A DNA stretch of 64,000 bases from Agathobacter sp. (GTDB taxonomy: Bacteria; Bacillota; Clostridia; Lachnospirales; Lachnospiraceae). This document shows positions 1 through 64,000 of this stretch, in pieces (position 1 is the first letter of the stretch; each line of letters begins with the position of its first letter). The notes beneath the pieces were generated by a model. It was not told where the DNA came from. It ran no database searches and saw only the letters and a program-made list of their open reading frames with translations. A program made the translations under genes and the position numbers. The stretch lies in the NCBI GenBank assembly GCA_022775045.1, contig JALFLB010000029.1:1-64000 (forward strand), read 5' to 3'.

Positions 1-1262
<1,262 letters not shown>

Positions 1263-1268
1263 TTATAC

Positions 1269-1553
1269 TTATTCAACAACTGCAAGAATATCATTCTGTC
1301 TTACGATGATATATTCCTCACCCTCAAGCTTAACCTCTGTTCCGGAATACTTGGAGTAAATGACTTTCTGTCCTTCTTTTACCTGCATTACGATTTCTTT
1401 TCCGTCAACAACTCCACCCGGTCCGACTGCAATTACCTCAGCCTCCTGCGGCTTCTCCTGTGCAGATCCCGGAAGAATAATTCCGGACTCTGTGGTTTCT
1501 TCTGCCTCTAACTGCTTCAATACAACTCTGTCTGTCAATGGTACTAACTTCAT
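1269..1553 (-). CDS. groES: Co-chaperonin GroES (Hsp10)
   Basis: This 94-residue protein is the lid of the GroEL chamber. It has the normal family length and the expected features: the N-terminal KLVPLTDRVVLK strand, the mobile loop around ETTESGIILPGSAQEKP (residues 19-33), and the C-terminal DILAVVE strand. It is the first gene of groESL, and the promoter and CIRCE operator lie directly upstream at 1579-1648. An AGGAGG-like site (AAAAGGAGGCC) precedes the ATG. Identification is secure. Confidence 0.98.
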   Translation of the reverse strand: MKLVPLTDRVVLKQLEAEETTESGIILPGSAQEKPQEAEVIAVGPGGVVDGKEIVMQVKEGQKVIYSKYSGTEVKLEGEEYIIVRQNDILAVVE

Positions 1554-1578
1554 TCTAATGGCCTCCTTTTAATTCTTG

Positions 1579-1605
1579 CTAGCACTCATCTTGTTTGAGT
1601 GCTAA
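1579..1605 (-). promoter_or_regulatory. CIRCE operator (HrcA binding site) of groESL
   Basis: The inverted repeat CTAGCACTC-N9-GAGTGCTAA matches the CIRCE consensus TTAGCACTC-N9-GAGTGCTAA with one mismatch. It sits just downstream of the predicted transcription start and 25 bp before groES. HrcA repressor is known to bind this element to silence groESL in the absence of heat shock. The hrcA gene itself is not in this window. Confidence 0.96.
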
Positions 1606-1619
1606 TTTGTTCTGTAAAT

Positions 1620-1648
1620 AAAATATCACTGTTGTTTTTCAATGTCAA
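1620..1648 (-). promoter_or_regulatory. Sigma-A type promoter of groESL
   Basis: On the minus strand a perfect -35 TTGACA (1648-1643) is separated by 17 bp from TATTTT (1625-1620). The predicted start point falls near 1613, immediately upstream of CIRCE, the usual arrangement. The promoter overlaps an inverted repeat (1621-1659). Confidence 0.8.
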
Positions 1649-1659
1649 CAGTGATATTT
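1621..1659 (-). terminator. Hairpin after the GGDEF gene, overlapping the groES promoter
   Basis: A perfect 14-bp inverted repeat (AAATATCACTGTTG at 1621-1634 and its complement at 1646-1659, 11-nt loop) starts 24 bp beyond the stop of the upstream GGDEF gene. On the minus strand it is followed by the T-rich run TATTTTATTT. It looks like an AT-rich intrinsic terminator. It could instead be an operator, because the -35 and -10 boxes of groES lie within it. Confidence 0.55.
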
Positions 1660-1683
1660 AAAGTTTATATTTTTTTTATGAAA

Positions 1684-2790
1684 TTATGATTTTTGTTCTG
1701 TTTTCTTTCTGTACATCTGATCATCAGCCTGTTTTACCACATCCTCAATGTTCTTTCCTTTTCCAATTGCCATTCCAATCGCAACTGAATAAGGAATTGC
1801 CGAATCACCGGCCATCCGTTCCACCATAATATTCCACTTATCCAAAATCTCCTGCATTTCTCCTTCTGCCGGATTCGAGACCACCATGACAAATTCATCC
1901 CCACCAATCCGGTATGCCTTACGATTCGCATCATTCAGCTTCTTAATCATATGGGCTGTTGTACTAATCAGTGAATCTCCCTCTTCGTGTCCAAGCGTAT
2001 CATTGGTCTGCTTCAGGTTATTGACATCCCAGAAAATGACTCCCACAAGATCTATTTTTGAATAATATTCTGTCTTCATCTGCAGATATTTGTTCTTATT
2101 GTACACTCCCGTCATCTCATCCGTTTCACTGCGCTGTTTCATACTGACCGCATACTCTGCATAATCCATAATATTTGCCGAAATGCTCTGAATAACCGGC
2201 AACAACATAAGCAGAATCATACAGCGTGGCAAAACATAGTATAACGGCAATGCAATCCACGGATTGGAATTGGCTGTTTCAAAATGGATAGAATTGGTTG
2301 CCATGTCAAAATATTGATTCGTCTGCGTCGTAGTCAACGCAAGCATATTGGCATCACAAAGTCCCCAGAAATATCCTCCCATCACCGTGATATAGATGCT
2401 TATGATGGTTAAAATGTAAGTATAGACGATAATTCGCTTATTACTGTACTGGGTCGCCAGCAACAGTGGCAGCACACTCAACAACACAACATTGTAGGTA
2501 AGTGTCACCCCAAGAATAGTAATAGCCAGCACCGTAAGAAAAATCACGACATACTTCACCCAGTGCTTATGCAGATCCACAAACTTTGCCAACAGAAGTG
2601 TCCCCACAATCGGAATTGATGCAATCAAAACACCTGTTGACATAAGCTTTATATCTACAATAAAAATGTTTAAAACATTTGCCAGCCACATTAACGCCAT
2701 CACACCCAATGTAATTTTCAAACATTTTATCGTATATTTATTAACTCGATAATCCAAATCTGACTGCTCATATGTCATTCGATCATCCAT
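1684..2790 (-). CDS. Membrane-anchored diguanylate cyclase (GGDEF)
   Basis: This 368-residue protein has about six hydrophobic segments in its first 210 residues, followed by a C-terminal GGDEF domain. The active-site motif is intact (RIGGDEF, near residue 298) and the domain opens with the typical DEMTGVYNKNKYL. It should make cyclic di-GMP from two GTP at the membrane. The RxxD inhibitory site usually found five residues before GGDEF is absent (NDANRKAYRI), so product inhibition through that site is not expected. The membrane part is not a sensor domain I can name. The gene starts 19 bp after the end of a broken HAD gene with a GGAGAGG binding site, so the two were probably one operon. Confidence 0.88.
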   Translation of the reverse strand: MDDRMTYEQSDLDYRVNKYTIKCLKITLGVMALMWLANVLNIFIVDIKLMSTGVLIASIPIVGTLLLAKFVDLHKHWVKYVVIFLTVLAITILGVTLTYNVVLLSVLPLLLATQYSNKRIIVYTYILTIISIYITVMGGYFWGLCDANMLALTTTQTNQYFDMATNSIHFETANSNPWIALPLYYVLPRCMILLMLLPVIQSISANIMDYAEYAVSMKQRSETDEMTGVYNKNKYLQMKTEYYSKIDLVGVIFWDVNNLKQTNDTLGHEEGDSLISTTAHMIKKLNDANRKAYRIGGDEFVMVVSNPAEGEMQEILDKWNIMVERMAGDSAIPYSVAIGMAIGKGKNIEDVVKQADDQMYRKKTEQKS

Positions 2791-2809
2791 TCCCTTTGTC
2801 CTCTCCTAA

Positions 2810-3598
2810 TCACGACATCAGTCCATAATGTTCCATCGCATGCAATATTCCATCCGCATGAATATCTGTTGTAACATATTCTGCTGCTTCCTTCGCCGGA
2901 GGTGTTGCATTCCCCATGGCGATTCCATGCCCAACATAAGTAAGCATGTCCAGATCATTGACACTGTCCCCCACGGCATAGGTATCGTCCAGATCCACAT
3001 GCAAATAGTTACACAGCCTCTCGATTCAGGTTGCCTTCGAACTCCCCTTCGGCACAAATTCAACTACATTTCCCTCATGTTCTAACAGATCAAAAGCGTC
3101 CCCGAGTTGTCTGCGAATTTCCTTATAATCCGTACTCGGCAGGACATCCCCAGAGAACTTATTAATTCGAATCTCTTTCTGATACTCCTCCAGAATTTTT
3201 GCAGATTCCCCCATCTCCCTGAACAGATACAAAACATAAGGATCCTCCTGGAATCCCTCTTTATCGATCCAATGATAATCCGGTCCTTCCAGCACAACCG
3301 GCATATGGCATTTCCGCAAAACATTCACCACATGCTCCGTAAGCTCCGGCGAAAGAATATTTTCATAAATAACCTCACCGTCCAATTCGATATGGTTTCC
3401 GCACGCCGCAATAATCCCATCAAAGCCGATATCAAGCAGCTCCTTCGCCCGGATATTCCCCCTTGCGCGTCCACTGCACAGAAAAATCTTATGTCCATTC
3501 TCCTGTAACCTCTTTAAAGTTGATATCGTGCTCTCAGGTATTACCATCCGTTCATCCCACAGGGTTCCATCTATATCAAAAAAAATCAGCTTGGGCAT
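2810..3598 (-). pseudogene. Cof-type HAD phosphatase interrupted by an in-frame TGA
   Basis: The frame encodes a Cof/HAD-IIB family sugar-phosphate or flavin-phosphate phosphatase: DxD motif FFDIDGTLWDE at the N-terminus, the second motif FLCSGRARG, and the C-terminal GDSVNDLDML metal-binding motif. After residue 190 (ending KGSSKAT) a TGA at 3028-3026 interrupts the frame. The same frame then continues without a shift as IERLCNYLHVDLDDTYAVGDSVND to a normal end, 262 codons in all. Family members usually have KATGI here, so a single GGA to TGA change explains the stop. The truncated product lacks the last catalytic motif and should be inactive. Selenocysteine is unlikely because this position is not catalytic in the family. 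Confidence 0.85.
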
Positions 3599-3623
3599 CT
3601 CTGTTCTCCCTTTTTTTGTTTAT

Positions 3624-3652
3624 AGTATATCCCATTTAAGGAATGATTACAA
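3624..3652 (-). promoter_or_regulatory. Promoter of the HAD-GGDEF pair
   Basis: The minus strand carries TTGTAA (3652-3647), a 17-bp spacer and TATACT (3629-3624), about 26 bp upstream of the HAD start. Both boxes match sigma-A hexamers in at least four of six positions. Confidence 0.55.
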
Positions 3653-3823
3653 ATTAATTCTTTGTACACGTTCAAACTGACGTTCAAACGTATTTTCCAT
3701 TCGCTGTTCCCAATCTGAGTTTTACAAAGTTTGGGAAAATAGACGTGGCAATTAATACCGTTCTCAAAAGTTTAGTCCCAAAAGTTAAGCCTATACTTTC
3801 GAGACTCCGATAGGAGGATGTCT

Positions 3824-4072
3824 ATGAAAACTCAAACAAGTGCAGTAGCCCGTCAGCAATGCTTACGTTCCTTGGCACAGATGGTTCAGGAGTGTCTGGC
3901 ACGACCAATTGGATTCATCAAGTGTCTGGTCTCAAGAGTCACTTCTCTAGTTCCATTTATGCTTTCCACCTCAATTGAGGGAATCCACATTTTATTTATA
4001 CTAACGATACCTCCTTCCGATGGCATCATTTTATCAGGAAAACAAATGATATTACATAAACGGATAGTTTAG
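3824..4072 (+). pseudogene. Possible relic of an IS66-type TnpA (small accessory ORF)
   Basis: A perfect AGGAGG lies six bases before the ATG at 3824. The first 32 residues (MKTQTSAVARQQCLRSLAQM, then VQECLARPIG) resemble the opening of TnpA-like proteins of IS66 elements in Lachnospiraceae, which have a QTSAVARxYxLQxWA...CxxRPxGM pattern. After that point the family pattern is lost and the rest looks non-coding. No TnpB or IS66 transposase frame follows, and no terminal inverted repeats were recognised. I infer a decayed insertion-sequence fragment; the family assignment is from memory of the pattern and is tentative. Confidence 0.35.
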
Positions 4073-4073
4073 A

Positions 4074-4352
4074 CTAAAAAGAACTGGAAGCCATCCATGA
4101 GGCCTCCAGTCCAATTTTCATAGAATTAATATAAACATATAAATTGAGCAGCATAGAGATGATAACAATAATTAGAATAAAAACTCGTGTCTTTGTCATA
4201 GGAGAAACTAATTTTACAGATTTATATCCATATTTTCCTGCCATTTCATTCAGCATAGCCATAATATCTTCTTCGCTGCATTCCCATGCTGGAACAACAT
4301 TCTCATTGAATTCACTGTAAGCTTGTCCCCTTTGTAATAATGGAACAAACAA
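4074..4352 (-). CDS. Hypothetical small membrane protein with uncertain start
   Basis: This frame of 92 codons from a TTG at 4352 ends with one clear membrane segment (VFILIIVIISMLLNLYVYI, near residues 57-75) and a short tail. The soluble part contains AWECSEEDIMAMLNEMAGKYGYKSVKL. The frame is open for 19 codons before the TTG, into the end of the Ig-like gene, where a TAA stops it; there is no good ribosome binding site and no ATG. It could be translated by coupling to the upstream gene, or it may be the C-terminal remnant of a longer protein. I do not recognise the family. Confidence 0.4.
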   Translation of the reverse strand: MFVPLLQRGQAYSEFNENVVPAWECSEEDIMAMLNEMAGKYGYKSVKLVSPMTKTRVFILIIVIISMLLNLYVYINSMKIGLEASWMASSSF

Positions 4353-4365
4353 CGACTCATCTATT

Positions 4366-5118
4366 TTACCAAAACTGAGGCTTTCCCAAATAACAGCAAT
4401 AGGATACTTCCTTTACTTTTCCTTTTTGGATATCCAGCTCGATATAGCAGTCACCTAGTCCGCCTGGAGTAGGATATATACCATTATCCAATTCAACCCC
4501 CTGTTTTTTCAGTATTTTTACTGCCTCTTTTTTCGTCATTCCAACCTGCACGCCATAAATACTGAAATTCTCGACATACTTAACCATCCGGACATAATAT
4601 CCATCATTATTCATGGATGCTCCTACACCAATTGCATCATTGCCAAGATAATACAATGTATCATCCTCCGGCATACGGAATGTTGGATCCTCGGGATATA
4701 TTTTTTTCGCCAGTGTTTTTGCCAGTTTACCTCCCATGTCCTCAGGAAGTATTTCTGTGTAATCTTTTATATCACACATTTCCTCTGGAATTACCGTCGG
4801 TTTATTTTTTACATATACTTTGCAGGTATAAACATTGTTACGAACCTTCGCAGTAATTTTAGCAGATCCCTTCTTCTTTGCAGTAACAAGCCCTTTTTTT
4901 ACAGAAGCCACCTTTGAATTACTGCTCTTCCATTTGACATTCCTGGCTCCATTGAGAACTAATTTAAAGGTTTCTCCTTTATACAATGTCATGTCCGTAT
5001 CATTCAGCCTGATGTACCCTGTTTCTGCATATACGCTATCCTTCTGCACTGGAATCAGGCAGGTAACCACCATGACCAACACCAATAAATAGCATAAACT
5101 CTTCTTTATTTCTCTCAT
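4366..5118 (-). CDS. Secreted protein with a bacterial Ig-like (Big_2) domain
   Basis: The 250-residue product starts at the ATG at 5118, which has AGGAGG at correct spacing; an upstream in-frame start at 5181 lacks a site. A signal peptide (MREIKKSLCYLLVLVMVVTC...YAE, about 34 residues) is followed by a Big_2 domain at roughly residues 36-110, with the typical KWKSSNSKVASV and KKGSAKITAKV strands. The remaining 140 residues contain GVQVGMTKKEAVKILKKQG, reminiscent of small secreted modules where MTKEEV-type repeats occur, but I cannot name the domain. It lies 19 bp downstream of a lipoprotein gene, suggesting an envelope operon. Its ligand is unknown. Confidence 0.7.
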   Translation of the reverse strand: MREIKKSLCYLLVLVMVVTCLIPVQKDSVYAETGYIRLNDTDMTLYKGETFKLVLNGARNVKWKSSNSKVASVKKGLVTAKKKGSAKITAKVRNNVYTCKVYVKNKPTVIPEEMCDIKDYTEILPEDMGGKLAKTLAKKIYPEDPTFRMPEDDTLYYLGNDAIGVGASMNNDGYYVRMVKYVENFSIYGVQVGMTKKEAVKILKKQGVELDNGIYPTPGGLGDCYIELDIQKGKVKEVSYCCYLGKPQFW

Positions 5119-5137
5119 TTCAATTTCCTCCTCTTTT

Positions 5138-6121
5138 TTATTCTGCCGGCATCCAAGTCTGCAGCGTAGTAATATCTCCATTCAGATCCACATAACTAAG
5201 AATCTCATTCTCCCCACTATAACCAACAATCATCCTGCCGCCTCCGACAATTTCTGACTGATGAATAATCATATCCATACCATACATCGAGCAATCAGAA
5301 CTTGCTGGTAGATATTCAATCCCATATTCTGATTGGTTAAGTTTCTTTCCATCCATATCAAATACAATTACGCCTTTTTCTGCATCATCTTTGCACAAAT
5401 ATAAGCCTGTACTTTCCTCATAGTCTCCTAATTCTTCATATGATATTCCTACATATATTTTGCCGTCCAGATAGTAATAATCATAGATTCCGTTATAGCT
5501 GTATCCGTCTACATTTCCAACGGAAATTCCACCAAACACGCCCGTTTCAAAGGTTTCCATTGTATCTATATCAAATTGGTATAGCGTTGCTGTCTGATAA
5601 TCTCCATTGGCGTTCCACTCAAAGTTCCAATAATAGATATTTCTGTCTGCTACAACTGGCCTACAGCCATCTACCAGGTACTCTCCACTAAAATCTTCCA
5701 ACGAAAATCGATATATTTGATAATCTTTGCTGTCGGTTCCCCTATATTTATCCCAAACACAATAGATATAGCCGTCATACACGCTCAAATAACTAAAACC
5801 GTTTGTATCTTCATTAGAAACAACCTCATGCTCTTCACCAGTAGATAAATTTCTTTCTATGATTCCGGTGTGGCATCCTCCCTCTGCAACTGCATAATAA
5901 AGTTTTCCATCGTAAACAGCTCCTAGTCCGGATGTAATTCGCCCTCCTGGTTCAACAAACGTAATATCTGTTTCTGTCCCCATCTCGGTTTCAATTACCG
6001 TCTCGCTTTCTTCCAATACAATCTGTTCGGTATCCTGTTCTACAGACTCTTTTGTTCCACATCCAGCGAAGACAAGTCCAATTGTAAAAAATAATAATAC
6101 GCTGATTATTTTTTTCTTCAT
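5138..6121 (-). CDS. Lipoprotein with propeller-like repeats (DUF5050-like)
   Basis: The 327-residue product has a lipoprotein signal peptide with lipobox LVFAGC (Cys21), so it should be anchored to the outer face of the membrane. After an acidic Glu/Thr-rich linker (about residues 25-55) it contains repeated strands of the kind DGKLYYAV, DGYIYCVWD, DRNIYYWNF, DGKIYVGISYE, typical of DUF5050-like beta-propeller proteins of Clostridia. A second protein of similar fold is encoded at 40132-41187. It precedes the Ig-like protein in the same orientation. The function of the family is not established. Confidence 0.65.
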   Translation of the reverse strand: MKKKIISVLLFFTIGLVFAGCGTKESVEQDTEQIVLEESETVIETEMGTETDITFVEPGGRITSGLGAVYDGKLYYAVAEGGCHTGIIERNLSTGEEHEVVSNEDTNGFSYLSVYDGYIYCVWDKYRGTDSKDYQIYRFSLEDFSGEYLVDGCRPVVADRNIYYWNFEWNANGDYQTATLYQFDIDTMETFETGVFGGISVGNVDGYSYNGIYDYYYLDGKIYVGISYEELGDYEESTGLYLCKDDAEKGVIVFDMDGKKLNQSEYGIEYLPASSDCSMYGMDMIIHQSEIVGGGRMIVGYSGENEILSYVDLNGDITTLQTWMPAE

Positions 6122-6136
6122 ATCTAAACCTCCATA

Positions 6137-6439
6137 TCATAACAGCCAGTGTAGCACTTCAATCTTTATGCCATAGCTTAGAATACATATCAGAAATTCT
6201 TTTCCATAAACCGCCGCCTTCAGAACATTGACTATTTTCTCTTGGAAAATCATCTTCGTAGTCAGCCGATAGCCAAAAACTGTCCCTACATCGCTACCTG
6301 TATAACGGAGGCAGATTCTCTCCAACCTAACAGGTAACAAGAAATGCACCCGTTTCCAGAATTTTTCCTTCTCAAAACGGTTGGTGTAGTCAATCTTGAA
6401 TTCACGCCCAGCTTCCGGAGCGCTTTTGTATCATCTCGT
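6137..6439 (-). pseudogene. Unrecognised decayed open frame
   Basis: The minus-strand frame is open for about 100 codons after a TGA at 6442-6440 but has no ATG and no ribosome binding site; the first usable start is a GTG at 6349. The translation includes EFKIDYTNRFEKEKFWKRVHF and TGSDVGTVFGYRLTTKMIF, which looks like real protein sequence, whereas the last third is hydrophobic and unstructured. I do not recognise the family. It lies downstream of a clearly broken surface protein gene and is probably a fragment too. Confidence 0.25.
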
Positions 6440-6482
6440 ATTCTATGTTATTTAACAACGCTAAATAGATTAAAATATTAAT

Positions 6483-6686
6483 TCAAGATTTAAACTGTAA
6501 CTTTTGTAACATTTGCTCCAGAAAACAGGAATTTCCTATTTTCGTTACCCGACATCCGTCTATACTCTTCGGAATTGTTACTTCTGAATCCTCTCCACAA
6601 TATTCTGTCATGGTACAAGTATTGTCATAATAATTAATGTCATATTTATACGTTCCATTGTCATATTTTGTTTCCGCCCAACAGAT
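6483..6686 (-). pseudogene. Fragment of a BspA-type leucine-rich-repeat surface protein
   Basis: The minus strand encodes AETKYDNGTYKYDINYY, then DNTCTMTEYCGEDSEVTIPK and SIDGCRVTKIGNSCF, the N-terminal pattern of LRR_5/BspA-type proteins (VTIPxxIDGxxVTxIGxxxF), then a stop. Upstream in the same frame a TAG (6689-6687) separates it from a possible signal peptide start, and other starts are in other frames. Only about one repeat remains, whereas intact family members have many. It is a decayed gene, not a working protein. The motif reading is direct; the family assignment is from knowledge of the repeat. Confidence 0.6.
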
Positions 6687-6871
6687 CTAACAACAGCAAC
6701 ACCATACTATTGTAATCATTGAAATAGTTCTTATTTATTCATTTCATTTTCCTTTTCATCTCATCGGCTGTTTTTAGTTCTTTAGGACTATGGTTTTATA
6801 ATATACCTATATGACTTATTTATCAATATAATACTAACACAGAATTTGTGCACGAAACATATACCAATGGT

Positions 6872-6923
6872 AAAAAAGTGAGGGGACATTGCGCTGCTAA
6901 ACTACGCGCATATGTCCCCTCAC
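6872..6923 (-). terminator. Intrinsic terminator of gltBD
   Basis: A perfect 12-bp stem GTGAGGGGACAT (6878-6889) / ATGTCCCCTCAC (6912-6923), extended by TGCGC/GCGCA after a one-base bulge, is followed on the minus strand by TTTTTT (6877-6872). It lies 79 bp beyond the gltD stop, so it ends the gltBD transcript. Confidence 0.85.
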
Positions 6924-7002
6924 TCCTGATTTACAGTTCAAGCTCTGTGATAAATATTGATTATGACAATGAGCACTGCTCATGGCAAAAGCAGCGTCCC
7001 CA

Positions 7003-8496
7003 CTACTGCACCGAAAGATAAGAATATCCCATCAGGCTCTCATCCACCTCCCGGGCCACTTCTCTACCCTCGCGGATTGCCCATACAACAAGGGACTGGC
7101 CCCTGTGCATATCACCAGCGGTAAATACATTCTTCACATTGGTCGCATAGCAGCCTTCCTCGGTTGCCACATTCGTTCTCTGGTTCAGTTCCACACCGAA
7201 TGCCTTGGCTATATAATCCTCTGTTCCAAGGAAACCGGCAGCAATCAGGACAAGTTCTGCCGGAATCTTACGCTCCGAACCGGCAACTTCAACCATATTC
7301 CGGCGTCCGGTCTTCTCATCCACCTGACTTTCCAGATTAACAATCGTAATACCATTTAACTTACCGCTCTTATCCTTATGAAACTCCTTTACCGTCGTCT
7401 GATAAATACGCGGGTCTGCCCCGAAGCAGGCGATTGCCTCCTCCTGACCGTAATCGGTCTTTAACACCTTCGGCCACTCCGGCCATGGATTGTCCGCCGT
7501 TCTCTCCACCGGCGGGCAAGGCATCATCTCCAACTGTGTAACTGACTTTGCACCCTGACGGATTGCTGTGCCGACACAGTCATTTCCGGTATCTCCACCA
7601 CCGATAATGACTACATTTTTGCCCTTAGCAGAAATATAATTATTATCCTTCAGATTTGAATCAAGCAGACTCTTGGTTGTGCGCGACAGATAATCCACTG
7701 CAAAATAGATACCCTCGGCATCTCTTCCAGCAGCCTTGATATCTCTTGGATTCTTAGCCCCACAGCAGAGAATCACACGGTCGTACTGCTTCAGAAGATC
7801 TGCAGCCTTCACATCCACACCCACATTACAGCTTGTGATAAACTTGATTCCCTCGGCCTTCATCACTTCAATCTTCCGATCAATAATCTGCTTCTCAAGC
7901 TTCATATTTGGAATTCCGTACATCAGAAGTCCTCCGACACGGTCATCCCTCTCATATACCGTTACTTCATGTCCTCTTTGGTTTAACTGGTCTGCTGCCG
8001 CAAGGCCGGAAGGACCAGAACCGACTACGGCTACTTTTTTCCCCGTATGCACCTTCGGAATATTCGGTCCTGCATATCCCTGTTCGTAAGCAGTCTCAAT
8101 CACACCGTGCTCATTATCACGAACCGAAACCGGATCGCCCCAATGACCGCAGGTACATGCTTTCTCACAAAGCGCCGGACAAACCCTTGAAGTAAACTCC
8201 GGGAAATTGTTGGTCTTATGAAGTCTGTTGTACGCCTGCTGCCAGTTCCCGGAATAAACCAGATCATTCCACTCCGGCACCAGATTGTGGAGCGGACATC
8301 CGGATGTCATTCCGGCGATTGTCATACCGGACTGGCAGAACGGAACACCGCAATCCATGCAGCGTGCCGCCTGCTCCTGTTGTTTTTCCTTGGAAAGGAA
8401 GACGTGAAACTCATTAAAATTCTTAATGCGTTCCTTAGGTTCCACCGAACGCGCCTCGCATCTTTCGTAATCTAAAAATCCTGTTGGCTTTCCCAT
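7003..8496 (-). CDS. gltD: Glutamate synthase small subunit (NADPH)
   Basis: The 497-residue protein has the usual length of the GltD beta subunit. It passes electrons from NADPH through FAD and iron-sulfur clusters to GltB, which makes two glutamates from glutamine and 2-oxoglutarate. The N-terminal cysteine clusters (CMDCGVPFC and [12 protein letters not shown]) bind the 4Fe-4S centres. [13 protein letters not shown] (around residue 159) binds FAD, and GGGDTGNDC (around residue 300) is the NADPH-binding fold. The C-terminal [19 protein letters not shown] is the second FAD contact. It follows gltB by 15 bp and is closed by the terminator at 6872-6923. Confidence 0.97.
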
Positions 8497-8511
8497 GTTG
8501 CTCTTCCCTCC

Positions 8512-11500
8512 TTATGATCTCGTGCTGGCATAAAATGCCTCTATCTGTGCCTGCTCTGCGTTAAGCCCCTTCTCTTCCATCTGCACAATCGCAAGCTGCA
8601 TGCGGTTGTAATCATACGGAATCACTTTCTTAAACTTCGGCAGATATTCGCTGAAATTGTCAAGGATTTCTTTACCCTTCTCAGAATTCGTAAGAGTCAC
8701 ATGCTCCTTGATCATTTCTTTCAGTTCTAATACATCGTACTTGTTGGTTACTTCCTCGGTAAATACCATGGACTTATTCGTGCGCATGTACAGATCGTTA
8801 TCCTCATCTAATACATAGGCAATACCACCGCTCATTCCGGCAGCGAAGTTCTTTCCAGTCTTACCGAGTACGACAACGCGTCCTCCTGTCATGTATTCAC
8901 ATCCGTGATCACCAACACCCTCAACAACCGCGGTCGCACCAGAGTTACGAACACAGAAACGTTCTCCTGCGACACCATTGATAAATGCTTTGCCGCTGGT
9001 TGCTCCGTAAAGTGCCACGTTACCGATAATAATATTCTCATCCTTCTTAAACTTGACACCTGCCGGCGGGTAGACGATCAATTTTCCTCCGGAAAGACCT
9101 TTTCCAAAGTAATCGTTGGAATCTCCCACAAGTTCCAGAGTCAGCCCTTTCGGGATAAAGGCCCCAAAGCTTTGTCCTCCGGCGCCACTGCACTTTACAA
9201 TAAAAGTATCCTCTGCAAGGGTATCATCATAAGCTTTCGTTATCTCTGATCCAAAAATCGTTCCAAGTGAACGGTTTACATTCGTCACCTCAGTGTCAAT
9301 CATGCGCTTCTGCTTTTTCTCAAGGGCCGGCTTCAGCTGCTTCAACAGTACCGTCATGTCCTTCGTTGAGTCGAGCTCAAAATCATATACCTGCTTCGGA
9401 TCAAAAATCACCTTCTGCTTGGTACCTGCAAACGGATTATTCAAAATATTGCTCAGATCAAGTTTTGCCTCTCTTTCAGAAAGATCATCGCGAACCTTGA
9501 GTAAGTCACTGCGCCCAACCAGCTCATCCACCGTACGGCATCCCAGCTTTGCCATATATTCGCGAAGTTCTTCTGCGATAAAGCGCATAAAATTCTCTAC
9601 ATACTCCGGCTTTCCTGCAAAACGCTTACGAAGCTCCGGATTCTGTGTTGCAATACCTGCAGGACAGGTATCCAGATTACATACACGCATCATCACACAT
9701 CCCATACATACCAGCGGAGCAGTTGCGAAACCGTATTCTTCTGCACCAAGACATGCCGCAATGGCAACATCCTTACCACTCATCAGCTTACCATCCGTCT
9801 CGATACGAACCTTGTTTCGAAGTCCATTCATAATCAATGTCTGATGTGTTTCAGCCAGACCAAGCTCCCATGGAAGCCCCGCATTATGGATAGAACTGCT
9901 TGGAGCTGCTCCTGTACCACCATCATATCCGGAAATCAGAACTACCTGTGCACCGGCTTTGGCAACACCGGCTGCAACGGTACCAACGCCGGCTTCTGAT
10001 ACCAGTTTAACAGAAATTCTTGCATCACGGTTGGCATTCTTTAAATCAAAGATCAGCTGCTCCAGATCCTCAATGGAATAAATATCATGGTGTGGTGGCG
10101 GAGAGATTAACGACACACCAGGGGTAGAAAGTCTGGTTTTTGCAATCCATGGATAGACCTTCTTGCCCGGAAGATGTCCTCCTTCACCAGGCTTTGCTCC
10201 CTGCGCCATCTTAATCTGGATTTCCTGTGCACTGGTCAGATAGCGGCTGGTAACACCGAATCGTCCGGATGCCACCTGCTTAATTGCAGAACAACGGTTC
10301 AGTCCATCCGGACCAACAGTCAGGCGATCCTTATCCTCACCACCTTCACCGGTATTGGATTTTCCGTGTAAATGATTCATTGCAATCGCAAGTGTCTCAT
10401 GTGCCTCTTTTGAAATAGAACCATAAGACATTGCTCCCGTTTTAAAACGAGTGACAATAGAATCCACACTTTCAACCTCTTCCAGCTTAATTCCCTTTTT
10501 CGGATAATTGAAATCCATCAATCCGCGCAGATTGGTATGTTTCTGTTCCTCATCTACAAGCTGGGTATACTGCTTAAACATATTATAATCCCCACGCTGT
10601 GTGGATTGCTGAAGCAGATGGATTGTTGCCGGATTATACAGATGCGCATCAGCACCGCTTCTCATCTTATGACGTCCCTTACTGTCAAGGGTGACATCTG
10701 TCTCAAGTCCCAGCGGATCATAAGCTGCAGAATGCAACGTATTGACATCATCCTCAATATCCTTAATGGAAATACCGCCAATACGGCTGACCGTATTGGT
10801 AAAGTACTTATCAATTACTTCTTTGTCAATACCAAGTGCCTCAAAAATCTTAGACCCCTGATATGACTGGATGGTAGATATTCCCATCTTTGCTGCAATT
10901 TTTACAATGCCGCTGATGATTGCATGATTGTAATCATCCACTGCCGCATAATAATCCTTGTCAAGCATATGCTCATCGATCAACTGCTTGACACTGTCCA
11001 ATGCAAGATAAGGGTTGATTGCACTGGCACCAAAGCCGAGAAGCGTTGCAAAATGGTGAACCTCTCGTGGCTCTCCTGACTCAAGAATCATAGAGAGCGA
11101 AGTACGCTTCTTTGTCTTGACCAGATACTGCTGCAAAGCAGAAACGGCAAGCAGAGAAGGAATTGCTACATGATTGTCATCCACTCCCCTGTCGGAAAGA
11201 ATCAAGATGTTCGCTCCGTCACGGTAAGCACGGTCAGCCTCAATGTAAAGACGGTCTACCGCTTTTTCCAAACTGGTATTCTTATAGTAAGTAATCGGAA
11301 TCGTTGCGACCTTAAATCCCTCTACCTTCATGTTCCGGATTTTCATCAGATCTGTATTGGTCAAAATCGGGTTATTGATTCGAAGAACCTTACAGTTATC
11401 CGGCTTCTCCTCCAAGAGATTACCGGCAGAACCAATATATACTGTAGTAGAAGTAACCACTTCCTCACGAATCGAATCAATTGGAGGATTTGTAACCTGT

Positions 11501-13065
11501 GCGAAAAGCTGCTTAAAATAATTAAACAGTGGTTCACGGTTGCCTGACAGCGCTGCAAGCGGAGTATCAGTTCCCATCGCAGCCGTTCCCTCGATTCCGT
11601 TCTTCGCCATTGGAAGAATCGCATCCTTTAAGGATTCGTATGTATAACCAAAGGCACGCTGCATTCTCTGCAACTCCTCCTTGGTATACTCCGGGACACG
11701 CTCATTCGGGATTTTAAGATCCTGCAGCATCACAATATTGCTGTCCAGCCACTCACCATACGGACGCTTGCCTGCATATTTTTCCTTCAGCTCATCGTCA
11801 TCAATCACACGCCCCTGTACTGTATCTACAAGAAGCATCTTTCCCGGACGAAGACGATCCTTCGTCACTATTCTGGTCGGATCAATATCAAGCACTCCGA
11901 CCTCAGAGGAAAGAATCAGATAATCATCATCTGTAATATAATAGCGGGAAGGACGAAGTCCATTACGATCAAGCACCGCTCCCATCATATCTCCATCAGA
12001 GAAAAGAATAGATGCAGGTCCATCCCAAGGCTCCATCATCGTTGCATAATACTGATAGAAATCCTTCTTCTTCTGGCTCATGACTGCGTTGTTTGCCCAC
12101 GGCTCCGGAATCATGATCATGACTGCAAGAGGAAGATCCATTCCACTCATCACCAAAAACTCGAGCGTATTATCCAGCATTGCAGAATCAGACCCCTCAG
12201 TATTCACAACCGGAAGCACCTTCTGAAACTCTCCACGCAGCTTTCCGGATGCCATAGTTTCCTCGCGGGCAAGCATCTTATCTGCATTGCCCCGAATCGT
12301 ATTGATCTCACCATTATGCACAATAAAACGATTCGGATGTGCTCTCTCCCAGCTCGGATTGGTGTTAGTGGAGAATCTTGAATGCACGGTTGCAATCGCA
12401 GATTCATAATCCGGATCCTGTAAGTCAGAGAAGAACTGACGCAGCTGTTCGACTAAAAACATACCTTTATATACAATCGTTCTGCTGGAGAGTGATGCTA
12501 CATAACTGTCGTCATTAGACTGCTCGAACACACGGCGTGCAACATAAAGCTTACGGTCGAAGTCCAGTCCCTTCTCCACACCATCCGGCCTCTTAATAAA
12601 AGCCTGCATAATACACGGCATACAGTCTCTTGCCTTGTCTGAAAGCTTGTCCGGATGAATCGGAACCTCTCTCCATCCAAGGAATTCCATATTCTCCTTT
12701 TCCACAATGACCTCAAACATCTTCTTGGCCTGATTCTTCTTCAGTTCATCCTGCGGGAAGAAAAACATACCGATACCATAATCTCTCTCCTCCCCCAGCT
12801 CAATACCAAGAGGCTTTACCGCCTTCTTGAAGAATTTATGGGAAATCTGGAGAAGAATGCCGACACCGTCACCTGTCTTACCGTCTGCATCCTTTCCCGC
12901 TCTATGCTTTAAGTTCTCTACAATCTTCAAAGCATTCTCAACCGTCTGATGGGTCTTAATACCCTTAATATTGACAACAGCACCGATTCCACAGTTATCG
13001 TGCTCGAAACGCGGGTCATATAAACCCTTAGCTGTTGCTGTACTCTCATTCCACTGCTCTTTCAT
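8512..13065 (-). CDS. gltB: Glutamate synthase large subunit
   Basis: GltB binds glutamine and 2-oxoglutarate. I start it at the ATG at 13065 (MKEQWNESTATAK), preceded by AAGGA, giving 1517 residues, the usual size; an upstream in-frame start at 13185 would add 40 non-conserved residues and lacks a site. The N-terminal class II amidotransferase domain has the catalytic Cys25 in EHDNCGIGAVV, which becomes N-terminal after propeptide removal. The central FMN domain contains VSEAGVGTVAAGVAKAGA and SGYDGGTGAAP, with the 3Fe-4S cysteines in CMGCVMMRVCNLDTCPAG. The C-terminal GXGXG beta-helix domain ends the protein. It is the first gene of gltBD; upstream are a promoter and a palindrome. Confidence 0.97.
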   Translation of the reverse strand: MKEQWNESTATAKGLYDPRFEHDNCGIGAVVNIKGIKTHQTVENALKIVENLKHRAGKDADGKTGDGVGILLQISHKFFKKAVKPLGIELGEERDYGIGMFFFPQDELKKNQAKKMFEVIVEKENMEFLGWREVPIHPDKLSDKARDCMPCIMQAFIKRPDGVEKGLDFDRKLYVARRVFEQSNDDSYVASLSSRTIVYKGMFLVEQLRQFFSDLQDPDYESAIATVHSRFSTNTNPSWERAHPNRFIVHNGEINTIRGNADKMLAREETMASGKLRGEFQKVLPVVNTEGSDSAMLDNTLEFLVMSGMDLPLAVMIMIPEPWANNAVMSQKKKDFYQYYATMMEPWDGPASILFSDGDMMGAVLDRNGLRPSRYYITDDDYLILSSEVGVLDIDPTRIVTKDRLRPGKMLLVDTVQGRVIDDDELKEKYAGKRPYGEWLDSNIVMLQDLKIPNERVPEYTKEELQRMQRAFGYTYESLKDAILPMAKNGIEGTAAMGTDTPLAALSGNREPLFNYFKQLFAQVTNPPIDSIREEVVTSTTVYIGSAGNLLEEKPDNCKVLRINNPILTNTDLMKIRNMKVEGFKVATIPITYYKNTSLEKAVDRLYIEADRAYRDGANILILSDRGVDDNHVAIPSLLAVSALQQYLVKTKKRTSLSMILESGEPREVHHFATLLGFGASAINPYLALDSVKQLIDEHMLDKDYYAAVDDYNHAIISGIVKIAAKMGISTIQSYQGSKIFEALGIDKEVIDKYFTNTVSRIGGISIKDIEDDVNTLHSAAYDPLGLETDVTLDSKGRHKMRSGADAHLYNPATIHLLQQSTQRGDYNMFKQYTQLVDEEQKHTNLRGLMDFNYPKKGIKLEEVESVDSIVTRFKTGAMSYGSISKEAHETLAIAMNHLHGKSNTGEGGEDKDRLTVGPDGLNRCSAIKQVASGRFGVTSRYLTSAQEIQIKMAQGAKPGEGGHLPGKKVYPWIAKTRLSTPGVSLISPPPHHDIYSIEDLEQLIFDLKNANRDARISVKLVSEAGVGTVAAGVAKAGAQVVLISGYDGGTGAAPSSSIHNAGLPWELGLAETHQTLIMNGLRNKVRIETDGKLMSGKDVAIAACLGAEEYGFATAPLVCMGCVMMRVCNLDTCPAGIATQNPELRKRFAGKPEYVENFMRFIAEELREYMAKLGCRTVDELVGRSDLLKVRDDLSEREAKLDLSNILNNPFAGTKQKVIFDPKQVYDFELDSTKDMTVLLKQLKPALEKKQKRMIDTEVTNVNRSLGTIFGSEITKAYDDTLAEDTFIVKCSGAGGQSFGAFIPKGLTLELVGDSNDYFGKGLSGGKLIVYPPAGVKFKKDENIIIGNVALYGATSGKAFINGVAGERFCVRNSGATAVVEGVGDHGCEYMTGGRVVVLGKTGKNFAAGMSGGIAYVLDEDNDLYMRTNKSMVFTEEVTNKYDVLELKEMIKEHVTLTNSEKGKEILDNFSEYLPKFKKVIPYDYNRMQLAIVQMEEKGLNAEQAQIEAFYASTRS

Positions 13066-13105
13066 AGGATTATCCTTTCTTAGTATTTTTCTCTTACTGA
13101 TATCA

Positions 13106-13135
13106 ATTTTACTACCGCAGCAATATTTTTGTAAA
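13106..13135 (-). promoter_or_regulatory. Candidate gltB promoter
   Basis: The minus strand shows TTTACA (13135-13130), 18 bp, then TAAAAT (13111-13106), about 40 bp before the gltB start. The next upstream element is a perfect palindrome, which fits an activated promoter. Confidence 0.5.
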
Positions 13136-13152
13136 CACCTTTTTTCTTTAAG

Positions 13153-13171
13153 TTGTCTGATAATCAGACAA
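13153..13171. promoter_or_regulatory. Perfect palindrome upstream of gltB, candidate operator
   Basis: TTGTCTGA-TAA-TCAGACAA is an 8-3-8 perfect palindrome centred near -60 relative to the predicted gltB start point. That position and its T-N11-A content are typical for LysR-type activators such as GltC, which controls gltAB in Bacillus subtilis. No such regulator gene is in the window, so the link is inference. Confidence 0.5.
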
Positions 13172-13246
13172 TATAACTTCATCATCCTAATTCATTCACA
13201 CAATTTAACTGGTTTATTTTAATTAGTATGCTATATAGAAACAATT

Positions 13247-13291
13247 TAAGGGTTTCATTCTTGAAAATATTTTTCAAAAGTGAAACCCTTA
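13247..13291 (-). terminator. Long nested hairpin downstream of the ABC-F gene
   Basis: An outer stem TAAGGGTTTCA / TGAAACCCTTA (11 bp, perfect) encloses an inner stem TTGAAAA / TTTTCAA with only three unpaired bases on each side. It lies 76 bp beyond the ABC-F stop; the minus-strand sequence after it is T-rich but not a clean U-run. A terminator is the likeliest role, with an operator as the alternative. Confidence 0.45.
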
Positions 13292-13367
13292 TAGCCCGGA
13301 TTTTAAAGTTGTATCAATTTTTCATTCAATTTATCATGTTGTTTTTCCAGGAAATTAGTCCTATTTC

Positions 13368-14882
13368 TTACATTTCAACCACCCGAGTAGCAATTCTTTC
13401 ACGAAAGCGCACATCATGGTCCACCAGCAGCATCGTTGGTTCGTACTTAAGCAGAAGTGACTCAATCTGCATGCGGGTAAACACATCAATATAATTCAGG
13501 GGTTCATCCCAGATATAAAGATGCGCAGGTGTCATCAGGCTCGCCGCAATCAGAACCTTTTTCTTCTGTCCCTCCGAAAAATCCTCCATTGGCTTCACAA
13601 ACTGTGTTCGCTCCATGTCCAGCTGACGAAGCAGTGCACAGAACAGACTCTCATCAAGTCCCTTCCTGTGGCAGAATTCTTTGATCCCTCCGTACAAAAA
13701 GCTGGTGTCCTGATTGATATAGGAAACGGTAATCCCACCTCCCACAGACAGTTCACCGCTTGTATGCAACTGTACTCCCGCCTGGTCTCCAAGAATTGCT
13801 CTAATCAGTGTCGATTTGCCACAACCATTTGCCCCGTGCAAAAAGACCCGCTCTCCGCGTTTCAGCTCAAAATCCAGACTCTGAAGGACATGCTCCCCCT
13901 CCGGATCATATCCCGCTGAAAACTGTCTCGCATAAATCAGTCTCTCCTTGTGGTAAGTAAGGGGCTGAAGCTTAAGTTCCACCGGCCGTTCAATATCTGC
14001 CAACAGACCTTCCTTCTCCTGAATTTCCCGCTCCATCCGCTTCTCATAGCTTTTCACTCTCGCCTGCATTTTCTTCGTCTTGGCCCCGATGTATGCCCTC
14101 GTTGAGATACAGCGATCCGGCTCCTTAAGAGGATCAAATCCGATCTTGGAATTTTCACTTTTGTCCGCCCATCTCGAAGTTCGACCCGCCGCCCTTTGCA
14201 GGGATGCAATTTCTCTTTTGTGTTTTTCATTCTCCGCCTCCGAAAAGGCATCCTTTCGCCTCTTGTTTTCCCACCAGCTGGAAAAATTGCCACTCTGTAC
14301 ATCGATGGACTGGCGGTTTAATACCAGCACATGATCAATGCAGGCATCCAGCAGATCCCTGTCATGGGAAACCAGGATAAATCCCTTTTTCCCCCGAAGA
14401 TATTCCCTGACCTGTTCTCTCGCCTCCTGGTCAAGATGATTGGTCGGTTCATCGATCAGAAGAAAATCATTTTCCCCGGAAAACAGAACAGCGAGAAGCA
14501 CCTTGGTGCGCTGTCCATGACTCAGAATTTCAAAAGGCTGGTACAATACCTCTGCATCCAAATTTAGCAGATTCAGCTCGCAGATTACACGCCACTGTTC
14601 TACCCCCGGCTTAATTTCTTCCATGAAATCGACCGCACATTGCCTCATCTGGTTTTCACTGACTACATATGGAAAATAATCAAACACCGTCGAAGTACAA
14701 ATACTTCCACAGTATTCATATTTTCCCATGAGAAGGTTTAAAAACGTTGTCTTTCCTTTTCCGTTTCTTCCAATAAAACCAAGCTTCCAATTCGTATCAA
14801 TAGAAAATGATACGTGTTCGAAGACCGGATCAAAATTTCCCTCATAAAAAAATGTGAGGTCTGTCACTTGAATTAATGCCAT
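13368..14882 (-). CDS. ABC-F ribosome protection protein, Lsa-like
   Basis: The 504-residue soluble protein has two ABC domains and no membrane segment. Domain 1 has Walker A GFIGRNGKGKTTFLN, signature LSHGQRTKVLL and Walker B LLIDEPTNHLD. Domain 2 has GANGCGKSTLI, SEGQKKKVLIAAS and WDEPLNYIDVFTRMQ, the last being typical of the Lsa/Vga-type antibiotic-resistance ABC-F group. A basic interdomain linker (about residues 190-300) is the arm that reaches into the ribosomal exit site. The ATG at 14882 is chosen because AAGGAGG lies seven bases before it; the ATG six bases earlier overlaps the site. Lsa-type proteins protect against lincosamides, pleuromutilins and streptogramin A, but resistance cannot be read from sequence alone. 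The leader with uORF and terminator supports inducible expression. Confidence 0.82.
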   Translation of the reverse strand: MALIQVTDLTFFYEGNFDPVFEHVSFSIDTNWKLGFIGRNGKGKTTFLNLLMGKYEYCGSICTSTVFDYFPYVVSENQMRQCAVDFMEEIKPGVEQWRVICELNLLNLDAEVLYQPFEILSHGQRTKVLLAVLFSGENDFLLIDEPTNHLDQEAREQVREYLRGKKGFILVSHDRDLLDACIDHVLVLNRQSIDVQSGNFSSWWENKRRKDAFSEAENEKHKREIASLQRAAGRTSRWADKSENSKIGFDPLKEPDRCISTRAYIGAKTKKMQARVKSYEKRMEREIQEKEGLLADIERPVELKLQPLTYHKERLIYARQFSAGYDPEGEHVLQSLDFELKRGERVFLHGANGCGKSTLIRAILGDQAGVQLHTSGELSVGGGITVSYINQDTSFLYGGIKEFCHRKGLDESLFCALLRQLDMERTQFVKPMEDFSEGQKKKVLIAASLMTPAHLYIWDEPLNYIDVFTRMQIESLLLKYEPTMLLVDHDVRFRERIATRVVEM

Positions 14883-14960
14883 ATACATTCCTCCTTAAAA
14901 AAGGCTGCCAAACGCATTACAATTCTGTTCATCCTCACATTATATCAATAAAATTACACG

Positions 14961-14999
14961 AAAAAAGAGGTTATGAAATGAGAATCATAATCCACCTTT
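14961..14999 (-). terminator. Attenuator-like terminator in the ABC-F leader
   Basis: On the minus strand AAAGGTGGATTATGA pairs with TCATAACCTCTTT around an 8-nt loop, with one bulged A and one T-T mismatch, and is followed by further T residues. It ends 78 bp before the ABC-F start, the position expected of a conditional terminator. Confidence 0.5.
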
Positions 15000-15096
15000 G
15001 GCAACACGAATACAGTTCCCTGTCCTATAGCCTTACAATACACGCAGTTCCCAGCTAAATAAAACAGGTCCATGATTACACGGTTACAAAAGCAGA

Positions 15097-15108
15097 CTAT
15101 CTTCTCAT
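15097..15108 (-). CDS. Three-codon upstream ORF (Met-Arg-Arg) in the ABC-F leader
   Basis: The minus strand reads GAGGTG-AAAGG-ATG AGA AGA TAG: a strong ribosome binding site at correct spacing followed by a three-residue ORF. Very short upstream ORFs are known to drive ribosome-mediated attenuation of ABC-F resistance genes, for example the leader of Listeria lmo0919. The sequence is seen directly; its role is inferred. Confidence 0.45.
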   Translation of the reverse strand: MRR

Positions 15109-15193
15109 CCTTTCACCTCTTTCTCAATCCTAATTCATAATGCTGTCTGTCTAAAACAACACTCTTTCAACTAGTTTTATGCTAACAAAATAA

Positions 15194-18100
15194 TTACAGC
15201 TTGTCAACATACTTCTCACGAATGATATCATTCGTCATGCAATGACATCCCTTCAGCTTCCAGATACCGTTCTCATGCTGATAAGCAACACCGATACAGC
15301 GCACCCAAACCTCCCCTTTTTCCGGATGTCTCCACAGATATTCAACTTCAACACTTCTCCCGGTCTCCATCATTTCAGTGACCGCATGATTGATATAATC
15401 GGTATATTTTTCATCAATATTGCGATACCACTGCTCGTAGTACCCCTCCGGTGTCAGAGTCTTCTCAACTCCAAGAATATTCTTCATGCTCCGGTCCACA
15501 TACATACGCTTCGCTCCGGTATTTTCATCCAGTTCTATCATCCACATTCCCTGTTGCAAAGCAGTCAGAATCTCGCTGTCCCGAAGCATACTGGTCATAT
15601 CTGCAATCAAATCCCTGGAAGCATCCAACATCTGGTTACCTGCAAGAATTCTGGTCAGTAATGGGGTAATCTTGCGTAAAAACCGATTATCATACGGAAA
15701 TGCTTTCGGATTATCCAATCCAATAAATCCAAAGAGCCGTCCCTCCCGCATCATCGGCACAATCATCAATCTTCGAATTCCCTGTTTATCCAGAATATCG
15801 AAAAGTGCCGGTTTGTTTTCCTTATAACAGGACACATCCTTCACAATGACTTCTTTGTCCTGCTCCAGGTTTTCCATCCATGGAGCAATCATCTTCTCAG
15901 GAACGGATGCGAGCATCATCTGCTGGCTTTCAACATCTTTGTCACACCATTCACAAATATTGCTCCATGACTGGTTGTCCGCAGAATGCACAAAAATGTA
16001 ACACCTGTCAGCCTGATAAAACTCTCCGGTTTTCTGCAAGACGCCACAAATCACCTCTCCATCCGACTGATTCGTACCGGACTCCGCCAGTGCTTTAATA
16101 AGGGCATCCTCAATTGCAAGGGCATCCTGCATCTCCTTCATTGCGAGATCCATCACGCTCATATCCATACCAATCTGCAAATGTGCCTTGCGCCCATTCC
16201 AGTCGATATACTTTTCTTTAATAAGCATACGGCTTCCCAGATATTCATTATAATATTGTCTTGTAGTGAATGATTTATACTGAAGGTTTGTACTCGTACA
16301 ACCATCACATGGCTGTTTTTTCCCCTCTATCACCTCATAGCATTTCCTGCCCACATAGTTCTCACCCGCACCGGTCAGCCGCTGTGCCACATAATTCATA
16401 TAATACAGTTCATGAGTCTCTTCATCCATCACGTAGATTACATCTTCCATCTGATCAAGAATCTGCTTATACTCCGCTAAATCTAATGCTTTCTTATCTC
16501 TGTGCTCAATCTGTTCGCTTTTACTCTTCTTCCAGCGCTCTTCCTCTCCATGCTCAAAGATATAGTTCTCTGCAAACACATCTGCATCCAACGGCTTACT
16601 GAAATAAAATCCCTGCAGTTCCTCAGGCGCTAACTCCGCAAGGGTCTGCAGTTCCTCTGCTGTCTCAACCCCCTCACACACAACACGAATCTGGCTGCTG
16701 CGCGCAAGCTCCAGAATATTGGCAAGCAGCCGGTAATTATAAGCACTCATATCAATATGACTGATAAAACAGCGATCCACCTTAACTTCATCGATGGCCA
16801 GGCTCTTCAGATAACCCAGACTCGAATATCCGGTTCCAAAATCATCCATGGAAATCTGGATTCCACGCTTTCCCCACTGGTAAAACAGCTGATTATACTT
16901 GGTATAATCCTGCAGTTGCATGCTCTCAGTAAGTTCAAGAACAATTGCATCGCCCGGCAAATTCTCCTGTTCCAGCAGATCATAAATTGTCTGACTTAAA
17001 TCCTTATACTCCAATTGCACATAGGAAAGATTGATACTCATACGGAAATTCGGATTGTGCCTGCGCCACTTTGCACACTGACCGATTGCCTCCTTTAATA
17101 TCCAATTCCCCACCTGCACAATCATTCCACTCTGTTCAAGAATTCCGATAAACTGATCCGGCGGTACAACACCCCTGTACTGAGAACGAAAACGTAATAA
17201 TGCCTCTGCACCTACGACTTCATATCCATCAACCGACACCTGCGGCTGATAAACAAGATAAAATCCTTTGCAGTCATCTTTAATACTATTACGAAGTTCC
17301 TCTGTCAGATCAATCGTCGACAACTGCTTCTCATAGTCTTCTGCCGAGAAGAATTCCAAATGATTTCTTCCATTCTGTTTTGCACGATCCAACGCACTTT
17401 CCGCATAATCATACAATGCATTAGTGTCCCGGACCTCCATAATCGGATAACAGACTGCGCCGGCAGAAAATGTGCAATTCTCCTTCATCCGGTTCTGTAT
17501 TTCATGATAAGCTTCCCTCGCCTGCTCTGCCGTATAATCAACAAAATTAACAGCAAAACAATCCCCATCCATGCGATACACCGGAAGCATCATGTCCACA
17601 CAATTTTCCAAATGCGCAGCAAGTCTTTTTAAGACATAATTTCCATAACCTCTTCCATACTTGGTATTGATATTTTTGAACCGGTCAACGCCCAGAATCA
17701 TGAGCACACCTTTTTTGTCTGCTTCGATTGCCCTCTTCAGGTTTGCATGCAGCTCACTGCTCAAAAAGAGCCCGGTCACAGAATCAACCTTGCCTGAAAG
17801 TGCCGTATCGGAAATTCTGCCAATCATCAAATCCGGCTTTCCCTCATCATCGCTAATTACCTTTCCACGACAACTGATCCACACCAGATTTCCACCATTG
17901 TCAACAAGGCGGTAAACCATATCGTGAGTCACACATTCCCCACGCTGGATCTCCTCCATATTTTGCAGCCATGGAGCCAGATCCCTCTCATAAATTATTC
18001 CAGCATAATCACAGAATCTACACTGATTGTTCTCATCTAACGGCAACAAATACCGCTTTGCGAACTTGTCGCTCGCGAGATGAACGATTCCCTCTTTTAC

Positions 18101-18202
18101 CTCAACCAGAAACAAAGCATCATCTGTGCTCTCACTTAACAATTGAAGTGTCTGAAAATAATTATCAAATTTTGAGTTTTTCACTTTATGATCCATCTGC
18201 AC
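15194..18202 (-). CDS. PAS-GGDEF(degenerate)-EAL-PAS-GAF-PAS c-di-GMP phosphodiesterase
   Basis: The soluble 1002-residue protein has a PAS domain (about residues 15-130), a GGDEF-like domain (135-290), an EAL domain (305-555), a second PAS-like domain (575-690), a GAF domain (705-865) and a third PAS (885-995). The GGDEF signature is DGDCF, so cyclase activity is not expected. The EAL motifs are intact: AEALLRF, ELTES, DDFGTGYSSL, KVDR, CEGVET and GFYFSKP. It should hydrolyse c-di-GMP, with activity set by the sensory domains. The start is a GTG at 18202 or an ATG at 18196; neither has a strong binding site. It may oppose the cyclase at 1684-2790. Confidence 0.88.
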   Translation of the reverse strand: MQMDHKVKNSKFDNYFQTLQLLSESTDDALFLVEVKEGIVHLASDKFAKRYLLPLDENNQCRFCDYAGIIYERDLAPWLQNMEEIQRGECVTHDMVYRLVDNGGNLVWISCRGKVISDDEGKPDLMIGRISDTALSGKVDSVTGLFLSSELHANLKRAIEADKKGVLMILGVDRFKNINTKYGRGYGNYVLKRLAAHLENCVDMMLPVYRMDGDCFAVNFVDYTAEQAREAYHEIQNRMKENCTFSAGAVCYPIMEVRDTNALYDYAESALDRAKQNGRNHLEFFSAEDYEKQLSTIDLTEELRNSIKDDCKGFYLVYQPQVSVDGYEVVGAEALLRFRSQYRGVVPPDQFIGILEQSGMIVQVGNWILKEAIGQCAKWRRHNPNFRMSINLSYVQLEYKDLSQTIYDLLEQENLPGDAIVLELTESMQLQDYTKYNQLFYQWGKRGIQISMDDFGTGYSSLGYLKSLAIDEVKVDRCFISHIDMSAYNYRLLANILELARSSQIRVVCEGVETAEELQTLAELAPEELQGFYFSKPLDADVFAENYIFEHGEEERWKKSKSEQIEHRDKKALDLAEYKQILDQMEDVIYVMDEETHELYYMNYVAQRLTGAGENYVGRKCYEVIEGKKQPCDGCTSTNLQYKSFTTRQYYNEYLGSRMLIKEKYIDWNGRKAHLQIGMDMSVMDLAMKEMQDALAIEDALIKALAESGTNQSDGEVICGVLQKTGEFYQADRCYIFVHSADNQSWSNICEWCDKDVESQQMMLASVPEKMIAPWMENLEQDKEVIVKDVSCYKENKPALFDILDKQGIRRLMIVPMMREGRLFGFIGLDNPKAFPYDNRFLRKITPLLTRILAGNQMLDASRDLIADMTSMLRDSEILTALQQGMWMIELDENTGAKRMYVDRSMKNILGVEKTLTPEGYYEQWYRNIDEKYTDYINHAVTEMMETGRSVEVEYLWRHPEKGEVWVRCIGVAYQHENGIWKLKGCHCMTNDIIREKYVDKL

Positions 18203-18297
18203 AGCATTCCGTTTCTATATATTTGAATAGATTTTACAATTTTTCTAAATTCTACATATATTTATAGTACACTTTTAACAACAAATAAACAAGTAGT

Positions 18298-18326
18298 TTT
18301 ACGAAAATATTTATAAATGTTATAAT
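18298..18326 (+). promoter_or_regulatory. Plus-strand promoter in front of the hemerythrin relic
   Basis: TTTACG (18298-18303), 17 bp, then TATAAT (18321-18326) with an upstream TGT giving an extended -10. It is 40 bp before a perfectly placed AAAGGAGGG and an ATG, so it once drove a plus-strand gene and could now produce antisense RNA into the CPBP gene. Confidence 0.55.
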
Positions 18327-18365
18327 TTATCTGTCAAATTTTTTCATACAAAGGAGGGATTTCCC

Positions 18366-18407
18366 ATGTATCAGTTTACGAATGACTGTAGGATTGGATT
18401 ACCGTAA
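18366..18407 (+). pseudogene. N-terminal relic of a bacteriohemerythrin-like gene
   Basis: A strong AAAGGAGGG binding site, seven bases away, precedes an ATG and 13 codons encoding MYQFTNDCRIGLP, then TAA. The first residues match the opening of clostridial hemerythrin proteins (MYxFTxDCxIGIxxID), which bind oxygen through a di-iron site. The iron-binding helices are absent, and the stop falls inside the antisense tail of the CPBP gene. I infer that a deletion joined the start of a hemerythrin gene to the 3' end of the convergent CPBP gene. With so few residues the assignment is tentative. Confidence 0.4.
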
Positions 18408-19167
18408 ATCGATGAAGAACAATCAGACCGGTTGCAAGCAGAAACACCGAGATTATCCACGAAAATGCGTCTCCTGCAACAATCCGGTTTAGAATTCCTG
18501 TTTCCGTGCGGATCACTGCAATCAGATTTACTGTCATATGACCAAGCATTGCATAAAAGACATTCTGCCCTCTTTCCATCAAAAGAGCCAACACAATGCC
18601 CAGCAAAAAGGCATAGATAAACTGAACAATATTAAAATGCATCATGGCAAACAAAATTGCAGATATCGGTACCGCAAATACCCGCGGCATCACACCCTTC
18701 AACCTTGTAAAAAGTATCCCACGAAACACCAATTCTTCAAGAATCGGAGTAAACAACGCAGAACTAAGCAGTTCAAGTACGAGTGTACTTCCATAAAACC
18801 CTGCATTTGCTTCCTGATATCCCACAGATATGGAAACAAGCGGCGTCATGGAAATTATATTATTCAGCCCGATTCCAATACATGTTGTAACTACAACAAC
18901 CAACACTGCAAAAACCATTTTTTTCTTTGTAACTTCCGGTCTCCTTCTTGGAATTCCTGCAAGCGCCTGATCCTGTCGATAAAACGGAGTCATGAATGGA
19001 ATCGTGATAAGAGTTGCAATCAACTGGCAGGCAACAAAATGTTCATTATCTGATCCAATCACCCACTGCGCAAGTGTCATAATTACCAGCATCACTGCAT
19101 AATAAAACAAAAATGGATAAGCGATATACCAGATTTTTGCCGCCATCCCTCCATTCATAGGTTTCAT
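18376..19167 (-). CDS. CPBP family intramembrane glutamic endopeptidase
   Basis: The 263-residue protein has about seven to eight membrane segments and the three motifs of the CAAX-protease/bacteriocin-processing (Abi) family: EELVFRG (near residue 143), a His in MMHFNIVQFIYAFLLG, and GHMTVNL near residue 213. These residues form the intramembrane active site. Substrates are not predictable; no bacteriocin genes are nearby. The last residues (FTVIQSYSHS) are encoded opposite the hemerythrin relic, so the C-terminus may have been altered by a deletion. It lies 31 bp downstream of a HAD phosphatase gene. Confidence 0.85.
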   Translation of the reverse strand: MKPMNGGMAAKIWYIAYPFLFYYAVMLVIMTLAQWVIGSDNEHFVACQLIATLITIPFMTPFYRQDQALAGIPRRRPEVTKKKMVFAVLVVVVTTCIGIGLNNIISMTPLVSISVGYQEANAGFYGSTLVLELLSSALFTPILEELVFRGILFTRLKGVMPRVFAVPISAILFAMMHFNIVQFIYAFLLGIVLALLMERGQNVFYAMLGHMTVNLIAVIRTETGILNRIVAGDAFSWIISVFLLATGLIVLHRFTVIQSYSHS

Positions 19168-19198
19168 TGTTCTTCCTCCTCAATCAGATTTCTCATAG

Positions 19199-19849
19199 TT
19201 ATTGCGCAATCAATGCAGGTAATTGATGCATATCTGTGCAGATTCCGACAATCCCTGCTTCCTTCATCTGTTGGACATCTCCAAATCCGAAAGTCACCGC
19301 AACACATGCCATTCCCACGGCTTTTGCTCCCTCCACATCAAAAATAGTATCGCCAATCAGATACATATCTTCTGCCAAAAGATCGTCCCATCGACGCAAT
19401 GCTTCCCTCAGAACATCTTCTTTTCTGTCTCTGCTTCCATCAAATGTTGCCCCAACCACCTCATCAAAAAGTTTCAAAATTCCAAAATGCTCCAGTATCC
19501 GCCGACAGGATTCCTCTGGCTTTGAGGAAGCCATTCCGATTCGATACCCTTTCCTTTTCAGCGTGCGAATGCATTCCTCCACCCCCGGATAGAGACTGCA
19601 TTCATAAATACCGATCTTATTATAACGCTCCCGGTACACATCAACTGCCTCGCATGCTTTCTCTGCTGTAAATCCATAATATTTTTGAAAGCTCTCCGAG
19701 AGTGGTGGTCCGATAAAACGGTAAAGCTTCTCGGTATCCGGTTCTTCCATGCCATAATGGTCAAGTGCATACCGGACAGATTTAATAATTCCTTCCGAAG
19801 AATCAATCAGTGTGCCATCCAGATCAAATAAAACTGCTTTTTTTCCCAT
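19199..19849 (-). CDS. HAD family phosphatase, phosphoglycolate phosphatase-like
   Basis: The 216-residue protein is a subfamily IA HAD hydrolase. It has motif I VLFDLDGTLIDSS at the N-terminus, motif II MASSKPEES near residue 106, a Lys in the RKEDVL segment, and motif III YLIGDTIFDVEGAKAVGM near residue 165. The helical cap lies at about residues 15-85. Related clostridial proteins are annotated as phosphoglycolate or pyrophosphate-type phosphatases; the substrate is open. It follows the parC-like gene by 12 bp and may be translated with it. Confidence 0.85.
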   Translation of the reverse strand: MGKKAVLFDLDGTLIDSSEGIIKSVRYALDHYGMEEPDTEKLYRFIGPPLSESFQKYYGFTAEKACEAVDVYRERYNKIGIYECSLYPGVEECIRTLKRKGYRIGMASSKPEESCRRILEHFGILKLFDEVVGATFDGSRDRKEDVLREALRRWDDLLAEDMYLIGDTIFDVEGAKAVGMACVAVTFGFGDVQQMKEAGIVGICTDMHQLPALIAQ

Positions 19850-19861
19850 CTGTACTCTCCA

Positions 19862-22093
19862 TTACTTTTTTACGCCCTTTGTATCCCGATTCCCGATATG
19901 CAAACGATTCAAAGCAATCTTCCTGCCTTTTACCTCAACCTCTGCATTCTCTCCGTCATGCAATACATAAACATTTTTCAGTTCATCATCCGTACTAAGT
20001 CTCATACCTCGCACCCCAACAGCCGTCTTTTTCTTCTGTGGGATCTGAGCGCAGTCAATCCGTAAAAACAAATCCTTTTTTGAACACATGACAAGCGTAT
20101 CATTTTCCTCAAGAATCCGGACCGTAAGAATCTCATCCTCTTCACCCAGTTTTGTCGCCGCAGTCGTCTTCTTGCTCACAACAAATTCCGCACCATCCAC
20201 CACCTTCAGCATGGATTGTTTTGTGGCAAAAACAAGGCGATTTGAACTCACCTCTGTAAGACTTGCCAGGTAAACAAAATGCTCGCTGCTGCTGTCATAA
20301 TTACATAGATTATCAATCGGTGTCCCCTTGTCCCGAAACTTTCCATACGGTAAATCAAGAACTTTCAGCAGATGCATCTGTCCTCGATCGGTAAAAATAC
20401 AGATTCTATCCGTATTCTTACAGGTAAACACATAACGGTTTTCAGCATCTGCTGTCTCCCTATTTCGTTCGTAGACAGCCGGATCCACCACCTTCGCATA
20501 ACCAAACCGGTCCATAAGGAATACAACATCCTGCTCCTCAATCTTCTTCTCTGCGACAACTGCCTCTTTCAGATTATCAATCTTCGTACGCCGTTCTTTT
20601 GCATACTCTTTCTTAAACGTTTGAAGTTCCTTAATGATCACCTTTGCCATGGAGGAGCGGTGCTCTAAGATATCCTCATACTTTCCGATATTAGACAGTG
20701 TTTCCTCATGCTCCTTCATTAGAGCTTCAATCTCTAATCCAATCAGCTTATATAGACGCATTTCCAAAATGGCCTGTGCCTGACGCTCCGTAAAATTAAG
20801 CTGTTGTGCCATGATCTCTGACGATGGATTTTTAAACTGGATATTATCTGTAATTCCATCTGTAAGACAAGCCTTTGCATCCTTGATATTCTTACTGCCA
20901 CGAAGGATCTCGATAATCAGATCGATAACATTGCAGGCGCGAATCAATCCTTCCTGAATTTCCTTCTTATCAAGTTCCTTAGCCAGCAAAGTCTTGTACT
21001 TTCTGGTTGCAATCTCATACTGAAATTTCACATGGTGACGGATAATTGAAACAAGTCCCATCGTCTCCGGTCTTCCTTCTGCAACCGCAAGCATATTCAC
21101 GCCAAATGTATCCTCAAGCTTTGTCTTCTTATATAGAAGGTTTTCCAAAGCCTCAACGTCTGCGCCCTTCTTCAGATCCAGTACAATCCGAATGCCCTCC
21201 TTGGAAGACTGATTCGTAATATCCACAATATCACTTGTAGCCTTCGACTCTACCAGACTGTACACATCATTTAAAAATTTGCCGATGTTGGCACCAATCA
21301 TCGTATATGGAATCTCGGTAATTATCAGGCGCTCCTTGCCGCCCTTGCCTTTCTCCACTTCCACCTTGCCACGAACCTTGATTTTTCCCGTCCCGCATTC
21401 ATAAATAGCAGGAAGATCATCCTTATTGGCAATAATTCCTCCTGTCGGAAAATCCGGTCCCGGAATATACTCCATCATCTCTTTTGTCGTAATATCCGGA
21501 TTCTTCATATAAGCAATTACACCATCAATCACTTCTCCAAAATTGTGCGGTGGAATAGAAGTTGCCATACCGACCGCAATGCCCTCTGCACCATTGACCA
21601 AAAGATTCGGGACTTTAACCGGAAGTACCACAGGTTCCTTTTCTGTCTCATCAAAGTTCGGCATAAAATCCACAACATCCTTGTCAAGATCCGCCAGATA
21701 CGCTTCCTGCGTTACCTTCTGCAAACGTGCCTCCGTATATCTCATGGCAGCGGCACCATCGCCCTCAATCGATCCAAAATTGCCGTGTCCATCCACAAGC
21801 GGAAGCCCTTTTTTGAAATCCTGCGCCATAACCACCAGCGCATCATAGATAGAAGAATCTCCATGTGGATGATACTTACCCATGGTATCACCGACAATAC
21901 GTGCACTTTTACGATACGGCTTGTCATAACGGATTCCCAACTCATACATATCATAGAGGGTACGCCTTTGTACCGGCTTTAATCCATCCCGCACATCCGG
22001 CAGGGCACGGGCAATGATAACACTCATCGCATAGTCTATATATGATTTTTGCATCAACTCCGAATATTCGGTCCGTATGATACTCTGTTCCAT
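19862..22093 (-). CDS. parC: Type II topoisomerase subunit A, ParC-like
   Basis: This 743-residue breakage-reunion subunit has [15 protein letters not shown], the [19 protein letters not shown] quinolone-pocket region, and the active-site Tyr in [10 protein letters not shown] (about residue 119). The C-terminal part has the blades of the DNA-wrapping propeller. The GyrA box QRRGGKG, which marks gyrase, is not present; only a weak [14 protein letters not shown] stretch occurs. I therefore prefer topoisomerase IV subunit A, or the second topoisomerase pair common in Clostridia, over gyrase. It follows the B subunit by 25 bp. The serine at the quinolone-determining position is wild type. Confidence 0.8.
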
Positions 22094-22118
22094 AATGATT
22101 TCCTCTTCTTATTTGTAT

Positions 22119-24032
22119 TTAAACATCTAAAATTGCATCGTTTGCATGTTCATAGATAAATGCCTTGCGTGGCGGTACATCTGTTCCCATCAGCATTGCT
22201 GTCACATCGGACGCCATACGCCCATCCTCAATCTCTACTTTTTTCATCACGCGGGTTTCCGGATTCAAAGTCGTCTCCCAGAGCTGATCGGCATCCATCT
22301 CACCAAGTCCCTTATAGCGCTGCAAAGTAAAGCTTCCCGTGTGGGTTTTTCGATATTTTTCCAAAGCCGCATCATCATAAAGATACTCTTCTTTTCCTTT
22401 GGACGGAATCACCTTGTACAGCGGTGGCATCGCAACATACACATGTCCTTCAAAAATCAGTTCCGGCATAAACCGATAAAACAACGTCAGCAAAAGAGTA
22501 GAAATATGTGCTCCATCCACATCAGCATCTGCCATAATAATGATTTTATCATATCTCAGCTTTGTAATATCGAAATCATTTCCATACCCTTCTGAAAATC
22601 CACAGCCAAACGCATTGATCATTGTTTTGATTTCAGCATTGGCAAGTACCTTATCAATACTTGCTTTCTCCACATTTAAGATTTTTCCACGGATAGGCAT
22701 GATTGCCTGATACATACGATTGCGAGCCATCTTTGCGGAACCGCCGGCAGAATCTCCCTCAACAATAAATATCTCACATTTAGAAGCATCCCTGCTCTCA
22801 CAATTGGCAAGTTTTCCATTGGAATCAAAAGAGAATTTCTGTTTCGTCAGAAGATTTGTTCTCGCCTTTTCCTCTGCCTTACGGATTTTGGCGGCTTTCT
22901 CCGCACAACCGATTACCGTTTTTAATATTTCCAGATTCTTATCAAAAAACAGTGGCACCTCATCCGACGTCACTTTCGCTGTTGCCCTGTTCGCATCCTG
23001 ATTATCCAGCTTGGTTTTTGTCTGTCCTTCAAATCTTGGATCCGGATGCTTAATAGAGATTACAGCAGTCATGCCGTTACGCACGTCCGCGCCATTGAAA
23101 TTTGCATCCTTTTCCTTCAAAATTCCAAGTTCTCTCGCATAGGAATTAATAATTGTTGTAAAGGCAGTTTTAAATCCAGTGAGATGTGCGCCACCCTCCG
23201 AATTATAAATGTTATTACAGAAACCAAGAATATTCTCATGAAATTCATTTGTATACTGGAAGGCTGCTTCCACTTCAATTCCTTCACTCTCCCCACGGAA
23301 ATAAATGACATCATGCAACACCTCAAGGTTATTATTTAAATCCTTCACAAATCCTACAATTCCATCCGGTTCATGAAATTCTATATGCTCTGTCTCCGAT
23401 TTCCGCCGATCCTCATAGATAATCGTAAGCTTTGGGTTAAGATAAGCCGTCTCATGCATACGGCTCTTTACCTCATCCTCCTTAAAACGTGTCTTCTCAA
23501 ATATTTCAGGATCCGGAAGAAAATTTATTTTTGTTCCTGTTTTTTTGGTCTTTCCAATCTTTGGGAGTAATCCCTTTTCCAGTTCCACAACCGGGTGTCC
23601 CTGTTCATAGCGATCGTGATGAATATAACCATCCTGGCTGATTTCTACATCCATGTAAGTTGAAAGAGCATTGACGACGGAAGATCCGACTCCATGCAGT
23701 CCTCCACTTGTCTTATAGGCATTGTTATCAAACTTTCCACCCGCGTGCAGCGTTGAAAAAACCACACGTGCCGCAGACACGCCCTTTGCGTGCATTCCTA
23801 CTGGTATTCCCCGGCCATTATCCTCGACTGTACACGAACCATCTGCTTCCAAAGTCACCCAGATTGTATCGCAGGCCCCTGCAAGATGCTCATCTACAGA
23901 GTTGTCAACAATCTCATAGATCAAATGATTCAATCCCTTTGTCGTGACACTTCCGATATACATTCCCGGACGTTTCCGAACCGCTTCCAGGCCCTCCAGT
24001 ACCGCTATACTACTTGCATCATATTCTGACAT
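22119..24032 (-). CDS. parE: Type II topoisomerase subunit B, ParE-like
   Basis: The 637-residue ATPase subunit has the GHKL motifs (EIVDNSVDEHLAG, DNGRGIPVG, GGLHGVGSSVVNALS), the transducer domain, and a TOPRIM domain with EGDSAGGSAK and the Mg-binding DADVDG (near residue 497). It drives strand passage by the partner subunit encoded next to it. Length is typical for both GyrB and ParE in Clostridia; the assignment as ParE rests on its ParC-like partner. The gene starts 12 bp after the CdaR-like regulator, an arrangement without an obvious functional link. Confidence 0.82.
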   Translation of the reverse strand: MSEYDASSIAVLEGLEAVRKRPGMYIGSVTTKGLNHLIYEIVDNSVDEHLAGACDTIWVTLEADGSCTVEDNGRGIPVGMHAKGVSAARVVFSTLHAGGKFDNNAYKTSGGLHGVGSSVVNALSTYMDVEISQDGYIHHDRYEQGHPVVELEKGLLPKIGKTKKTGTKINFLPDPEIFEKTRFKEDEVKSRMHETAYLNPKLTIIYEDRRKSETEHIEFHEPDGIVGFVKDLNNNLEVLHDVIYFRGESEGIEVEAAFQYTNEFHENILGFCNNIYNSEGGAHLTGFKTAFTTIINSYARELGILKEKDANFNGADVRNGMTAVISIKHPDPRFEGQTKTKLDNQDANRATAKVTSDEVPLFFDKNLEILKTVIGCAEKAAKIRKAEEKARTNLLTKQKFSFDSNGKLANCESRDASKCEIFIVEGDSAGGSAKMARNRMYQAIMPIRGKILNVEKASIDKVLANAEIKTMINAFGCGFSEGYGNDFDITKLRYDKIIIMADADVDGAHISTLLLTLFYRFMPELIFEGHVYVAMPPLYKVIPSKGKEEYLYDDAALEKYRKTHTGSFTLQRYKGLGEMDADQLWETTLNPETRVMKKVEIEDGRMASDVTAMLMGTDVPPRKAFIYEHANDAILDV

Positions 24033-24044
24033 CTCTTTTTCTCC

Positions 24045-25145
24045 TTACTCTGTTTGACTTTGATCCTTCATATGCGCAATCACCATTACGGCGATGCGAA
24101 ATGTCATCGCATCCTCAAAGGTACGGATATCCAGTCCGATTGCCTTTTCAATCCGTTCCAGTCGATACACAAGGGTATTCCGATGCACATAAAGCTGTCT
24201 GGCAGTCTCTGATATATTCAAATTGTTTTCAAAAAATTTATTGATTGTTGACATTGCCTCTTCATCTTCCAAAATATCCGGAATCTGCTCTCCGAAAACT
24301 TCCTTAATAAACATCTCGCATAAGCTCATAGGAAGCTGGTAAATTAGTCTCCCGATTCCAAGCCTACCGTAGGAAATGGTATCACATTCTGCATAAAATA
24401 CCCGCCCAACCTCAAGAGCCATCTTAGCTTCCTGATAAGAGTCTGCAATTTCCGGCAATTGCGAGACTACATTTCCATATCCCACACGAACTTTGATCAT
24501 GGCCTCCATATGCAGGTTGTCCACAAGACGACTCGCCATATTCCCCAATGTTTCATCCATCTCATTCTCTTCCAGATGAGACACATCTTTAACCAGAATC
24601 ACACTATGTTGATCCACACTTGTCACAAAATCCCCGGAACGGATATTAGCCATATTTTTTACCAGTTCCATCACCACATCATTATTTTTATTTCCGGTGT
24701 CAATCACAAACACAACTCTCGGTCCTGCAAGAATATGGTGTTTTTTGGCTTTGCTGAATATATCAACCATCAACATGTTCCCAAGAAGAATGTTTTGAAT
24801 AAGGTTATTGCGGTCAAACTGTTCCGCATAACTCATAACAAGATTACGAATCTGACATACTGCCATCTGTGCGCATACTGCAAATGAATCCTCTGTCACA
24901 AGGCACACCAGAATATACTCCGTCTCACTCTCTATGGTCACTTTATACAAATGAAAATCCTGAAAAGTCTGACGATCTGCCATAGATTCTGCAAACTCTG
25001 CCACAACATTCTCCAGTTCTGGCGTCACCTCAATTTCTTCTGTACTCGCAACCAACTTTCCCTTTGCATTAAACAATGCCGTATCCATACGACTGATTTC
25101 TTTGATTTCATCCAATGAATTCTGAAGTTTCTGATTTGACAGCAT
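24045..25145 (-). CDS. CdaR/PucR family transcriptional regulator
   Basis: The start is the ATG at 25145, preceded by AAAGGAGAG, giving 366 residues. The C-terminal 60 residues form the PucR-type helix-turn-helix (NLNISETARQLYVHRNTLVYRLERIEKAIG). The central region (about 130-290) is a GGDEF-like or CdaR-type domain and the N-terminus a putative sugar-diacid or GAF-like sensor. Members control carbon-source genes such as glucarate or purine catabolism. No target operon is adjacent, apart from the multi-sugar ABC ATPase gene upstream, so the ligand is open. Confidence 0.8.
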   Translation of the reverse strand: MLSNQKLQNSLDEIKEISRMDTALFNAKGKLVASTEEIEVTPELENVVAEFAESMADRQTFQDFHLYKVTIESETEYILVCLVTEDSFAVCAQMAVCQIRNLVMSYAEQFDRNNLIQNILLGNMLMVDIFSKAKKHHILAGPRVVFVIDTGNKNNDVVMELVKNMANIRSGDFVTSVDQHSVILVKDVSHLEENEMDETLGNMASRLVDNLHMEAMIKVRVGYGNVVSQLPEIADSYQEAKMALEVGRVFYAECDTISYGRLGIGRLIYQLPMSLCEMFIKEVFGEQIPDILEDEEAMSTINKFFENNLNISETARQLYVHRNTLVYRLERIEKAIGLDIRTFEDAMTFRIAVMVIAHMKDQSQTE

Positions 25146-25175
25146 GTTCTCTCCTTTGAATTGTATATTCAATCT

Positions 25176-25207
25176 AAAAACCGGGTGTAAATAATCACAC
25201 CCGGTTT
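25176..25207 (-). terminator. Intrinsic terminator of the ABC ATPase gene
   Basis: The perfect 11-bp stem AAACCGGGTGT / ACACCCGGTTT with an 8-nt loop is followed on the minus strand by TTTTT. It lies 31 bp beyond the ugpC stop and before the CdaR gene. Confidence 0.88.
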
Positions 25208-25237
25208 CATAATTTACAACTATATAATTTTAACGAA

Positions 25238-26350
25238 CTAGTTGGTAATTGTCAATTCTGTTTCCTTATCAAAAACATGAATCTTATTTGGATCAAATGC
25301 AAGTTTAATATGATCACCATAACGAGCCGGAGTATCAGAATCAACTCTCGCTGTCATGTTTGCACCAGCTACTGTATAGTACAGTAATACTTCTGCACCA
25401 AGCAACTCATAACCGGTTACATCAGACTCAATGACACACTCACTGTTCTTTGCAAGCATCTCTGGGTCATCAGAAATATCTTCCGGGCGAATACCGAAGA
25501 TTACTTTCTTTCCATTATAACCGCCCTCAATCAGCTTCTTAGACTTGTTCTCCGGAAGAACAACCGCATAATCGCCAAACTTTAATGTAGCCTTGTCACC
25601 ATTCACGATGCAATCTGCATCAACGAAGTTCATCTGTGGAGATCCGATGAATCCTGCAACAAACAAATTGTTCGGCTCGTTGTATAACTTCTGTGGAGAG
25701 TCAACCTGCATAATGACACCATCCTTCAGTACAACGATTCTGGTTCCAAGAGTCATAGCCTCTGTCTGATCATGTGTTACGTAAATGATTGTAGCACCCA
25801 ATCTATTATGTAAAGAAGCAATCTCAGATCTCATCTGTACACGGAGTTTTGCATCCAGATTGGATAACGGCTCATCCATAAGGAATACCTTTGGATTACG
25901 AACAATTGCACGTCCCATAGCAACACGCTGTCTCTGTCCACCGTAAAGAGCCTTCGGCTTACGATCTAATAACTTCTCAAGATCAAGGATTCTTGCAGCC
26001 TCTTCAACCTTAGCCTTAATCTCATCCTTCGGAACCTTTCTTAACTTAAGACCGAATGCCATGTTATCAAATACTGTCATATGCGGATACAGAGCGTAGT
26101 TCTGGAATACCATTGCAATATCTCTGTCCTTCGGTTCTACATCGTTCATAACCTTTCCGTCGATGATCAGCTCACCTGAAGAAATCTCCTCAAGTCCTGC
26201 AATCATACGAAGAGTTGTAGACTTACCACATCCAGATGGTCCTACGAAGATGATAAACTCCTTATCTTCTACATCAAGATTGAAATCCTTTACAGCTTCA
26301 AAACCATTTGGGTACTTTTTACACACATTCTTTAAAGATAAACTTGCCAT
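25238..26350 (-). CDS. ugpC: Carbohydrate ABC transporter ATPase (UgpC/MsmX type)
   Basis: The 370-residue protein is a CUT1-family ATPase: Walker [17 protein letters not shown]-loop [14 protein letters not shown], signature [14 protein letters not shown], Walker [17 protein letters not shown]-loop THDQTEAM, and the C-terminal OB-like regulatory domain at 240-365. No permease or binding protein is adjacent. That pattern matches the stand-alone multipurpose ATPase MsmX, which energises several sugar importers in Firmicutes. Note that the signature reads YGGQRQ, not the common SGGQRQ. It has its own terminator and a long upstream region. Confidence 0.9.
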
Positions 26351-26500
26351 TTGAAAAACCTCCTAATTGTGTTTCCTTTTTCTCTGGTGAAGTTCCCTTG
26401 AACTCCTTACAATGGTATCATACAAAAAAGCTGAAACATTTACCACTGTCAAACCGCCAAATATTTGTCCCTGTTCTTGTCAATTTGACGAACCATGTAG

Positions 26501-26621
26501 TAAGGAGGGACCCACATAGTGGGAAGATTCCTTACTACCTACGCAGATGCCGCGGCGTCAGCCGCTCTCTCATGGCATCTGCTCCTTAAGGAGGGACCCA
26601 CATGCCGGGAAGATTCCTTAC
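26501..26621. repeat. Paired 35-bp repeats flanking a strong hairpin
   Basis: Two copies of TAAGGAGGGACCCACAT-NNN-GGGAAGATTCCTTAC (26501-26535 and 26587-26621) differ at only a few bases, and each is itself an imperfect palindrome. Between them lies a stem GCAGATGCC / GGCATCTGC (26543-26551 and 26574-26582) with an inner stem GCGGC / GCCGC. The second repeat includes the stop codon of the PRTase-like gene. It resembles a REP-like or terminator-derived mobile palindrome; I cannot name the family. Confidence 0.6.
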
Positions 26622-27259
26622 AACTTGGAATATCCAAATCCGTTTACCATCGCCTCAATCTGCTGCCCGTTCTTACAAAATGGGCAATCATGAGCCGTAT
26701 ATGCCTCATACCCGGTCACATCATCTTTATCGAACAAAGATTCCACATTAATCCCATCCACAGAATCAATTGTACTGAAAACGGACGCAATCCACTCAAC
26801 CTGCCCACCGTAATAGCGGATGCATTCCAGACTTCTGCGAATGGTCTCACCCGTTGTGGTCGTTGCCAGTAAAAGTACCACATGCTTACCTGCAATTGCT
26901 CCTTTGTTATTATCACGGAAAAGCATCTGATTATTATTGTTGATTTCAGGAGAAACCACATAAATCGTCTCATGCCGATTCGTAGAAAGCACACCTCCGT
27001 GCTCAATTTCCTGACTCAGGAAAGCGCCGATTACTTCTGTTCCATCCATGCACACGATTGTATCCACATACTCGGTCTTCGGCATTCTTGCATATAAAAT
27101 CTTTGCAGCTTCCTTTGCTTCCGATGCCCGGGTCTTTATGCTCGTCACATCCACATAATAATTGATATGGGAATGGCTCGTTGCAAAATGTCCCGGAATC
27201 GCATGCAGAACCAGTTGACTGCTCTCCTTTGAATAAAATTTTACCATTCGATTTTCCAT
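26618..27259 (-). CDS. Phosphoribosyltransferase-like protein
   Basis: The 213-residue protein resembles orotate-type PRTases in its central part: a strand AGKHVVLLLATTTTGETIRRSLECIRYYGG near residues 122-152 takes the place of the PRPP-binding loop. The two acidic residues normally preceding the TTG loop (VDDVxTTG) are replaced by LLLATTTTG, so catalysis is uncertain. The C-terminus has CPFCKNGQQIEAMVNGFGYSKL, a short CxxC zinc-like tail. I do not know its substrate. It lies 15 bp downstream of dut and probably shares its transcript, which fits a nucleotide-linked role. Confidence 0.5.
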   Translation of the reverse strand: MENRMVKFYSKESSQLVLHAIPGHFATSHSHINYYVDVTSIKTRASEAKEAAKILYARMPKTEYVDTIVCMDGTEVIGAFLSQEIEHGGVLSTNRHETIYVVSPEINNNNQMLFRDNNKGAIAGKHVVLLLATTTTGETIRRSLECIRYYGGQVEWIASVFSTIDSVDGINVESLFDKDDVTGYEAYTAHDCPFCKNGQQIEAMVNGFGYSKL

Positions 27260-27274
27260 AGTAATAACCTCCTT

Positions 27275-27709
27275 TTATACTTTACCGGTACTTCCAAAAC
27301 CACCGCGGTCAGTATGGGTCAAATGTGCCACCTGCTCAAATTCAATTCTAGGCTGGTTTTCCATTATACGAAACTGTGCTATCCGATCATTAACATGAAC
27401 CACGGTATCCCTTGTCGCATAGACCGGCATCCGCCACATATCGTTATCGCCACAATACGAACCGTCTACCACACCCATACTATTGGTTTGCAAAAGTCCC
27501 CAGTTCTTAAACGTCGAACTTCTCGGAACAAGATGTGCTTCATATCCCTGTGGTAATTCCATAGCCACGCCAAGCGGAATGAGGGCGAAATCCCCCGCAT
27601 GCATATGCACCTCTTCCGAGGCCCGAAGATCAATCCAGTCTGATTTCCCTTCAATATAATCCAGTTTTTCAATCTCATCTGTAAAATATTTTATTTTAAT
27701 TTTTTTCAT
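27275..27709 (-). CDS. dut: dUTP diphosphatase
   Basis: The 144-residue trimeric dUTPase hydrolyses dUTP to dUMP and PPi, keeping uracil out of DNA and supplying dTMP synthesis. The five conserved motifs are present: [33 protein letters not shown] with the catalytic Asp, RIAQFRIME, and the C-terminal phosphate-binding RGGFGSTGK. The start overlaps the gpsA stop by four bases (ATGA), so translation is coupled. Confidence 0.93.
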
Positions 27710-28722
27710 TCCTTATCCCATTTCAGTCCCTGATGTTCCGTACGTTTTTCCCGAATCATCAGATCTGTCACAGCCTCCTTCACTGGTTTATCTTCAAACA
27801 ATACCTGATTAACCTCCTCAATAATCGGGAGTGATACCTGATATTTTTTTGCAAGTGCAATGGCCGCCTTGGCTGAATAAATTCCTTCCACGACCATCTT
27901 GACCTCCTTCGTTGCCTGTTCCATGGTATATCCCTGCCCAATCAGCATTCCGGCTTTCCGGTTTCGACTGTGCTTGCTCTCACAGGTAACAATCAGATCT
28001 CCGATTCCTGTCAGCCCTGAAAGTGTCTCAAGATGAGCCCCCATTGCCACAGCTAATCCGGTAATTTCTGCAATCCCCCGAGTAATCAACGCCGCTTTGG
28101 TATTATCTCCATATCCGAGACCATCTGCCATGCCTGCGGCAAGTGCAATCACATTCTTCAGAGATCCTCCCAATTCCATTCCAAGCATATCCGGGCTTGT
28201 ATAGACTCGAAATACCTGATTCATAAATAGATCCTGTATTTTCTCTGCAGTCTTTTGAGATCTTGCCCCCGCCACAACCGTAGTCGGGAGTCCTGCCCCC
28301 ACCTCTTCCGCATGGGACGGTCCGCACATTACTGCTACATCTGCACATGGAATCTCCTGTTCCACAACATCCGAGATGGTCATCAGGGTATCTTCCTCAA
28401 TTCCCTTCGCCACGCAGACAATAATCTGTCCCTCGCTTACAAATACGGTCATTTTCTTTGCCGTACTTCTTGTATAAACGGACGGTACTGCAAGCACAAG
28501 AAATTCTTTTCCCTCAACCGCCTCCTTAAGATCCGTTGTATAAATAATCGAATCCGGAAGTTTCACACCCGGCAGCTTATCTACATGCTCATGATGTGTA
28601 CGAAGCATCTCAATCTCAGCCTCATCAATTGACCAGACAGTTACTTCATTGCCGTTGGTACAAAGCAGCTTGGCAAGGGCAATCCCCCAGCTTCCTGCTC
28701 CAATTACTGCAACCTTTGCCAT
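27706..28722 (-). CDS. gpsA: Glycerol-3-phosphate dehydrogenase [NAD(P)+]
   Basis: The 338-residue enzyme reduces dihydroxyacetone phosphate to sn-glycerol-3-phosphate for phospholipid synthesis. It has the Rossmann motif [15 protein letters not shown] at the N-terminus, [10 protein letters not shown], the catalytic Lys in [14 protein letters not shown], and the [12 protein letters not shown] region. Length is typical. It lies one base from plsY and in an operon with der, so membrane lipid genes are grouped here. Confidence 0.97.
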
Positions 28723-28723
28723 G

Positions 28724-29374
28724 TTAGTTCTCCTCTTTCTTCATTCCAAACCTGTTCTCTGTTCCGTTAAGCAGACGTTTGATATTCTCACGATGTTTCC
28801 AAAGCGCCATTACAGTAAAGCAGGCACTTACTATGTAAAATTCCATCCGGTAAGCTCCCTCAAGATGCAGATAACCGAGTTGTCCAAACACAATCACCTG
28901 AACCAGATAGCTACATACAACAAGTATGGATCCTAATGACACATACCTTGTAATTGCAACTGCCAGAATAAATAAAACGAGAGATGCCGGAGCCGATATC
29001 GGCAGAACCGCCAAAATCATCCCAGATGTACAGGCAATTCCCTTGCCACCCTTAAACTGCAGATAGAACGGAAAATTATGTCCCAGTACCGCGCCGAACC
29101 CAGCATATAATTCCAGCACCTTCACAAACTCAGGGTATGAATTTCTGAAAAGCAATTTCACCAGAAGCACCGCAAAAATCGCTTTAAACAAATCTCCAAG
29201 GAAGGTAATTGCCCCGGCTTTCCATCCGAGAACACGCAGTGAATTTGTTGTGCCCGCATTACCACTCCCCTCCTTCCGGATATCGATTCCCTTGCTTCGT
29301 CCATAGATATATCCCGTCTGAAACAGGCCAAACACATAGCCAATCAACAGTGAAATAATTCTTGCGATGATCAT
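28724..29374 (-). CDS. plsY: Acyl-phosphate glycerol-3-phosphate acyltransferase
   Basis: PlsY is the integral membrane enzyme that transfers the acyl group from acyl-phosphate (made by PlsX, encoded at 55906-56928) to glycerol-3-phosphate from GpsA. The 216-residue sequence has about five membrane segments and the three conserved motifs: IRKEGSGNAGTTNSLR, GHNFPFYLQFKGGKGIACTSG, and the C-terminal KHRENIKRLLNGTE. It is flanked by gpsA and der with gaps of one and two bases. Confidence 0.96.
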   Translation of the reverse strand: MIIARIISLLIGYVFGLFQTGYIYGRSKGIDIRKEGSGNAGTTNSLRVLGWKAGAITFLGDLFKAIFAVLLVKLLFRNSYPEFVKVLELYAGFGAVLGHNFPFYLQFKGGKGIACTSGMILAVLPISAPASLVLFILAVAITRYVSLGSILVVCSYLVQVIVFGQLGYLHLEGAYRMEFYIVSACFTVMALWKHRENIKRLLNGTENRFGMKKEEN

Positions 29375-29376
29375 GT

Positions 29377-30699
29377 TTAATCTTCCTTTCGCTCTCTTGT
29401 AATAAATTTCAAAGCTGTACCGCGAAATCCAAAGGTATCACGAATACGGTTCTCCAAATATCTGGTGTAAGAAAAATGCATCAGATTCTTATCATTGACA
29501 AATACAACAAAAGTCGGCGGCTTGACCGCGACCTGTGTCACATAATAAATCTTAAGCCTTTTGCCTTTATCCGTTGGTGGTTGCTGCATCGCCACTGCTT
29601 CTGCCACAATCTCATTTAAGACACCTGTTGCAACACGCATACTGTTATTTTCAATCACGATGTCGATCATTTCAAAGATTTTATGAAGACGCTGCCCTGA
29701 CTTTGCCGAAATAAATAAAATCTCCGCATACGGCATAAAACTAAGCACCTGACGAATCCGCTCGGTATGCTTTTTTACCGACGAATTATCCTTCTCAATA
29801 GCATCCCACTTGTTGACCGCAATAATAATTCCTTTTCCTCTTTCATGCGCAATCCCTGCAATCTTGGCATCCTGTTCTGTCACGCCCTCTGTGGCGTCAA
29901 TCACAATAATAACCACATCCGCGCGTTCCACCGCTGAAACGGCCCTGATAATGCTGTACCGCTCAATTTCTTCCTTAATCTTACTCTTTCGTCTGAGACC
30001 TGCCGTATCTATAAATACATATTCTCTCCCATTGTATTTAATGTCTGTATCAATTGCATCTCTTGTCGTTCCCGCAATATCCGACACAATCACACGGTCC
30101 TCCTGCGCGAGCTTATTAATCAGTGATGACTTCCCCACATTCGGTTTTCCGATAATGGCAACCTTTGGGCGATCATCCTCCTGCTCTTCTGTTGCAGATT
30201 CTGGAAAATATTTTACAACCTCATCGAGCATATCTCCCAGTCCAAGCATGGAAGCTGCCGAAACCGGATACGGTTCTCCGATTCCAAGATTATAGAACTC
30301 ATAAACATCCGGCATAAATTTTTCAAAGCTGTCCACTTTATTGACAACCAAAACCACCGGTTTCCCGGATCTGCGCAACATATCGGCCACCTTGGAATCT
30401 GCATCCTGAAGGCCCTGCCGCACATCGGTAATAAACATGATTACGTCAGCTGTCGCAATTGCAATCTCCGCCTGTTCCCGCATCTGCGAGAGAATCACAT
30501 CCCCGCTGTCTGGTTCTATCCCTCCGGTATCTATCAGTGTAAAATTATAATTCAGCCATGTCACATCCGCATAGATACGATCCCGCGTCACACCCGGAGT
30601 ATCTTTCACAATCGAAATCCGTTCCCCTGCAAGGGTATTAAAAAGTGTGGACTTTCCTACATTCGGACGTCCGACAATAGCAACGATTGGTCTGCTCAT
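29377..30699 (-). CDS. der: Ribosome biogenesis GTPase Der (EngA)
   Basis: The 440-residue protein has two tandem GTPase domains and a KH-like C-terminal domain, the unique Der layout. The first G1 is [12 protein letters not shown] with DTPG-type G3 and NKVD G4; the second is [12 protein letters not shown] with DTAG and NKWD. It is needed for 50S maturation. It is the first gene of der-plsY-gpsA-dut and lies after the terminator of the GntR-ABC cassette. Confidence 0.97.
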
Positions 30700-30747
30700 T
30701 CCCTACCTCTCTTCCTCACCCTGCTCTATGAAATTTTCATCTTAAAC

Positions 30748-30779
30748 AAAAATCAAGCAGGTTCTACCCGCTTGATTTT
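30748..30779 (-). terminator. Intrinsic terminator of the GntR-ABC cassette
   Basis: On the minus strand AAAATCAAGC ... GCTTGATTTTTG forms a 10-bp stem with an inner GGT/ACC pairing and ends in a run of T. It lies 36 bp after the permease stop. Confidence 0.8.
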
Positions 30780-30815
30780 ACAATAACCGAGGGCAGTTGT
30801 AAAGTCCTACCCTCC

Positions 30816-32723
30816 TTATCTGTCACTGGCTGCCGAAAAATTCAGTTCTTTCTCCGATGCAATCACACCCTCATCGATCAATGTCCTGATAATATTCGTA
30901 CACTCCTCCCCAAAATTAACATAGACCGATCCTCTCTTTGTATCTGGTCCTTCCGTGTATTCGTAGTCTTTATCCGCGCTTTGGATTCTCTCATTATACC
31001 ATCCATAGGAATCTTTCCAGTCAATTGTAGAATGCTCAATATAAATATTCAGATATGCCATAGAATATTGCGTATCTTCTTGATCCGGATCCATCAGATA
31101 ATTCCCCAGATTGTATTTTTGAATGGTTCCTTCCTCCACATCCTTAAGCAGGGCAGCATAAATCTTCTTTGCACAATCCTGATCAAGCTCGTATGTGGTG
31201 TAGTCAGCGTTTTCGTCGGATATCTCCAATTGTCCGTCCAGCACCTTTGTTATGTGGTCATAATCATCCCCAGCAAGATTCGTCATAAAATTATCCGGTT
31301 CCGATTCATAGCCTGTAATCTTATTTGCAATGTCCACACTCGATTCCACACCAGAAGGGATCCTATAAGAACGGGTGATCACATGTCCATTCTTAAGACA
31401 ATAGTTCAGTGTTAGATACCCGAAATCCTGCTCTGTGCCTTTCTCCCGTAGAAACTCCTTCTTCTGTTCCAGAATTTCCTTTTGAAGATTAATTACACAA
31501 TCCACGTCTTTGCCAGTAAATTCAACCGGATAGTTCATCGAAATATATGCATATGCAATCTGCTCCTTGTCCGGTATGTACTGTTCCACATGGTAGCCAA
31601 TCCCATAGATCACTGCAAAACTGGCTGATAAGAAAACAAGAAATAAACTACATTCCTTCCACCTTCGAAGTTCAAAAACACGAAAGGACTTCTGCACAAA
31701 CATCTCCGCAATAAAGAAACCAACCAGTCCCAGAATCAATATCAGCGCAAACAAAGCCGGCTTGGATACCCAGATTGATACCGCTCCAAGAAACTCCGAC
31801 GCTAAAATCCCCACAAAATAACCCAGGCAGACCCCGACGCCCCAGCGGAACACCGGCTTAACCCATCCAAATGTGAGCAAATCCCCCGTACATTCAATTC
31901 TTCTCTTTTTGTAGCAATACCATGCAAAAAGATAAAAAAGCACAGCAATTCCAACATAACAAAGGACAACCTTACTACCATGAAGACTGATTGCCTTCGC
32001 AACCATACGCTCTTTTTCATCCATTTGGTAGCTGGTTTTAAAATACACATTTCCCGCAAAATAATCAAGAGGCGACAGCGCATTCAAAAAAGGAATGCCT
32101 GATATATCCGAAAAGCTTACCCCATATCCTAAAAAGGATAAAATATATCTCGTTCCTGTGCACAGTCCAACACTCAAATAATTGAATACACCAAAATACA
32201 CAGGGAGTGCAAACATCTGCCCTGTAAACATTGCGCAGAAGCATACAATGCCATAAAAAAGGAAGGCAGCTCCCATTACACTCAACAGCCATACTCCCAA
32301 CAGCTCAATGCTTGTGATTCCATTGAACAGGCCCACAAAAACTGACACAAAAAATACCAGAAGCTGCGGTATCAGCATAAAAGAAAGCCCACTGACAACA
32401 TTGGTAAAAAATAACTCTGTTCTTGTGACCGGAAGAGCATGAATCATATTGGCACTCTTTGTCGTAAACAGATATCCAAACAACGCCATTCCTGTAATCA
32501 CAGCAACAAACGCTACAACATAAATATCAACTCTGAGATTTAGGGCAGAAGCCAGCGTTTCCAGCCGATCTCCCTCTGTAATCACATTCTGCCGCAGTCC
32601 CGACCAGATACTTCCCGGAATCTTCACCAGACCATAGAGCAGATAGCACACCCAGATTGGCCAGTACAGTGTAACATTTTTCTTAAAAATAGCCTTATTA
32701 AAAAAGGATGTCTTTGACTTCAT
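30816..32723 (-). CDS. ABC-2 type exporter permease with large C-terminal extracytoplasmic part
   Basis: The start is the ATG at 32723 (MKSKTSFFNKAIFKKN), eight bases after GGGAGG and inside the end of the ATPase gene; the longer frame to 32849 is antisense-free but lacks a site. The 635-residue protein has an N-terminal ABC-2-like membrane half with about ten segments up to residue 395, then about 240 mostly soluble residues rich in Asp, Glu and Tyr. Such proteins are known in Lachnospiraceae, where the tail carries a domain of unknown function (possibly DUF6449). The substrate is unknown. It overlaps the ATPase by 26 bases and is the last gene of the cassette. Confidence 0.78.
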   Translation of the reverse strand: MKSKTSFFNKAIFKKNVTLYWPIWVCYLLYGLVKIPGSIWSGLRQNVITEGDRLETLASALNLRVDIYVVAFVAVITGMALFGYLFTTKSANMIHALPVTRTELFFTNVVSGLSFMLIPQLLVFFVSVFVGLFNGITSIELLGVWLLSVMGAAFLFYGIVCFCAMFTGQMFALPVYFGVFNYLSVGLCTGTRYILSFLGYGVSFSDISGIPFLNALSPLDYFAGNVYFKTSYQMDEKERMVAKAISLHGSKVVLCYVGIAVLFYLFAWYCYKKRRIECTGDLLTFGWVKPVFRWGVGVCLGYFVGILASEFLGAVSIWVSKPALFALILILGLVGFFIAEMFVQKSFRVFELRRWKECSLFLVFLSASFAVIYGIGYHVEQYIPDKEQIAYAYISMNYPVEFTGKDVDCVINLQKEILEQKKEFLREKGTEQDFGYLTLNYCLKNGHVITRSYRIPSGVESSVDIANKITGYESEPDNFMTNLAGDDYDHITKVLDGQLEISDENADYTTYELDQDCAKKIYAALLKDVEEGTIQKYNLGNYLMDPDQEDTQYSMAYLNIYIEHSTIDWKDSYGWYNERIQSADKDYEYTEGPDTKRGSVYVNFGEECTNIIRTLIDEGVIASEKELNFSAASDR

Positions 32724-33603
32724 AGTCCAAGCCTCCCATCTCATATATAAATATTTCTTCAAGTGTAAGTGGAAGAATATCAACAATTGCCAGATTCTCT
32801 CCCTCTGTTGCAATGGCTTTGGCGGCTTCTTTCGGATTTCCTCTGACAATCATCGTATACACCCGTCCGATATTGGACATATGCAGTACTTCAAACTGAT
32901 CTGGCAGCTTTGGCATTCCACTCTGGCAAGCTACCTGAATCTTGCAGATATTTCCCTGCAGTTCCGAAAGAGAACGCTCAATGATTACCCTTCCATGATT
33001 CATAATTCCAACATGGTCACAGACATCCTCCAGTTCCCGTAAGTTATGGGAGGAAACAAGCACCGTTGTCTGTTTTTCAGCCACTTCTGCCATCAGAATT
33101 CCCCAAATCTGACGCCTCATAACCGGGTCCAGCCCATCCAGCGGTTCATCCAGAATCAACAGCTTCGGTCGACAGCAGATTGCCAGCCAGAATGCCACCT
33201 GCTTTTGCATCCCTTTTGACAGGCGACGGATATTGCGTCTGATATCAATGCTCGGAAAAAACTCCTGCATACGGTAGAACATCGTCTCATCAAAATCCGG
33301 ATAGATTCCCTTATAATACCGCATCATTTCAAGCGTATCCGCCTGAAGAAAATAAAACAGTTCATCGGGAATATAAGCCAGCTTTTCCTTCACTATCCGA
33401 TTCTCATAGACAGGATTTCCATCTATAAAAATTTCTCCGGCATCCGGTCTGAGCACTCCTGTCAAATGCCGGATCAGTGTTGATTTTCCCGCACCATTTG
33501 GACCGACGAGACCATAGATATCCCCTGTTCCAACATTCATATTTACGCCATCAAGCGCACGGAACTCCCCAAATCCTTTTATCAGATTATTCACTTCGAT
33601 CAA
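32698..33603 (-). CDS. ABC exporter ATPase (YtrB-like)
   Basis: The 301-residue protein has Walker A GPNGAGKSTLIRHLTG, the Q-loop region IPDELFYF, signature RLSKGMQKQVAFW, Walker B LLILDEPLDGLDPV and the H-loop SSHNLREL. It starts with TTG at 33603, nine bases after AAAGGAG, and overlaps the GntR gene by 17 bases. In Bacillus the same GntR(YtrA)-ATPase-permease arrangement responds to cell-wall-acting antibiotics; whether this cassette does is inference. Confidence 0.85.
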   Translation of the reverse strand: MIEVNNLIKGFGEFRALDGVNMNVGTGDIYGLVGPNGAGKSTLIRHLTGVLRPDAGEIFIDGNPVYENRIVKEKLAYIPDELFYFLQADTLEMMRYYKGIYPDFDETMFYRMQEFFPSIDIRRNIRRLSKGMQKQVAFWLAICCRPKLLILDEPLDGLDPVMRRQIWGILMAEVAEKQTTVLVSSHNLRELEDVCDHVGIMNHGRVIIERSLSELQGNICKIQVACQSGMPKLPDQFEVLHMSNIGRVYTMIVRGNPKEAAKAIATEGENLAIVDILPLTLEEIFIYEMGGLDYEVKDILF

Positions 33604-33973
33604 AGCTTTTTTCTCCTTTTGTCAATTCTGTCACACGCTTTACAAGCTCTTCGGGTTTTACAGAAAGAATGCATAACTGATCCACCACACGGTCAAACTC
33701 CTGAAGCAATTCTTTTTTTTGCCAATTCTCAAGGTCTTTTCCTGCAATCGCACAGTCCCCTTTTCCCTCCTCGAATCGGACATACCCCTCCTGCTCCAAC
33801 TCCCGATATACCGCCGCAACCGTCTTGGGATTGACCGCCAGCTTCGATGCCAGTTCTCCCACGGATGGCAGCCTTTCCTCTCCGGAAAAAGCATATGATA
33901 TGACGATTGTACGTATTTCTTCCTTAATCTGTTTGTAGAGAAGCCTTTCCTCTCTGTAATTCAGCTGTATCAA
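33587..33973 (-). CDS. GntR family regulator, YtrA type
   Basis: The 128-residue protein has an N-terminal winged helix (YKQIKEEIRTIVISYAFSGEERLPSVGELASKLAVNPKTVAAVYRELEQEGYV) and a short effector tail of about 55 residues, the YtrA subfamily layout. It starts with TTG at 33973, seven bases after AGGAGG. The binding site and start codon lie inside a perfect inverted repeat, so it very likely represses itself and the exporter genes that follow. Confidence 0.88.
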   Translation of the reverse strand: MIQLNYREERLLYKQIKEEIRTIVISYAFSGEERLPSVGELASKLAVNPKTVAAVYRELEQEGYVRFEEGKGDCAIAGKDLENWQKKELLQEFDRVVDQLCILSVKPEELVKRVTELTKGEKSFDRSE

Positions 33974-33998
33974 AACAGTTCCTCCTAGTTTGATACAG
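33965..33998. promoter_or_regulatory. GntR operator overlapping ribosome binding site and start codon
   Basis: CTGTATCAAA (33965-33974) and TTTGATACAG (33989-33998) form a perfect 10-bp inverted repeat with a 14-bp spacer. The spacer contains the AGGAGG of the GntR gene and one arm contains its TTG start codon. An extended -10 (TGTTACACT, 34008-34001 region) lies just upstream, so the repeat covers the transcription start. YtrA-type regulators bind such repeats. Confidence 0.75.
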
Positions 33999-34061
33999 CA
34001 AGTGTAACACAGATTTCTTTTCAGTAATTTAATAACTGCAAAACAATTTCTTAGGAAAATC

Positions 34062-34919
34062 TTAAGATTTCTCCCTCAGCATTAAAAATGCTCCCAGATT
34101 TCCCCTTTTTCCATGACTGGCGCGATGAGAAAATAGCAACCGCGAATTACAGCAGGTACAAATATTTGTCACGGCCAGCTGCTCCCTTCTGATTCCTGCC
34201 TCAAGCAGCACAATCTCATTGCATTTCCAAAGATCAAGCTGATATTTTCCATTTCCTTTATCCAGCATAATCTCCCGCTCATGCCCTGCAAACTCCCGGC
34301 AAAAAGCATTCGCCACATCTGCACTGACCTCATAACAATCCTGACATATGGATGGACCTACTGCTGCAAAAATCTGCTCCGGCTCACTGCCAAATTCACG
34401 TTCCATCGCTTCCAGTGTGACAGCGCCCATTCTCCCTACCGTTCCCCGCCATCCTGAATGGCTGAGTCCGATTGCATGATGCACAGGATCTACAAAAAAA
34501 AGCGGTACACAATCTGCATAAAAGGTGGATAAAATGAGTCCCGCCTCATCCGTAATCAATCCGTCTACATCCGTATAAGGCCTTTCTCTTGTCACACCGT
34601 ACCCGGCACAGCTTCTGTCTACACGCAGCACATTTGTCGTATGGGTCTGATCGGAACAGACAAATGCATCTGGTTCCTTTCCAAACACATGCGCCAGGCG
34701 CCGATAATTCTCCATAACTGCCTCCGGATCATCTCCTCTCGTAAAGCTTAAATTTAAGCTCTCATAGATGCCGCGGCTTACCCCTCCGCCTCTTGTGGTA
34801 AATGCATGTTCTACCACACCTGTCTGCTCCAAAAGCGGATAGCGAAGCAGGGGTAATTCCTGATGATCCAATTCTAAAATCTGTCTGCCATCCTTTCTTT
34901 TAAAATCACAATATCTCAT
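34062..34919 (-). CDS. pgeF: Peptidoglycan-editing factor / purine nucleoside phosphorylase (YfiH/PgeF)
   Basis: The 285-residue laccase-domain protein has the conserved zinc-binding motifs HAFTTRGGGVS, QTHT, ADCVPLFF and HSGWRGT. Members act on adenosine, inosine and methylthioadenosine, and in Escherichia coli keep L-serine out of peptidoglycan. The C-terminal CTCCNSRLLFSHRASHGKRGNLGAFL is the usual end. It lies six bases after yraN at the end of the conserved block that starts with ylxM. Confidence 0.92.
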   Translation of the reverse strand: MRYCDFKRKDGRQILELDHQELPLLRYPLLEQTGVVEHAFTTRGGGVSRGIYESLNLSFTRGDDPEAVMENYRRLAHVFGKEPDAFVCSDQTHTTNVLRVDRSCAGYGVTRERPYTDVDGLITDEAGLILSTFYADCVPLFFVDPVHHAIGLSHSGWRGTVGRMGAVTLEAMEREFGSEPEQIFAAVGPSICQDCYEVSADVANAFCREFAGHEREIMLDKGNGKYQLDLWKCNEIVLLEAGIRREQLAVTNICTCCNSRLLFSHRASHGKRGNLGAFLMLREKS

Positions 34920-34925
34920 ACTCTT

Positions 34926-35273
34926 TTACTCTCCAAACGCATTGCGAATCAGGGTGATTTCCTGCCCACACACCGCCACAACATCAAAGCGGCACGGAGT
35001 GTCCATTCTCAGCCCGTTCCGCATCAGATAGTAACGCGCCACTTTCAATATGTTCTGTCTCTTATGCCAGGTTACCGCCTCAAGCGGCGAACCGCAGCCG
35101 GTACCCGCACGATATTTCACCTCGACAAAGCACAGATATTCCTCCTCCCGCGCAATCAGATCAATTTCTCCATTCCTGCAACGGAAATTGCAGGTTATAA
35201 TTTCATATCCCTGCGCACACAAATAATCGGCTGCCAGCTTCTCATAACTGGCTCCCACCTGTCTTTTATTCAT
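34926..35273 (-). CDS. yraN: YraN family putative endonuclease
   Basis: The start is the ATG at 35273 (MNKRQVGASYEKLAADYL), preceded by GGGGGAG; the TTG at 35291 overlaps this site. The 115-residue product has the Holliday-junction-resolvase-like fold with acidic residues in NFRCRNGEIDLIAREEEYLCFVEVKYR. The biochemical role of YraN is not settled. The gene belongs to the rnhB-ylqG-ylqH-yraN run. Confidence 0.9.
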   Translation of the reverse strand: MNKRQVGASYEKLAADYLCAQGYEIITCNFRCRNGEIDLIAREEEYLCFVEVKYRAGTGCGSPLEAVTWHKRQNILKVARYYLMRNGLRMDTPCRFDVVAVCGQEITLIRNAFGE

Positions 35274-35291
35274 TTTCTCCCCCAAAATCAA

Positions 35292-35633
35292 TTACTGATA
35301 CTGTTCCAGCTTGGCCTTCATCCGATCCATATCGTCCACAAATACCAGAATCTCTGCTACAACTTCATATAATTCCGGAGGAATCATATCACCGATCTGC
35401 AGCTTTGACAGCGTATCTGCCAGCTTATTGTCCTGATACGTAGGCACCTTGTTTTCTTTCGCAGTTTCAATAATTTTCTCTGCGACCCTGCCTTTTCCCG
35501 TAGCAAGAATTCTCGGAGCAGCCTCTCCCGGCTCGTAGGCAATAGCTACAGCCGTTTTATCCAGATTATTTTTTTCTTTTTGCAATTGTTCAAACTGAAA
35601 CGGTTTAAAATGATTGTCTGACATATCTGACAC
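35292..35633 (-). CDS. Stand-alone FlhB C-terminal-like protein (YlqH)
   Basis: The 113-residue protein consists of the cytoplasmic domain of FlhB/EscU export-switch proteins without the membrane part. Visible blocks are KTAVAIAYEPGEAAPRILATG, KGRVAEKIIETAKENKVPTYQD and LADTLSKLQIGDMIPPELYEVVAEILVFV. The NPTH autocleavage motif of true FlhB is absent; the position reads YEPGEAAPRI. In Bacillus subtilis YlqH has the same layout and position next to YlqG and rnhB, and Helicobacter FhlB can partly replace the FlhB C-terminus. No other flagellar gene is in the window. Confidence 0.8.
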   Translation of the reverse strand: MSDMSDNHFKPFQFEQLQKEKNNLDKTAVAIAYEPGEAAPRILATGKGRVAEKIIETAKENKVPTYQDNKLADTLSKLQIGDMIPPELYEVVAEILVFVDDMDRMKAKLEQYQ

Positions 35634-35636
35634 CTC

Positions 35637-37316
35637 TTATGCTCTCACGTCAAACGAGTAACGATGCAGCTGACCTGCAGATGGCTGATCCTTCTTCAGA
35701 AAGTCTTCCACAAAATTCACATTTTTCCCCTCATTTATTACCGAGATGCTACACTGATATCCTCTCTTTTTCAAACGCGCCTCCAACACAGGAATATTCT
35801 TTTCAATCAGTGCATAAGCCCCATCATCCTCAAGATAAAAATTTGTAGAAACTTCATTTACATGCAGACGAACAGACACATCCGTTGCCCCCAAATGATC
35901 CATATCCAGATGTAAAAATGCAGTCAAATCCTGCTCCTGCTGTGCCAGTGCCTGCTTATTGGTATAAACATAAAGCTGACCGCTGGCATTCTGCCCAGAC
36001 ATTTTCAGTGGAATCTGTACATAGGTATATATCTGGTTAATTTGATTCATGAATTCCACATTGTTCCGGATATCCGCAGACAACTGTGTGAGAGTTGTGT
36101 CCTCCTGTCCCGTTGTCTTCATTGCATTCTCGATGCGCTCCAGCTGTCCGGTCAGGCGCTCATACAATTTGTCAATCTTGTTGCCCTCACTGATCAGAGC
36201 CTCCGGTTTTACCATCCACTGCTGCTCCAGCGTATCCTTCACAAGACTTTTAAACTCCTTCGACGATAGAAGTTTTTCCAAATGCTCACGTTCCACTGGC
36301 AACGGATCATTCAGCACTTGTTCAAGATCTCGAAGCACCTCAACCGCACCGCTGTTTCCGGTATAATTTACTGTTTCTGTTCCCAACAGCTTGCCTATCA
36401 TCTGATTCAGATGATTCAATTGCTCCGGCTCAAGAATTGCTCCCAGGGTATGAGGCACAACCGGATTCTGCTGCGCAGAGTTCTCTATTTCCGATTCCAA
36501 AACCGGTTCCTGCGCGGTATCCTGCCCTGCCATTTTCTGTAATGCCGGTTCCTGTCCAACAGTTTCCTGCACAGCATCTTCCTGTACAATCGCGCCATTC
36601 GCTTCTGTCATCTGCTGCATTATCCCCTGCCAGTTTCCTTCAGGCACGTCAGCAAGCCCCTCCGTAATTGTGGAAAGAATCTGCCCCACCGGAACATTTT
36701 CCGATTGCATTGCAGTCGGCAGTTCATCAATAAAATGATCCAACTCCTCCGTTATAGCCTGCCGGTCATCCATATAATTTTCAAATTGTGCTGCATTCTC
36801 CGGGGTGATCGGGATACCAATCTTCTGCATCTGCACCAGCGTCTGCACATTGATATCCGCATTCGCATTCACTACACGGGCCATCTGTTGAATGCTCGCG
36901 CGATCAATCGGCATCTGTTCCTCCATCATCCGGTTTACCATGGAAAGATACTTGGACTCCCGGGGAATACCTGCTGCTGACAGCGCTTCCAGCAACGTAT
37001 AATTCACACCGTTTCCATCCACCACAAACGGACGGATTGCAATCTGTGCCCCGTCGTTTGATTTCACCTGAAAAAACATCGACTGTCCAACATTTAAGGA
37101 CACTTTTCCATCCATGCGGGCGGTCAGAAGCTGCCCGTTTGATAGTGCAAGCGTCACCTGTCCATTTTTCATGGAACTCACTGTTCCCTCAAAAATATTT
37201 CCCTTAGTCAGTGCACGAAGGGATGATACCAAATTCTCCACACCTTTTGTTCCGGCCAGCCGCTCTGTTCCCGTCGTAGTCTGGCTGTATTGTCCCATCA
37301 AGTCTGAAATCTGCAT
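35637..37316 (-). CDS. FliK-like hook-length-control domain protein (YlqG-like)
   Basis: The 559-residue protein has a glutamine-rich N-terminal half, including a Gln/Glu repeat tract (about residues 245-285, pattern VQETVGQEPALQKMAGQ). The C-terminal domain (about 425-520: PLKMSGQNASGQLYVYTNK ... ATDVSVRLHVNEVSTNFYLEDDGAYALIEKNIPVLEARLKKRGYQ) is FliK-type. It is paired with the FlhB-like protein four bases downstream, as YlqG-YlqH are in Bacillus. FliK and FlhB interact in the flagellar export switch, so the pair may interact too, but its role is unknown. Confidence 0.72.
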   Translation of the reverse strand: MQISDLMGQYSQTTTGTERLAGTKGVENLVSSLRALTKGNIFEGTVSSMKNGQVTLALSNGQLLTARMDGKVSLNVGQSMFFQVKSNDGAQIAIRPFVVDGNGVNYTLLEALSAAGIPRESKYLSMVNRMMEEQMPIDRASIQQMARVVNANADINVQTLVQMQKIGIPITPENAAQFENYMDDRQAITEELDHFIDELPTAMQSENVPVGQILSTITEGLADVPEGNWQGIMQQMTEANGAIVQEDAVQETVGQEPALQKMAGQDTAQEPVLESEIENSAQQNPVVPHTLGAILEPEQLNHLNQMIGKLLGTETVNYTGNSGAVEVLRDLEQVLNDPLPVEREHLEKLLSSKEFKSLVKDTLEQQWMVKPEALISEGNKIDKLYERLTGQLERIENAMKTTGQEDTTLTQLSADIRNNVEFMNQINQIYTYVQIPLKMSGQNASGQLYVYTNKQALAQQEQDLTAFLHLDMDHLGATDVSVRLHVNEVSTNFYLEDDGAYALIEKNIPVLEARLKKRGYQCSISVINEGKNVNFVEDFLKKDQPSAGQLHRYSFDVRA

Positions 37317-37336
37317 ACACCGCTCCTATCAATTTA

Positions 37337-38098
37337 TCAAAAGAAATTTTTAATAAATGTGGTTCTATGGATGGGGGTTGGTCCATACTTTTTCAAAGCC
37401 GCAATATGCTGCGCACTTCCATAGCCTTTATTGCTTGCGAAATCATATTCCGGATAGAGTTCCTCATAGGCAACCATCAGCCTGTCCCTCGTCACCTTTG
37501 CAATAATAGATGCAGCTCCAATAGAAATGCTCTTAGCATCCCCCTTAATGATTGGCACCTGCGGAATATCGACCTGCGGGATTGTCACGGCATCATTCAG
37601 CAAAAGGTCCGGTTTCGGGTTCATATTTGCGATTGCCTCGCGCATCGCCTCATATGTCGCCTGAAGAATGTTAATCTCGTCAATCCGCTCCGGACCCGCC
37701 ATACCAATTCCCGTTGCCACGGCACGCTCCATAATCACATCATAAAGTTCTTCTCTCTTAGCCGCAGAAAGCTTCTTGGAATCATTGATATAGAGAATAT
37801 CACAATCCTTCGGCAAAATCACAGCACCCGCAACCACCGGTCCCGCAAGAGGACCTCGCCCCACTTCATCAATTCCACAGATATATGTATAATTATCGTA
37901 TTCTTTTTCATATTTCTTTAATGCCTCGGTACGTGCAAGCTCCTCCTGAAGCTTTTCATAGCGTTTACGGGCAGTCTCCACCAGCTTTTTCACACCCGCA
38001 CGCTCATCCTGTTCATAACAGGTAATAAAAGCAGGCAGCTCCCTTGCATCGGTGGCTGCCAGTTCTTCCTTTATCATACCAATTTTACTGCTTGTCAT
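37337..38098 (-). CDS. rnhB: Ribonuclease HII
   Basis: The 253-residue enzyme cleaves RNA in RNA-DNA hybrids and removes single ribonucleotides from DNA. The catalytic Asp-Glu pair is in CGIDEVGRGPLAGPVV (near residue 76), and the other acidic residues follow in NDSKKLS and LLLNDAVTIP. An N-terminal helical extension of about 70 residues precedes the catalytic domain, as is common in Firmicutes RnhB. It overlaps rbgA by 14 bases, so translation is coupled. Confidence 0.96.
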   Translation of the reverse strand: MTSSKIGMIKEELAATDARELPAFITCYEQDERAGVKKLVETARKRYEKLQEELARTEALKKYEKEYDNYTYICGIDEVGRGPLAGPVVAGAVILPKDCDILYINDSKKLSAAKREELYDVIMERAVATGIGMAGPERIDEINILQATYEAMREAIANMNPKPDLLLNDAVTIPQVDIPQVPIIKGDAKSISIGAASIIAKVTRDRLMVAYEELYPEYDFASNKGYGSAQHIAALKKYGPTPIHRTTFIKNFF

Positions 38099-38939
38099 TC
38101 TTCACACTCTCTAACGTAATTCTTCCCAGACGTCCACTTCGAAACTCATCAATTAACAGAGCTGCAGCCTTACTGTAATCCAATTCGCCGCCTTTGGAAA
38201 TGCACTTACGGTTCTCCGCAATCTCACACAAAATATCAGGAAGCTCACGGCTTTCATCCACTGCATAACGCTCTGCAAGGATTCCTGCATAACTCATTTT
38301 CAAAAAGCGGATCAACTCAATCGCAAGCTCATCGATATTGAGGATTTCATCCTTGATAGAACCAATCAATGCCAGACGAAGACCCACAGCCTGATCTTCG
38401 AACTTCGGCCAGAGAATCCCCGGTGTATCCAAAAGTTCTACTTCCTTACTGAGCCGGATCCATTGTTTTCCTTTCGTAACACCCGGTTTATTACCGGTCT
38501 TGGCACAAGCCTTTCCTGCATAGGAATTGATAAATGTGGACTTTCCCACATTGGGAATCCCGACTACCATCGCACGAACCGGACGATTCTTGATTCCTCG
38601 CTTTCTGTCTCTCTCGATCTTCTCCCTGCATGCTTCCATGATCTTATCGGTAATGGACTTCATCCCCACTTTTCTCCGTGCGTCAAGGCTCACCACATAA
38701 TAGCCTTTTCCACGAAAAAATGCACTCCACTCCTCCGTTGCCTTCGGATCTGCCAGATCAGCCTTATTCATCAGAATCAAACGATATTTATTTTTCCCAA
38801 GCTCATCAATATCCGGATTTCTGCTGCTTAACGGAATTCGTGCATCAACAAGCTCAATCACCAGATCAATGAGCTTAATATCTTCCTGCATCTGGCGCTT
38901 TGCCTTGGTCATATGACCTGGATACCATTGAAAATTCAT
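38085..38939 (-). CDS. rbgA: Ribosome biogenesis GTPase RbgA (YlqF)
   Basis: The 284-residue circularly permuted GTPase helps late 50S assembly. It begins with the typical FQWYPGHMTKAKRQM, carries G4 NKAD (near residue 58) before G1 GIPNVGKSTFIN (near residue 127), and G3 DTPG (near residue 175), which is the permuted order. The C-terminal domain contacts the ribosome. It stands between lepB and rnhB, as in Bacillus. Confidence 0.96.
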   Translation of the reverse strand: MNFQWYPGHMTKAKRQMQEDIKLIDLVIELVDARIPLSSRNPDIDELGKNKYRLILMNKADLADPKATEEWSAFFRGKGYYVVSLDARRKVGMKSITDKIMEACREKIERDRKRGIKNRPVRAMVVGIPNVGKSTFINSYAGKACAKTGNKPGVTKGKQWIRLSKEVELLDTPGILWPKFEDQAVGLRLALIGSIKDEILNIDELAIELIRFLKMSYAGILAERYAVDESRELPDILCEIAENRKCISKGGELDYSKAAALLIDEFRSGRLGRITLESVKNDKQ

Positions 38940-38973
38940 CTTATCCCATCCTTATCTGTTCTTATCTTTCCTT

Positions 38974-39585
38974 TCAGTGAATCAATCCCATATCGCCAAT
39001 ACCATCAAAATAAAACCATGCCTTCCCGATGATATATTCCTTTTTCACATTACCGATATTGGCAAGACGGCTGTCCTCACTGTGATTTCGATTGTCACCA
39101 AGAACAAAATACTCATCGGCTCCCAACACAATCTCATCAGCGGCAATCCCCGCATCCTCTATGGAGGATACCGAAATTGCCTCATTGTAAATTGCTCCAT
39201 TGACGTAGACCGCACCATCATTGATCCAGACCGTGTCTCCCGGTCCTGCAATCACACGCCGCACGTAATAGTGGGATTTTTCATTTCCATTCGGTAAAAA
39301 GACGATCACATCCCCCTGTTTGGGACTTGACACCATATAAATAAACCGATTCACCAAAATCTGTTCATCATTGGTCAGTGTCTTTGACATTGCATTTCCA
39401 ACCACACTGGTACGAAGTCCGAAAAAGCTTACCATTGTATAGGCAATCACGATCACAATAGTACATTCCACTGCCCATGAAAGAATCTCCTTAAAAAGCG
39501 GCATATTAAACTTTCTTCTTCGTCTGTTGAAATTAAGTCCGTTCCTTCTCTTCAACCTTACATCCCCTGTCTCTTGTCTTTGCAT
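38974..39585 (-). CDS. lepB: Signal peptidase I homolog lacking the catalytic dyad
   Basis: The 203-residue protein has one N-terminal membrane segment (about 33-55) and the S26 fold. Box B, normally GxSMxPTL with the catalytic Ser, reads VVGNAMSKTL: Ala65 replaces Ser and Lys68 replaces Pro. Box D, normally YVKRVIGxPGD with the catalytic Lys, reads YYVRRVIAGPGD: Arg109 replaces Lys. Box E GDNRNHSEDSR is intact. Both dyad residues are lost while the rest is well kept, which suggests a pseudoenzyme rather than decay. The gene sits between rplS and rbgA, the usual place of lepB. The basic N-terminus (RRRRKF) is normal. I am sure of the family and cautious about activity. Confidence 0.88.
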   Translation of the reverse strand: MQRQETGDVRLKRRNGLNFNRRRRKFNMPLFKEILSWAVECTIVIVIAYTMVSFFGLRTSVVGNAMSKTLTNDEQILVNRFIYMVSSPKQGDVIVFLPNGNEKSHYYVRRVIAGPGDTVWINDGAVYVNGAIYNEAISVSSIEDAGIAADEIVLGADEYFVLGDNRNHSEDSRLANIGNVKKEYIIGKAWFYFDGIGDMGLIH

Positions 39586-39619
39586 TCATAATCATATAGC
39601 ATCTGCCCGAAAATGGCAA

Positions 39620-39650
39620 GAAAAAAGAGCCGGCACCTTTGTACCAGCTC
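39620..39650 (-). terminator. Intrinsic terminator after rplS
   Basis: On the minus strand GAGCTGGTAC-AAAG-GTGCCGGCTC forms a 10-bp stem with G-U pairs and is followed by TTTTTT. It lies between rplS and lepB, so lepB-rbgA and following genes need read-through or another promoter. Confidence 0.82.
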
Positions 39651-39661
39651 CCTTGGCAAAA

Positions 39662-40015
39662 TTATTTTACTAACTCTTTTACCTTTGCTGCCTTACCAAC
39701 ACGGTCTCTTAAGTAGTAAAGCTTAGCGCGACGAACCTTACCCTTGCGGATAACCTCTACCTTCTCTACGTTCGGAGAATGTAATGGCCATGTCTTCTCA
39801 ACTCCAACACCATTAGAAAGCTTTCTGACAGTGAAGGTTGCACGGTTGCTTCCGCCCTGCTTCTTAATTACAGTTCCCTCGAAGACCTGAACACGCTCTC
39901 TGTTACCCTCTTTGATCTTACCGTAAACCTTAACGGTATCTCCAACAGAAAACTGTGGTACTTCAGCCTTTAACTGCTCTGTCTCAATGTTCTTAATAAT
40001 TTCACTTGCGTTCAT
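39662..40015 (-). CDS. rplS: 50S ribosomal protein L19
   Basis: The 117-residue protein has all marks of L19: [59 protein letters not shown] and [22 protein letters not shown]. It lies at the subunit interface of the 50S particle. AGGAGG precedes the ATG. It is preceded by an inserted propeller-protein gene rather than directly by trmD. Confidence 0.98.
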
Positions 40016-40131
40016 TTTGTGACCTCCTGATTCATTTGACGTTCTTAATGCAAGCTCTGCAACAGAGGACCATCATTTTTATTCACAACATTTATAAGCT
40101 ACCATATTATCCCCAAAAATGCAAGCATTTT
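40016..40131 (-). promoter_or_regulatory. rplS upstream region, possible L19 leader
   Basis: This 116-bp segment begins with an AAAAATG-CAAG-CATTTTT hairpin (40115-40132) that overlaps the stop of the upstream gene and may end its transcript. Near the start codon CTCTG-TTG-CAGAG forms a small stem just before the binding site. Firmicutes rplS often has a structured autoregulatory leader; I cannot confirm the consensus here. Confidence 0.35.
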
Positions 40132-41187
40132 TTATGAAGTAAAATATGCTCCGATTTTTTTAATGATTTTTCCAGATAATTTTAACATCAGGACATCAAA
40201 ATCTGTTCCAGCTTTCATATCCATACGATAACGCTCACCAATGATAACAGATCCGTGAATACCACGAATGCCGTTTGTTACCTGCTTATTTACCATTGCA
40301 ATATTTCCTGTATTCAAGTCGATTTTCTGCAAACCTTCATCCGCAGAGACATAAAGATTATGATTATCAACACAAAAAGAAGAAATCCATCCCGAAGAAT
40401 TATAAAGAAGCTTCGTTTTTCCGGTGTTGTTATCCACTTTGTAGATATCGCATTGTATCGGATCGTCCGGATTCGATCTCTTATAATACATGTTACCCTT
40501 GTAAAAGAACACTCCCTCCAGACCGGATACGGTCTTGATCTTCCTCTTATTTGTGCCTTTCACATTACTGGTATAGACAGTTGTCTTGCCAGTCTCCCAA
40601 TCGCAGCTGCCAAAATAAAGAGTTTTCCCGTCTGTTCCATAAAGGGAAAGGCTTTTCCCCGAAACCAGTTTCTTCGTATTTGCCCCCTTCAGGTCCATGG
40701 AGTACAATCCCTTCGTTTCATTGTACTGATTATCATATTCATCAGAAATTCTCCTGGTTTTTGTACAATAAATCTTCCCATCCGCGATTGCAAAGTCATT
40801 CACTCTTCCGAGATTCTTGCAGCTGGTTCCATCCAGTTTAATTTTAAGCAGATGATTATCGGACGAATCAGAATCTCCGTAATAATCATAGATTGCATAG
40901 ATATATCTGCCATACACCGCCATCTCGTAAAAGCCATTGCCACCATCCTTCATCTTGAACACAAGCTTTTTGCCCGTTCCATCCTTCTTTATGGAATAAA
41001 TCTTCCTGGAAATTCCATAATAAATCCGGTTGTTATATTCAACTGTTCCGGATCCAAGAAACTGATTTTCCAAGGTATTCCCCAGCTTAATCGACTTTGC
41101 TTCAGTCTTAGCCGGATATATGCAAAGCAGCAGCACAAAAGCCATCAGCACTGCTGCCGCTTTTTTCCAGCAACTATTTTTCCTCAT
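40132..41187 (-). CDS. Secreted propeller-like protein (DUF5050-like)
   Basis: The 351-residue product has a signal peptide (KKAAAVLMAFVLLLCIYPAKTEAKS, about 31 residues, no lipobox) and repeated four-strand units: NNRIYYGIS, GRYIYAIYDYYGD, DGKIYCTKT, GKTLYFGSCDW, KGNMYYKRSNPDD, NHNLYVSADEG. Spacing of about 45 residues suggests a six- or seven-bladed propeller. GAGGAGG precedes the ATG. It interrupts the otherwise conserved trmD-rplS pair and has its own small terminator-like hairpin, so it looks like an insertion into the operon. A related lipoprotein lies at 5138-6121. Function unknown. Confidence 0.7.
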   Translation of the reverse strand: MRKNSCWKKAAAVLMAFVLLLCIYPAKTEAKSIKLGNTLENQFLGSGTVEYNNRIYYGISRKIYSIKKDGTGKKLVFKMKDGGNGFYEMAVYGRYIYAIYDYYGDSDSSDNHLLKIKLDGTSCKNLGRVNDFAIADGKIYCTKTRRISDEYDNQYNETKGLYSMDLKGANTKKLVSGKSLSLYGTDGKTLYFGSCDWETGKTTVYTSNVKGTNKRKIKTVSGLEGVFFYKGNMYYKRSNPDDPIQCDIYKVDNNTGKTKLLYNSSGWISSFCVDNHNLYVSADEGLQKIDLNTGNIAMVNKQVTNGIRGIHGSVIIGERYRMDMKAGTDFDVLMLKLSGKIIKKIGAYFTS

Positions 41188-41212
41188 AAGATTACCTCCT
41201 CATATAAGATCT

Positions 41213-42670
41213 TTAAACAGACTCCATCCAGTAAACAGGTGCCTTTGAAATACATAATCCGAGTTTTTCCTGCAGGGAAAGAGATGCTTTATTTTCCACC
41301 CGAATCTGTGCATAGGGAATTTCCCCCCGCTCAAGAGCCTCGTTGACCATTACCGTCTCCAATACCTGGGCAAGTTTTTTCCCACGGTGCTCTGGCAAAA
41401 TCTGCAACATTCCAATACTGCCCTCATCATGCTGACCGATAAATCCTGCCATACTCCCATCACAAAAGACACCTTTCATCTGCCCTTCTGCGATACGGTT
41501 CTGAAAATATTCTTTGGACAAATCGCCGTCATAATTGGACACAACCTGCGGAAGCAGCTCCATATCTAAGGGTTTGATCACATATCCACTTACCGTCTCC
41601 ATCGTATCCGGACGATACAGTCCCCGTACCGGAAGCTTTTCCTTTCTGGTACAAACAGCCTGATAGCAGGAAACACTCACCTGCAGAGAAAGCAGCTGCT
41701 CCACGTAGGGAATCATCTGTTCCTGATGCACAACAAGACAGATTCTGCCTCTCTTTTGCTCCTTAACCAGCATTTTTCCAACTTTCCACTCCTCCGGTTT
41801 CGCCGGCAAATCCATTACATTCTCCCGGGTATGAAAAAACACACCACTCTTTTGCTCTCGCAAAAGAAGTTCTTTTCCATCCCAGTATATAACCTCAGCC
41901 CGGCAACGATTGATACACTCGATCATATCAATATGAAGTAGTTTCTGCCTCATAAGAAAGTTTTTGCACTTTTCCAGTGTTTCATATCTCTGATACAGAT
42001 CAGGACGTCTTTCCTTTGTACGTTTCACTGCCTGACCTTTTCGCCAAATTCCAATCTCTTTCTGATTACCTGATAATAACACCGGAGGGACTGCCCTGTC
42101 ATGCCAGATTTCTGGTCTTGAATACTGCGGGTACTCCAACAGATTTCCATGAAAAGATTCTGTCTCTGCTGACTGTTCATTATTTAGCACTTCCGGCACA
42201 AGTCTTGCCACCGCATCCACAATCACCATGGCCGCAAGTTCTCCGCCCGTCAGCACATAATCGCCGATGGAAATATAATCGGTGACTACCTCCTCAAGAA
42301 CACGTTCATCAATTCCTTCATAATGTCCACACAAAATCAGCAGATCATCGCACTTTGCCAGTTCCTGTGCCTTTTTCTGTGTAAAGGGTGTCCCCTGTGG
42401 GGTCACATAAATAACTCTTCGAATTCCTGATACCGGAAGCCGGTCAAGAACACTCCTGCAGGCATCGTAGACCGGCTGCGCCTGCATCAGCATGCCGGCC
42501 CCACCACCATAAGGATAATCATCTACTTTTCCATGCTTGTCTGTCGTGAAATCTCGGATATTGACAGCCTCAATGCCAATCTTATTCTGTTGTACTGCCC
42601 GTCCGGTAATACTGGTCATAAGCCCCTGCATCACCATCTCCGGAAAAAGTGTCAGAATATGAAAATTCAT
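41213..42670 (-). CDS. trmD: TrmD tRNA (guanine37-N1)-methyltransferase fused to a GNAT domain
   Basis: Residues 1 to about 240 are a complete TrmD: LTLFPEMV, DDYPYGGGAGMLMQ, the knot region ILCGHYEGIDERV and YISIGDYVLTGGELAAMV, and the C-terminal RPEIWHDRAVPPVLLSGNQKEI. It methylates G37 of tRNAs reading CNN codons with S-adenosylmethionine. The frame runs on without a stop for another 245 residues, whose last third is a GNAT acetyltransferase (GVFCDGSMAGFIG, IGMLQILPEHRGKKLAQVLE, IRVENKASLSLQEKLGL). The acetyl-CoA loop reads RGKKLA instead of RxxGxG/A. The second substrate is unknown. TrmD alone is about 240 residues elsewhere. Confidence 0.9.
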   Translation of the reverse strand: MNFHILTLFPEMVMQGLMTSITGRAVQQNKIGIEAVNIRDFTTDKHGKVDDYPYGGGAGMLMQAQPVYDACRSVLDRLPVSGIRRVIYVTPQGTPFTQKKAQELAKCDDLLILCGHYEGIDERVLEEVVTDYISIGDYVLTGGELAAMVIVDAVARLVPEVLNNEQSAETESFHGNLLEYPQYSRPEIWHDRAVPPVLLSGNQKEIGIWRKGQAVKRTKERRPDLYQRYETLEKCKNFLMRQKLLHIDMIECINRCRAEVIYWDGKELLLREQKSGVFFHTRENVMDLPAKPEEWKVGKMLVKEQKRGRICLVVHQEQMIPYVEQLLSLQVSVSCYQAVCTRKEKLPVRGLYRPDTMETVSGYVIKPLDMELLPQVVSNYDGDLSKEYFQNRIAEGQMKGVFCDGSMAGFIGQHDEGSIGMLQILPEHRGKKLAQVLETVMVNEALERGEIPYAQIRVENKASLSLQEKLGLCISKAPVYWMESV

Positions 42671-42687
42671 CGTATACTCCTACTATA

Positions 42688-43356
42688 TTACAGGGCTGCG
42701 GCAAGGATGTTAAGAAAATATAAAACCGTTGTAATGACCAGTGCGATAATCGCACACACCATTCCCGCTGTCGCTCTTCCTTTTTTCGCTGACCCCTTCC
42801 CTTTTACCGCGTAAATGATTGAAAGAATGCCAAAGAATAATCCAAATAATGTCCAACAAAGGGCAAGACCTGTAATTCCAAATCCCAATGCCATATTTGC
42901 ATAGCGGCTGGTGTCAACCCCCTGTACAACAATCGGTCCATTTCCCTGCGGCATCCGGTTCCCCGTCATGCCCTCCACAGAATTTCCCGGCATAGGCTGT
43001 CCCGTGTTTTGCTGAGCATTTCCAACCGGCTGATGCAGCAGACTCATCAACTGTTCCAAATCATCCTTATACATCTTTTTGGGGAGTGCTCCATAAAACC
43101 CACTCATATCATTTTCCTTACTATATACTCCCGGCAGAATCAACATTCTGATCCACGCCTCCATATGAAACACACCATTCTGATAACTCCACACCAAAAA
43201 CTTTGGCATCTCAAACCAGCCGCCTCCTGCGCGGAATACCATCTGCCCTTTAAACTCCACAAACTGGAATCCATGCTTGGATAAAAAATCATTCATCATA
43301 TACTGAACGAAATCTTCCGGCTGATTCAACAGTTCATGTCTGACATATCTTCCCAT
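42688..43356 (-). CDS. Conserved membrane protein with DUF4190-like C-terminus
   Basis: The 222-residue protein has a soluble N-terminal domain of about 110 residues (YVRHELLNQPEDFVQYMMNDFL, then VFHMEAWIRMLILPGVYSKE), a Pro/Gly/Asn/Gln-rich linker (about 113-145), and two C-terminal membrane segments (MALGFGITGLALCWTLFGLFFGILSIIYAV and GMVCAIIALVITTVLYFL) with the GKGSAKKGRATAGM loop typical of DUF4190. It lies between rimM and trmD. Function unknown; nothing links it to tRNA or ribosome modification except position. Confidence 0.65.
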   Translation of the reverse strand: MGRYVRHELLNQPEDFVQYMMNDFLSKHGFQFVEFKGQMVFRAGGGWFEMPKFLVWSYQNGVFHMEAWIRMLILPGVYSKENDMSGFYGALPKKMYKDDLEQLMSLLHQPVGNAQQNTGQPMPGNSVEGMTGNRMPQGNGPIVVQGVDTSRYANMALGFGITGLALCWTLFGLFFGILSIIYAVKGKGSAKKGRATAGMVCAIIALVITTVLYFLNILAAAL

Positions 43357-43390
43357 AACTATTCTCCTTTTATCTAACTGTAATTTTTAC

Positions 43391-43903
43391 TCATTCATCA
43401 CGAAGCCCCGGCAACAGATGAATTGTCATCTTTCCCTGCAAAATATCAACCTCTTTGATACAGTCGTGGATAGCCGGTACTAAAAGATCGGCACATCCTT
43501 CTTTTTGGATAACATATACATCATTGGCTCCCGTCTGCAGTACATCCGCAACCTTCCCCAGTTCTTCGCCTTCATCCGAAACAGCCAAAAGGCCAATCAG
43601 ATCCGCGATGAAATACTCATCCGCAGCAAGCTCCACTGCATTTTCCCTTGTAACCAAAAGCTTTGCTTGCCGGAATCTTTCCACATCATTTATATTGTCA
43701 AATCCCTTGAATTTGAGAATTACCATATTTTTGAAAAACTTGACTCCTGTGATTTCAAGCTCCATCTGTGTCTTTCCTGTATCAAGGATCACATTTTTCA
43801 AATCTTTAAATCGTGCCGGATCGTCCGTTGTCGGAAACACCTTCACTTCTCCCCGCACTCCGTGGGTTGTCGTAACAACACCTACCTGTAGCAAATCTTC
43901 CAT
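43391..43903 (-). CDS. rimM: Ribosome maturation factor RimM
   Basis: The start is the ATG at 43903, preceded by GGAG; the frame extends to 44002 but the extra 33 residues are not RimM-like. The 170-residue product has the N-terminal [26 protein letters not shown] and the PRC-barrel domain ([38 protein letters not shown]). It binds S19 and aids 30S head assembly. It lies downstream of khpA, separated by a long hairpin. Confidence 0.95.
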
Positions 43904-43935
43904 ATAATCTCCTATTTCTCCCAAATATAAAAGGA

Positions 43936-43973
43936 GCACCGCACATAAGAATGGCTTACGCCGTGTGCGGTGC
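43936..43973 (-). repeat. Perfect hairpin between khpA and rimM
   Basis: GCACCGCACA / TGTGCGGTGC is a perfect 10-bp GC-rich stem with an 18-nt loop that itself contains GGC-GTAA-GCC. On the minus strand it is followed by TCCTTTTATATTT. It may be a partial terminator or an RNA-processing site that lowers expression of rimM relative to rpsP. Confidence 0.6.
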
Positions 43974-44005
43974 GTCGGCAATACCAACAAGCGGCATTGC
44001 AACAG

Positions 44006-44245
44006 TTATCGTATAATCTCAACAATAACTTTTTTGTCCTCTTTTGATGCAGCGGCTTTGACCACAGCACGGATTGCTTTTGCTATACGTCCCTGCTTTC
44101 CGATCACCTTGCCCATATCAGACTGTGCAACACGCAGTTCCAACACGATGCCTTTTTCGTTCTCGGTCTCCGTCACAACAACCTCATCTGGAAAATCAAC
44201 GAGTGATTTTGCAATTACTTCAACTAATTCTTTCATTACATCCAC
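44006..44245 (-). CDS. khpA: KH domain RNA-binding protein KhpA (YlqC)
   Basis: This 79-residue protein is a single KH domain: ELVEVIAKSLVDFPDEVVVTETE, then VLELRVAQSDMGKVIGKQGRIAKAIRAVVKAAA with the GKxGR loop reading GKQGR. KhpA pairs with KhpB (Jag) and binds many RNAs. It follows rpsP by ten bases, in the conserved place between rpsP and rimM. Confidence 0.95.
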   Translation of the reverse strand: MDVMKELVEVIAKSLVDFPDEVVVTETENEKGIVLELRVAQSDMGKVIGKQGRIAKAIRAVVKAAASKEDKKVIVEIIR

Positions 44246-44255
44246 CCCTCAATTC

Positions 44256-44501
44256 CTATTTTTCGATACCAGCTGCCTTAAAGATTCTGTTTACGGTCTC
44301 TGTCGGCTGTGCGCCGTTAGATAACCACTTCTTAGCTAACTCAGCATCTACATGATACTCGCTAGGATCTTTGGTTGGATCGTAAGTTCCAATCTCCTCG
44401 ATACATCTTCCATCTCTTGGTGAGCGGGAATCTGCAACTACGATTCTATAGAAAGGAGCCTTCTTCTGTCCCATTCTTCTTAATCTGATCTTTACTGCCA
44501 T
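44256..44501 (-). CDS. rpsP: 30S ribosomal protein S16
   Basis: The start is the ATG at 44501 ([22 protein letters not shown]), preceded by GAGGAGGTG; a GTG three codons earlier lies inside that site. The 81-residue product has the S16 core [21 protein letters not shown] and the C-terminal [20 protein letters not shown]. It lies 36 bp after ffh. Confidence 0.98.
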
Positions 44502-44537
44502 TACTTTCACCTCCTCATAGGTTTACATTTCTTTTAT

Positions 44538-45896
44538 TTAAAAGGGAAGTCCTTTGAACATTCCTCTTTTACCACGTTTAGAGCCCATCATACCGGGCAT
44601 ATGCTTCATCATCTTCTTTGTCTGTTCGAACTGCTTGATAAGACGATTGACTTCCGCAACCTCTACACCTGCGCCTCGTGCAATACGCGTCTTACGGCTC
44701 GGATTCAAAAGATTCGGATTTTTGCGCTCCTTGGGTGTCATGGAATAGATAATGGCCTCAATGCGCTTCATATTCTTCTCCGCCTCATCGGTATCAATAT
44801 CCGGCATCTTGCCGCCCCCCATGCCAAGACCAGGCATCATTCCCATCAGGCTGGAAAGACCACCCATCTTCTTCATCTGACTCATCGACTCCAAATACAT
44901 CTCAAAGTCAAATTCGTTCTTACGCATTTTCTGCTCAAGTTCCCGGGCTTTCTCCTCGTCCAGACTCTCCTGCGCCTTCTCAATCATTGTCAGCACATCA
45001 CCCATTCCAAGAATACGTGATGCCATGCGATCCGGATAAAACTGTTCCAGATCAGACAGCTTCTCGCCCATTCCCGCGTAAAGAATCGGCTTCCCTGTCA
45101 CTGCGCGGATGGAAAGTGCCGCACCGCCTCTCGTGTCACCATCTAACTTGGTAAGCACAACTCCATCAATGCCAATCTTCTCATTGAATGTAGAGGCCAC
45201 ATTGACCGCGTCCTGTCCGGTCATTGCATCCACCACTAAAATCGTCTGGAACACATCCACCGCGTCCTTTATCTCAATCAGCTCCGCCATCATATCTTCA
45301 TCAATATGAAGACGTCCCGCCGTATCGATAATCAAAACATTGTACTCGTTCTTCTTTGCATGCTCCACGGCCGCCTTCGCGATATCCGCCGGCTTGTTCT
45401 TATCTCCCATGGAGAATACTTCTACGCCCTGCTTCTGTCCGTTGATCTGCAGCTGCTCAATGGCTGCCGGACGATACACATCGCAGGCGGCAAGCAATGT
45501 CTTCTTGCCCTTGGTTTTGAGCTTGCCAGCAATCTTCGCCGTGGTTGTTGTCTTACCTGCACCCTGGAGACCAACCATCATAATGACTGTCAGCTCCTTA
45601 CCCGGACGAAATGCAATCTCCGTTGTCTCCGATCCCATGAGACGAACCATCTCTTCGTTGACGATCTTGATTACCATCTGCCCCGGGTTGAGGCCACTCA
45701 TCACATCCTGCCCGATTGCTCGCTCCTGCACATCCTTGACGAATTGCTTTACCACTCGGAAGTTGACATCCGCTTCAAGAAGAGCCATCTTAACTTCCTT
45801 CAGCGCAGTCTTGACATCATCCTCAGTCAGTCTGCCCTTGCTGCGCAGGTTCTTAAATACGTTCTGCAGTTTTTCAGAAAGACTGTCAAATGCCAT
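44538..45896 (-). CDS. ffh: Signal recognition particle GTPase Ffh
   Basis: The 452-residue SRP protein has the N and G domains (GLQGAGKTTTTAKIAG near residue 110, DTAGR, TKLDGDTRGG) and the methionine-rich M domain (about 300-452, with GGLSSLMGMMPGLGMGGGKMP and MMKHMPGMMGSKRGKRG) that binds SRP RNA and signal sequences. It works with FtsY, encoded at 50372-51313, in membrane targeting. It starts one base after ylxM. Confidence 0.98.
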   Translation of the reverse strand: MAFDSLSEKLQNVFKNLRSKGRLTEDDVKTALKEVKMALLEADVNFRVVKQFVKDVQERAIGQDVMSGLNPGQMVIKIVNEEMVRLMGSETTEIAFRPGKELTVIMMVGLQGAGKTTTTAKIAGKLKTKGKKTLLAACDVYRPAAIEQLQINGQKQGVEVFSMGDKNKPADIAKAAVEHAKKNEYNVLIIDTAGRLHIDEDMMAELIEIKDAVDVFQTILVVDAMTGQDAVNVASTFNEKIGIDGVVLTKLDGDTRGGAALSIRAVTGKPILYAGMGEKLSDLEQFYPDRMASRILGMGDVLTMIEKAQESLDEEKARELEQKMRKNEFDFEMYLESMSQMKKMGGLSSLMGMMPGLGMGGGKMPDIDTDEAEKNMKRIEAIIYSMTPKERKNPNLLNPSRKTRIARGAGVEVAEVNRLIKQFEQTKKMMKHMPGMMGSKRGKRGMFKGLPF

Positions 45897-45897
45897 C

Positions 45898-46242
45898 CTA
45901 CAGCTCCTCTAATATCTGATTTGATATCGTTGCAATCTGTTCCATCAATCTCTCGTCCTTAGACTCATGAAACGCTTCCGTCAGTCTGTGAATCTCCTCC
46001 ACATCCTTCTTGACGGATAAGAACTTCTCCACCAGATGAAGCTTCTTCTCATAGTCTGAAAGCTTCCGGCTGCAACGCTTAATCATGTCCGCCACGCCCT
46101 GTCTGCTGATGCCCTCCTCACCGGCAATCTCTCCCAGCGAAAGGTCATTGAACACGAAGTCCTCATAAATACGGCGCTGATGCTCATTCAGTAGTTCGCC
46201 ATAAAAATCATATAAGTATGCCTGTTCTAACTTTTCTTCCAC
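45898..46242 (-). CDS. ylxM: YlxM family SRP-associated helix-turn-helix protein
   Basis: YlxM stimulates SRP GTPases in some Firmicutes and nearly always precedes ffh. The frame is open to 46386, but the promoter at 46259-46287 lies inside it, so the start must be downstream; I choose the GTG at 46242 ([20 protein letters not shown]), giving 114 residues as usual. The GTG at 46251 is at the predicted transcript start. The helix-turn-helix is in [21 protein letters not shown]. The product should be cytoplasmic. Confidence 0.88.
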
Positions 46243-46258
46243 ATCAATCACCTTGGAT

Positions 46259-46305
46259 AGATTACCATAACAGGAAACAGGTGTCAAGTGTTTTTTCTTG
46301 ACACC
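46259..46305 (-). promoter_or_regulatory. ylxM-ffh promoter with an inverted repeat over the -35 box
   Basis: The minus strand has TTGACA (46287-46282), 17 bp, then TAATCT (46264-46259) with an extended TGG. The -35 lies in one arm of a perfect 9-bp inverted repeat GGTGTCAAG-N8-CTTGACACC (46280-46305). The repeat may be an operator for the SRP operon or a weak terminator of the ABC permease gene, whose stop is at 46311. Confidence 0.65.
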
Positions 46306-46310
46306 CCATA

Positions 46311-47096
46311 TTATGCAATATCTTTTCTTATATAGCGGAAAAAAGCTATTGCAATCCCCACCACCAGATACACAAGTCCCAGCCAAAGCAGCTTTGTATC
46401 CAGCGCACCATCAGCAATAATTTTGGAAGCATCTGCATAGGAAAAAGGTGTCACATACTTTACCCACTCCGCATCCTTTGCAATATTTCCATATAAATTG
46501 AAAAAATAAAGTAGGATTCCAATTCCAATTCCCATTCCGGCAGATGCAGTCCTTAAAAATGCCGAGACCGCATAACAAATTGAGGACACTTCAAATGCCA
46601 GAAGTAAATTTGCCGCATAAACCATTTCCAGTTCTTTCCACGGAATCTCCTCTCCGACACCGAGGAACGAGGCAGTTGTCACCACAAAATTGATAGCATA
46701 AAACACAACTAACAATGTATACATTGCAGCCAGTTTCTGTGCAAGAACTCTTCTGCGACTGATTGGATGTGTCAGCAGGAATTCTGCCGTATGAAGATTT
46801 TCTTCCTTACCCAGCATTCCAATTCCTAAAAGTGCTGAAAACATTACGCCTCCCAACGCCAGAACATTTCCGCACTCGATTGCAAAAAAACCAAGCGCAT
46901 CACCAAAATTCACCTGATCCATTCCAAAGGCACTGGAGAATCCCCCCATCTGAGAAAACATTTCGCTGACCGAGTCCGCCTGCTCCTTCATCTGCGGGTA
47001 CAGCATCATACAGATTAATATCATCGCAGCCACCGCAATTGTCCATATCCACAAACTCTTCTGATTCTGCTTCCATTCATGTACATATATTGTCAT
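46311..47096 (-). CDS. ABC-2 type transporter permease
   Basis: The start is the ATG at 47096 ([16 protein letters not shown]), preceded by AAAAGGAGC. The 261-residue protein has six membrane segments of the ABC-2 type, with a large loop between the first two ([31 protein letters not shown]) and the conserved [22 protein letters not shown] before segment three. It partners the ATPase encoded 19 bp upstream. Substrate unknown; neighbours are a LytTR regulator and a DUF3021 protein. Confidence 0.85.
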
Positions 47097-47115
47097 CTTT
47101 TTGCTCCTTTTCATT

Positions 47116-47988
47116 TTATTGATAATAGTGTAGAAAGATTTCTTCCATATCCGGCTCCTCGATTAAAAGATCGGTAAGAGGCTGGGTATGCAGAATATCA
47201 AGCAACATCTTCGGTTCTCCCTGATAAAGAAAATGAATCTGCTCCCCATCTTTTGTTACTTTTTTTACTCGTTTTTGCAGTTTCTCCGGAAGATCCGCAA
47301 TTCCGCTGACCGTCACTTTTCTGGCACTGCCGGCAATAAGATTTTCCACACTGTCCTCCGCAATCACCTTCCCCTCCCGGATGATTGCCGCCCGCGTACA
47401 ATATTTCTTTACCTCAGACAGTACATGGGAGGATAAGAAGAAGGTTGCGCCCTCTTTGTTTCTCTCAAGAATCAAATCAAAAAACACTTTCTGAATCAGC
47501 GGATCAAGTCCGCTTGTGGGTTCATCGAAAATACAAAGCTCCGGCTCATGCTGCATGGCACAGACAATTCCCACTTTCTTTCGATTGCCCAGGGATAACT
47601 GCTCAACCTTTCTGTCCACATCCAGCCGAAGACGCTCACAGAGTATATCCGCCTGCTTCCTGCAATCCTTTCCCCTTAATTTCGCCGAAAGAGCAATCAC
47701 ATCCTTTACTTTCATTCCCTTATAAAAGACGGTCTCGGACGGCATGTATCCAATTTTCTTTAAAATATCTGCTTTCTCTCTTGTGCAATCTTTCCCGAAA
47801 ATTTGTGCCGTTCCTCCAGTGATCTGGATCAGCCCCAGCAGACTGCGGATAGTTGTACTTTTTCCGGCCCCATTCGGGCCCATAAAGCCATATATTTCTC
47901 CGGCATTGACCGTAAGGCTTACATCCGTAATCCCTCTTGCTTTCCCATATTTTTTCACCAAATGCTCTGTCTGAATTACTGTTTCCAT
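47116..47988 (-). CDS. ABC transporter ATPase
   Basis: The start is the ATG at 47988 (METVIQTEHLVKKYGKARG) after AAAGGAG. The 290-residue protein has Walker A GPNGAGKSTTIRSLLG, signature QLSLGNRKKVGIV, Walker B LCIFDEPTSGLDP and the H-loop SSHVLSEV. The C-terminal 80 residues form the usual exporter-type extension. It is paired with the ABC-2 permease downstream. Confidence 0.9.
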   Translation of the reverse strand: METVIQTEHLVKKYGKARGITDVSLTVNAGEIYGFMGPNGAGKSTTIRSLLGLIQITGGTAQIFGKDCTREKADILKKIGYMPSETVFYKGMKVKDVIALSAKLRGKDCRKQADILCERLRLDVDRKVEQLSLGNRKKVGIVCAMQHEPELCIFDEPTSGLDPLIQKVFFDLILERNKEGATFFLSSHVLSEVKKYCTRAAIIREGKVIAEDSVENLIAGSARKVTVSGIADLPEKLQKRVKKVTKDGEQIHFLYQGEPKMLLDILHTQPLTDLLIEEPDMEEIFLHYYQ

Positions 47989-48044
47989 CACTATCTCCTT
48001 TCCCTTCATCGAAATCTACTCTAACACCCCGGTTACGTTTCTTC

Positions 48045-48101
48045 AATAAAATACAGGGTAAGATGCACTTATCTACCGATAAATTGCACCTTACCCTGTA
48101 T
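48045..48101 (-). terminator. Terminator after the DUF3021 gene
   Basis: ATACAGGGTAAG-A-TGCA pairs with TGCA-C-CTTACCCTGTAT (48051-48067 and 48085-48101) with one mismatch, followed on the minus strand by TTTTATT. It lies 11 bp beyond the DUF3021 stop and separates the LytTR pair from the ABC genes. Confidence 0.8.
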
Positions 48102-48112
48102 GGTTGGGTTTT

Positions 48113-48568
48113 CTATACATCTCTCCTGCCGCCCTGATACTGCGTCAGAAGATCATTAAGAACTTTCGTGTCATCCTCATAAAATTTGTGAATACATATC
48201 TCCACAATCGCCAAAAATACCACAAGAATAATATCAAAGGATATCCATGCCACACACGGCAGATCCCCAAACCAGCCAAACAAAAACTGTGCAGCTATCA
48301 TAATGACCGCCGGCACTAACGTCCACAAGGTATACCGAACTGCCGATGGAATCCTTTTGTAAATTCTCTCATTGCAAAATATAAATCGCTGACCGATTGC
48401 CATCACATAGCTGGTGACTCCCATCTCTGTCATAAAGAAAAAGGACACCCCATCCTTTCCACATAACCAGCGAATCAGACTGTAACACCATAGAAGGGAA
48501 ACCCAGTGAACGCAGGCAAAAAACTCCATATCCATCTCTGCGCGGATCCATTTTTTCCACTTTTTCAT
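48113..48568 (-). CDS. DUF3021 family membrane protein
   Basis: The 151-residue protein has four membrane segments (starting near residues 17, 44, 80 and 108) and a charged C-terminal tail. Size, topology and position four bases into the end of a LytTR gene match DUF3021 proteins, which accompany LytTR regulators in Firmicutes and may hold them at the membrane. The sequence match is by layout rather than a named motif. Confidence 0.7.
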   Translation of the reverse strand: MKKWKKWIRAEMDMEFFACVHWVSLLWCYSLIRWLCGKDGVSFFFMTEMGVTSYVMAIGQRFIFCNERIYKRIPSAVRYTLWTLVPAVIMIAAQFLFGWFGDLPCVAWISFDIILVVFLAIVEICIHKFYEDDTKVLNDLLTQYQGGRRDV

Positions 48569-49008
48569 GGGCGCCCCTCCTTTAAAATAGCGCGAAGTTC
48601 CTTGGCATATCTGCGGGAAATAATCAGATGCTCCCCGTTCTCCAGTTTCGCATCAATCCTGTTTCCCATCTCGCTTCGCAGTGACACAATCTTATCCAGA
48701 TTAACAATAAAGGCTTTGCTGCATCGAAAAAAGCCATCCTGCCCCAGCATACCTTCCAATTCATTCAGTGTGTACTCGGTCTGCATCTCCGACTCCCGGG
48801 TGTAGGCAAACACCTTCTCATTCACACTCTCAAAATATAAAATTTCCTGCTGATTGACAAATATCTTCTCCCCACGGGATTTTGCAACAATCTGCTTCGT
48901 GTTATGCTCAAGCAACGCCACCGCCTTGCGGATATCCGGTGTCATTTTCCGCGTTCGGATGATTGCTTCCTCTATCCCTTCATCTATTTTTTCTATTAGA
49001 ACCTTCAT
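48565..49008 (-). CDS. LytTR family DNA-binding regulator
   Basis: The 147-residue protein starts at the ATG at 49008 (a TTG/ATG pair). The N-terminal 50 residues have no receiver domain, and the C-terminal LytTR domain (ILYFESVNEKVFAYTRE, YTLNELEGMLGQDGFFRCSKAFIVNLDKI, LIISRRYAKELRAIL) is complete. Such short LytTR proteins with DUF3021 partners act as non-two-component regulators, often for themselves and neighbouring ABC transporters. Target sites (paired direct repeats) were not identified with certainty upstream. Confidence 0.85.
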   Translation of the reverse strand: MKVLIEKIDEGIEEAIIRTRKMTPDIRKAVALLEHNTKQIVAKSRGEKIFVNQQEILYFESVNEKVFAYTRESEMQTEYTLNELEGMLGQDGFFRCSKAFIVNLDKIVSLRSEMGNRIDAKLENGEHLIISRRYAKELRAILKEGRP

Positions 49009-49143
49009 CAATATATCCTAATCCTCTGCTTATGCTGCATGCACATTGTCTCTTCGCAGAACTCAACTACGCTGAGACTTTTTGGATGATGCTATCACGA
49101 AAACAGGCAAGTAATAAAGTCTAGTTAATTAATAATCGGTGTA

Positions 49144-50355
49144 CTAGATAACTGTGCGCACAGTCTTTGGCTTATATCCGGCCTTCTCCAGAGCTTTTAA
49201 AATCTGCTTCTTGTGATCCGTTCCAAAGCATTCCAATGTAATGCGAAGCTCCACCGCCGCATTGCGGTTGGTGGATACAAACTGGTTGTGCTCAAGCTTG
49301 ATGACATTCCCCTGCTCCTTAGCAAGAGTCTCTGACACCTTCGCAAGCTCGCCCGGCTTGTCTGGTAACAATACGGACACGGTAAATATCCTGTCACGGA
49401 AAATAAGTCCCTGCTGCACAACTGAGGACATGGTGATAACATCCATATTACCACCACTCAAGATGGATACAACCCGCTTATCCTTTACATCCAGATGCTT
49501 CAGTGCTGCAACGGTCAGAAGTCCGGAGTTCTCCACTACCATCTTGTGGTTCTCAACCATATCCAGAAAGCTTACGATCAACTCATCATCCGTTACCGTG
49601 ATAATATCGTCAAGATTCTTCTGAATATATGGGAAAATCTTGCTTCCCGGTGTCTTTACAGCAGTACCGTCGGCAATCGTGTTGACACCCGGAAGTGTGG
49701 TAACTTTGCCCGCCGCAAAAGACGCCTGCATGCAGTTGGCCCCTGCCGGCTCCACACCGATTACTTTGATTTTTGGATTTAAGAGCTTTGCCAACGTCGA
49801 TACGCCCGTTGCCAGTCCGCCACCGCCGATTGGAACAAGAATGTACTCCACAAGCGGAAGCTCCTTAAAGATTTCCATAGCGATGGTTCCCTGTCCGGTT
49901 GCAACTGCCAGATCATCAAAAGGATGTATAAATGTATATCCATTTTTCTCTGCCAGTTCTAAGGCATGGGCACATGCCTCGTCATAGACATCCCCGTAAA
50001 GCACAACCTCTGCACCGTAACTCTTTGTGCGGTTAACCTTAATCAGAGGTGTTGTGGTTGGCATCACGATAACGGCCTTGCATCCATAACATTTTGCCGC
50101 ATATGCAACACCCTGTGCATGATTTCCCGCAGAAGCCGTAATCAATCCCCGTTCACGTTCCTCCTCACTTAAGGTACTAATCTTATAATAGGCACCTCTT
50201 ACCTTATAAGCTCCGGTAAACTGCATATTCTCCGGCTTTAAATATACCTTGTTTCCTGTCTGCTCACTTAAAAAATCACTGTATACCAGCTTGGTCTCGA
50301 GAGTAACCTCTTTGACCTTCTCACTGGCCTCCTCAAATTTATCCAACGTCAGCAT
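49144..50355 (-). CDS. ilvA: Threonine ammonia-lyase (threonine dehydratase)
   Basis: The start is the ATG at 50355 (MLTLDKFEEASEKV) after AGGAGG; the frame continues upstream into ftsY. The 403-residue PLP enzyme turns threonine into 2-oxobutanoate and ammonia. The PLP lysine is in FTGAYKVRGAYYKI; the phosphate loop is in PIGGGGLATG; ASAGNHAQGVA is the substrate motif. A single ACT-like domain (about 325-403) is present, like the short TdcB/IlvA type of Clostridia. It lies 16 bp downstream of ftsY. Confidence 0.94.
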   Translation of the reverse strand: MLTLDKFEEASEKVKEVTLETKLVYSDFLSEQTGNKVYLKPENMQFTGAYKVRGAYYKISTLSEEERERGLITASAGNHAQGVAYAAKCYGCKAVIVMPTTTPLIKVNRTKSYGAEVVLYGDVYDEACAHALELAEKNGYTFIHPFDDLAVATGQGTIAMEIFKELPLVEYILVPIGGGGLATGVSTLAKLLNPKIKVIGVEPAGANCMQASFAAGKVTTLPGVNTIADGTAVKTPGSKIFPYIQKNLDDIITVTDDELIVSFLDMVENHKMVVENSGLLTVAALKHLDVKDKRVVSILSGGNMDVITMSSVVQQGLIFRDRIFTVSVLLPDKPGELAKVSETLAKEQGNVIKLEHNQFVSTNRNAAVELRITLECFGTDHKKQILKALEKAGYKPKTVRTVI

Positions 50356-50371
50356 TTCACACTTCCTCCTG

Positions 50372-51313
50372 CTACTCTTCCTCATCACTCTTTACGTCAA
50401 ACAACGCATTTACAAATTCATCTGAATCGAACTTCTGTAAGTCATCAATCGTTTCTCCCACACCAATGTACTTGACCGGCACTCCGAGCTCAGACTGGAT
50501 TGCCACAGCGATTCCACCTTTCGCCGTTCCGTCCATCTTAGTTAAGACAACACCGGAGATCTTTGCCACATCCGAAAATTCTCTGGCCTGTACAAGTGCG
50601 TTCTGTCCGGTGGTTGCATCCAATACCACAAGCGTCTCACGATAAGCCTCCGGATATTCCTTCTCCAGAATCCTGTTAATCTTTCCCAATTCATTCATCA
50701 GATTTTTCTTGTTATGAAGTCTTCCTGCCGTATCCACCAGAAGCACATCCGCGTTTCTCGCTTTTGCTGCCGCTGTCGCATCAAAAACAACGGAGCCCGG
50801 ATCAGCCCCTTCGGTACCACCAATCATGTCTACACCGGAACGGTTCGCCCACTCTTTGAGCTGGTCTCCGGCAGCAGCACGGAAGGTATCTGCACCGGCA
50901 ATAATTACCTTTTTCCCCTGCTCCTTTAACTTGCCAGCGAGCTTTCCAATCGTTGTAGTCTTTCCCACACCGTTGACACCAACCACCAGCACAACGGATT
51001 TCTCCTCCTCAAAACGGTAAGCAGTCTGCTCCACCTTCATCTGACCTTTGATACTGTCAATCAGAAGCTGTTTACACTCTGCCGGCTCCTTCACATGGTT
51101 CTCCTTTACTTTCACCCGCAATTCATCCAGAATCGCCTCCGTAGCCTTTACCCCAAGATCTCCCATAATCAGAATCTCTTCAAGCTCCTCATAAAAATCC
51201 TCATCAATTTTAGAGAATCCGTGAAACACTGCATCAATACCAGATACGATATTATCTCTTGTCTTCGTCAGCCCTGCTACCAGACGGCTGAAAAAGCCTT
51301 TCTTCTCACTCAT
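50372..51313 (-). CDS. ftsY: Signal recognition particle receptor FtsY
   Basis: The 313-residue protein is the SRP receptor GTPase. It has the NG domain with [16 protein letters not shown] (near residue 116), [21 protein letters not shown] and [10 protein letters not shown]. The acidic A domain is very short, as in most Firmicutes. The gene follows smc by 23 bp in the conserved rnc-smc-ftsY order. Confidence 0.97.
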
Positions 51314-51336
51314 ATTTCTTCCTCCCTTCCTAAATC

Positions 51337-54300
51337 TTATTCTGTCAGATCATTCTCAATCAGATTTACAGATACAAGGGTGGATACTCCCTTCTCCTGC
51401 ATCGTAATTCCATAGAGACGGTCTGCCGCCGCCATCGTTCCACGTCTATGGGTAATGACAATAAACTGGGTATTCTTAGTCAGCTTATTCAAATAGCTCG
51501 CAAAACGTGTAACATTCGAATCGTCCAATGCTGCTTCAATCTCATCCAGCAAACAAAACGGAGAAGGCTTGAGTGCCTGAATGGCAAACAACAATGCAAT
51601 TGCCGTAAGCGCCTTCTCTCCACCAGACATCTGCATCATATTCTGTAGTTTCTTTCCAGGTGGCTGCGCAATGATACGAATACCGCATTCGAGAACATCT
51701 TCATCCTCCACTAGTTCAAGTGTACCATGTCCACCACCAAAAAGATGCTTGAAAGATGCATCAAACTCTTTTTGAATTTCTGCAAATTTCTCAGTGAACT
51801 GCTTACGCATTCCGTTGTCAAGGTCCTCTATAATATCAATAAGTGTCTTCTCTGCCTCAATCAGATCATCATGCTGATTCTTCAAAAAACCATATCGCTC
51901 GGAAACTTCCCTGTACTCCTCGATTGCATTGACATTGACAGTGCCAAGTTTGCGAATCTCATCCTTCACTGTCATGACCAGTTTTTTCAGTTCGTTCAGA
52001 TCATCATACTCTTTCTTCCGCAATTCCAAAGCGGCATGCGGAGTCAGTTCGTACTCCTCCCACAAATAATTGGTCTGATACTCACCCGCCTCCTTTAATT
52101 TTTCTCTCTGACTGTTCAGACGGAAAATCTCTTTATCCAGCTCGTTGCATCTCTTGGAGATTTCCTCCTGTTTTTGAAAAAAACCACGATAATCAGCAGA
52201 CATCTGTTCCTTCTTTGCAATACATGCCTGCAGTTTTTCTTCCTGCTCTCCTTTAGAATCTGCAGATGCCGCAATCGTCTTTCGAATCTCCTCAATGTCC
52301 TGCTGCTTTTTCTTCGCATCTGCCTTGGAATTTTTTGCATTTTCCAAAAGGCCGGCACTTTCCGTATCAAACTTCTCCATTTCCCCATTGATACGCTCAA
52401 TGTTCATCTGGTTAAATTCCGCACTTTGACGAATATTGGCCTGTTCAAGTGCAATCGCAGAAAGTTTCTCTTTCGCTTCAAGCTCAAGTACTCCCTGCTG
52501 CTGCAAAACCTTCTGAAATTCTTCTGCTGCTTCTTTGATTTCCTGTTCACGCTTTTGTGCGTATGTAATCTCATCCTGAATCTGATGCTTGTCTGCATCA
52601 ATCTGCGCAATCTGCTGCTCGATCTGTTCCTTCTCACCCATCAGTCCGGTGAACACCGCTTCACTCTCATTTCTCTGCTGATTAGCCCGGTCTACATTCA
52701 TTTTCGCAGTATTCTGCAAAATATACTGTTTCTGAAGTTCCCCCTTTACCTCCTGCAATTCATCTGCATTCAGTTCAATTGCAGTAGCAATATCTTCTTT
52801 TCGGTTTCTTAATTCCTCCAGTTCTTTTCGAAGTGACTGAACCTGCTCCTCCAGTTCTTCAATCTCACGCTTTCGAGCCAAAAGATTGGAAGAATTCTTA
52901 AAAGCACCACCGGTCATAGAACCACCCGGACTTAAGTATTCACCCTCCAGCGTGACAATATGCAGACTATAATGATTCTTTCTGGCAAGTGCAATGGCAT
53001 GGTCAATTCCATCCACAACCAGTACACGCCCCAAAAGATAAGCTGTAACCTCATCATATTTGGAATCACACTTAACCAGTCTGTTTGCCAGATCAATCAC
53101 CCCAGGCTCACCAAGTGCAGCTTCATTCTTCGGATTTTCCTTCGCACTCACACTTGTAAGTGGCAGAAATGTTGCCCGTCCCAGACGATTCTCCTTCAAA
53201 AAGCGAATCATCCTTTTGGCCGTTTCCTCGTCCTCTGTCACAATGTTCTGAATATTACCTCCAAGCGCTGTTTCAATGGCAATCTCATACTTCTTTTCAA
53301 CCTGAATAAGATCCGACACAACACCAAGCAGTCCTTTGTTGCTACTCTTTTGCTCCATTACCTTACGGATGCTGTTACCATAACCATCATATCGCTCCGC
53401 AATATTTCGTAAAGACTCCAATCTGGACTGTTGCTTGTGAAATGCCGTCTGCTTCTCCTCACGGATACGGTTGTTCTCCTTCGCCTTAAACCGCCACTCC
53501 TTATCTTTAGCATTTAAGCTTTTCTCTTTCTCGGCAAGTGTCTCGATTCTCTGGTTTACTTCATCATAATCTTTCTGATATCCCGCAAGAACCGAATTCA
53601 GATCTGCCTCCTGTGTCTTGCGGTCCAAAAGACGTTTACTCAACTCAGCTTTACGAATATTAATCTGTTCCAGCATTGTATCAAATCGCTGCTGTTTTGA
53701 CTGAATACCGGCCTTATTATTAAGAAGCTCATACAATTCCTTCTGACCACTCTCAATCCCTGCATTACAGCGGGCAATCTCTGCCTGAATCTGATTCAGC
53801 CCGGCCTGCGCGGCCGCCTCACGCTCCCCAATCTGAGCAAGCTGTCCGTCAAGCTTTATCTTCTCCTGATCATAGACCGCCCGTGCCTCCATCCGTTCTT
53901 TCTTTTCTTTCTCAATCGCATCCAAACGGCTCTGCAGATGTTCATCCGTCATTTCCGCTGTATGAATCTGTTCTGTCAGAATCTGAATCTGGCTTTCCAG
54001 CTTTTCTCTCATCACCGATGTATTGCTGATATTCTCACGGATCGAATTAATCTGCTCATCCATCTCCGTCATGTCATTTTCCAGCTTTTCATACGCCGCC
54101 TTAATCTTCTCATGTGCCTGATTACTCTCTTTCAGCTGCGCATCTGCGATATCAAATTTTTTTTCAACTTCCTTCTGCTGTGTTTCAATCCTTTCAGACT
54201 CCAACAGAAACATATTGACATCATAGTCTTTTAATTCATTTTTCTTCTTCAGATAAGTCTTTGCTTTCTCCGACTGCTGTTCAAGCGGCCCCACCTGGCG

Positions 54301-54897
54301 TTCCAACTCTGTTAAAATATCATTGACACGGACCAGATTCTCTCTCTCGTTGTCCAGCTTCTTCTGCGCGGTTGCTTTGCGCTTTTTAAATTTTACAATT
54401 CCAGCAGCCTCATCAAAAAGTTCTCTTCTCTCCTCAGGCTTACCACTTAAAATCCGGTCAATCTGTCCCTGCCCGATAATAGAGTATCCCTCTTTACCAA
54501 TACCCGTATCATAAAAAAGCTCGGATACTTCCTTCAGACGGCAAGGATTGCCGTTGATCAAATACTCACTCTCGCCGGATCGATAGAGTCGTCTGGCAAC
54601 CGTAACTTCCTCAAAATCAATTGCCAGCTGATGATCCGAATTATCAAGTGTAATTGCGACATAAGCGTAACTTAGCGGTTTACGGTTCTCTGTTCCGGCA
54701 AAAATAACATCCTGCATGGAAGAACCTCTAAGCTGCTTGACCGACTGCTCCCCAAGCACCCAGCGCACAGCATCCGCCACATTACTCTTTCCACTTCCGT
54801 TTGGTCCAACAATTCCAGTAATTCCCTGATGAAATTCAAAAACAATCTTATTGGCAAACGACTTAAATCCCTGAACCTCGATACTCTTTAAATACAT
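51337..54897 (-). CDS. smc: Chromosome segregation protein SMC
   Basis: The 1186-residue ATPase organises the chromosome with ScpA and ScpB. The N-terminal Walker A GPNGSGKSNVADAVRWVLGEQ starts near residue 32, long coiled coils (about 170-500 and 670-1020) flank a hinge (about 520-650, with VSDLIQVEKKYEIAIETALGG), and the C-terminal head has LSGGEKALTAIALLFA and Walker B CLLDEIEAALDDSN. Length is typical. It overlaps the end of rnc by ten bases. Confidence 0.98.
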   Translation of the reverse strand: MYLKSIEVQGFKSFANKIVFEFHQGITGIVGPNGSGKSNVADAVRWVLGEQSVKQLRGSSMQDVIFAGTENRKPLSYAYVAITLDNSDHQLAIDFEEVTVARRLYRSGESEYLINGNPCRLKEVSELFYDTGIGKEGYSIIGQGQIDRILSGKPEERRELFDEAAGIVKFKKRKATAQKKLDNERENLVRVNDILTELERQVGPLEQQSEKAKTYLKKKNELKDYDVNMFLLESERIETQQKEVEKKFDIADAQLKESNQAHEKIKAAYEKLENDMTEMDEQINSIRENISNTSVMREKLESQIQILTEQIHTAEMTDEHLQSRLDAIEKEKKERMEARAVYDQEKIKLDGQLAQIGEREAAAQAGLNQIQAEIARCNAGIESGQKELYELLNNKAGIQSKQQRFDTMLEQINIRKAELSKRLLDRKTQEADLNSVLAGYQKDYDEVNQRIETLAEKEKSLNAKDKEWRFKAKENNRIREEKQTAFHKQQSRLESLRNIAERYDGYGNSIRKVMEQKSSNKGLLGVVSDLIQVEKKYEIAIETALGGNIQNIVTEDEETAKRMIRFLKENRLGRATFLPLTSVSAKENPKNEAALGEPGVIDLANRLVKCDSKYDEVTAYLLGRVLVVDGIDHAIALARKNHYSLHIVTLEGEYLSPGGSMTGGAFKNSSNLLARKREIEELEEQVQSLRKELEELRNRKEDIATAIELNADELQEVKGELQKQYILQNTAKMNVDRANQQRNESEAVFTGLMGEKEQIEQQIAQIDADKHQIQDEITYAQKREQEIKEAAEEFQKVLQQQGVLELEAKEKLSAIALEQANIRQSAEFNQMNIERINGEMEKFDTESAGLLENAKNSKADAKKKQQDIEEIRKTIAASADSKGEQEEKLQACIAKKEQMSADYRGFFQKQEEISKRCNELDKEIFRLNSQREKLKEAGEYQTNYLWEEYELTPHAALELRKKEYDDLNELKKLVMTVKDEIRKLGTVNVNAIEEYREVSERYGFLKNQHDDLIEAEKTLIDIIEDLDNGMRKQFTEKFAEIQKEFDASFKHLFGGGHGTLELVEDEDVLECGIRIIAQPPGKKLQNMMQMSGGEKALTAIALLFAIQALKPSPFCLLDEIEAALDDSNVTRFASYLNKLTKNTQFIVITHRRGTMAAADRLYGITMQEKGVSTLVSVNLIENDLTE

Positions 54898-55589
54898 TCC
54901 CTGCTCCCTTTTTCTGCTTTAATCGTAAGAAGCGCCTGATATGCAGCCTCCTGCTCCGCCGCTTTCTTAGTGTGGCCACTTCCTGTCCCCAGAATCTTTT
55001 CTCCCACGCAGACCTCCACCGTAAAGCTCTTATTATGATCCGGTCCCGATTCATCCGTCAGAATATAGGTGAGCTGTTCATGTTCCCCCTGCACAATCTC
55101 CTGCAGGATAGTCTTGCTATCATAAAAGAGCTGCTTGTGTTCAATGTCTGTTAAAATATATTTTAACACAAACTCTTTTGCATTAGCAAAACCACCATCC
55201 AAATAAATTGCTCCAATAACTGCCTCCAGAGCATCAGACAAAATAGATTTACGACTGCGTCCTCCTGTCTGATCCTCCCCTTTTCCAAGGAGCAGATAAT
55301 CTCCCAGACAAATTTCCTTCGTACAGAGTGCCAGCGTTGGCTCACAAACAATACTGGCGCGAAGCTTGGTCAGTTCTCCCTCCGGCAGATTTGGATAATT
55401 CTGATAAAGAAAATCACTCGATATAATCTCAAGAACTGCATCCCCGAGAAACTCCAGCCGCTCGTTATCCGACATCTTCTTTAAATGTTTCTCGTTTGCA
55501 TAGGAACTGTGCGTCAATGCCTGACGAAGAAGCTGTTCATTCTTAAAATGATATCCGATTTTCTTTTGAAACGCTTTGATATCTGTCAT
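54888..55589 (-). CDS. rnc: Ribonuclease III
   Basis: The 233-residue double-strand-specific RNase processes rRNA precursors. The catalytic motif NERLEFLGDAVLEII lies near residue 42 and the second acidic cluster in DALEAVIGAIYLDGG; the C-terminal double-stranded RNA-binding domain (about 160-230) ends with GHTKKAAEQEAAYQALLTI. It is translationally linked to smc. Confidence 0.97.
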   Translation of the reverse strand: MTDIKAFQKKIGYHFKNEQLLRQALTHSSYANEKHLKKMSDNERLEFLGDAVLEIISSDFLYQNYPNLPEGELTKLRASIVCEPTLALCTKEICLGDYLLLGKGEDQTGGRSRKSILSDALEAVIGAIYLDGGFANAKEFVLKYILTDIEHKQLFYDSKTILQEIVQGEHEQLTYILTDESGPDHNKSFTVEVCVGEKILGTGSGHTKKAAEQEAAYQALLTIKAEKGSRECI

Positions 55590-55614
55590 ATTTTTTCCTT
55601 TCTATATCCATGTC

Positions 55615-55644
55615 AAAATAAGGAGCCCGCACACCGGACTCCTT
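55615..55644 (-). terminator. Intrinsic terminator after acpP
   Basis: AAGGAGTCCG-GTGTG-CGGGCTCCTT on the minus strand is a 10-bp stem with one mismatch, followed by ATTTTG. It separates plsX-acpP from rnc, so part of rnc-smc-ftsY transcription may come from elsewhere. Confidence 0.75.
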
Positions 55645-55656
55645 ATCATCACCTAA

Positions 55657-55890
55657 TTAGTTATTGAGTGCACTTTTAATCTGTTCAACTGCATCTGCTA
55701 CGGTAACAATCTTCTCAGCCTGTTCATTCGGAATTTCAATATCAAATTCTTCCTCAAGGCCCATAATAATCTGAAACACATCAAGTGAATCCGCTCCAAG
55801 ATCATCAATAAATGTAGTATCCATCGTGATCTCATTCTCATCCACATTTAATACTTCCACAATAATTTTTTTCAACTTTTCAAATTCCAT
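55657..55890 (-). CDS. acpP: Acyl carrier protein
   Basis: The 77-residue acidic protein carries the growing acyl chain on the Ser of [10 protein letters not shown] (about residue 36), which receives 4'-phosphopantetheine. Length and helix pattern are standard. It follows plsX by 15 bp and should supply acyl-ACP to PlsX and to fatty acid synthesis. Confidence 0.97.
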
Positions 55891-55905
55891 AATACTTCTT
55901 CCTTT

Positions 55906-56928
55906 CTACTCCTCTTTTTCATCAGAGTCTATAATTTTTTCTTGGATAATTTCATTGATTTTCTGCTCACGGAATGTCACACACTGATAAATGGAATTCG
56001 TGACTTCCTGCGCCTTGGAACTCCCATGGGTTTTCACTACAAGTCCGTTTAATCCCAATAGCGGTGCCCCACCATACTCACTCGCATCAAATGCTTTCAA
56101 GGTTTTTTTCAAGGCAGGCAGAGCTAGTAGCGCACCCATTTTACTCTTCAGGGTACTCATCAATCCCCTCTTGATTACACCCACCAGCGTGGAACTCAGC
56201 CCCTCATACAACTTAAGAATAACATTACCCACAAATGCCTCGCAGACGATAACATCAGCTCCTCCGTGAGGAATCTCCCTTGCTTCAATGCTTCCTACAA
56301 AATTGATATCCTTGCAGTCCCGAAGCAATGGAAAGGTCTCTTTCACCAGCGCGTTCCCCTTCTCTTCCTCCGCGCCAATATTGACAATAGCCACCCGTGG
56401 ATTCTTTACTCCAACAACATTCTCCATATAAATCGAGCCCATTTTTGCAAACTGGAGTAAATGCTCCGGTCTCGCATCCACATTAGCTCCGCAATCAATC
56501 AAGAGTGATATTCCCGTCTCCGTTGGAATAATCGGTGCAAGAGGCGGCCGCTTCACTCCTTTAATCCGCCCAACGATTGTCTGTCCGCCTACAAGAATCG
56601 CTCCTGAACTTCCCGCCGAAACAAACGCATCTGCCTCTTTTTGTTTCACCATATTCATACCCACAACAAGGGATGACTGCTTTTTCTTGCGAATCGCCTG
56701 TACCGGCGGCTCCGCCATCTCAATAATCTCCGGTGCATGTATCACCTCGATCTGTCCATCCGGATACTGGTATTTCTTCAATTCCTCCTTGACAACATCT
56801 TCCTGTCCTACTAGAAAAACCTTAATATCAGATCTGGAAGAAACCGCATTTACCGCACCCTTCACAATCTCTCCCGGTGCGTTATCGCCACCCATCGCAT
56901 CCAATGCTACCTTTGTAATTGTCTGCAT
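55906..56928 (-). CDS. plsX: Phosphate acyltransferase PlsX
   Basis: The start is the ATG at 56928 (MQTITKVALDAMGGDNAPG) after AAGGAGGGTG; an earlier in-frame start overlaps that site. The 340-residue enzyme converts acyl-ACP to acyl-phosphate, the substrate of PlsY at 28724-29374. Visible family blocks are VALDAMGGDNAPGEIVKG, FVSAGSSGAILVGG, RPPLAPIIPT, and GGAPLLGLNGLVVKTHGSS. It is transcribed from its own promoter. Confidence 0.96.
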   Translation of the reverse strand: MQTITKVALDAMGGDNAPGEIVKGAVNAVSSRSDIKVFLVGQEDVVKEELKKYQYPDGQIEVIHAPEIIEMAEPPVQAIRKKKQSSLVVGMNMVKQKEADAFVSAGSSGAILVGGQTIVGRIKGVKRPPLAPIIPTETGISLLIDCGANVDARPEHLLQFAKMGSIYMENVVGVKNPRVAIVNIGAEEEKGNALVKETFPLLRDCKDINFVGSIEAREIPHGGADVIVCEAFVGNVILKLYEGLSSTLVGVIKRGLMSTLKSKMGALLALPALKKTLKAFDASEYGGAPLLGLNGLVVKTHGSSKAQEVTNSIYQCVTFREQKINEIIQEKIIDSDEKEE

Positions 56929-56958
56929 GGTCTCACCCTCCTTATGCATCTATTAGAG

Positions 56959-56987
56959 AATATACTATATCTTTTTCTATAAATCAA
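56959..56987 (-). promoter_or_regulatory. plsX-acpP promoter
   Basis: TTGATT (56987-56982), 17 bp, then TATATT (56964-56959) on the minus strand, about 30 bp before the plsX start and just after the rpmF terminator. No FapR-type operator (TTAGTACCTGGTACTAA) is visible. Confidence 0.6.
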
Positions 56988-57009
56988 TCCGTATTTTACC
57001 ATGAAACAC

Positions 57010-57041
57010 AAAAAAATAAGGCTCTCCACACGGAAAGCCTT
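57010..57041 (-). terminator. Intrinsic terminator after rpmF
   Basis: AAGGCTTTCC-GTGT-GGAGAGCCTT followed by ATTTTTTT on the minus strand is a 10-bp stem with one mismatch. It starts ten bases beyond the rpmF stop. Confidence 0.88.
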
Positions 57042-57051
57042 AATTCTTCAA

Positions 57052-57231
57052 TTAGTCCTGCGGAATGATTTCTTTCTTATTGTATGATCCGCAGTTCTTG
57101 CATACTCTGTGAGGCATCATTAACTCGCCACACTTGCTGCACTTAACTAAGGTTGGAGCAGACATTTTCCAGTTTGCTCTTCTCTTATCTCTTCTTCCCT
57201 TAGAAGATTTATTCTTTGGACAAATTGACAT
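57052..57231 (-). CDS. rpmF: 50S ribosomal protein L32, zinc-binding form
   Basis: The start is the ATG at 57231 (MSICPKNKSSKGRRDKRRAN) after AGGAGG; the frame extends to 57291 inside yceD. The 59-residue product has the two zinc-binding pairs CSKCG and CKNCG, so it is the C+ (zinc) form. It follows yceD by four bases, the typical yceD-rpmF pair. Confidence 0.97.
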   Translation of the reverse strand: MSICPKNKSSKGRRDKRRANWKMSAPTLVKCSKCGELMMPHRVCKNCGSYNKKEIIPQD

Positions 57232-57235
57232 TTGT

Positions 57236-57760
57236 TTACACCTCCTTAAACTTGTTAAATATATCTTGGATTGCTGCCATTCTTGGATCAAGCTCTGTTC
57301 TCTGGCAACTGCAGGCTCCCTTATTCAAGTTCATCCCGCAGACTTTGCAAATTCCCTTGCAATCGTCCTTGCACAGAACTCTCATTGGCCAGTTCACCAA
57401 AATCTCGGCGTAGACAAGTTTATCTACATCCAGTTCAAACCCAATCAGGTAATCCGGTTCCTCCATCTCTTCATCCACAAGCCCTTCTTCCTCAATCCGA
57501 AGCTTCTTGTCAATTTCAAAATGGATTGGTGTCCGAACATCCTCGAGACACCGTGCACACGGAATTATCACTTCAATGTCAACCGTACCTGTTATAAATA
57601 CAGTTGCATTCTCTTCATTACGAACACGAAGCTCAACCGGTGCCTTGCTGATAATAGGAAAATCTCCCATGCGGGAATGAAACACTTCCAGGGAAAGATC
57701 CGCCTGCTGTGTCAGTTCCTTGTTTATGGACTTTGTAATCATTGAAACATCAATATTCAC
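57236..57760 (-). CDS. yceD: YceD family (DUF177) protein
   Basis: The 174-residue protein has the DUF177 pattern: a central IPCARCLEDVRTPI and a C-terminal cluster CKDDCKGICKVCGMNLNKGACSC that may bind zinc. The family is linked to 23S rRNA accumulation in plants and bacteria. It shares a transcript with rpmF and has a consensus promoter upstream. Confidence 0.9.
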   Translation of the reverse strand: MNIDVSMITKSINKELTQQADLSLEVFHSRMGDFPIISKAPVELRVRNEENATVFITGTVDIEVIIPCARCLEDVRTPIHFEIDKKLRIEEEGLVDEEMEEPDYLIGFELDVDKLVYAEILVNWPMRVLCKDDCKGICKVCGMNLNKGACSCQRTELDPRMAAIQDIFNKFKEV

Positions 57761-57786
57761 AGTATTCTCCTACTCACACCTAACCA

Positions 57787-57815
57787 ATTATACATATGCA
57801 TTCATTGTTTGTCAA
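57787..57815 (-). promoter_or_regulatory. Perfect consensus sigma-A promoter of yceD-rpmF
   Basis: TTGACA (57815-57810), exactly 17 bp, TATAAT (57792-57787) on the minus strand. All twelve hexamer positions match. It lies 27 bp before the yceD start, as expected for a strongly expressed ribosomal protein operon. Confidence 0.9.
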
Positions 57816-57831
57816 CAAAAAATTACACATT

Positions 57832-59022
57832 TTATCCAACTAACGCAACAGTTTCTCTACAAATTGCCAGTTCTTCATTTGTTGGGATTACACACACAGT
57901 CACTTTTGAATCCGGTGTGGAAATAATTTCCTCCTCACCTCTGACTTTGTTTGCCTCCTGATTCAACTCAATTCCCAGATACCCCAGATAAGCAATGATC
58001 TTCTCACGGATGAAAGAAGTATTCTCACCGATTCCGGCCGTAAAAGCAATGGCATCCACACCATTCATTGCAGCTACATAAGAACCAATATATTTTGCCA
58101 CACGGTATGCAAATACTTCACAGGCATCAATTGCCCGCGGATTTCCCTCATTGTATGCAGCCTCCAGATCACGGAAGTCACTGGATACACCAGAAAGCCC
58201 CTCAACACCAGACTTCTTATTTAGCACATTCATCACACCATCAATATCCAGATTCTCTTTCTTGGCAATAAACTCCATAATCGCCGGATCAATGTCCCCG
58301 GAACGGGTTCCCATCACCAATCCTTCAAGCGGTGTCAGTCCCATGGAAGTATCCACACACTCACCATTCAGAACAGCACTGACAGACGCTCCGTTTCCAA
58401 GATGGGCAACAATAATCTTGGAGTTCTTCAGATCCAGCTTTAAATACTCTGCACAGGCTTTGGATACAAAACTGTGGCTGGTTCCATGAAATCCATATCT
58501 TCTCACCTTATATTTCTCATAATACTCATACGGAAGTCCATACAGATACGCTTTTCTCGGCATTGTCTGATGGAAGGCCGTATCAAATACTCCAACCATT
58601 GGAACATTCGGCATCAATTCCTGACATGCACGGATTCCGATCAGATTAGCTGGATTATGAAGCGGTGCGAGCTCATTGCACTCCTCAACCTTTGCAAGCA
58701 CCTCCTCATTCAATATTACAGACTCTGCAAACTTCTCGCCTCCATGTACCACACGATGTCCTACCGCATCGATTTCGCTGAGACTTGCCACTGCACCGGT
58801 CTTTGGGTTATGCAGCGCATCGAGAACCATCTGAATGGCCTCCTTGTGGGTAGGCATCGGAGCCTCGGTGATTTCCTTCTCCATACCTTCCTTCTGGTAT
58901 ACCAGTCTACCATCGATTCCAATTCTCTCACATAAGCCCTTGGCAAGTACCTCTTCTGAATCCGAATTAATCAGCTGATACTTAAGGGAAGAGCTTCCGC
59001 AGTTAATCACTAATACGTTCAT
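57832..59022 (-). CDS. ackA: Acetate kinase
   Basis: The 396-residue enzyme makes ATP and acetate from acetyl-phosphate, the last step of acetogenic fermentation. It has the N-terminal VLVINCGSSSLKYQLI, FDTAFHQTMPRKAYLYGLP, RRYGFHGTSHSFV, the phosphate loop AHLGNGASVSAV and the adenine site TAGIGENTSFIREKI. Its usual partner pta (phosphotransacetylase) is not next to it; the upstream neighbour is the divergent tmcAL. It has its own promoter. Confidence 0.98.
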   Translation of the reverse strand: MNVLVINCGSSSLKYQLINSDSEEVLAKGLCERIGIDGRLVYQKEGMEKEITEAPMPTHKEAIQMVLDALHNPKTGAVASLSEIDAVGHRVVHGGEKFAESVILNEEVLAKVEECNELAPLHNPANLIGIRACQELMPNVPMVGVFDTAFHQTMPRKAYLYGLPYEYYEKYKVRRYGFHGTSHSFVSKACAEYLKLDLKNSKIIVAHLGNGASVSAVLNGECVDTSMGLTPLEGLVMGTRSGDIDPAIMEFIAKKENLDIDGVMNVLNKKSGVEGLSGVSSDFRDLEAAYNEGNPRAIDACEVFAYRVAKYIGSYVAAMNGVDAIAFTAGIGENTSFIREKIIAYLGYLGIELNQEANKVRGEEEIISTPDSKVTVCVIPTNEELAICRETVALVG

Positions 59023-59051
59023 TTGAATTCTCCCTTACTAATTCATATAGT

Positions 59052-59067
59052 TTGTGGTATTCCACAA
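59052..59067. promoter_or_regulatory. Palindrome at the start of the ackA leader
   Basis: TTGTGG-TATT-CCACAA is a perfect 6-4-6 palindrome placed about +6 to +21 relative to the predicted ackA transcript start. It could be a repressor site or a short RNA hairpin; the regulator is not identified. Confidence 0.45.
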
Positions 59068-59079
59068 CAGTCTTTTATT

Positions 59080-59108
59080 ATTATAAACACAATTTATCGT
59101 GCATACAA
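59080..59108 (-). promoter_or_regulatory. ackA promoter
   Basis: TTGTAT (59108-59103), 17 bp, TATAAT (59085-59080) on the minus strand. The predicted start near 59073 gives a 5' leader of about 50 bases before ackA. Confidence 0.7.
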
Positions 59109-59167
59109 GTAGAAAAGTGGATAAATATATGCTATTCTTTGAAAAAAGCATAGGAGGTTTTCCCGAA

Positions 59168-60442
59168 ATGAAGGTTGCTGGAATTATTGCAGAATACAAT
59201 CCGCTTCACAACGGACATCAATATCAGATAGACTCACTTCGCCGTCAGACCGGCGCAGACTATATAATCGTTGCCATGAGCGGAGATTTTCTACAGCGGG
59301 GGGTTCCTGCTCTCCTCGATAAATATGAACGCACTCAGATGGCTCTTCACGCCGGCGCAGATCTGGTGTTGGAACTGCCAGCAATTTGGGCAACCTCCTC
59401 CGCCGAATTTTTCGCCTCTGCCGGTGTCCAGCTTCTTGGACAGACCGGCGTTGTTGACTTTCTTTGCTACGGATGTGAGGAGAACGAACCGGCACTTATG
59501 CAGGCACTTGTTTCCAAGCTGATCGAGGAGCCGGAAGACTACACACAGCTTCTTTCTGCGGGGATAAGTGCAGGAGAATCCTACCCCGTAGCACGTGCCA
59601 AAGCCCTGTGTGGACTTTTTGACAATTTTTCTCCGGATCAGATTCACAAATTCTTATCATCTCCCAACAACATTCTTGCCCTGGAATATGAAAAAGCAAT
59701 CGCGCTCTGGAACGCCGCGGGACACCGTCCACTCTCCTCACACCCCATCCTGCGTGTCGGATCCGGTTATCACAGTACAACCCTTGATTCCGCCTACGCA
59801 TCTGCCACAGCTATCCGCCATGTACTTGCGCAGACTGACAGCTCGGATTTTCAAACCCGCCTTTCTGGAAAAGTGCCGGACTTTACACTCTCCGCACTTA
59901 ACAAAGCCCGGAAAGCGAACCTTCTTCTATATCCAGATGCCTTTTCCAGTGCGCTGTACACAAGACTCTGGAGTTTTCGGGAAGCGGGGTACAGCCAATT
60001 TGCTGACTGCAGTCAGTCACTGTCCAACAAGATTCAAAACCAGCTGAATCATTACATGAGCTACACACAGTTTGCAGAATTACTGAAAAGCCGTGAAATC
60101 ACCTACACAAGAGTCTGTCGTGCTCTCACCCACATTCTTTTAGACATTCGAAAAAAAGATTGCAGAACAGTTTCCAAAGATTCCCGCATTCCTTACCTTC
60201 GTATTCTAGGCTTCCGGCAAGATGCAGCTAATCTTCTTTCTATCATAAAAAAAGAAGCATCCGTTCCCCTTGTCACCAAGGTTGCAGATGCCTCTCATCA
60301 ACTGAATCCAAATGCGATGCAGATTCTCACTCACGATATCCGCACAGCCGATCTCTATCGCAGCATTGCTGAAATGCAAAGCCATAAGAAGCTTCCAAAT
60401 GAATACACACAGGGACTCTCCATCCTTCGGATGCCTTCCTAA
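59168..60442 (+). CDS. tmcAL: tRNA(Met) cytidine acetate ligase TmcAL (YlbM)
   Basis: The start is the ATG at 59168 (MKVAGIIAEYNPLHNGHQY), ten bases after AGGAGG; the frame begins at 59099 but the first 23 codons are not conserved. The 424-residue enzyme forms N4-acetylcytidine at C34 of elongator tRNA-Met from acetate and ATP. The nucleotidyltransferase motif HNGH (residues 14-17) and the block VAMSGDFLQRGVPALLDKYERTQMAL are clear, as is PNNILALEYEKA. It is the only intact plus-strand gene here. Its substrate, acetate, is the product of the divergent ackA. Its stop overlaps the aroB stop on the other strand. Confidence 0.93.
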   Translation: MKVAGIIAEYNPLHNGHQYQIDSLRRQTGADYIIVAMSGDFLQRGVPALLDKYERTQMALHAGADLVLELPAIWATSSAEFFASAGVQLLGQTGVVDFLCYGCEENEPALMQALVSKLIEEPEDYTQLLSAGISAGESYPVARAKALCGLFDNFSPDQIHKFLSSPNNILALEYEKAIALWNAAGHRPLSSHPILRVGSGYHSTTLDSAYASATAIRHVLAQTDSSDFQTRLSGKVPDFTLSALNKARKANLLLYPDAFSSALYTRLWSFREAGYSQFADCSQSLSNKIQNQLNHYMSYTQFAELLKSREITYTRVCRALTHILLDIRKKDCRTVSKDSRIPYLRILGFRQDAANLLSIIKKEASVPLVTKVADASHQLNPNAMQILTHDIRTADLYRSIAEMQSHKKLPNEYTQGLSILRMPS

Positions 60443-61551
60443 AGTTCCATGATAATGTCCCGTGCAAGCTCCTCCTCAATCGGTTTCGCATAAACACCTG
60501 GAGCGAACTCCACCACATCACCAATTCCTTTCTGTAATACAAACCGCAGCTTACCATCACGAACCTTCTTATCTGTATACAATTTGCGAACCAGCGCTTC
60601 ACGATCAATATAGGATGGAATCTTTGTCGGAAGCCCTGCACGGTTATAAAGTGCAATGACACGTTCCGCCTCCTCCTCAGACATATATCCAAGTCGTGCG
60701 GACAAAAGTACCTCTGCCGCCATACCAATCGACAACGCTTCCCCATGTAAAAGCTTATAGTCGCTGACCGTCTCAATTGCCCTTCCAACAGTATGCCCAA
60801 GATTTAAAATCTCCCGAAGCCCGCTCTCACGCTCATCTTTCATCACAACATGATATTTGATCTTACAATTGTTCTCAGCAATATACTCACAGGCAAATTT
60901 CTTATATTCCAAAATATCCGTAAGATTTTCTTCGATAAATTCAAACATGTCCTCACTGGCCAGACAAGCATGCTTAATCGTCTCTGATAATCCACTAATC
61001 ATCTCTCTTCGCGGAAGTGTCTTCCACGCAGCAATGTCAATATACACTTTCTCCGGCTGGTTAAACAGTCCGATCAGATTCGTTGCCAATGGCGTATCAA
61101 CTGCTGTCTTGCCACCAACCGATGCATCCGCTGCCGCAAGCAGCGTGGTCGCATAATTAATAAACGGGACACCTCTCCCAAATGTACCAGCAACAAATCC
61201 GGCCAGATCCGTCACGACTCCTCCACCGATTGCAATAATGGCGCAGTCTCTGCGATATCCCTTTGCAAGCATAGCATCTTCCAGATGCTCCTTTGTCTGT
61301 CTTGTCTTGCTCTTTTCCCCTGCCGGAAAAACAAACAAATCAACTTTAAATCCAGCATGAGCCAGTTTCTCACAAATTGGCTTTGCATACAAATCCTTCA
61401 CATTACTGTCTGTAATCACTGCAAGCTTTTTGATTTTACCGAGAAGTCCGGTGTCAAGATCTTCCACCAGCTTGTTTGTCAGCTCATATCCAATCTCAAT
61501 ATCATAACTGTCATCTACCATCCGTTTCAATTCCACATTAAATACGCTCAC
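60439..61551 (-). CDS. aroB: 3-Dehydroquinate synthase
   Basis: The 370-residue NAD-dependent enzyme makes 3-dehydroquinate from DAHP, the second step of the shikimate pathway. Conserved parts include the NAD-binding IIAIGGGVVTDLAGFVAGTFGRGVPFINYATTLLAAADASVGGKTAVD, the metal ligands in the SETIKHACL and LNLGHTVGRAIE segments, and the catalytic LLHGEALSIGM. Length is typical. It converges on tmcAL with overlapping stop codons. Confidence 0.97.
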   Translation of the reverse strand: MSVFNVELKRMVDDSYDIEIGYELTNKLVEDLDTGLLGKIKKLAVITDSNVKDLYAKPICEKLAHAGFKVDLFVFPAGEKSKTRQTKEHLEDAMLAKGYRRDCAIIAIGGGVVTDLAGFVAGTFGRGVPFINYATTLLAAADASVGGKTAVDTPLATNLIGLFNQPEKVYIDIAAWKTLPRREMISGLSETIKHACLASEDMFEFIEENLTDILEYKKFACEYIAENNCKIKYHVVMKDERESGLREILNLGHTVGRAIETVSDYKLLHGEALSIGMAAEVLLSARLGYMSEEEAERVIALYNRAGLPTKIPSYIDREALVRKLYTDKKVRDGKLRFVLQKGIGDVVEFAPGVYAKPIEEELARDIIMEL

Positions 61552-61566
61552 TTTGTCACCTCTCTT

Positions 61567-62175
61567 CTACGTCTCAATCCCAACAGCCTGCTTGGCCAGC
61601 CGATCTGCTTCCTCATTCCCCTCAACACCGGAATGACCTTTTACTTTTACAAACGTAAGCCTCAGCCGATCCTTTATTGACTGTACATAATTGTAATAGG
61701 CAATCGTCCCCTGCTTATTTCTCTTCCAGCCACCGGTCGCCCACATCTCAATTCCCATATAATCATAATAGATGGTCAGTGTATCAAGTCCCAGCGAAAG
61801 CGCCTGCTCCATGGCAGCCATACTGCCTAAGACCTCACCTGCGACATTACGCATGGATGCCATCTCCGGATCTTTTCCAGATCCCTGGATCACATGGCGG
61901 ATTCCGTCTGTGACCAAAAATCCTCCATATCCATAAACAGATGTTGCAACATTGAACGATCCATCAACAAATGCATAATTTTCCGACTCACTCCCTGCAC
62001 TTTTCGATGTCGCCATCGGCCTCGATCCCTGCAAAAAACATTCCGCCTCTTCCTTTGTTGGAAAACTTTTATACACGGCTCCCTTATATCCGTCAACCAT
62101 CGCTTTGCATGCATCCCAGGAATAATAGATTCCCGGTTTTTTCCCGTTTCTGACGGCATAAAACTTTCTGGACAT
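61567..62175 (-). CDS. rnhA: Ribonuclease H1 with N-terminal hybrid-binding domain
   Basis: The 202-residue protein has the RNase H hybrid-binding (viroplasmin-like) domain at residues 1-48 (FYAVRNGKKPGIYYSWDACKAMVDGYKGAVYKSF) and the catalytic RNase H domain at about 70-198. The acidic residues are in FVDGSFN, EVLGSMAAMEQAL, YYDYMGIEMW and GNEEADRLAKQA. It removes RNA from RNA-DNA hybrids, along with RNase HII at 37337-38098. It follows aroB upstream by 15 bases and may be in its transcript. Confidence 0.92.
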   Translation of the reverse strand: MSRKFYAVRNGKKPGIYYSWDACKAMVDGYKGAVYKSFPTKEEAECFLQGSRPMATSKSAGSESENYAFVDGSFNVATSVYGYGGFLVTDGIRHVIQGSGKDPEMASMRNVAGEVLGSMAAMEQALSLGLDTLTIYYDYMGIEMWATGGWKRNKQGTIAYYNYVQSIKDRLRLTFVKVKGHSGVEGNEEADRLAKQAVGIET

Positions 62176-62181
62176 AATCTA

Positions 62182-63051
62182 CTACCCCTTATGAAGCTTC
62201 TGGATAATTTCTTCCTTCAGGTTCATAGCACGGTCCTTTGCCGGACGGGATGCCACATGGGAGGTAAGAATCATGGAAACAAAACGAGATGCAATATCGT
62301 ATTTTTCTAAACGAAACGCCATGTTTGCCATCAAAAGATTGACCGTACTTTCTTCCATACCGCACATCGGAAAATTTTCTGAAGCAATTGCCTTCATAAA
62401 GCCCTCATATGCCTGCCCATAATAAGCCGCATCCTCCTTTCGGCACTCCGTAAGCTTTGCTTCGTCCTTTGGCTCTGCTACTTCCAGTTCCTCTCCCCAT
62501 CCCCGGTAAAGCCATGAAATTTTCAGACACTCATACGCTTTCTCGCTTGCTTTTCCCTTCTTGACCATCGTATTATAGAGCGCAAGTTTATAGCGTTCAA
62601 TCGCCTGTTCGTATGTATAAGATGTTGCAGACTCCTCTTTCCCTGAAGCGGTTGGCTTGAATTTACGGTGCACTCCCTCCTCTATCATCTTAATCTGTCC
62701 TGTCGTAAGGTGCGAAAAATAACGATTCATCGCTGTATATCCACACTTCGGACAGGAAGAGACATCATATTTGTTCGTATCAATATACTGAAATCTCGGA
62801 CGAAGATCCGCATCCGGTTCAAGACGCTTCACCCGTCCGGTCTTTACCATCCTGGTTTTAAATACGTTATCACATACCGGGCAGCGGATAGACTTATCCA
62901 GAAGAAATTCTTCTTCTGTGTGAACTTCCTCCTGCTTGACAGCAGCCTGCAGTCCCCTATCCTTATCCACTTCCTTTTTTTCTTCATCAAACAGATGCTC
63001 CGTATCCATCTGATCCAAACCAAATTTTTCCAAACCTGATAATAAATTCAT
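62182..63051 (-). CDS. DUF2225 family zinc-ribbon protein
   Basis: The 289-residue protein has two CxxC pairs that look like a zinc site: CPVCDNVFKTR (near residue 58) and CPKCGYTAMNRYF (near residue 100), with RPRFQYIDTNKYDVSS between them. The rest is helical and TPR-like (EQAIERYKLALYNTMV, AYECLKISWLYRGWGEE). This is the clostridial DUF2225 layout. The function of the family is unknown. Confidence 0.85.
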   Translation of the reverse strand: MNLLSGLEKFGLDQMDTEHLFDEEKKEVDKDRGLQAAVKQEEVHTEEEFLLDKSIRCPVCDNVFKTRMVKTGRVKRLEPDADLRPRFQYIDTNKYDVSSCPKCGYTAMNRYFSHLTTGQIKMIEEGVHRKFKPTASGKEESATSYTYEQAIERYKLALYNTMVKKGKASEKAYECLKISWLYRGWGEELEVAEPKDEAKLTECRKEDAAYYGQAYEGFMKAIASENFPMCGMEESTVNLLMANMAFRLEKYDIASRFVSMILTSHVASRPAKDRAMNLKEEIIQKLHKG

Positions 63052-63064
63052 ATTTTCCCCCTAC

Positions 63065-64000
63065 TTATGCAGGATTTACCGGCAGCTTAAAAGAACTTTT
63101 CAGCGAAACAATCCGGTTAAATACCGGCTGTCCCGGCTTGGAATCCTTGTAATCCGCACAGAAAAATCCCTGACGAACAAACTGAAAACTCTCATATGCT
63201 TTTGCCTCCATCAATGCCGGTTCAACAACACAGTCTGTCAATACCGTCAGCGAATTCGGATTGAGATTCAGGCTTCCATCCTCATTATATACACCAAGCT
63301 CTTCGTTGATCAGATTCTCATACAGACGAACGGTCGCTTTCTTTCCGTATTCTGCAGATACCCAGTGAATAGTTCCTTTTACCTTGCGCCCATCCGGGCT
63401 GTTGCCTCCCTTAGACGCCGGATCATACGTACAATGAATTACGGTAATCTTTCCGTTTTCATCCTTCTCACAGCCTACGCATGTTACAAAGTAAGCATTC
63501 ATCAGGCGAACCTCATTTCCAGGAAACATACGGAAATATTTCTTTGGCGGCTCCTCCATAAAATCTTCACGCTCGATATAAATTTCTCGGGTAAACGGAA
63601 CCGTTCTTTGTCCAAGCTCAGGATTCTCCAGATTATTGTCCACCGGAAGTTCTTCCACCTGCCCCTCCGGATAATTGTCAATGACAACCTTTACCGGATC
63701 CAAAACCGCCATCATACGTGGTCTCTTCAGTTTCAAATCCTCACGAATACAATATTCCAGCATTGCATAATCCACAGAACTGTTCGCCTTAGAAACACCA
63801 CACAGTTCCACAAAATTCTGAATCGATTCCGGCGTATAGCCTCTGCGGCGAAGTGCTGCGATGGAAACCAGCCGCGGATCATCCCATCCATCCACGATAT
63901 TTTCCTCTACAAGTCTTTTAATATAACGCTTACCAGTAACCACATTGGTTAAATACAGTTTTGCGAACTCAATCTGCTTCGGTGTTCCATCCGGATCCTT
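63065..64000 (-). CDS. glnS: Glutaminyl-tRNA synthetase, C-terminal part (5' end outside window)
   Basis: The frame enters from the window edge (KDPDGTPKQIEFAKLYLTN) and ends at 63065, so the last 311 residues are present. The segment after the edge (VVTGKRYIKRLVEENIVDGWDDPRLVSIAALRRRG) is the class I KMSKS region, here with TGKR, followed by the helical connection and the two beta-barrel anticodon-binding domains (IYIEREDFMEEPPKKYFRMFPGNEVRLMNAYFV). GRKVKGTIHWVSA identifies it as GlnRS rather than GluRS. The enzyme charges tRNA-Gln directly. Confidence 0.95.
   Translation of the reverse strand, partial: KDPDGTPKQIEFAKLYLTNVVTGKRYIKRLVEENIVDGWDDPRLVSIAALRRRGYTPESIQNFVELCGVSKANSSVDYAMLEYCIREDLKLKRPRMMAVLDPVKVVIDNYPEGQVEELPVDNNLENPELGQRTVPFTREIYIEREDFMEEPPKKYFRMFPGNEVRLMNAYFVTCVGCEKDENGKITVIHCTYDPASKGGNSPDGRKVKGTIHWVSAEYGKKATVRLYENLINEELGVYNEDGSLNLNPNSLTVLTDCVVEPALMEAKAYESFQFVRQGFFCADYKDSKPGQPVFNRIVSLKSSFKLPVNPA

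What the first reader, a model, noticed from the sequence alone, without database searches (positions are those of the whole stretch)
38974..39585. Signal peptidase I homolog with both catalytic residues replaced
The gene sits in the standard lepB position between rplS and rbgA and keeps the membrane anchor, the S26 fold and box E (GDNRNHSEDSR). The catalytic Ser of box B is Ala65 (GNAMSKTL) and the catalytic Lys of box D is Arg109 (YVRRVIAGPGD). Codons are unambiguous (GCA and CGG on the minus strand). Two independent losses in an otherwise intact frame suggest a conserved pseudoenzyme, perhaps a scaffold or regulator of export, with true signal peptidase activity elsewhere in the genome.
Basis: partly seen in the sequence, partly recalled or inferred. 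Interest (0 to 1): 0.72.

Follow-up and report, generated by a model that had tools for sequence, protein, structure and literature searches.

The report
Dead signal peptidase kept by evolution
In a family of gut bacteria, one of the enzymes that cuts the address tags off exported proteins has repeatedly lost its cutting residues yet is carefully preserved, which suggests that it does a second, unknown job in protein export.

Summary
The window gene between rplS and rbgA is a membrane-anchored S26 signal peptidase homologue with Ala65 for the catalytic Ser and Arg109 for the catalytic Lys. It is not a one-strain loss. Of 62 genomes of the genus (probably Roseburia), 60 have the gene: 30 A/R, 27 S/K, 3 S/R. 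In the A/R set all four Ala and all six Arg codons occur with no amino-acid change at either site, so the "dead" residues are themselves selected. The conversion recurs in the family: a second genus has 15 A/R and 1 T/R of 16 copies, and scattered genera show S/R, A/K, A/R or G/R. That is 16-17 changes on best trees, 7-10 on well-supported branches. Among copies examined, position 109 is only Lys or Arg. The paralogue after rbgA (139 of 141) and SPases at other loci (53 of 53) keep the dyad. Best reading: a conserved pseudo-signal-peptidase that still engages signal peptides, or the active peptidases, without cutting; that role is inferred, not shown. Inactive homologues (SpsA, SipA) are known; I found no description of recurrent conversion at this core locus.

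The parts
38974..39585 (-). lepB1: pseudo-signal-peptidase (S26 fold, Ala65/Arg109)
39421..39498 (-). single N-terminal membrane helix (residues 30-55) behind a basic N-terminus
   Evidence: hydropathy; AF2 helix 28-55
39391..39393 (-). codon 65 GCA (Ala) at the nucleophile Ser position of box B
   Evidence: Ala codons in 30 of 30 A/R orthologues of the genus
39259..39261 (-). codon 109 CGG (Arg) at the general-base Lys position of box D
   Evidence: Arg codons in 30 of 30 A/R orthologues of the genus
39067..39099 (-). box E GDNRNHSEDSR (residues 163-173), intact
39662..40015 (-). rplS (ribosomal protein L19), upstream neighbour
   Evidence: PF01245 E 8e-50
38085..38939 (-). rbgA-type GTPase, downstream neighbour (the name rbgA from position and recall)
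   Evidence: PF01926 E 1e-17
37337..38098 (-). rnhB; in many relatives an S/K lepB2 lies between rbgA and rnhB, absent here
   Evidence: PF01351 E 8.4e-40

Best explanation
lepB1 is a conserved pseudoenzyme derived from type I signal peptidase. SHOWN by sequence: the catalytic pair is replaced; the gene and the replaced residues are held by purifying selection across 30 species-level genomes of the genus; similar conversions happened repeatedly in the family at this locus; an intact S/K signal peptidase was found elsewhere in 32 of 33 of the A/R or S/R genomes of the genus. INFERRED: it keeps its membrane anchor and the Ala-X-Ala peptide groove and binds signal peptides (or pre-proteins) at the outer face of the membrane without cutting. 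Ala65 keeps the main-chain NH that holds the P1 carbonyl. Arg109, a fixed positive charge where Lys sat, would hold the P1 carbonyl or carboxylate. It would act as a holdase, shield or docking subunit that sets when or whether the active peptidases cut. Because loss recurs, the non-cutting role probably already existed in the S/K ancestor, and catalysis was the dispensable part.
For: Genus: 60 of 62 genomes carry the gene, 30 A/R, 27 S/K, 3 S/R. Codon changes in the A/R clade: 14 at codon 65 and 18 at codon 109, all synonymous; if changes were free the chance is about 2e-7 and 6e-9 (rough). dN/dS 0.03-0.08 in the nine of the ten closest A/R pairs with a finite dS, against 0.02-0.08 in S/K pairs. 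Rate relative to RbgA: 1.50 A/R genus, 1.11 S/K genus, 1.54 S/K elsewhere in the family, 0.86 A/R in genus g336, so no family-wide relaxation. Second genus g336: 15 A/R + 1 T/R of 16 copies (17 genomes). Changes between live and dead: 16 (FastTree, 311 rows) and 17 (IQ-TREE quick, 172 rows, a chosen subset); 10 and 7 after collapsing branches under 95; columns 65 and 109 left out of the trees. By position (distinct proteins): first position 64 of 212 not S/K (enriched by my choice of loci), second 1 of 141 not S/K plus 1 unresolved, other loci 0 of 53. 32 of 33 A/R or S/R genomes of the genus hold another S/K SPase; the exception is 58% complete. Pocket residues in the genus A/R clade: V61, G63, M66, L70 30 of 30, V108 28 V + 2 I, against the SpsB pocket list (PMC4704075 passages). 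AF2 pLDDT 89.8, pTM 0.79; top PDB hits SpsB, LepB, SipA.
Against: No binding, export or partner data exist for any of these proteins. In S. pyogenes SipA, dead-site mutations and one cleft mutation (V99R) left function intact (PMC4049620 passages), so a retained cleft need not be the working surface. In g336 the pocket itself changed (V61 to Cys 16 of 16, L70 to V/I/M, V108 to Met). Over all A/R pairs with dS under 2, median dN/dS is 0.14 against 0.098 for S/K (dS near saturation), and the genus A/R clade runs faster than its S/K sisters (1.50 against 1.11). A65 and R109 are 2 of 48 unchanged sites among 175, so they are not exceptional in being fixed. Some dead copies in other genera also have a weakened box E (L321, L342, L400), which looks like decay there. 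TM-scores to the SPase structures are modest (0.48-0.55 by query length).
Confidence: 0.6

Rival explanations
1. A non-catalytic structural subunit: the protein scaffolds or allosterically tunes an active SPase or the Sec exit, and does not bind signal peptides in its groove.
For: In SipA, cleft and dead-site mutations leave function intact (PMC4049620 passages). An S/K paralogue is encoded just beyond rbgA in many dead-lepB1 genomes outside the genus.
Against: Residues 65 and 109 at the head of the groove are fixed in the A/R clade, whereas the SipA paper says its dead-site residues are not conserved in homologues of other species. lepB2 is absent in 27 of 30 A/R genomes of the genus (2 keep it, 1 unresolved), so lepB2 cannot be an obligate partner.
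Confidence: 0.25
2. A redundant gene in decay: other SPases made lepB1 dispensable, and it persists by chance or by its operon position.
For: Repeated loss; higher rate and median dN/dS in the genus A/R clade than in its S/K sisters; weakened box E in a few genera.
Against: Open frames, low dN/dS in close pairs, no amino-acid change at 65 and 109 over 14 and 18 codon changes, Lys or Arg at 109 in 212 of 212 first-position proteins, and presence in 60 of 62 genomes.
Confidence: 0.1
3. It still cuts, using other residues or Arg as the base.
For: S/R forms keep the serine. In the related protease LexA a Lys-to-Arg form is recalled to work at high pH (recalled; searches did not list such a paper). 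In g336 a Cys at 61, in the groove, is 16 of 16, where the two S/K sister sequences have Asn.
Against: In the genus A/R clade positions 64 and 67 vary and the only Ser, Thr or Cys kept in 90% or more (59, 104, 169, 172) are also kept in the S/K copies, so no new nucleophile is apparent there.
Confidence: 0.05

Closest known systems
SpsA of Staphylococcus aureus (inactive homologue of SpsB)
   Same: Type I SPase homologue described as lacking two conserved catalytic residues, in a genome with an active SPase (PMC12445088 passages)
   Different: Here the gene sits in the rplS-rbgA locus, orthologues switch repeatedly between S/K and dead forms, and the usual replacements are Ala and Arg. No SpsA sequence was compared here.
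SipA of Streptococcus pyogenes pilus loci (PDB 4n31, 4k8w)
   Same: SPase fold, dead dyad (Asp48/Gly85), conserved groove, needed for pilus assembly with those residues dispensable; a homologue in S. suis and S. agalactiae appears to keep the dyad (PMC4049620 passages). Foldseek E 2.1e-6
   Different: SipA lies in pilus operons, and its dead-site residues are reported as not conserved between species. Here the immediate neighbours are not pilus genes and the A/R pair is fixed within the clade.
SpsB / LepB active type I signal peptidases
   Same: Fold, membrane anchor, box E, S1/S3 residues
   Different: Catalytic Ser and Lys replaced

Membership tests
Peptidase S26 / type I signal peptidase (homology) | S26 fold and sequence profile | tested here: met
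   PF10502 E 5.4e-35 and TIGR02227 120 bits; Foldseek to SpsB E 3e-8, prob 1.00, TM 0.48 by query length
Peptidase S26 / type I signal peptidase (homology) | N-terminal membrane anchor, extracytoplasmic domain | tested here: met
   hydropathy peak at residue 34, AF2 helix 28-55; topology inferred from the basic N-terminus
Active type I signal peptidase | nucleophilic Ser in box B | tested here: not met
   Ala65
Active type I signal peptidase | general-base Lys in box D | tested here: not met
   Arg109
Active type I signal peptidase | peptidase activity | not testable with these tools
   needs a bench assay
SipA (pilus SPase-like protein) | encoded in a pilus/sortase operon | tested here: not met
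   immediate neighbours are trmD, rplS, an rbgA-type GTPase and rnhB
SipA (pilus SPase-like protein) | dead dyad with SPase fold | tested here: met
SpsA | direct sequence kinship with staphylococcal SpsA | not tested
   no SpsA sequence was fetched; the protein nests among lepB1 copies of its own family in the tree

The most novel reading that the evidence does not exclude
lepB1 of Lachnospiraceae is a two-function protein whose main, older job is non-catalytic: a signal-peptide receptor or shield at the Sec exit. The family repeatedly discards catalysis and fixes an Ala/Arg groove head that turns a peptidase into a signal-peptide trap. This would be a general bacterial mechanism for timing signal-peptide removal.
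Probability: 0.3. Interest if true: 0.85.

Novelty: new variant of a known kind. Interest (0 to 1): 0.68.

Why it matters
Type I signal peptidase is treated as a housekeeping enzyme. NCBI's standard model names the window protein 'signal peptidase I' at far above its cut-off (TIGR02227), so dozens of related species are likely annotated with an enzyme that cannot work as named. A natural series of S/K, S/R, A/K and A/R orthologues at one locus makes the question of a non-catalytic role for a signal peptidase directly testable, and offers candidate non-cutting signal-peptide binders.

Tried and rejected
Sequencing or assembly artefact: rejected, because the pair recurs in 30 genomes of the genus and 15 of another. 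Loss enabled by the neighbouring lepB2: not supported; in the genus lepB2 is seen in 2 of 30 A/R, 7 of 27 S/K and 0 of 3 S/R genomes, with 1 A/R and 2 S/K unresolved, but in g336 in 15 of 16, the 16th showing only a fragment. A fixed order of loss: not supported, since both S/R (10 distinct proteins) and A/K (4) occur. General relaxation of the gene: not supported family-wide, although the genus A/R clade runs faster than its S/K sisters. A paper on this: of the searches I saw only listings (two returned nothing; several listed 8-10 of 11-29 hits). They showed SipA and SpsA papers but none on this locus in Lachnospiraceae; absence is limited to that open-access library and those terms. The VIA-align library was not available.

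Limits: P values are rough parsimony figures; the g336 figure for codon 65 does not apply, because one change there is not synonymous (Thr). The 311-row tree merged rows sharing their last 120 residues, which dropped the one T/R copy. The IQ-TREE run was a short search on a chosen subset (43 of 63 dead rows) without bootstrap, and warned of long rows L387, L343 and L321. Change counts include possible reversals. G273 (S/R) nests in the A/R clade, so it is either a reversal at 65 or a misplaced row. 'Other loci, 53 of 53' covers P-type SPases found by my profile in fetched stretches; the SipW-like type was not counted.

Full report
CHECK. The ORF 38974-39585 on the minus strand encodes 203 aa. 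It is an S26 signal peptidase homologue by Pfam (E 5.4e-35) and NCBIfam TIGR02227 (120 bits, cut-off 47). Aligned to S. aureus SpsB, the nucleophile Ser36 falls on Ala65 (codon GCA) and the base Lys77 on Arg109 (codon CGG). Box E and a single membrane helix are present. AlphaFold2 on a 64-row alignment gives pLDDT 89.8 and pTM 0.79. The best PDB matches are SpsB, LepB and the pilus protein SipA, all with probability 1.00 but modest TM-scores. The neighbours are L19, a ribosome-binding GTPase and RNase HII.

THE GENOME AND ITS GENUS. The window's genome (2.45 Mb, 90% complete) holds another type I SPase with an intact Ser/Lys pair on contig C17 and two weaker S26 matches on C29, of which I looked at one, SipW-like by eye. 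Of 62 genomes of the genus, 60 have the rplS-rbgA gene. Its state is A/R in 30, S/K in 27 and S/R in 3. The two without it are both 68% complete. The genus is probably Roseburia: a contig of one member (G254:C14, 353,865 bp) has the length of a record titled Roseburia sp.. The sizes of two closed genomes match R. hominis and R. intestinalis as I recall them. In 32 of the 33 A/R or S/R genomes another SPase with S/K was found; the exception is 58% complete.

SELECTION ON THE DEAD SITE. In the 30 A/R sequences codon 65 is GCA 11, GCC 8, GCG 7, GCT 4. Codon 109 uses all six Arg codons. Parsimony counts 14 and 18 codon changes with no amino-acid change at either site, while the average site of the protein changed 4.9 times; 48 of 175 sites, these two among them, did not change. 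Of the ten closest A/R pairs, nine have a finite dS, with dN/dS of 0.03-0.08; the closest S/K pairs give 0.02-0.08. Over all pairs with dS under 2 the medians are 0.14 (A/R, 56 pairs), 0.098 (S/K, 89) and 0.078 (g336, 48), with dS near saturation. Relative to RbgA, lepB1 evolves at 1.50 in the A/R clade, 1.11 in S/K of the genus, 1.54 in S/K of the rest of the family, and 0.86 in the second A/R genus. So there is mild acceleration inside the genus and none judged by the family. Residues matching the SpsB S1/S3 pockets (list from passages of PMC4704075) are unchanged or conservative in the A/R clade: V61, G63, M66, L70 30 of 30, T59 29 of 30, V108 28 V and 2 I. Box E G163, D164, N165, R166, S169, D171 and R173 are 30 of 30. 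In g336 box E is also fixed, but the pocket differs (Cys61, Met108, V/I/M at 70).

IT HAPPENED AGAIN AND AGAIN. The named GTDB collection gave 80 loci: 72 S/K, 7 A/R, 1 S/R. Three of the A/R loci formed a separate clade (Lachnoclostridium An196 and relatives) whose nearest relatives in that tree are S/K. Searching that genus (g336) gave 16 copies in 17 genomes: 15 A/R and 1 T/R. I then fetched 120 more best-hit genes, each from a different genome, out of the family lists: 106 S/K, 6 S/R, 4 A/K, 3 A/R, 1 G/R. A further S/R is in G057. The 29 family loci most like the window protein, and 8 loci of other families, were all S/K at their best hit. Context was taken for the 14 odd copies plus G057: all 15 have the gene just upstream of rbgA, and 13 of the 15 stretches show rplS on its other side; the other two stretches show no rplS. 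On trees built without columns 65 and 109, live-dead changes number 16 (FastTree, 311 lepB1 rows) and 17 (IQ-TREE quick, 172 lepB1 rows). After collapsing branches under 95 support, 10 and 7 remain forced. These counts cannot tell gain from loss. Close splits exist within genera: A/R L325 beside S/K L388 in g44, and S/R L382 beside S/K L319 in g53.

ONLY THIS POSITION, IN WHAT WAS EXAMINED. The locus is trmD-rplS-lepB1-rbgA-lepB2-rnhB in much of the family; the window lacks lepB2. Distinct proteins by position: first position 212 = 148 S/K, 48 A/R, 10 S/R, 4 A/K, 1 T/R, 1 G/R (enriched, since odd loci were fetched on purpose). Second position 141 = 139 S/K, 1 T/S from another family (L027), 1 unresolved. 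Other loci 53 of 53 S/K. Position 109 of lepB1 is Lys or Arg in all 212, and in the 311 rows of the tree; the 12-13 changes inferred there are all between these two. A basic residue is evidently needed even without catalysis.

WHAT IT PROBABLY DOES. Catalysis by the Ser-Lys dyad is impossible in the A/R form, and in the genus clade no substitute nucleophile is apparent: the Ser and Thr that are kept are kept in S/K copies too. In g336 a fixed Cys61 in the groove, Asn in the S/K sisters, leaves an odd chemistry thinkable there. Yet groove, anchor, box E and the two replaced residues are all kept in the genus clade. In SpsB the P1 carbonyl is held by the main-chain NH of Ser36, and the product carboxylate by Lys77 (PMC4704075 passages). 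Ala keeps the first contact, and Arg could keep or strengthen the second. The simplest inference is a signal-peptide binder that does not cut: a holdase, shield or docking subunit for the active SPases. The rival is a scaffold that does not use its groove, as SipA mutants suggest for that protein (PMC4049620 passages). Recurrence suggests that the non-cutting role predates the loss. None of this has been tested at the bench.

KNOWN OR NEW. Inactive SPase homologues are known: SpsA (PMC12445088 passages) and SipA (PMC4049620 passages). What differs here is the core rplS-rbgA locus, repeated conversion among orthologues, and an A/R signature fixed under selection. The listings of my literature searches showed nothing on it in the open-access library held.

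Noticed in passing
41213-42670 (-): TrmD is fused to a C-terminal GNAT acetyltransferase-like domain in one 485-aa ORF (Pfam PF01746 plus FR47/GNAT).
   Followed up: partly
40132-41187 (-): A 351-aa ORF with a signal-peptide-like start and no Pfam match lies between trmD and rplS.
   Followed up: no
L027:2985-3521: In a different family of the order, the second-position SPase (lepB2) has Thr and Ser in place of Ser and Lys, a different dead pair.
   Followed up: no
L242 and L270-L284 (genus g336), residue 61: A Cys four residues before the dead serine position is fixed in 16 of 16 copies of the second A/R genus, where two S/K sister sequences have Asn.
   Followed up: partly
L275 (G486): The only T/R copy, in genus g336: Thr65 with Arg109 kept.
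   Followed up: no
L108 (G273): An S/R copy nested inside the A/R clade of the genus, possibly a reversal at the serine position without return of the lysine.
   Followed up: partly
35292-35633 and 35637-37316 (-): An FlhB C-terminal-domain-like protein and a FliK-like hook-length protein sit downstream of rnhB.
   Followed up: no
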